Part shown: positions 1 through 32,366 of the stretch, piece by piece | Layout of the letters: each line of letters starts with the position of its first letter | Numbering within the stretch: the first letter of the stretch is position 1 | Assembly: GCA_029979305.1 (NCBI GenBank) | Contig: JAPOHV010000005.1 | Coordinates: forward strand, 1 to 32,366 | From: Mycobacteriaceae bacterium | GTDB lineage: Bacteria; Actinomycetota; Actinomycetes; Mycobacteriales; Mycobacteriaceae | Reading direction: 5' to 3' | DNA: 32,366 bases | Position numbers and translations under genes: made by a program | Notes under the pieces: generated by a model | Told to the model about the DNA's origin: nothing | What the model saw: the letters and a program-made list of their open reading frames with translations, nothing else | Databases searched by the model: none

Positions 1-1343
1 AGCCGCAGGCTGAGCCCGGCCAGCAGCTGGCGGCCCTGCGGGTTGCGGACTTCGATGTCGCGCAACTCGATTGACCCGTCGCTGCTCTGCTCGGCGGTCA
101 GCCGGGGCAGCTCCCGGGCCTGCTCGTCGGCGGTGACCAGACCGTCGAGACGGATGATCGTCGCCCGGTAGGCGGCGAACGAGTCGTAGACGGACCGGAA
201 GAACGACAGCGAGTCGTGGACGCTGTTGAACGCACTGGCCGACTGCGTGACGTCGCCGAAGGTGATCTGCCGGCTGAAGAGCCGCTGCGCCTGAACGATG
301 AGCGGCAGCGGGTTGATGAACTGGGTGATCGACTGGTTCCAGCCCAGCAGGGCCAGGGTCCGTACGACGTAGCCGCGGTAGTTGGAGATCACGGCGGCGA
401 AACGAGCTCGCAGAACCGACTTTTCGGCACCCTCGCCGCGATAGAAACTGATCGACTCGGCGGCGTCGCGCATCCGGACCAGGGCATAGCGGAAGGCGGC
501 GTTGGTCAGTTCGTTGCGGAAGCTGAAGCGGATCAGCGGGCGCCCGATCCAGAAGGCGATCACGGTGGTGGCGAACACGTACACCAGGGCGATCCAGAAC
601 AGTGCGTGGCCGAGGGTGAACCCCAGGAACGTCAGGGGGCCGGACAGATTCCACAGGATGGGCGTGAAGGCCACCACCGACACCATCGCGTTGATGGCGC
701 CGAACAGCAAAGTCGTCGTCGTTCCCACCGTCGGGGTGTTGGCGCCGGTGCCGGTGCCGGCGGTGAACGCGTCGATGTCGAGCTGGATCCGCTGGTCGGG
801 ATTGTCGATCGGGTTGTCCAGGAACCGCCCTCGATAGAACGATTCATCGTCGAGCCAGTCGCCGGTCAGCCGGTCGGTCAGCCACACCCGCCAGCGGATG
901 ATGAAGTGCTGGGTCAGGTAGATGTCGATCATCTGCCGGCTCACATAGGCCGTGGCGATCAGCGCGAAGGTGATGATGGCCGTCCAGAAGCCGCGGATGC
1001 CGGAGTCGCGCACCGCGTCATCGCCGGCTCCGCCGCCCTCGAATGCCACCTGCAGCGAGGAGTACAGGTCGTTGGCCTGATAACTGAGCAGCACCTGTAG
1101 GCGCACCGCGATCAGCGTCGAGAACAGCAGCACACCGAGCCAGGCCCACACCGCGAGGCTGCCCGGGCCGCGGAAATAACCGCCGGTCACCCGCCAGAAC
1201 TGCCGGCCCCAGCTGGTGTAGCGACCCAGCAGCACCAGCACGGTGACCGTCACGACGGCGGTGATCAGCCAGGCCTTACCGGTCCACAGCAACGACTGCG
1301 GGATCTCGTGCGCCCAGTCCAGCGAGGGCTCGTACATCTCCAT
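1..1343 (-). CDS. BacA/SbmA-type ABC transporter, copy 1 (partial, C-terminal ATPase part lies outside window)
   Basis: Open minus-strand frame from ATG at 1343 with GGAGG upstream; translation MEMYEPSLDWAHEIPQSLLW...WGRQFWRVTGGYFRGPGSLAVWAWLGVLL...[19 protein letters not shown]...DNPDQRIQLDID is colinear with the intact neighbour at 1414..3330. It reaches the window edge without a stop. Confidence 0.9.
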   Translation of the reverse strand, partial: MEMYEPSLDWAHEIPQSLLWTGKAWLITAVVTVTVLVLLGRYTSWGRQFWRVTGGYFRGPGSLAVWAWLGVLLFSTLIAVRLQVLLSYQANDLYSSLQVAFEGGGAGDDAVRDSGIRGFWTAIITFALIATAYVSRQMIDIYLTQHFIIRWRVWLTDRLTGDWLDDESFYRGRFLDNPIDNPDQRIQLDIDAFTAGTGTGANTPTVGTTTTLLFGAINAMVSVVAFTPILWNLSGPLTFLGFTLGHALFWIALVYVFATTVIAFWIGRPLIRFSFRNELTNAAFRYALVRMRDAAESISFYRGEGAEKSVLRARFAAVISNYRGYVVRTLALLGWNQSITQFINPLPLIVQAQRLFSRQITFGDVTQSASAFNSVHDSLSFFRSVYDSFAAYRATIIRLDGLVTADEQARELPRLTAEQSSDGSIELRDIEVRNPQGRQLLAGLSLR

Positions 1344-1413
1344 GGTCGTCAACCTCCGCGGCCCAGCATGGCAGCAACCGCCCGGCGGCCCGGGCCGATT
1401 GGCCGACCCAGGA

Positions 1414-3330
1414 TCAGACCGTCGCGGGCTGCTCGCCGTTGATCCGGCTCAGCCGCCATTCGCCCTCGCCGAGCAGGTGGAGGTGCTGCTGGTGATAGCG
1501 GTCGACCGCGGGGCGGTGGCTGACGCTGACGACGATGGTGTCGGGCAGTTCGGTGCGCACCAGGTCGTAGACCGAGTACTCCAGCCCCTCGTCGAGCGCC
1601 GAGGTGGCCTCGTCGAGGAACACCGCCTTGGGCTTGGTCAGCAGGATTCTGGCGAACGCGACGCGTTGCTGCTCGCCCGGGGAGAGCACCTTGGCCCAGT
1701 CCTCGTCGTCGTTGAGCCGCGGTGCCAGATGTGTCAGGGCCACCTTGGCCAGCGTCTGCTGCAGGTCCTCGTCGGGTATCGACCCGGATGCCGACGGGTA
1801 GGACAGCACCGTGCGCAGGTCACCGAGGGGCATGTAGGGCATCTGGGACAGGAACATCGTGTCGTGGTCGCCGACCGGGCGGGACACCGATCCGCTTGTG
1901 TACGGCCACATTTCGGCGACACTTCGCAGCAGCGTCGTCTTGCCGGCGCCGGAGCGGCCCGTCACCACCAGGCTCTCACCGGGATTCAGCCGCAGGCTCA
2001 GCGGATCCACCAGCTGGCTGCCGCCGGGGGTTCGGACCTCCACCTGCCGCAGTTCGACCGATCCGTCGGTGCTGGGCACCGTCTCCAGGCTCGGCATCGC
2101 GCGGGCCGCCGCGTTGTCCTCGACCAGGCCGTGCAGACGGATGATCGCGGCGCGGTAGGCGGCGAACTGGTCATAGGCGTTGCGGAAGAACGACAGCGAG
2201 TCGCTGATGTTGGAGAACGCACTCGCCGACTGGGTGACGTCACCGAAGTCCATCTCGCCCTTGAACAGCCGCGGCGCCTGGACGATCAACGGCAACGGCG
2301 TGATGATCTGGCTCATCGCCAGGTTCCACCCGGTGAAGCCCAGTGTGCGGCGGACGAACGCCCGGTAGTTGGAGATGATCGCCATGAACCGGGTCCGCAG
2401 AATCTTGCCCTCGGTGGCCTCGCCCCGGTAGAACCCGACCGCCTCGGCGGCATCGCGCAACCGCACCAGCGCGTAGCGGAACGCCGCGTTGGTCAGTTCG
2501 TTGCGGAAACTCAGCCGGATCAGCGGCCGGCCGATCCAGAACGCCACGACGGTGGCGAAGAACACGTAGACGAACGCCACCCAGAACAGCGCCCGGGGCA
2601 GGGTGACGCCGAACAGGGTCACCGGGCCCGACAGGTGCCACAGGATCGGGATGAACGCGAACACGGTGCACACCGAGGACACCGATCCGAACAGCAACAC
2701 CGAACCGGTGCCGACCGTGGGGGAGTTCGGCGAGGCGCCGACACCGGTGGTGAAGACGTCGACGTCCTGCTGGAGACGCTGATCGGGGTTGTCGGTGTGG
2801 GTTTCGGCGAAACGGCTCCGGTAGTAGGCGTGATCGCCCAGCCAGTCACGGGTCAACCGGTTGGTGAGCCAGGTGCGCCAGCGGATGATGAAGCGCTGGG
2901 TCAGGTAGATGTCGATCATCACCTGGCTGATGTAGATCGTGGCCAGGATCCCGAATATGCCCAGCGCCACCCAGAAGCCGTGGATCGCGTTGTCGCGGAT
3001 CTCGTCCTCGTTGGCGCTGGTGGCCTCGAAGGCGGTCTGCAACGAGGTGTAGAGGTCGTTGCTGAAGTAGCTGAGCAGCACGTTGATGCGAACCGAGATC
3101 ATCACCGACAGCAGCAGTACGGCCAGCCAGGCCCAGACCTTCACCGACGCGGCGCCCTTGAAGTACTCGCCGGTGATCCGCCAGTACTGCCGGCCCCACA
3201 CGGTGAGCCGGGACAGCAGGAACAGCACGACCAGGGTGGCCACCGCCGCGATCGCCCAGTAACGCAGGATCCAGATCAGGGACGGGACGAGTTCGTGTCC
3301 CCAGTCCATGGACGGTTTGTAGGGCTCCAA
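1414..3330 (-). CDS. BacA/SbmA-type ABC transporter with fused ATPase (Rv1819c-like), copy 2
   Basis: ORF 1414..3408; the likely start is TTG at 3330 with GGGAGGAG SD just upstream ([14 protein letters not shown]...). Walker [10 protein letters not shown], signature [16 protein letters not shown], Walker [13 protein letters not shown]; SbmA_BacA-like membrane domain. Confidence 0.9.
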
Positions 3331-3460
3331 CGCGCTCTCCTCCCGGCGAACGGGTGCTGCGGTCGCGGTTACGCAGTACCCGGCGAAGCTACCCCAGCAC
3401 CGGCACACGGCACCACGCCGACGCCGGATAGCGCCGGGGCCGGGCCGGGCCGGCGCTGGC

Positions 3461-3466
3461 TAGGCT
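3461..3466 (+). promoter_or_regulatory. putative -10 (TAGGCT) for leaderless ilvG-like mRNA
   Basis: TAGGCT-cacctg-ATG: 6 nt between TANNNT and start codon, no SD. Confidence 0.5.
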
Positions 3467-3472
3467 CACCTG

Positions 3473-5095
3473 ATGGAGAACGTCCACGCCGGCCGGCTGA
3501 TCGCCCGCAGGCTCAAGGCCAGCGGCATCGACACCCTGTTCACCCTCTCCGGCGGGCACCTGTTCTCGATCTACGACGGCTGCCGCAGCGAGGGAATCCG
3601 GCTGATCGACACCCGCCACGAGCAGACCGCGGCGTTCGCGGCCGAAGGCTGGTCGAAGGTCACCCGGGTTCCCGGCGTGGTGGCACTGACGGCGGGACCG
3701 GGTGTCACCAACGGGATGAGCGCGATGGCCGCCGCCAGCCAGAACCAATCGCCCATGGTGGTACTCGGTGGCCGCGCCCCGGCGTTGCGGTGGGGAATGG
3801 GTTCGCTGCAGGAGATCGACCACGTGCCCTTCGTCGCCCCGCTGACCCGCTACGCGGCGACGGCGCAGTCGGCTGCGGCGGTGGGGGACCGGGTCGACGA
3901 CGCACTGCGCGCCGCTGTCGGAGCGCCCTCCGGGGTGGCGTTCGTCGACTTCCCGATGGATCACGTCTTCGGCGAGGCGACCGACCGCGGCGAACCCGGC
4001 GCGCTGACCGAACTGCCCGTCCCGCCCCGCGCCGACGCCGACGCACTCGACCGCGCGGTGGCGCTGCTGTCGACCGCGCAGCGGCCGGTGATCATGGCCG
4101 GCACCAACGTGTGGTGGGGACATGCCGAGTCCGAATTGCTGCACCTGGCCGAGCGACTGCGAATTCCGGTGCTGGCCAACGGAATGGCGCGCGGCATCGT
4201 CGGCGCCGATCGCGACCTCGCCTTCTCGCGGGCGCGCTCGGCGGCGCTGTCGCAGGCCGACGTGGCGCTGGTGGTCGGTGTGCCGATGGACTTCCGGCTC
4301 GGGTTCGGCGGGGTTTTCGGGGCGCAGACCGAACTGATCGTGGCCGACCGCTGCGAACCGGGCCGGGATCATCCGCGTGCGATCGCCGCCGGGCTCTACG
4401 GGGATCTGCCGGCCACCCTCACCGCGCTGGCGGATGCCCGGGTCGCCGACCACGAGGACTGGATCGGTGGCCTGCGCACCGTCGAAACCGGGGCCAGGGC
4501 CGCCGAGGCCGGCGAACTGGCCGATGACCGGACCCCGCTGCACCCCATGCGGGTCTACGCCGAACTGCTGCCCCTGCTCGACCGCGACGCGATCATCGTC
4601 ATCGACGGCGGCGACTTCGGCTCGTATGCCGGCCGGGTCATCGACAGCTACGTGCCCGGTGCGTGGCTGGACAGCGGCCCGTTCGGCTGCCTGGGCTCGG
4701 GGCCCGGTTACGCGCTGGCGGCCAAGCTCGCCCGCCCGGAACGGCAGGTGGTGCTGTTGCAGGGTGACGGCGCCTTCGGCTTCTCCGGCATGGAGTGGGA
4801 CACCCTGGTTCGTCACGGGGTTCATGTGGTCTCGGTGCTCGGCAACAACGGGATCTGGGCACTGGAGAAGCACCCGATGGAGGCGCTGTACGGCTACTCG
4901 GTGGTGGCAGACCTGCTTCCGGGGACCCGCTACGACGAGGTGGTGCGTGCACTCGGTGGGCACGGCGAACTGGTCAGCACCCCGGACGAACTGCGGCCGG
5001 CGCTGCGCCGCGCCTTCGACAGCGGGCTGCCGGCGGTGGTCAACACCCTGACCGATCCCGCTGTCGCCTACCCGCGCAGGTCGAATCTTGCCTGA
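3473..5095 (+). CDS. ilvG: thiamine-diphosphate enzyme, acetolactate synthase large-subunit-like (IlvG, Rv1820-like)
   Basis: Three-domain ThDP fold: [23 protein letters not shown]-terminal [15 protein letters not shown]...NN motif; position between Rv1819c-like and secA2. Confidence 0.88.
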
Positions 5096-5106
5096 GGCCG
5101 CCGGGG

Positions 5107-5112
5107 TACCGT
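5107..5112 (+). promoter_or_regulatory. putative -10 (TACCGT) for leaderless secA2 mRNA
   Basis: TACCGT-tgtcgcc-GTG, 7-nt spacer to start, no SD. Confidence 0.45.
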
Positions 5113-5119
5113 TGTCGCC

Positions 5120-7492
5120 GTGGCACGAAGCACCTCGAAGACACCCAAATCCGGCTCCTCCGGCCAGGGCGGCCGGGTAAGCCGCGGGTTCTGGCGGCTG
5201 CTCGGCGCGTCGACCGAGAAGGTCAAGGCGCAGGGCATGTCCGAGGTGGAGGCGTCGTCGCAGTTCGACGAGAAGGCCGCGGCCCTCGACGATGAGCAAC
5301 TGGCCAAGGCGGCGCGGCTGCTCGACATGAAGGGCCTGGCCGGCTCACCGGACATGCCGCAGTTCCTGGCGATCGCACGCGAGGCCGCTGAACGCGCCAC
5401 CGGCCTGCGCCCGTTCGACGTCCAGCTGCTCGGCGCGCTGCGCATGATGGCCGGAGACGTCATCGAGATGGGAACCGGCGAGGGCAAGACCCTCTCGGGC
5501 GCCATTGCCGCGGCGGGCTATGCCCTCGCGGGCCGCCGGGTGCACGTGGTCACCATCAACGACTACCTGGCCCGCCGCGACGCCGAGTGGATGGGGCCGC
5601 TGATCGAAGCCCTCGGCTGCACCGTCGGATGGATCACCGAGGACTCCACCCGCGACCAGCGCCGCGCCGCCTACCGGTGCGACGTCACCTACGCCTCGGT
5701 CAACGAGATCGGCTTCGACCTGTTGCGAGACCAGCTGGTGGTCGACGTCGACGACCTCGTCTCACCCGATCCCGACGTCGCACTGATCGACGAGGCCGAC
5801 TCGGTTCTGGTCGACGAGGCGCTGGTGCCGCTCGTGCTCGCCGGCACCACCCACCGTGAGACGCCCAAGCTCGAGATCGTCCGGCTGGTGGGCCAACTGG
5901 TGGCCGACTCCGACGGCGACAAGTACTTCGCCACCGACGCCGACAACCGCAACGTCCATCTCACCGAGGCCGGCGCCCAGCGGATCGAGCGGGCGCTCGG
6001 CGGCATCGACCTGTACTCCGAGGAGCATGTCGGCACCACGCTCACCGAGGTCAACGTCGCCCTGCACGCCCACGTGCTGCTGCAGCGCGACGTGCACTAC
6101 ATCGTGCGCGACGGCGCGGTCCAGCTGATCAACGCGTCCCGCGGCCGGATCGCCTCGCTGCAGCGCTGGCCGGACGGGTTGCAGGCGGCCGTCGAGGTCA
6201 AGGAGGGCATCGAGACCACCGAGACCGGCGAGGTGCTCGACACCATCACGGTGCAGGCCCTGATCAACCGCTATCCCACCGTGTGCGGCATGACCGGCAC
6301 CGCGCTGGCGGCCGGTGAGCAACTGCGGCAGTTCTACAAGCTCGGCGTCTCGCCGATCCCGCCGAACACCCCGACCGTCCGCTCCGACGAGCCGGACCGG
6401 GTCTACATCACCGCCGGCGCCAAGAACGACGCCATAGTCGACCACATCATCGAGGTGCACGCCACCGGTCAGCCGATCCTGGTCGGCACCCAGGACGTCG
6501 CCGAGTCCGAGGATCTGCACCACCGGCTGCGCCGCCGCGGTGTGCCCGCGGTGGTGCTCAACGCCAAGAACGACGAGGAGGAGGCCCGTGTCATCGCCGA
6601 GGCCGGCAAGCTCGCCGCGGTGACGGTCTCGACCCAGATGGCCGGCCGCGGCACCGACATCCGGCTGGGTGGCTCGGAGGCCGACGACGACTCGGCCGAC
6701 AAGCATGCCGTCGCCGAGCTGGGCGGGCTGCACGTGATCGGCACCGGCCGGCACCGCACCGAGCGGCTGGACAACCAGTTGCGCGGGCGTGCCGGGCGGC
6801 AGGGCGACCCGGGCTCGTCGGTGTTCTTCTCCAGCTGGGAGGACGACGTCGTCGCCGCCCATCTGGAGGCCGGCAAGCTGCCGACCGAGTGCGACGAGAC
6901 CGGTCGGATCACCAGCCCGAAGGCCACCGCGCTGATCGACCACGCCCAGCGGGTGGCCGAGGGCCGGCTGCTGGAGGTGCACTCCAACACCTGGCGCTAC
7001 AACCAGCTGATCGCCCAGCAGCGGGCGATCATCGTGGAGCGGCGCAACACGCTGCTGAGCACCCCGGCCGCCCGCGAGGAACTCGCCGAACTCTGCCCGG
7101 AGCGCTACGACGAACTGGCCCAACAGGTTTCGGATGACGATCTTGAGAACATCTGCCGTCGGATCATGCTCTACCACCTCGACCGCGGCTGGGCCGACCA
7201 CCTGGCCTACCTTTCCGACATCCGGGAGAGCATCCATCTGCGCGCGCTGGGCCGGCAGAACCCGCTCGACGAGTTCCACCGCCTCGCCGTCGACGCCTTC
7301 GCACACCTGGCGGCCGACGCCATCGAGGCATCCCAACAGACTTTCGAGACCTCCGATGTGCTCGACGGTGAACCCGGCCTCGACCTGTCCAGGCTGGCCC
7401 GCCCGACCTCGACGTGGACCTACATGGTTCACGACAACCCGATGCGCGACGACTCGCTGTCGGCGCTGAGTCTGCCGGGTGTGTTCCGCTAA
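5120..7492 (+). CDS. secA2: accessory preprotein translocase ATPase SecA2
   Basis: 790-aa SecA family: [60 protein letters not shown]; lacks the long C-terminal tail with zinc-binding motif. GTG start. Confidence 0.95.
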
Positions 7493-7501
7493 GCACCCGG
7501 G

Positions 7502-7507
7502 TAGGTT
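7502..7507 (+). promoter_or_regulatory. putative -10 (TAGGTT) for leaderless pgsA2-like mRNA
   Basis: TAGGTT-cgtcggc-ATG at 7515, 7-nt spacer, no SD. Confidence 0.45.
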
Positions 7508-7514
7508 CGTCGGC

Positions 7515-8102
7515 ATGCATGGCCGGGTGTGGACGATTCCCAACGTCCTGAGCTTCATCCGCCTGGCGCTGCTGCCGGTGTTCGCCTACCTGCTGCTGGT
7601 TCGGCACCACTACGGGCCGGCGGTGGCCATCCTGATGTTCAGCGGGGCCTCGGACTGGGCCGACGGCAAGATCGCCCGACTGGTCGACAACCAGTCCTCC
7701 CGGCTGGGGGAGTTGCTCGACCCGCTCGTCGACCGGATCTACATGGTGGCCGTTCCTGTCGTGCTGGCGCTGTCCGGGGTGGTGCCGTGGTGGCTGGTGC
7801 TGCTGCTGCTCTCCCGCGACGCCGTGCTCGCCGCGACCCTGCCGGTGGTGCAGAGCCGCGGGCTTACCGCACTGCCGGTGACCTATATCGGCAAGGCGGC
7901 GACGTTCGCGTTGATGTCCGGCTTCCCGCTGATCCTGTTGGGGCAGTGGGATTCCGGCTGGAGCCGGGTGGTCGGCGCGATCGGCTGGGCGTTCGTGATC
8001 TGGGGCACCGGCATGTACCTGTGGTCGGCGGTGCTCTATCTGATCCAGGTTCGCCTGGTGGCCCGGCGACTGCCCAGAGTGGGACGCGCCGCGGCCCGAT
8101 GA
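7515..8102 (+). CDS. pgsA2: CDP-alcohol phosphatidyltransferase (PgsA2-like)
   Basis: MHGRVWTIPNVLSFIRLALLPVF...DWADGKIARLVDNQSSRLGELLDPLVDRI matches the CDP-OH-P transferase motif D-x2-D-G-x2-A-R-x8-G-x3-D-x3-D; start chosen at ATG 7515 rather than ORF start 7479. Confidence 0.9.
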   Translation: MHGRVWTIPNVLSFIRLALLPVFAYLLLVRHHYGPAVAILMFSGASDWADGKIARLVDNQSSRLGELLDPLVDRIYMVAVPVVLALSGVVPWWLVLLLLSRDAVLAATLPVVQSRGLTALPVTYIGKAATFALMSGFPLILLGQWDSGWSRVVGAIGWAFVIWGTGMYLWSAVLYLIQVRLVARRLPRVGRAAAR

Positions 8103-8167
8103 CCGCGATACGCTCACTGCCCGGTGGCGTGATGGGCGCGTCACGGGAACATCGACAGAGGAGCACT

Positions 8168-8560
8168 GTGAGCGACATCCCCGCCGACCTGCACTACACC
8201 GCCGAGCACGAATGGGTCCGCCGCACCTCCGAGGACACCGTCCGGGTCGGCATCACCGACTTCGCGCAGTCCTCCCTCGGCGATGTCGTCTACGTCCAGC
8301 TTCCCGACGTCGGTGCGAAGCTGACCGCCGGTGAGGCGTTCGGCGAGGTGGAGTCGACCAAATCGGTGTCCGACCTCTACGCCCCGGTGTCGGCGACGGT
8401 GGCCGCTGTCAATGGCGATCTGGAGGGCAGCCCGCAGCTGATCAACTCCGATCCCTACGGTCAGGGCTGGCTGCTGGAACTGCGCGCCGATGCCGACGGC
8501 CTGGATGGCGGCCTGGCGGGACTGTTGAGCGCCGACGCCTACCGGGACACACTGACCTGA
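8168..8560 (+). CDS. gcvH: glycine cleavage system H protein
   Basis: VSDIPADLHYTAEHEWVRRTSEDTVRVGITDFAQSSLGDVVYVQLPDVG...GEVESTKSVSDLYAPVSG-like lipoyl domain with K in ESTKS; GTG start preceded by gaggag. Confidence 0.95.
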   Translation: MSDIPADLHYTAEHEWVRRTSEDTVRVGITDFAQSSLGDVVYVQLPDVGAKLTAGEAFGEVESTKSVSDLYAPVSATVAAVNGDLEGSPQLINSDPYGQGWLLELRADADGLDGGLAGLLSADAYRDTLT

Positions 8561-8659
8561 CGCTTTGCGTATCCGGGGGTGCGGATCCGGCCGTGGTGGG
8601 TACACCGACCAGCGGTGGGCGGTACGGTCGAGCCATACGCAACTGCAGAGGAGTAGCGG

Positions 8660-9136
8660 GTGACGGACAAGGACTGGCGAATGGGGGCTGACGACAGCTC
8701 CGAGGAGCTCACCGTCGAGACGACTTCCGTGTTCCGCGCGGATTTCCTCAGCGACCTTGACGCACCGGCCAGTCCGGCGGCCGAGACGGCGGTGTCCGGT
8801 GTCGAGGGTCTGCCGGCGGGTTCGGCGCTGCTGGTGGTCAAGCGCGGGCCCAACGCCGGATCGCGATTCCTGCTCGACCAGCCGACCACTTCCGCGGGCC
8901 GTCATCCCGACTCGGACATCTTCCTCGACGACGTGACGGTCAGCCGCCGGCACGCCGAGTTCCGTTCCGACGGCGGCGAGTTCCAGGTGGTCGACGTCGG
9001 CAGCCTCAACGGGACCTACGTCAACCGGGAGCCGGTCGACGCGGCGACCCTGGCGAACGGCGACGAGGTGCAGATCGGCAAGTTCCGGCTGGTCTTCCTG
9101 ACCGGGCCGAAGCCGGGTGGTGCCGGCAGCCAGTGA
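8660..9136 (+). CDS. garA: FHA-domain regulator GarA
   Basis: N-terminal ETTSVF phospho-acceptor motif; FHA core [22 protein letters not shown]...[13 protein letters not shown] start with gaggag SD. Confidence 0.95.
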
Positions 9137-9864
9137 CCGCGCCCGAGAGTCCCGCGGCGGCCGGAATGTCGATCGGCGCGGTTCTTGACCTGTTGCGGCC
9201 GGAGTTCCCGGACGTCACGATCTCCAAGATCCGCTTCCTCGAGGCCGAGGGCCTGGTGACCCCGCAGCGCAGCCCGTCGGGCTACCGGCGGTTCACCGCC
9301 TATGACTGCGCCCGGCTGCGGTTCATCCTGACCGCGCAGCGCGACCAGTACCTGCCGCTGAAGGTCATCAAGGGACAGCTCGACTCGCAGCCCGACGGCG
9401 AACTGCCCGAGCGGGTGTCGGCCTACCCGGTGCCACGGCTGGTGCCGGTCGACGCCGGCCACGAGCCCGGGGCCGGGGCCGGGGCGCCGACTCCGGTGCG
9501 GCTGAGCCGGGAGGACCTGCTGGAGCGCTCCGGGGTTCCCAGCCCGCTGATCACGGCGCTGTGCCGGGCGGGCATCATCACCAGCGGCCCGGGTGGATTC
9601 TTCGACGAGCACGCCGTGACCATCGCGCAGTGCGCCGCCGCCCTCGGTGAATACGGCGTGGAGCCCCGGCACCTGCGGGCGTTCCGTTCAGCGGCCGACC
9701 GGCAGTCGGATCTGATCGCGCAGATCGCCGGTCCGGTGAGCAAGGCCGGCCGCACCGGCGCCCGCGACCGCGCCGACGACCTGGCCAGTGAGATCGCGGC
9801 GCTGGCAATCACGCTGCACACCAGTCTGATCAAGTCGGCGGTACGAGACGTACTGGATCGCTGA
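9133..9864 (+). CDS. MerR-family transcriptional regulator (Rv1828-like)
   Basis: [59 protein letters not shown] overlap with the garA stop. Confidence 0.9.
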
Positions 9865-9909
9865 GGACTAGACTTCAGTGACTGCTACCCAGTGAGCGGA
9901 GGTCCGGTC

Positions 9910-10404
9910 ATGGCCGAGGTTCGAGTGGTCGGGATTCGAGTCGAACAGCCCGCCAATCAGCCGGTCCTGCTGCTGCGCGAGACCGAGGGCGACCGCTTCC
10001 TGCCCATCTGGATCGGCCAGAACGAGGCGAACGCGATCATCCTCGAACAGCAGGGCGTCGAGCCGCCGCGGCCGCTGACCCATGATCTTTTCCGGGATGT
10101 CATTGCCGCCCTTGGTCATTCGCTCAAGGAAGTTCGCATCGTCGATCTGCAGGAAGGCACGTTCTACGCCGATCTCATCTTCGAACGCGACGTCCGGGTG
10201 TCCGCGCGGCCCTCGGACTCGGTGGCCATCGCGCTGCGGATGGGCGTGCCGATCTTCGTCGAGGAGGCGGTTCTCGACGAAGCCGGCCTGCTGATCCCCG
10301 ACGAGGGGGACGAGGAGGCCGCCGGCGCGGTGCGGGAGGACGAGGTGGAGAAGTTCAAGGAGTTCCTCGACACCATTTCCCCGGACGACTTCAAGGCCAC
10401 CTGA
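9910..10404 (+). CDS. bifunctional nuclease family protein (DUF151; Rv1829-like)
   Basis: MAEVRVVGIRVEQPANQPVLLLRETEGDRFLPIWIGQNEANAI...RPLTHDLFRDVI; ATG 9910 preceded by GGAGGT. Confidence 0.9.
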   Translation: MAEVRVVGIRVEQPANQPVLLLRETEGDRFLPIWIGQNEANAIILEQQGVEPPRPLTHDLFRDVIAALGHSLKEVRIVDLQEGTFYADLIFERDVRVSARPSDSVAIALRMGVPIFVEEAVLDEAGLLIPDEGDEEAAGAVREDEVEKFKEFLDTISPDDFKAT

Positions 10405-10485
10405 GCAGCAACTTCGCCCTGGCCAGATCACGGATGCGTCTCATCTGTGTCTTGTCTGCGCCGACACGCCAATCGGATGCCGGGA

Positions 10486-10502
10486 CCGCCACCGCGTGGC
10501 GG
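10486..10502. repeat. 17-bp palindrome CCGCCAC-CGC-GTGGCGG upstream of the resR-like gene
   Basis: Direct reading: 7-bp perfect inverted repeat with 3-nt centre; no T-tract follows. Confidence 0.7.
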
Positions 10503-10525
10503 CCATACTTCGGGGGCGACCCAAG

Positions 10526-10565
10526 GTTGCGGCAGGGCCGCTGACCCGAACGTTGCGGCAGGGCC
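10526..10565. repeat. 14-bp perfect direct repeat GTTGCGGCAGGGCC x2 (10526..10539 and 10552..10565)
   Basis: Identical 14-mers offset by 26 bp in the 249-bp intergenic region upstream of the MerR gene. Confidence 0.85.
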
Positions 10566-10587
10566 ACAAACGGCCCGTCGGCAGGCG

Positions 10588-10593
10588 TATGCT
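10588..10593 (+). promoter_or_regulatory. putative -10 (TATGCT) of the resR-like gene
   Basis: TATGCT about 7 nt before a predicted +1 near 10600; repeat 2 would then lie at about -48 to -35. Confidence 0.4.
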
Positions 10594-10653
10594 CGAACCA
10601 CTCCGGGCACGGCGCGGGCGGGCGACTGGTTGGAACGGCGAGAGGAAACCATC

Positions 10654-11286
10654 GTGGGCGACGAGCCACGTCAGGAGCAGTTGGACTTCGCTGCGCCCAC
10701 CGCCCGCTTCGAGGAGCCCGCACCCGCGGTGGCCGCCGTCAGCCCCCCCGTGCAGGGCGGCCTGTTCCCGGATGACTCGGTGCCCGACGAACTGGTCGGC
10801 TACCGCGGCCCCAGTGCCTGTCAGATCGCCGGCATCACCTACCGCCAGCTCGACTACTGGGCCCGCACCTCGCTGGTGGTTCCCTCCATCCGCGGTGCGG
10901 CCGGCTCCGGCAGCCAGCGGCTGTACTCGTTCAAGGACATCCTGGTCCTCAAGATCGTCAAACGACTTCTCGATACCGGCATCTCGCTGCACAACATCCG
11001 CGTCGCCGTGGACCATCTGCGCCAGCGCGGCGTGCAGGACCTGGCCAACATCACGCTGTTCTCCGACGGCACCACGGTGTACGAGTGCACCTCCGCCGAG
11101 GAGGTGGTCGACCTGCTGCAGGGCGGCCAGGGCGTTTTCGGCATCGCGGTAAGCGGGGCGATGCGCGAACTGACCGGCGCCATCGCCGACTTCCCGGGTG
11201 AGCGTGCCGACGGCGGCGAGTCGATCGCGGCGCCGGAGGACGAACTGGCCTCGCGGCGCAAGAACCGCGACCGCAAGATCGGCTAG
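10654..11286 (+). CDS. resR: MerR-family transcriptional regulator (Rv1830/ResR-like)
   Basis: [32 protein letters not shown]...[43 protein letters not shown] 10654 after gagagga SD, preferred over ORF start 10447. Confidence 0.88.
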
Positions 11287-11289
11287 ACT
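11284..11289 (+). promoter_or_regulatory. putative -10 (TAGACT) for the glycine riboswitch-gcvB transcript, overlapping the resR TAG stop
   Basis: TAGACT with a 7-nt spacer to G11297, the first base of the riboswitch P0 strand. Confidence 0.5.
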
Positions 11290-11296
11290 CGACCCC

Positions 11297-11496
11297 GCAA
11301 CGACGTCGCGCGGGAGAGTTCCGCGGCAGCCAGCCGCGGACGCCGAAGGAGCAACACCTCTCCGTCAACCTCTCAGGCCCCCGGACCGCGCGAGTTACCG
11401 TTGCCTCTGGAAAGCGGTGGCCGGCCCGATCGCCGGGTCACCCGCCGATGGGGAAAGGCGCCCGGCGCTGAATCTCTCAGGCACCCAGGACAGAGG
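11297..11496 (+). ncRNA. tandem glycine riboswitch (two aptamers with P0) upstream of gcvB
   Basis: Aptamer 1 P1 CGCGCGG 11307-11313 / CCGCGCG 11386-11392 with conserved GGGAGAG...GCCGAAGGAGCAA...CTCTCAGG. Aptamer 2 P1 CCTCTG 11404-11409 / CAGAGG 11491-11496 with GGAAAG...GATGGGGAAAGGCG...TCTCTCAGGCACCCAGGACAG. P0 GCAACG 11297-11302 / CGTTGC 11399-11404. Confidence 0.93.
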
Positions 11497-11500
11497 GAGA

Positions 11501-11530
11501 GGACGAACGGCCCCGGACGGGGTCGCGTCC
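11501..11530 (+). promoter_or_regulatory. putative expression-platform hairpin of the riboswitch
   Basis: GGACG-AAC-GGCCCC-ggac-GGGGTC-G-CGTCC folds as a bulged stem; no U-tract follows; gcvB SD (ggag) and TTG start lie just downstream. Confidence 0.4.
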
Positions 11531-11553
11531 GCCTGAGTCTGGAGTGACTGAAG

Positions 11554-14391
<2,838 letters not shown>

Positions 14392-14410
14392 CCGGTCCGG
14401 CGGACCCGGC

Positions 14411-16234
14411 TCAGGACAGCATCCGCGAGATCGCGCCGATCAGGTCGGGGGAGTCCGTCCTGGGCACTTCCTGATAGCTGCCGCCGGTGAGTTGTGCCAC
14501 GGCCTCCCAGGTCGGTCGGTCGGGGTCGCCGCCGAGGTCGATGACGTTGACGGCCACCCGCCGGTTCGGGTCGATCGCGTTCCGGAGATAGTCCTGCAGG
14601 CCAGGACCGTCGAGGCTCTGGTCGGTATGCGGGCCCTGGGTGATCACCAGCACCGAGTTCTGTTGTCCCGGGCGGAAATTGTCCAGTGCGTAACCGTAGG
14701 CGGCGCGCAGCGTGGTGAAGGACAGCCCGCCGCCACTGGTCGGAGTCGTCGCCTCGAGTACGCCGGTGATCGCCGCCGACCGGTTCCCATTGCCGGCCGG
14801 GTCGCCGAGCGGTCCGGTCTCGACCGCCGTGCCGCTGTCTACCTTGTTGAACGTCCACAGCCCTACCGCGGCGTTCGGCGGCAGCGCGTTGATCCGGTCG
14901 CGCAGTGCCGCGGTGATGTTGAACAGCCGCGGCCGTCCGCCTTCATCGCCGGTGACGCCCTCATTGAGGACGATGGTGGTGCTCCCGCCGGGCAGCGGGG
15001 TGACCGCCCCGGCCACCGCCGCGCGGGTCGGGTCGTCGCCGACCGGCAGCGGCGTGGTCAGTGCCGGGAAGTCCACGACGTCATTGCCCTCAGGGGTCCC
15101 GGCGTCGGAGTCCGGAACCCGGAAGCCGGCCGCCGCCAGATCTGCCGACTGCTCCGGCTTGCGCAGGAACCGGGCGAACTCACTGGCCGCGGCGACCTGT
15201 TCCTCGGCCAGCCACGGACCCGACAGCAGCACGGTGGGATAGTCGGCGACGGGTACCGGGCCGGTGGGCCGCCAGCCGGCGACCGTGCCGGCGGCGTCCG
15301 GCAGGCCGGCGGCACGGGCGAACAGCTGCTGCTCGGTCATCGCCACTGCATGGACCGGCGATGCGGCGGGCAGGCCCGGTCCGGTCAGCGCCTGCCAGGC
15401 CTGATCGGCGGTGTTGTCGGGCAGACCCGGCTGCCCGGCCAGCAGTGCCGCGACGGCCGGGAGCCCCGCGGTGGGCGGAGTGTTCGGCGGGGCTGACGCG
15501 GTCGCGACCGCCTCGGCGGCCAGGTAGGCGGCGTCGGCGGCGCCGACGGTGGGCAGTGCCAGTCGCAGCGAACCCCAGCCGGGCATATTGCGGCCGTCGA
15601 GGCCGGCCGGGTCGGTCTGCAGGCCGGGCAGCGCGGCCCAGCCGTCCTCGCCGAGGGCCGTCCGGAGCTGGGGACGGACCGCCAGCAGCACCGGCGAGGT
15701 GACCAGCGAGCGGGCGTCGCTGACGATCTGGTTGCCCGCCGCCGCCTGGAGGCGTGCCGACTGAATCGAACTCGCCGGCAGCCACAGTGCGGGCCGCTCA
15801 CCCAGTTCGGCGGGCCAGCTGCCGGTCAGGCCGCCCAGCACGGAATTCGGATCAGCCTTGGTCACAACGACGTTCGCGCACTTGTCGCCGACGGGTGTCG
15901 CCACCGCGTTGAACCGCTCGGCGAAGGTGTCGAGGGTGTCGGCGATGGAGGGATCGGCGACGACGGCCACGTTGGCCGTGCCCTGCAGACACTCGCTCGC
16001 GGCATCGGAGGACCGCCGCGACAGTGCATCGCCGAAGAACTGCCAGAGGATCAATCCGCCGAGCAGCACCACCACGGTGGCGAGGGCGGCGATCACGCCG
16101 AGGCTCACCCCGCGGCGTCCGCCACCCTCCCGGCGCCGTCGGCCCTGCCAGTCGCCGCCGCGCGGAATGCGCCCCGACGGCGGCCCGGCGGGCTCGTCGA
16201 CGGGTTCGCCCGACGGAATGCTGTGCCTGCCCAT
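14411..16234 (-). CDS. membrane-anchored protein with substrate-binding-like and VWA-like domains (Rv1836c-like)
   Basis: One N-terminal TM (VSLGVIAALATVVVLLGGLILWQFF), extracytoplasmic SBP-like region, C-terminal VWA-like fold; adjacent to glcB. Confidence 0.75.
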   Translation of the reverse strand: MGRHSIPSGEPVDEPAGPPSGRIPRGGDWQGRRRREGGGRRGVSLGVIAALATVVVLLGGLILWQFFGDALSRRSSDAASECLQGTANVAVVADPSIADTLDTFAERFNAVATPVGDKCANVVVTKADPNSVLGGLTGSWPAELGERPALWLPASSIQSARLQAAAGNQIVSDARSLVTSPVLLAVRPQLRTALGEDGWAALPGLQTDPAGLDGRNMPGWGSLRLALPTVGAADAAYLAAEAVATASAPPNTPPTAGLPAVAALLAGQPGLPDNTADQAWQALTGPGLPAASPVHAVAMTEQQLFARAAGLPDAAGTVAGWRPTGPVPVADYPTVLLSGPWLAEEQVAAASEFARFLRKPEQSADLAAAGFRVPDSDAGTPEGNDVVDFPALTTPLPVGDDPTRAAVAGAVTPLPGGSTTIVLNEGVTGDEGGRPRLFNITAALRDRINALPPNAAVGLWTFNKVDSGTAVETGPLGDPAGNGNRSAAITGVLEATTPTSGGGLSFTTLRAAYGYALDNFRPGQQNSVLVITQGPHTDQSLDGPGLQDYLRNAIDPNRRVAVNVIDLGGDPDRPTWEAVAQLTGGSYQEVPRTDSPDLIGAISRMLS

Positions 16235-16248
16235 GAGCGCCTACCCGC

Positions 16249-18429
16249 CTACCGGCCCAGGCTCGCTTTGTACTCGCGGCGGCGCCGGTGCAGGATCGGC
16301 TCGGTGTAACCGCTGGGCTGTTCGGCTCCGGCCAGGATCAGCTCCTGCGCTGCCGCAAACGCGATGCTGCCCTCCGGGTCGGGCGCCATCGGCCGGTACT
16401 CGGGATCCCCGGCGTTCTGCCCGTCGACCACCGCGGCCATCCGGCGCAGACTGGCCTTCACGTCGTCGGCGGTGATGACGCCGTGGCGCAGCCAGTTGGC
16501 CAGCAACTGGCTGGAGATGCGCAGTGTGGCGCGGTCCTCCATCAGCGCGACGTCGTGGATGTCGGGCACCTTCGAGCAGCCCACCCCGGCGTCGATCCAG
16601 CGCACCACGTAACCCAGGATCGACTGGCAGTTGTTGTCGACCTCCTCGTGGATCTCCTCCGGCGACCACGCCAGGTCACCGCGGGCCAGCGGAATCGTCA
16701 GTAGCGCGTCCAGGCCGGCCCGCGGCCGGCCGGCCAGTTCCCGTTGCACCGCGTCGACGTCGACGTAGTGGTAGTGCATGGCGTGCAGGGTCGCCGCAGT
16801 GGGCGAGGGCACCCATGCGGTGGTGGCGCCGGCGCGGGGCTGAGCGATCTTCTGCTCCACCATGTCGGCCATCAGGTCGGTCATCGCCCACATGCCCTTG
16901 CCGATCTGGGCGCGCCCGGAGAACCCGGTCTCCAGGCCCACGTCGACGTTCTGATCCTCGTAGGCCAGGATCCACGGCTGTGTCTTCATAGCGCCCTTGC
17001 GGATCATCGGTCCGGCTTCCATCGAGGTGTGGATCTCGTCGCCGGTGCGGTCGAGGAACCCGGTGTTGATGAACACCACCCGGTCGGCGGCGGCCTTCAC
17101 GCAGGCCTTGAGGTTCAGCGTGGTGCGCCGCTCCTCGTCCATGATGCCGACCTTGATGGTGTTGGCCGGCAGGCCCAGGACGTCCTCCACCCGGCTGAAC
17201 AGCTCGCAGGTGTAGGCCACCTCGTCGGGGCCGTGCATCTTCGGCTTGACGATGTAGATGGAACCGGTTCGGCTGTTCTGGCCGTCGAGTCCGTGCAGCG
17301 CGATCAGGCTGGTGAACAGCGCGTCCTGGATTCCCTCGTAGACCTCGCGTCCCTCGTCGGGTCCCTCACCGAAGACGATGGCGTCATTGGTCATCAGGTG
17401 GCCGACGTTGCGGACGAACAACAGGCTCCGGCCGGGAAGTGTCAGCTGTGATCCATCCGGCGCGGTGTAGGTGCGGTCGCCGCTGAGCACCCGGGTGAAG
17501 GACTTGCCGCCCTTGCTGACCTCCTCGGTGAGCTCACCGGTGTTCAGGCCCAACCAGTTCCGGTAGCCGAGCACCTTGTCGTCGGCGTCGACCGCGGCGA
17601 CGGAATCCTCGAAGTCCATGATCGTGGTGATCGCGGACTCCAGCACCACATCCTTGATACCGGCCGGATCGGTCGAACCGATGGGGGAGTCGCGGTCGAA
17701 CAGGATCTCGATGTGCAGACCGTGATGGGACAGCAGCACCGACGTGGGGTCGGCCGGGTCGCCGGTGTAGCCGGCCAGCTGCGCGGGGTCGGCCAGACCG
17801 GTCACGTCGCCGTTGATCAGAGCCACCTCCAGGCGGCCGTCCTCGACGAGGAAGCGGGCGGCGTCGCCGTAGCTGGCGTCGACCAGCGGCACCACGTCGT
17901 CGAGGAAACGCCGGGCGTAGCCGATCACCTTGTCGCCGCGCACCTTGTTGTAGCCGCCGCCGCGCTCCGCGCCGCCCTCCTCGCTGATGACGTCGGTCCC
18001 GTACAGGGCGTCGTAGAGCGATCCCCAACGTGCGTTCGCGGCGTTGAGGGCGAATCGGGCGTTGAGGATCGGCACCACCAGCTGCGGTCCGGCCGTCGAG
18101 GTGATCTCCGGGTCCACCCCGGAGGTGGTGATGGTGAAGTCGGCGGGTTCGGGCTGCAGATAGCCGATCTCGGTGAGGAATTTCCGGTAGTCGGCCGCGT
18201 CGAACCCGCCGACCACGCGCTGCCGGTGCCACCGGTCGATCCGGGCCTGTAGATCGTCGCGGCGCGCCAGCAGCTCGTCGTTACGGGGCGTGAGGTCTGC
18301 CACCACCTTGTCCACGCCGGCCCAGAAGCTCTCCGGGTCGACGCCGGTGCCCGGCAGGGCCTCATCGGTGATGAAGTCGTACAGGCTCTGCGCCACCCGC
18401 AGATTGCCAACGACCACACGGTTCGTCAT
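16249..18429 (-). CDS. glcB: malate synthase G
   Basis: 726 aa; [43 protein letters not shown]..., [28 protein letters not shown]; strong GGGAGG SD. Confidence 0.97.
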
Positions 18430-18468
18430 CGCGATCCTCCCACGTCATCCCTCTTTCAGGGTGGTCTG

Positions 18469-18474
18469 ATCCTA
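18469..18474 (-). promoter_or_regulatory. putative -10 (TAGGAT) of glcB
   Basis: Minus-strand TAGGAT about 40 nt upstream of the glcB ATG. Confidence 0.35.
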
Positions 18475-18512
18475 TCGGGCGCCGGTGGCTCGCCCGCCGC
18501 TGCGCCGTACGG

Positions 18513-19565
18513 CTAGTGCCGGTGCGAGTTGTCCCGGACGGTGCCCACCAGGTCCGCGACCAGATCCTCCAGCGTGACCATCCCGCACACCGAGCCGTCG
18601 TCGCCGGTCAGCAGCGCCAGGTGGCTGTTGATATCGCGCATCCGCGACATCGCCTCGGCCAGCGGCAGCGCCGCCGGGAGCCGCGGCAACGGGCGGACCG
18701 CCGAGGCGGCGAGCGCGGCACCGGGATGGTCGACCAGATCGAGGACGTCCTTGATGTGGACGAATCCGATGTAGCCGCCGCCGGTGTCGACAACCGGGAA
18801 GCGGGAGTAGCCGGTGTCGGCCAGCGCCGCCTCGATCGCGGCGACGCTGGGGCCGCTGCCCTCGGCGGCCACGGCCACCGACTTGATCCGGTTCACCGGC
18901 AGCGCGATGTCGCCGACCGCGCGGTCGCGGATCTGCAATGCCCTCGAGAGCCGCATGTGCTCCTCGGGGTCGAGCAGCCCTTCCGAGCGGGACTCGGCGA
19001 TCATCTCGGCGAGTTCCACCATCGAGACGGTGTTCTCCAACTCGGTCTTGGGCTGTACGCCGAGCAGCCGCAGGGTGTTTCGTGCGCACCAGTCGTAGAT
19101 CGCGATCACCGGCCGGGTTGCCCGCACCCACAGTAGGTATGGCGGGACCAGGAGCATCGCGACCTTCTCCGGGCCGGCCAGCGCGATGTTCTTGGGCACC
19201 ATCTCGCCGAGCAGGACGTGCAGGATCACCACGGTGGTGATGGCCACCACGAACGACACCGTGTGCAGCACCGCGTCGGGGACTCCCAGCAGGTCGAAGA
19301 CCGGCTCGAGCAGGTGGGCCACCGCCGGCTCGCCGACCCGGCCCAGGATGATCGAACCGATGGTGATGCCCAACTGGGCGCCGGCCAGCATCACCGCGAG
19401 GTTCTCGCCGGCCCGGATGACCGTGACGGCGCTGCGTTTTCCCTGCTCGGCGAGGGCTTCGAGGCGGTCGCGGCGCGCCGAGATCAGAGCGAACTCGGCG
19501 CCGACGAAGAACGCGTTGGCGGCGATCAGCAGCACGGTGAGGGCCAGGCCGAAGAACTCACCCAT
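18513..19565 (-). CDS. CNNM/CorC-type transmembrane CBS protein (Rv1841c-like)
   Basis: DUF21-type N-terminal membrane domain ([20 protein letters not shown]...[11 protein letters not shown]) plus CBS pair ([23 protein letters not shown]); ends after the CBS pair. Confidence 0.88.
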
Positions 19566-20913
19566 CCCGGGCCTCCGCCTTCGCCGGGAGTCTGACCAGG
19601 TCGAGCAGGTCGATGCGGCGTTCGTCCATCCGAACCACGGTTGCCTGCCACTTCGGCGGGTCGTCGAGGGTGTCGGGTTCGAAGGCGGTGAGTTCCACCG
19701 AGTCGCCGGCGGCGGGGATATGCCCCAGCGCGTTCATCACCAGGCCGCCGATGGTCTCGTAGTCGCCCTCGGCGCCCCGGAAACCCGTTGCGTCAGCCAC
19801 CTCGTCGATCCGCAGTAGACCCGAAACCCGATGTCCCCCGGTGATTTTCATGACCTCGGGATTCAGCGCGTCGTGTTCGTCGCGAATGTCGCCGACGATC
19901 TCCTCGATCAGGTCCTCGCCGGTGACTATGCCGGCGATGCCGCCGTATTCGTCGGCCACCAGAGCGGTGTGCAGCGCGTTGCCGTGGATCTGCTCCATCA
20001 GCGCGTCGCCGTCGAGGGTGGACGGGACCACCGGCACGGTCACTGCCAGTGCCCCGAGTTTGGTGCCCACCCGCCGCGGGTGCGGAATCTCGAAGACCTG
20101 CTTGATATGCACCACCCCGATGGCCTCGTCCAAGTCGCCGCGGGTGACCGGGAAGCGCGAATGGCCGGTCTGGCGAACCTTCGCCAGGAGTTCGGCGACG
20201 GTGTCCTCGGCGTCGAGCGACTCGACCTCTGTCCGCGGGGTCATGAACTCCTCGGCGGTGCGGGCGCCGAACTGCAGCGATCGGTCCACCAGGTCTGCGG
20301 TGGGCTGGTCCAGCGAGCCCTGCTTGGCCGAGGTTCGCACCAGCGACACCAGTTCCTGCGGCGAGCGCGCCGAGCTGAGTTCGTCGGCGGGTTCGATGCC
20401 GAACCGGAGCAGCACCCAGTTGGCGACGGCATTCGTCAGCCTTATCAACGGGGTGACCGCCGCCGAGAAGAGCACCTGCGGGCCGGCCACCACCCTGGCC
20501 GTGGGTAACGGCACGGCGATGGCCAGGTACTGGGCGACCAGTTCGCCGAACACCATCGACACCGAGGTCGCAATGATCAGCGCCACCACCAGTGCCAGCC
20601 CGTCCACCCAGCGCTCCGGGATGCCTACCGCAGCGACCAGCGGCGCAAGTAGCCGGGCGATCACCGGCTCGGCCAGGTATCCGGTGATCAGCGTGGTGAT
20701 CGAGATGCCCACCTGGGCGCCGGAGAGCTGGAACGACAGCGTCCGGTGCGCTTTCTGGACCATCCGGTCGCGGGGCCCGCCGGTGCGGGCGTTGGCGTCG
20801 ACGGTGCTGCGTTCCAGCGCCGTCAGCGAGAACTCCGCGGCCACGAAGACCGCGGTGCCCAGTGTGAGCAGGGCGAACGCCAGCAGGCTCAGCACGACGG
20901 AGAGGGTGCTCAC
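19558..20913 (-). CDS. CNNM/CorC-type transmembrane CBS protein with C-terminal CorC_HlyC domain (Rv1842c-like)
   Basis: [18 protein letters not shown]...[15 protein letters not shown] pair, C-terminal [23 protein letters not shown] start; 8-bp overlap with the downstream paralog. Confidence 0.88.
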
Positions 20914-20990
20914 CCAGTCTCCGCCGGCCGCACCAGAATCCCCTGACCCGGGGCCTGCTGCACGCCGACCCCTTTGCGCTCGTAGAACAG
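20910..20990 (-). other. candidate leaderless 26-codon upstream ORF (CTG start, [26 protein letters not shown]) overlapping the Rv1842c-like start by GTGA
   Basis: Minus-strand TAGAAT (21003..20998), 7 nt, then CTG TTC TAC GAG CGC AAA ... ACT GGG TGA; the TGA (20912..20910) overlaps the GTG start (20913..20911). CTG initiation is non-canonical. Confidence 0.3.
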
Positions 20991-20997
20991 AGGCCTG

Positions 20998-21003
20998 ATT
21001 CTA
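20998..21003 (-). promoter_or_regulatory. putative -10 (TAGAAT) for the Rv1842c-Rv1841c-like operon
   Basis: Minus-strand TAGAAT about 85 nt upstream of the GTG start. Confidence 0.45.
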
Positions 21004-21025
21004 GCTCCGGCGCGCCGGGGCGGCC

Positions 21026-22477
<1,452 letters not shown>

Positions 22478-22480
22478 CGC

Positions 22481-22534
22481 ACGATCAATCCGGTGGGCAC
22501 GATGAATCCGGTGGGCACGATGCATCCGGTGCGG
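22481..22534. repeat. three tandem 18-bp repeats between gnd1 and guaB1
   Basis: acgatcaatccggtgggc / acgatgaatccggtgggc / acgatgcatccggtgcgg at 22481, 22499 and 22517; fills most of the 73-bp intergenic region. Confidence 0.9.
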
Positions 22535-22538
22535 AGGC

Positions 22539-23990
22539 CTACATCTGCACTTCGGTGCGGTCGCCGCTCCACAGCGTGTGGAACCGGGCGGCCGGGTCGG
22601 CGTCGATGCGGCCGTAGGTGTGCGCGCCGAAGAAGTCGCGCTGTCCCTGGACCAGCGCGGCAGGCAACCGTTCGGCGCGCAGCCCGTCGTAGTAGGACAG
22701 TGCCGAGGCGAAGCCCGGTATCGGGATGCCCAACTCCGTCGCGGTCACCACCACGCGGCGCCAGCCGTCCACGCCGGACTCGACCGCGCTGCGGAAGTAC
22801 GGATCGGCGATCAGCGTCGGGAGCGCCGGGTCCGCGTCGAAGGCGTCCTTGATGCGGTTGAGGAACTTGGCCCGGATGATGCAACCGCCGCGCCAGATGG
22901 TGGCCAGGTCGCCGGGCTTGATGTTACAGTTGTACTCGTCGGAACCGGCCTGGATGTGGTTGAACCCCTGGGCGTAGGCGATGATCTTCGAGGCGTAAAG
23001 CGCCTGCCGGACGTCCTCGATGAATTGCTTTGCGTCCGTTGGCTTCTTGCCGAGCTTTCCGGAGGCGAATCCGGCGACGGCCCTGCGCTGCGGCACCGAG
23101 CCGGACAGCGCGCGTGCGAACACCGCCTCGGCGATTCCGGTGACCGGGACACCCAGGTCGAGAGCTGACTTCACAGTCCAGCGGCCGGTTCCCTTCTGTT
23201 CGGCCTCGTCGACGATGACGTCCACCAGCGGCTTACCCGTCTTGGCGTCGACCTGCCGCAGCACCTCGGCGGTGATCTCGACCAGGAAGCTGTCCAGATC
23301 GCCGGAGTTCCATTCGGTGAACACGTCGGCGATCTCCTGCGCGCTCAGTCCCAGCCCGTCGCGCAGCAGTTGGTAGGCCTCCGCGATGAGTTGCATGTCG
23401 GAGTACTCGATGCCGTTGTGCACCATCTTCACGAAATGTCCCGCGCCGTCCGGTCCGATGTGCGTGCAGCAGGGCACCCCGTCGACCTTCGCGGAGATCT
23501 CCTCCAGTAGCGGTCCCAGCGACTTGTAGGACTCGGCCGGGCCGCCGGGCATGATCGACGGCCCGTTGAGCGCCCCCTCCTCGCCGCCGGAGATGCCGGC
23601 CCCGACGAAGTGCAGGCCGCGTTCGGCCATCGCCTTCTCGCGGCGGATGGTGTCGGTGTAGAGGGCGTTGCCACCGTCGATGATGATGTCGCCGGGTTCC
23701 ATCGCGTCGGCCAGTTCGTTGATCACCGCGTCGGTGGCCTCGCCGGCCTTCACCATGATCAGCACCCGGCGCGGCCGCTCCAGCGCCGCCAGGAACTCCC
23801 CGACGCTCTCCGACCGGACGAATGCGCCCTCCGAGCCGTGCTCGGCCAGCAGTGCGTCGGTTCGGCCTATCGAGCGGTTGTGCAGGGCGACGGTGTAGCC
23901 GTGCCGGGCGAAGTTGCGGGCGATGTTGGAACCCATGACGGCAAGACCGGTGACGCCGATCTGTGCGGTCGGCTGCGGGGAGGAACTCAT
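22539..23990 (-). CDS. gnd1: 6-phosphogluconate dehydrogenase, decarboxylating (NADP-dependent long form)
   Basis: IGVTGLAVMGSNIARNFARHGY, ISGGEEGALNGPSIMPGG, VKMVHNGIEYSDMQLIAEAY, RGGCIIRAKFL. Confidence 0.95.
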   Translation of the reverse strand: MSSSPQPTAQIGVTGLAVMGSNIARNFARHGYTVALHNRSIGRTDALLAEHGSEGAFVRSESVGEFLAALERPRRVLIMVKAGEATDAVINELADAMEPGDIIIDGGNALYTDTIRREKAMAERGLHFVGAGISGGEEGALNGPSIMPGGPAESYKSLGPLLEEISAKVDGVPCCTHIGPDGAGHFVKMVHNGIEYSDMQLIAEAYQLLRDGLGLSAQEIADVFTEWNSGDLDSFLVEITAEVLRQVDAKTGKPLVDVIVDEAEQKGTGRWTVKSALDLGVPVTGIAEAVFARALSGSVPQRRAVAGFASGKLGKKPTDAKQFIEDVRQALYASKIIAYAQGFNHIQAGSDEYNCNIKPGDLATIWRGGCIIRAKFLNRIKDAFDADPALPTLIADPYFRSAVESGVDGWRRVVVTATELGIPIPGFASALSYYDGLRAERLPAALVQGQRDFFGAHTYGRIDADPAARFHTLWSGDRTEVQM

Positions 23991-24012
23991 TGCAACGCCT
24001 TTCGTGTGTTCG

Positions 24013-24936
24013 TCAGGGCAGTAGCCGCTGCAGTTCGGTGAGCCACGGAACGGCCACCGCGATGGTGGGTATCACCAGCACCGCCGCGGCGGCGAGGTAG
24101 GCGGCGAGCGCCACCGCGACACTGTTGGCCGGCCCGGACAGCCGGCGCACCCGGATCACCGTGCTGGGACCGCCGGCGGCCAGCGCCCCGGCGGGGGTGG
24201 GAGCGCACGCGCAGGCGACCAGCGCCCGGGCCAGCGGCCTGGGCCCGGTGTGTCGGACTGCGGCGTCGTCGGCGAGCAGCTCGACCAGCAGCGCCACGGC
24301 GTTGAGCGCGCTGCCGCTGCGCACGAACCGGGGAAACGCGGTGTGCACCGCGACGAAGGCCTCCAGCACCAGATCGTGACGGGCACGCAGGTGGGCGCGC
24401 TCATGGCGCAGGATCGCGGCCAGTTCGGGTTCGCTCAGCGCCGACAGCGTCCCCCGGCTCAGCACCACTCGGGCTCGCACGCCGGGCAGGCAGTACGCCA
24501 GCGGCGCCTCGACGTCGAGCACTCGGACCTCGCCGTGTTCGCGGCGGTGCTCGCCGAGCAGGTCGACCATCATCCGGTGTCGGGAGCGCCGGCGCCGGGT
24601 GCCGATCGCCACCTGCAGGCCGGAATGCACCAGCCGCGCGCCGATCACCACCGTCAGCGCGAGTACCGATGCCGCACACAGCCACAGCGGCCAGCCCAGC
24701 GCCGCGATCTGCTCGCCGACATCGGCTGTCGGGCGGCCGTCGCGACCCGGAACGAACAAGTGTGCGGCCAGCGCCAGGCCGGCGCTGAAGGCGGACAGCA
24801 CGGCGGCGACGGCGATCGCTTGCCACAGCACCACCGCCGCGCGCGGTGCGCGCATCGGCCAGCAGGCCCTGGCCAGCGCCTCCGGTACCGGGCCGGCCAG
24901 CGCCAGGGCGAGGACGGTGAAGGCCAGCGCTGACAC
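24013..24936 (-). CDS. M56-family (BlaR1-like) membrane metalloprotease (Rv1845c-like)
   Basis: Multiple TM segments; zinc motif LAAILRHERAHLRARHD (HExxH); directly downstream of blaI-like gene. Confidence 0.88.
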   Translation of the reverse strand: MSALAFTVLALALAGPVPEALARACWPMRAPRAAVVLWQAIAVAAVLSAFSAGLALAAHLFVPGRDGRPTADVGEQIAALGWPLWLCAASVLALTVVIGARLVHSGLQVAIGTRRRRSRHRMMVDLLGEHRREHGEVRVLDVEAPLAYCLPGVRARVVLSRGTLSALSEPELAAILRHERAHLRARHDLVLEAFVAVHTAFPRFVRSGSALNAVALLVELLADDAAVRHTGPRPLARALVACACAPTPAGALAAGGPSTVIRVRRLSGPANSVAVALAAYLAAAAVLVIPTIAVAVPWLTELQRLLP

Positions 24937-24996
24937 GTTTGACAGTCTCTCCCAGCCGATGGCCGGGCGCTGCCAGATCGACGAGAGGAATTCGTC

Positions 24997-25386
24997 TCAG
25001 TCGGAGCGGTGCCTGACCTCGAGTTCGGCCAGGGCCCGGCGCAGGGCGTCGGCTTCGTCGGCGCCCACCCGCTCGACGAAATGGACCAGCGCGGCCCGCC
25101 GGTCGCCGGAGTCGATCGCCTGGTCGAGCGCGTCGACCATCAGACCGGCCACCAGTTCGTCGCGACCAGCGGTCGGCGTATAGCGGTGGGCGCGGTCGTC
25201 GCGGATCTGGACGACCAGGTTCTTGCGGGCCAGCCGCTGCAGCACCGTCATCACGGTGGTGTAGGCGAGGTCGCGGTGGGCGGCCAGCGCCTGGTGGACC
25301 TGACGGACCGTCTGCGGCCGCTCGGCGCCCCACAGCTGGTCCATCACGGTGCGTTCCAGGTCTCCCAGACCGATCAGCTTGGCCAT
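24997..25386 (-). CDS. blaI: BlaI/MecI-family transcriptional repressor (Rv1846c-like)
   Basis: MAKLIGLGDLERTVMDQLWGAERPQTVRQVHQALAAHRDLAYTTVMTVLQRLARKNLVVQIRDDRAHRYTP; start at ATG 25386. Confidence 0.93.
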   Translation of the reverse strand: MAKLIGLGDLERTVMDQLWGAERPQTVRQVHQALAAHRDLAYTTVMTVLQRLARKNLVVQIRDDRAHRYTPTAGRDELVAGLMVDALDQAIDSGDRRAALVHFVERVGADEADALRRALAELEVRHRSD

Positions 25387-25430
25387 GGCCTCATCTCCCC
25401 GTCGAGGGTACCCCCGGTTTACCCACGGTT

Positions 25431-25447
25431 TACTACGAGGCGTCGTA
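25431..25447. promoter_or_regulatory. candidate BlaI operator, imperfect palindrome TACTACG-AGG-CGTCGTA
   Basis: TAC-N-ACG-N3-CGT-N-GTA symmetry 45 bp upstream of the blaI ATG; overlaps the expected -35 for a minus-strand TACCCT (25410..25405). Confidence 0.55.
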
Positions 25448-25545
25448 CCTCGATTCGACGGTTCAACTCCCGGCGAACCGGGAAAGTTCCCCGCTTGCGC
25501 CGCCCGTTCGACCGGCGGCGGCTCCGACCGTGTAGACACAGACAG

Positions 25546-25956
25546 GTGGACCACGCAAACACTCCGGACGCACTGTCCGCCGCTTTCGACGCCGAGATCG
25601 GGCTGGTGTACACCGACGTGACGCCCGACGGGGTGACGGCCGAACTCACGGTCAAACCGAGTCTGCTGCAGCCGATGGGCATTGTGCACGGCGGGGTGTG
25701 GTGTGCCGTCGTGGAGTCGCTGGCGAGCGTCTCGGCCTACACCTGGCTGTCGGCCAACGGCGGGGGGAACGTGGTCGGGGTGAACAACAGCACCGACTTT
25801 CTGCGGGCGGTCAGCGAGGGAACCGTCCACGGCGCCTCCGAGCCGGTGCACCGCGGCCGGCTTCAGCAGCTGTGGCTGGTGTCCATTCGCGACGAGCGGC
25901 AGCGCCTGGTGGCCCGCGGGCAGGTGCGGTTACAGAACCTTCAAGCCCGGTCGTAA
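25546..25956 (+). CDS. PaaI-type hotdog-fold thioesterase (Rv1847-like)
   Basis: VDHANTPDALSAAFDAEIGLVYTDVTPDGVTAELTVKPSLLQPMGIVHGGVWCAVVESLASVSAYTWL...GVNNSTDFLRAVSEGTVHGASEPVHRGRLQQLWLV; GTG 25546 preferred over ORF start 25009. Confidence 0.9.
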   Translation: MDHANTPDALSAAFDAEIGLVYTDVTPDGVTAELTVKPSLLQPMGIVHGGVWCAVVESLASVSAYTWLSANGGGNVVGVNNSTDFLRAVSEGTVHGASEPVHRGRLQQLWLVSIRDERQRLVARGQVRLQNLQARS

Positions 25957-27333
25957 CTGGTGGTCCGCGGCGTGGTCCGGGCCCTGGGCCAGTCGCAGGA
26001 CCAGTCGCGCGCCGCCCGTCGGGCTGGTCTCCAAGGATGCTGTGCCGCTGTGTAACTCGGCCTGCTGTGCCACCAGCGCCAGGCCCAGCCCGGAGCCGGC
26101 GTGGGTGGCTGTCGATCCGCGGGAGAACCGCTCGAAGACCGCGGCGCGTTCACCTTCGGGCACGCCACTGCCGTTGTCGTCGACGGTGACCTCCACCGCG
26201 TCCGGTAGGCGGCGCGCCGCCAGTCGCACCTCGGTGGCCCCACCGTGGCGCACGGCGTTGGCGATGGCGTTGTCGATCACCAGACGCAGCCCGGCCGGCA
26301 GGCCCGTCATGACAACCGCCGGTGAAGGCACCAGGGAGACAACGAGATCGGGGTAGGTGCGTTCGGCGTCGTGTGCGGCGCGGTCGAGCAGTTCGGCGAT
26401 GTCGAAGGACACGAAGTCGTCGGCGGTGGTGAGTTCGCCCTGCGCCAGCCGTTCCAGGGCGGTCAGGGTGGCCTCGATGCGGCTCTGGGTGCGGATGGTG
26501 TCGCCCAGCGCCTCCTGCCGGCCCTCAGCGGTCAGGTCCAGGGTCGACAGCACCTCGAGGTTGGTGCGCATCGCCGTGAGCGGGGTGCGCAACTCATGGG
26601 AGGCGACGGCTGCGAAGTCGCGGGCCGACTCCAGAGCGGCCCGGGTCCTGGCCTGCTCGTCGCCGATGCGGGCCAGCATGCCTTCGACCGCCTCACCGAT
26701 CTCCACCGCCTCGCTGACGCCCCGGACCTGAACCTCCTCCGGTTTGGACTGGGCGTTGATGGCGCGGGCCTGCTGGGCGAGCAGCCGGAACGGGTCGATC
26801 ATGATCAGCGCGAAGAACCAGCCGATCACCACTGTTCCGATGATCACGCCGCCGCATATCAGCACGACCCGCCAGTGCAGTTCGGCGATCCTGCGCTGTG
26901 TCTCCGCCAGCGGCGCGCCGAGGGCGATCGACGCGACTCCGACCGAGAACGTGCGCACCCGGTACTGGACGCCGTCGATGCTGGTGTCGGCGTAGCCGTC
27001 GGCGAGCTCGGGCAGGACGACATCGGTGGGCATCGAGATCGTCGTCTTGCCCGCGCGGATGGTTCGCACGAGATTGCCGTCGGGACTGGGTGTTCCGGCA
27101 GCCGACGGCTCGGACAGCAGGGTGCTGAAGTCACCGAGGCTGCTCACCGAATCGAGCCGGCGGTCCAGTTGGCTGTACTGGTCGTTGGTGACTCCGACCC
27201 ACACCCAGGTGCCCAGCGTCAGTACCAGCACGACGACCGACAGTGCCGCGACGATGACGATGGTGCGCAACGACAGCATCCGGGTCGGCAGGCGTTGCAG
27301 CAGTCGGTAGACGAGTTCTCGGGGTCTGACCAT
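25930..27333 (-). CDS. PrrB-like sensor histidine kinase
   Basis: Two TM segments, HAMP, H-box FAAVASHELRTPLTAMRTNLEVLSTLDL, N-box GLRLVIDNAIANAVRHGGA, VDDNGSGVPEGERAAVFERFSRGS, GSGLGLALVAQQAELHSGTASLE; very similar to recalled mycobacterial PrrB. Confidence 0.93.
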   Translation of the reverse strand: MVRPRELVYRLLQRLPTRMLSLRTIVIVAALSVVVLVLTLGTWVWVGVTNDQYSQLDRRLDSVSSLGDFSTLLSEPSAAGTPSPDGNLVRTIRAGKTTISMPTDVVLPELADGYADTSIDGVQYRVRTFSVGVASIALGAPLAETQRRIAELHWRVVLICGGVIIGTVVIGWFFALIMIDPFRLLAQQARAINAQSKPEEVQVRGVSEAVEIGEAVEGMLARIGDEQARTRAALESARDFAAVASHELRTPLTAMRTNLEVLSTLDLTAEGRQEALGDTIRTQSRIEATLTALERLAQGELTTADDFVSFDIAELLDRAAHDAERTYPDLVVSLVPSPAVVMTGLPAGLRLVIDNAIANAVRHGGATEVRLAARRLPDAVEVTVDDNGSGVPEGERAAVFERFSRGSTATHAGSGLGLALVAQQAELHSGTASLETSPTGGARLVLRLAQGPDHAADHQLRPGLKVL

Positions 27334-27357
27334 GGCGGTGCGATCGCCGCGGGGCGG

Positions 27358-27735
27358 CTAGACGGCGTCGGCGAGGATCAGGGCGCGCTGCGGGAGGTTG
27401 CAGCGATCACGGAAGTCCCGGGACGGCTGACGGATGGCCTCCAACTCGGCGCGCACCTGCGGGTTGTCGGTCAGGTAGTCCTCGGTCTCGTCGCGCGCAA
27501 CGGTTTTCGGCTGACCCTGTAGGCCGGTGAAGAAGTCGTTGACGTCGGGATGGGTGAACAGATACGTCGACATGGCCGCTGAGATCCCGGCCATGATGCC
27601 GGTCATGTCCGCCGTCGTGCAGCCCGGCGGCAGGTCGTCGTCGGCGGCGGCGATACCGGGCGTGCCCAACAGAACCGCGACGGCGCCGGCCGTCACCGCC
27701 GAGGCGCGAATCAGCCTTCGAATCCCGGGTGGCAT
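27358..27735 (-). CDS. secreted hemophore-related (Rv0203-like) protein
   Basis: Signal peptide MPPGIRRLIRASAVTAGAVAVLLGTPGIAAA; CTTADMTGIMAGISAAMSTYLFTHPDVNDFF...LTDNPQVRAELEAIRQPSRDFRDRCNLP matches the mycobacterial hemophore family pattern with two Cys; GGGGG SD. Confidence 0.75.
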   Translation of the reverse strand: MPPGIRRLIRASAVTAGAVAVLLGTPGIAAADDDLPPGCTTADMTGIMAGISAAMSTYLFTHPDVNDFFTGLQGQPKTVARDETEDYLTDNPQVRAELEAIRQPSRDFRDRCNLPQRALILADAV

Positions 27736-27781
27736 GGTTTCCCCCTTGTCTTGCTTTCGGCGTCTTCGGATGGTCGGCTCC

Positions 27782-29155
27782 TCACGAGGCGGTGATCTCG
27801 GCGTCCTCGATCTCCTCGACGATCTCCTCGAGCTGCTCGATCCTGGTGCGGGCGTAGGCCTGCTGTTCGGTGATGGTGAGCTGGCCGCGGTGACTGCCGA
27901 TGAAAGTGGTGAGCCATGAGAACGCGGTGACGATCCGCGCCTTGAATCCGACCAGGTAGACCAGGTGCAGGAAAAGCCATGCCAGCCAGGCGATGTAGCC
28001 GCTGAATTCGATCGGGCCGACCTTGACCACCGCGGAGTGCCGCGAAACGGTGGCCATCGAACCCTTGTCGAAGTATTTGAACGGTTCCCGGGCTGCCGGA
28101 TCGGCGCCTTTGAGCTCGGCCTTGATCAGCTTTGCCGCGTAGCGGGCGCCCTGGATGGCGCCCTGTGCCTGGCCCGGGACGCCGTCGACCAGCACCATGT
28201 CGCCGACCGCGAAGACGTTCGGATACCCCGGCACAGTCAGATCGGGTTGCACCCGGATCCGCCCGGCGCGGTCGACCTCGGCGCCGGACTGGTCGGCGAG
28301 GATTTGCGCCAGCGGGCTGCCTGAGACGCCGGCCGACCAGACTTTGGTCTGGCACTCGATGCGGTCGACGGTGCCGTCGCTGTGCTTGACGGTGACGCCG
28401 TTGCGATCGACGTCGGTGACCATCGCGCCCAGCTGGATCTCCACTCCCAGCTTCTCGAGCCGCTGCGCCGCTTTGCGGCCCAGCTTCTCGCCCATCGGCG
28501 GCAGCACCGCCGGAGCGGCGTCGAGCAGGATCACCCGAGCCTTGGTGGAGTCGATGTGCCGGAAGGTGCCCTTGAGGGTGTGATCGGCCAACTCGGCGAT
28601 CTGGCCGGCCATTTCGACTCCCGTGGGGCCGGCGCCGACGACGACGAAGGTCAGCAGCTTGGCGCGCCGCTCCGGATCGCTGGACCTTTCCGCCTGCTCG
28701 AACGCGCCGAGGATGCGGCCGCGCCCCTCAAGCGCATCGTCGATGGTCTTCATGCCCGGGGCCCACTCGGCGAAGTGGTCGTTGCCGAAGTAGGACTGAC
28801 CGGCGCCCGCGGCGACGATCAGCGAGTCGTAGGGGGTGCGGTAGGTGTGTCCCAGCAGTTCGGAGTCGACGGTCTGGTTGGCCAGGTCGATGTCGGTGAC
28901 CTCGCCGAGCAGGACCTGGCAGTTTCGCTGCTTACGCAGGATCACCCTGGTCGGCGGCGCGATCTCCCCTTCGGAGATGATGCCGGTCGCCACCTGGTAC
29001 AGCAGCGGCTGGAACAGGTGGTGGGTGGTCTTGGCGATCAGCTTGATGTCGACGTCGGCCCGCTTGAGTTTCTTGGCCGCGTTGAGACCGCCGAAGCCCG
29101 AGCCGATGATCACGACCTTGTGCTTATCCGACGGAGTCGCGCCGGGATGGGTCAT
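27782..29155 (-). CDS. ndh: type II NADH dehydrogenase (NDH-2)
   Basis: KVVIIGSGFGGLNAAKKLKRADVDIKLIAKTTHHLFQPLLYQVATGIISEGEIAPP; VVVGAGPTGVEMAGQIAEL; C-terminal membrane-associated segment. Confidence 0.95.
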   Translation of the reverse strand: MTHPGATPSDKHKVVIIGSGFGGLNAAKKLKRADVDIKLIAKTTHHLFQPLLYQVATGIISEGEIAPPTRVILRKQRNCQVLLGEVTDIDLANQTVDSELLGHTYRTPYDSLIVAAGAGQSYFGNDHFAEWAPGMKTIDDALEGRGRILGAFEQAERSSDPERRAKLLTFVVVGAGPTGVEMAGQIAELADHTLKGTFRHIDSTKARVILLDAAPAVLPPMGEKLGRKAAQRLEKLGVEIQLGAMVTDVDRNGVTVKHSDGTVDRIECQTKVWSAGVSGSPLAQILADQSGAEVDRAGRIRVQPDLTVPGYPNVFAVGDMVLVDGVPGQAQGAIQGARYAAKLIKAELKGADPAAREPFKYFDKGSMATVSRHSAVVKVGPIEFSGYIAWLAWLFLHLVYLVGFKARIVTAFSWLTTFIGSHRGQLTITEQQAYARTRIEQLEEIVEEIEDAEITAS

Positions 29156-29242
29156 CTCTCACTCCTGAATTACCTGACCTGAGCGAACGGCTTGTAGGGA
29201 CACGTCTACGGTAGTCGGCCCGCGCGTCCGCGTCGTGGCGGG

Positions 29243-30160
29243 TCAGCCACCGACCACCGGACGCAACGCCTCGCCGACCCTGGCTATCGAGCCGGGCACG
29301 TAGGACGGCATGTTGAGGATCACGCCGTCGATGCCGGCGTCGACCACGTTGCGCTGTACGGCGTCGGCGATCCGATCGGGGCTGCCGACCAGCACCCGAC
29401 CCCGCATCGCGGCGGGAACCATGTCCTCGGTGAACCCGGGATCGGGGACCGCGCTCAGCAGCACGCTCGTCTCCAGCGTCGACAGGTCCCGGCCGGCTTC
29501 GTCGCAGCGCGCCGACAGCGCGGTCATCTTGCCCGGAAGTTCGGCCAGGGTCGCGATGATGTTGAGGTGGTCGAAGAAGCGGGCGGCCAGGCCGAACGTC
29601 TTGCGCTCGCCGCTGCCGCCGATCATCAGCGGGATGTGGTCACGCAGCCGGGGCACCGCCACCGCCTCCTCGGTGCGGTAGTACCGGCCGCTGAAGGTCA
29701 CCCGCTCGCCGGCGATCATCGGCAGCAGGATCTCCAGGGCCTCATCGAGTTTGGCGAAACGCTCGGTGAACGTGCCGAATTCGAAGCCGAGCGCCGTGTG
29801 CTCCAGTTCGAACCATCCGGTGCCCATGCCGAGCACCGCCCGGCCGCCGCTGACCACGTCCAGGGTGGTGATGATCTTGGCCAGCAGGGTGGGATTGCGA
29901 TAGGTGTTGCCGGTGACCAGCGTTCCCAGCAACACCCGCTCGGTGGCGGTGGCCAGTGCGCCGAGCGCGGTGTAGGCCTCCAGCATCGGCTCGTCGGGCC
30001 TGCCGAGCATGGGTAGTTGATAGAAGTGGTCCATCACGAAGACCGCGTCGAAACCGGCGGCTTCCGCCTCGCGGGCCTGTGCAACCACGGTCGGGAACAA
30101 CTCGGCGACCGGTGTGCCGTAGGAGAAGTTCGGGATCTGCAGGCCGAGTTGGATGGTCAC
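29243..30160 (-). CDS. LLM-class (F420-dependent type) oxidoreductase (Rv1855c-like)
   Basis: VTIQLGLQIPNFSYGTPVAELFPTVVAQAREAEAAGFDAVFVMDHFYQLP...VLLGTLVTGNTYRNPTLLAKIITTLDVVSGGRAVLGMGTGWFELEH; GTG 30160 preferred over ORF start 30199. Confidence 0.92.
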   Translation of the reverse strand: MTIQLGLQIPNFSYGTPVAELFPTVVAQAREAEAAGFDAVFVMDHFYQLPMLGRPDEPMLEAYTALGALATATERVLLGTLVTGNTYRNPTLLAKIITTLDVVSGGRAVLGMGTGWFELEHTALGFEFGTFTERFAKLDEALEILLPMIAGERVTFSGRYYRTEEAVAVPRLRDHIPLMIGGSGERKTFGLAARFFDHLNIIATLAELPGKMTALSARCDEAGRDLSTLETSVLLSAVPDPGFTEDMVPAAMRGRVLVGSPDRIADAVQRNVVDAGIDGVILNMPSYVPGSIARVGEALRPVVGG

Positions 30161-30166
30161 GACACC

Positions 30167-30173
30167 TAGGGTA
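30167..30173. promoter_or_regulatory. symmetric TAGGGTA: overlapping -10 elements for divergent leaderless promoters
   Basis: + strand TAGGGT (30167..30172), 8 nt, ATG 30181; - strand TACCCT (30173..30168), 7 nt, GTG 30160. Confidence 0.5.
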
Positions 30174-30180
30174 AGAGGCC

Positions 30181-30993
30181 ATGAGGTCGACCGGGGCATC
30201 GCCGGCGGTGTTGCCGCGCTGGGTGTACCTGCCCGCCGGTCTGGGCGCCGTGTTCGTCGCCCTGCCGTTGCTCGCGCTGGCCGTCAAGGTCGACTGGCCG
30301 CGGTTCGGCGCACTGGTCGGCAGCCCTTCCGCGATGGCCGCGCTGCTGCTCAGTCTGCGGACCGCCGCCGCGAGCACATTGCTGTGCCTGCTTCTCGGAG
30401 TGCCACTCGCACTGGTGCTGGCCCGCCACCGCCGCCGGGCGGCCCGGCTGCTGCGGCCACTGATCCTGCTGCCGCTGGTGCTGCCACCGGTGGTCGGCGG
30501 ACTTGCGCTGCTGTACGTGTTCGGCCGGCTCGGACTGCTCGGCCACTACCTGGAGGCGGCGGGTATCCGGGTTGCTTTCACCACGACGGCGGTGGTGCTG
30601 GCCCAGGCGTTCGTGTCGCTGCCGTTCCTGGTGATCGCCCTCGAGGGTGCGGCCCGTGCCGCCGGGGCGGGCTATGACACGGTGGCCGCGACGCTCGGGG
30701 CGGGACCGTCGACGGTGTGGTGGCGGGTGACGCTGCCACTGCTGGCTCCCGGACTGTTGTCGGGGGCGGTGTTGGCCTTCGCCCGGGCGCTGGGGGAGTT
30801 CGGTGCCACGCTGACCTTCGCCGGGTCCCGGCAGGGGGTGACGCGGACCCTGCCGCTGGAGATCTACCTGCAGCGAGAGGCTGACCCCGACGCCGCGGTC
30901 GCCCTCTCGATGTTGCTCGTCGCGGTGGCCGCGGTCGTCGTGGTGGTGCTGGGCTCGCGGGTCGTCAGCGGCCGGGACCGACAGCATGGCTGA
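30181..30993 (+). CDS. modB: molybdate ABC transporter permease
   Basis: [32 protein letters not shown]...[30 protein letters not shown]...[41 protein letters not shown]. Confidence 0.93.
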
Positions 30994-32074
30994 TCTGGCG
31001 TTGTCTGCCACCGTGGCCCGACGCGGACTCGACGTCTCCTTCGACGTCGGCGGCGGCGAAGTCGTTGCGGTGCTGGGGCCCAACGGGGCCGGCAAGTCGA
31101 CCACCGCGTCGGTCGTCGCGGGGGTGCTGCGCGCCGATCGGGCGACGGTGCGGGTCGGCAACCGGACCCTGACCGACACCTCCCGCGGGGTGCAGGTGGC
31201 GGTTCACCGTCGGCGGGTCGGTGTGCTGATGCAGGACCCGCTGCTGTTCCCGCATCTCAGCGTGCGCGGCAACGTCCGGTTCGCCGCCGGCCGCCGCTCC
31301 GGATCGAGCGCCGACACGTGGCTGGACCGGGTCGGGGTCGCCGGCCTGGGTGGTCGCCGGCCGGGGGAGCTGTCCGGCGGTGAGGCCCAGCGGGTGGCCC
31401 TGGCCAGGGCGCTGGCCGCAGAACCGGAGGTGCTGCTGCTCGACGAACCGCTGGCCGGCCTGGACGTGGCCGCCGCGGCATCGGTCCGCCGGGTGCTTCG
31501 CGATGTGCTGGGCGAGAGCACCGCTACTGCGCCGCGTCCGGTGATGCTGATCACCCACGACCTGCTCGACGTGGTGGGACTGGCCCACCGGGTGGTGGTG
31601 ATCGAGGGCGGCCGGGTCGTGGAGAGCGGGTCGGTCGCCGACGTGCTGACTGCCCCGCGCAGCGGTTTCGCGGCGCGGATCGCCGGCGTCAATCTGGTGC
31701 GGGGCGTTGTCGCGGGTCCGGGAACCTTGCGCAGCCTATCCGGGCAGGTCTGGCACGGGCTGCCGGCCGAACCGATCCCGGTCGGATCGCCGGCTGTTGC
31801 GGTGTTCTCGCCGGCGGCCGTCGCGGTCTATACCGACGAGCCGCACGGCAGCCCGCGCAACAGTGTGCGGGTCCGGGTGGCTGGGCTGGACGTCGCCGGA
31901 TCCGTGGTCCGGGTGCGTGCCGCCGAGGAGTCCGGCGGCGGACCCGGACTGGCCGCCGACATCACCCCGGACGCCGTTGCTGAATTACGACTTCTGGTCG
32001 GATCAGCTGCGTGGTTCACGGTGAAAACCCAGGAGATCGGTTTGCACGCGGCGTCGCGTCCGGGAAGCCCGTGA
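30986..32074 (+). CDS. modC: molybdate ABC transporter ATP-binding protein
   Basis: Walker [15 protein letters not shown], signature [17 protein letters not shown], Walker [14 protein letters not shown]-terminal Mop-like domain; 8-bp overlap with modB. Confidence 0.93.
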
Positions 32075-32114
32075 TTGCGGTGGAGTGGGGCGACACAGCC
32101 GACCGGAAACTTGC

Positions 32115-32128
32115 GTCACGGCTGTAAC
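32115..32128. promoter_or_regulatory. GTCAC-N4-GTAAC direct repeat in the apa promoter (possible MtrA-type site)
   Basis: gtcacggctgtaac lies between a TTGCGT (-35-like, 32111) and TAGGTT (-10, 32133). Confidence 0.3.
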
Positions 32129-32132
32129 ACGG

Positions 32133-32138
32133 TAGGTT
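32133..32138 (+). promoter_or_regulatory. putative -10 (TAGGTT) for leaderless apa mRNA
   Basis: TTGCGT-N16-TAGGTT-ctgggcc-ATG. Confidence 0.55.
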
Positions 32139-32145
32139 CTGGGCC

Positions 32146-32366
32146 ATGACGCAGTCGGACCCGACTTCACGACGCCCCGGGCTGTGGACGGCCCTTGCCG
32201 CCACCGCCGTCGCCGGTGCCAGCGCGGTCACCATCGCCATGCCGCAGGCGCTGGCTGATCCCGTGCCGCCGCCGCCCGCGCCGACGACCGCCGCCCCGGC
32301 CGAGCCGGCGCCGCCGCCGGCCCCTGCCGACCCGAACGCCGCTCCCGCGCCCGCGTCTCCGGCGCC
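32146..32366 (+). CDS. apa: alanine/proline-rich secreted protein Apa (partial, runs off window)
   Basis: MTQSDPTSRRPGLWTALAATAVAGASAVTIAMPQALADPVPPPPAPTTAAPAEPAPPPAPADPNAAPAPASPA: signal peptide then Pro/Ala-rich region, immediately after modC. Confidence 0.85.
   Translation, partial: MTQSDPTSRRPGLWTALAATAVAGASAVTIAMPQALADPVPPPPAPTTAAPAEPAPPPAPADPNAAPAPASPA

Follow-up and report, generated by a model that had tools for sequence, protein, structure and literature searches.

The locus analysed here raises the question of which regulator a PrrB-like histidine kinase may serve when no response regulator is encoded beside it, and whether the hemophore-like gene next to it belongs to the same signalling system. 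The window, a 32,366-nt stretch from a draft genome of a Mycobacteriaceae bacterium, carries on its minus strand (25930..27333) a gene for a membrane histidine kinase of 467 aa, here called PrrB2. The preliminary description had taken this kinase to be intact, and the analysis agrees: the open reading frame is exact, HisKA and HATPase_c domains are found by Pfam, and the H (HELRTP), N (DNAIANAV) and G (GSGLGLALV) boxes are all present. Translation and alignment place the codon of the phospho-acceptor His246, within the H box, at 26596..26598, the partner-contact region of the DHp (+11 to +19 after the His, TNLEVLSTL) at 26539..26565, and the extracytoplasmic sensor loop (residues 49-153) at 26875..27189, all on the minus strand. 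The nearest solved kinase is PrrB itself (1ys3/1ysr), which matches the ATPase domain with E=3e-64, the runner-up structure reaching 4e-21. A full-length structure prediction of low confidence (pLDDT 64, pTM 0.34) models the loop as a five-strand domain flanked by two membrane helices. The dN/dS of the kinase gene against close relatives is about 0.15, indicating purifying selection. The C-terminus of the window copy is about 15 residues longer than in the aligned relatives.

The absence of a response regulator from the window, also claimed beforehand, was borne out by a tblastn search with PrrA, in which no hit fell below E=0.7. On the same strand, 24 bp upstream of the kinase, lies the gene of a 125-aa hemophore-like secreted protein (27358..27735), whose family assignment holds as well: it matches Pfam MHB (PF16525) at 2.4e-29 with 101.8 bits vs a cut-off of 27.4, and also NCBIfam MTB_hemophore. 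Missing from the preliminary description is ndh, encoding a type II NADH dehydrogenase (27782..29155, minus strand), which stands 46 bp beyond the MHB gene on the same strand and is the first gene of a likely ndh-MHB-kinase transcription unit. Scanning for promoters and terminators yielded no useful promoter, and the interval separating the MHB gene from the kinase showed no terminator; the weak minus-strand stem-loops among the results fall inside genes. The 3' end of the kinase gene overlaps a convergent, Rv1847-like 4HBT thioesterase gene (25546..25956, plus strand) by 27 bp (25930-25956). Genomes resembling that of M. litorale have urease genes downstream of the kinase (L049, 6988-12778); these are absent from the window (compared at 25546-27333), where the kinase is followed directly by the convergent thioesterase gene. 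A pair encoding a BlaI-type repressor and an M56 peptidase (24013-25407) is found beside the locus, a position kept across most of the freshwater members of the ndh-locus clade.

Of the 199 Mycobacterium genomes sampled, about 154 encode a relative with 67-84% identity to the window kinase, clearly apart from the classical PrrB (PrrB1), which is about 58% identical to the window kinase. A tree built from 132 kinases resolves two sister clades, PrrB1 with 43 rows and a support of 99 and PrrB2 with 69 rows and a support of 100, outside which the MSMEG_0246 type (PrrB3) forms a third clade. The window kinase falls outside PrrB1, in the sister clade, and is not orthologous to the PrrB of the prrAB locus; tree and identity likewise rule it out as an MSMEG_0246 orthologue. 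Judged by tree and alignments, PrrB2 is an old duplicate of mycobacterial PrrB. In M. smegmatis, a third prrB appears to be annotated. The PrrB2 kinases encoded at ndh, including that of the window, form a single clade (22 rows, support 100) with members in Mycolicibacterium litorale, M. rhodesiae, M. vinylchloridicum and many freshwater MAGs. In every locus of this clade that was examined, ndh lies 5' of the kinase, and the two genes are probably co-transcribed there. Outside the ndh-locus clade, for example in M. colombiense, M. scrofulaceum, M. peregrinum and M. vanbaalenii, PrrB2 occupies other loci, with neither a PrrA-like regulator nor an MHB gene adjoining it. In the literature outside subscription journals, we found no second PrrB and no orphan PrrB-like kinase. 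One study describes prrB as conserved throughout the mycobacteria (PMC6898941), and published statements of this kind may merge two paralogues.

The genome from which the window derives has both types. A classical PrrB, 58% identical to the window kinase, is encoded on another contig (C44:63-1400), so that the window kinase is a paralogue, as first proposed, and not the only PrrB of the genome; a sole PrrB would have overturned the proposal. This PrrB1 gene sits at the contig end, and the arfC-like gene that usually converges on it comes next. With 2.6 Mb in 249 contigs and a completeness of 72%, the assembly is a draft in which prrA was not found (best match 52%), as expected if the gap upstream of C44 contains it; the PrrA-PrrB2 pair is then not visible in this genome. 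The same assembly contains an MSMEG_0243-like MHB gene (L009 1480-2089, G000 C25) with 50% identity to the window MHB and no PrrA-like regulator within about 260 bases after it, and a pair of the MSMEG_0244/0246 type seems to be absent from the draft.

The partner of PrrB2 can be approached through other genomes. In nine genomes that were checked, no PrrB1 gene follows prrA, which directly adjoins a gene of the arfC-like or FKBP type, and the sole kinase of the PrrB type is PrrB2. Nine others encode a PrrA of 92-97% identity followed directly by a kinase of the PrrB2 type, an adjacency to prrA that is not seen in the window. The residues expected to contact the regulator agree with these arrangements. 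The DHp of PrrB1 and PrrB2 is 81% identical, compared with 87-88% within the groups and 53% to PrrB3; positions +11, +12, +14, +15, +18 and +19 are common to PrrB1 and PrrB2 at 98-100%, and every copy of PrrB3, a kinase with a regulator of its own, departs from them at all six. Outgroups of the PrrB family likewise retain +11 T and +15 V, and shared ancestry probably explains part of the similarity between the PrrB1 and PrrB2 DHp. PrrA remains 96-98% identical to the reference in genomes with PrrB2 only, and the consensus of its receiver is unchanged. The sensor loops of PrrB1 and PrrB2, on the other side, share 36% identity. As read from these alignments, the pattern is one of the same output with a different input. 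The earlier suggestion that the kinase signals through PrrA is strongly favoured by the prrA loci without PrrB1, the prrA-adjacent PrrB2 genes and the matching contact residues. We also considered a true orphan kinase, which has lost its own response regulator and signals to an unrelated one such as MprA. PrrB2 does lack an adjoining regulator in most genomes, and in vitro work on tuberculosis has been cited as support (PMC9765234). However, the kinase directly adjoins prrA in some genomes and is the only PrrB paired with PrrA in others, its contact residues are those of PrrB1, and the genomes do not encode PrrA-like regulators in numbers that would point to an additional partner, which together make this alternative quite improbable. 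A dedicated PrrA duplicate for PrrB2 was rejected as well, since the PrrA-like regulators, assessed as counts per genome, are compatible with PrrA itself, the MSMEG_0244 type and a further regulator at roughly 52%.

The distribution of the two kinases points in the same direction. At a strict threshold, PrrB1 is absent from 24 of the 199 genomes and additionally from G121, whose hit is of the PrrB2 type. All genomes without PrrB1 carry PrrB2, except one ambiguous MAG of 63% completeness (G126). One of the 24, the complete genome G172, has a PrrB1 gene that is frameshifted into two frames (L076 1498-2619); this broken prrB may have become a pseudogene recently or may reflect an error in sequencing. 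In all, PrrB1 is missing from about 23 genomes, and each of these retains PrrB2. Conversely, all 44 genomes without PrrB2 have PrrB1 (44/44), and none of the 199 Mycobacterium genomes is well assembled and devoid of both. For this reciprocal absence Fisher's test gives p=0.003, uncorrected for phylogeny, and as the genomes counted are related, the independent events are fewer than the genomes. On the PrrB2 tree, used as a stand-in for the species tree, PrrB1 switches between present and absent at least six times. Genome G125 contains, besides an intact prrAB, a fragmentary second prrA-prrB in several frames (L077, C1:5954889-5955967). The absence of PrrB2 from 44 genomes that keep PrrB1, and the extended C-terminal tail of the window kinase, could also be expected of a phosphatase-biased or decaying copy that mainly restrains PrrA or is heading for loss. 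Such a fate is hard to reconcile with the low dN/dS, the intact catalytic boxes and the retention of PrrB2 as the sole PrrB in several lineages, and we regard it as the least probable of the readings considered.

The MHB gene is under purifying selection too (dN/dS 0.2-0.3 vs close relatives), and its product begins with a hydrophobic, signal-like segment, as read from the sequence. The protein aligns with the structure of Rv0203 (3MAY) over residues 39-119 at E=9.8e-8; the Tyr-x3-His motif of Rv0203 is retained, the third heme-ligand His aligns with a Tyr, and the score is below the NCBIfam Rv0203 equivalog cut-off (47.8 vs 120 bits). The preliminary description had suggested a possible heme- or redox-responsive module. 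In one reading, a conserved heme-sensing module, the secreted protein would bind heme outside the membrane and act as a ligand or accessory sensor of the kinase, much as in the three-component system MSMEG_0243/0244/0246. The 24-bp spacing, the retention of the pair in most ndh-locus loci, the selection on the MHB gene and the conserved Tyr-x3-His motif speak for such a module, as do the in vitro heme binding of MSMEG_0243 and the co-transcription of its gene with a PrrA/PrrB-like pair (PMC7516205). However, the MHB gene is gone from G111, G127, G194 and several further freshwater MAGs that keep ndh and an intact kinase, and it is truncated beside an intact kinase in G024; in most genomes with a lost or truncated MHB gene some 15-130 bp separate ndh from the start of the kinase. 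Outside the ndh-locus clade PrrB2 has no MHB neighbour at all, MHB proteins are a multi-copy family, and the phenotypes reported in M. smegmatis were independent of iron source (PMC7516205). Confined to the ndh-locus clade, the MHB gene is a lineage-specific neighbour that can be dispensed with, and a heme module is unlikely, if somewhat less so than the orphan kinase. The co-occurrence of the two genes, named beforehand as a check, fails in several close relatives and elsewhere in the genus. A pairing of this kind, of MHB protein and PrrB-like kinase, has also been described before (PMC7516205), though for a kinase of a different clade that has a regulator of its own.

Respiration and energy metabolism are governed by PrrAB, a conserved regulatory pair that is essential in M. 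tuberculosis. In our preferred reading, to which we give a probability of about 80%, PrrB2 would be a second input to PrrA, able to replace PrrB1. Its diverged extracytoplasmic loop would sense an envelope signal other than that of PrrB1, and the kinase would phosphorylate, or dephosphorylate, the single and almost invariant regulator PrrA. Both kinases would feed PrrA in most species, and several lineages would have lost PrrB1 and come to rely on PrrB2 alone. In the ndh-locus clade, the position of the kinase just downstream of ndh would tie it to respiration under the control of PrrA, and the MHB gene between them may be an optional passenger or accessory. We infer the phosphotransfer from PrrB2 to PrrA, the signal of PrrB2 and the co-transcription of the ndh unit. 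In M. smegmatis, cytochrome bd, bc1-aa3 and ATP levels are under the control of PrrAB, and ndh as the steady neighbour in the clade fits this role of PrrA in respiration (PMC6898941). It also appears likely, if slightly less so than the second input itself, that an unrecognised second PrrB lineage has repeatedly and independently replaced the classical PrrB as the sole PrrA kinase, and that the 'PrrB' of some lineages, possibly Abscessus-Chelonae, is non-orthologous to that of M. tuberculosis and responds to another signal. Our guess is that several genomes of 4.6-5.1 Mb with a divergent, prrA-adjacent PrrB2 represent the Abscessus-Chelonae group. The PrrB of a model or clinical mycobacterium should accordingly not be assumed to be the orthologue of the M. 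tuberculosis protein, and PrrB2, with a frozen output interface and an altered sensor loop, offers a natural experiment on sensing by PrrA kinases.

Among known systems, PrrA-PrrB (Rv0903c-Rv0902c, MSMEG_5662/5663) is the closest. PrrB2 shares its architecture, an ATPase domain close to 1ys3, a DHp of 81% identity and identical partner-contact positions, and in some species adjoins prrA; it differs in forming a sister clade (support 99/100) with a loop of 36% identity, in lying usually away from prrA and in being additional to PrrB in most genomes. MSMEG_0243/0244/0246 (PMC7516205) resembles the window locus in that an MHB gene adjoins a PrrB-family kinase in an apparent operon. Its kinase, in contrast, belongs to the third clade, with 42-44% identity to PrrB1 and different DHp contact residues, its own PrrA-like regulator lies between the MHB and kinase genes, where the window has none, and it is located near mmpL3/mmpL11 rather than ndh. 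Rv0203 (3MAY) shares with the window MHB the aligned region and the Tyr-x3-His motif, whereas the window protein has a Tyr for the third heme-ligand His and is not encoded near mmpL genes. In M. tuberculosis, the paralogous sensors DosS and DosT, with different inputs, converge on the one regulator DosR, as experimentally demonstrated. Although these sensors are of an unrelated type, with cytoplasmic heme GAF domains, and the regulator is a different one, PrrB1 and PrrB2 would resemble them as two paralogous kinases that bring different inputs to a single regulator.
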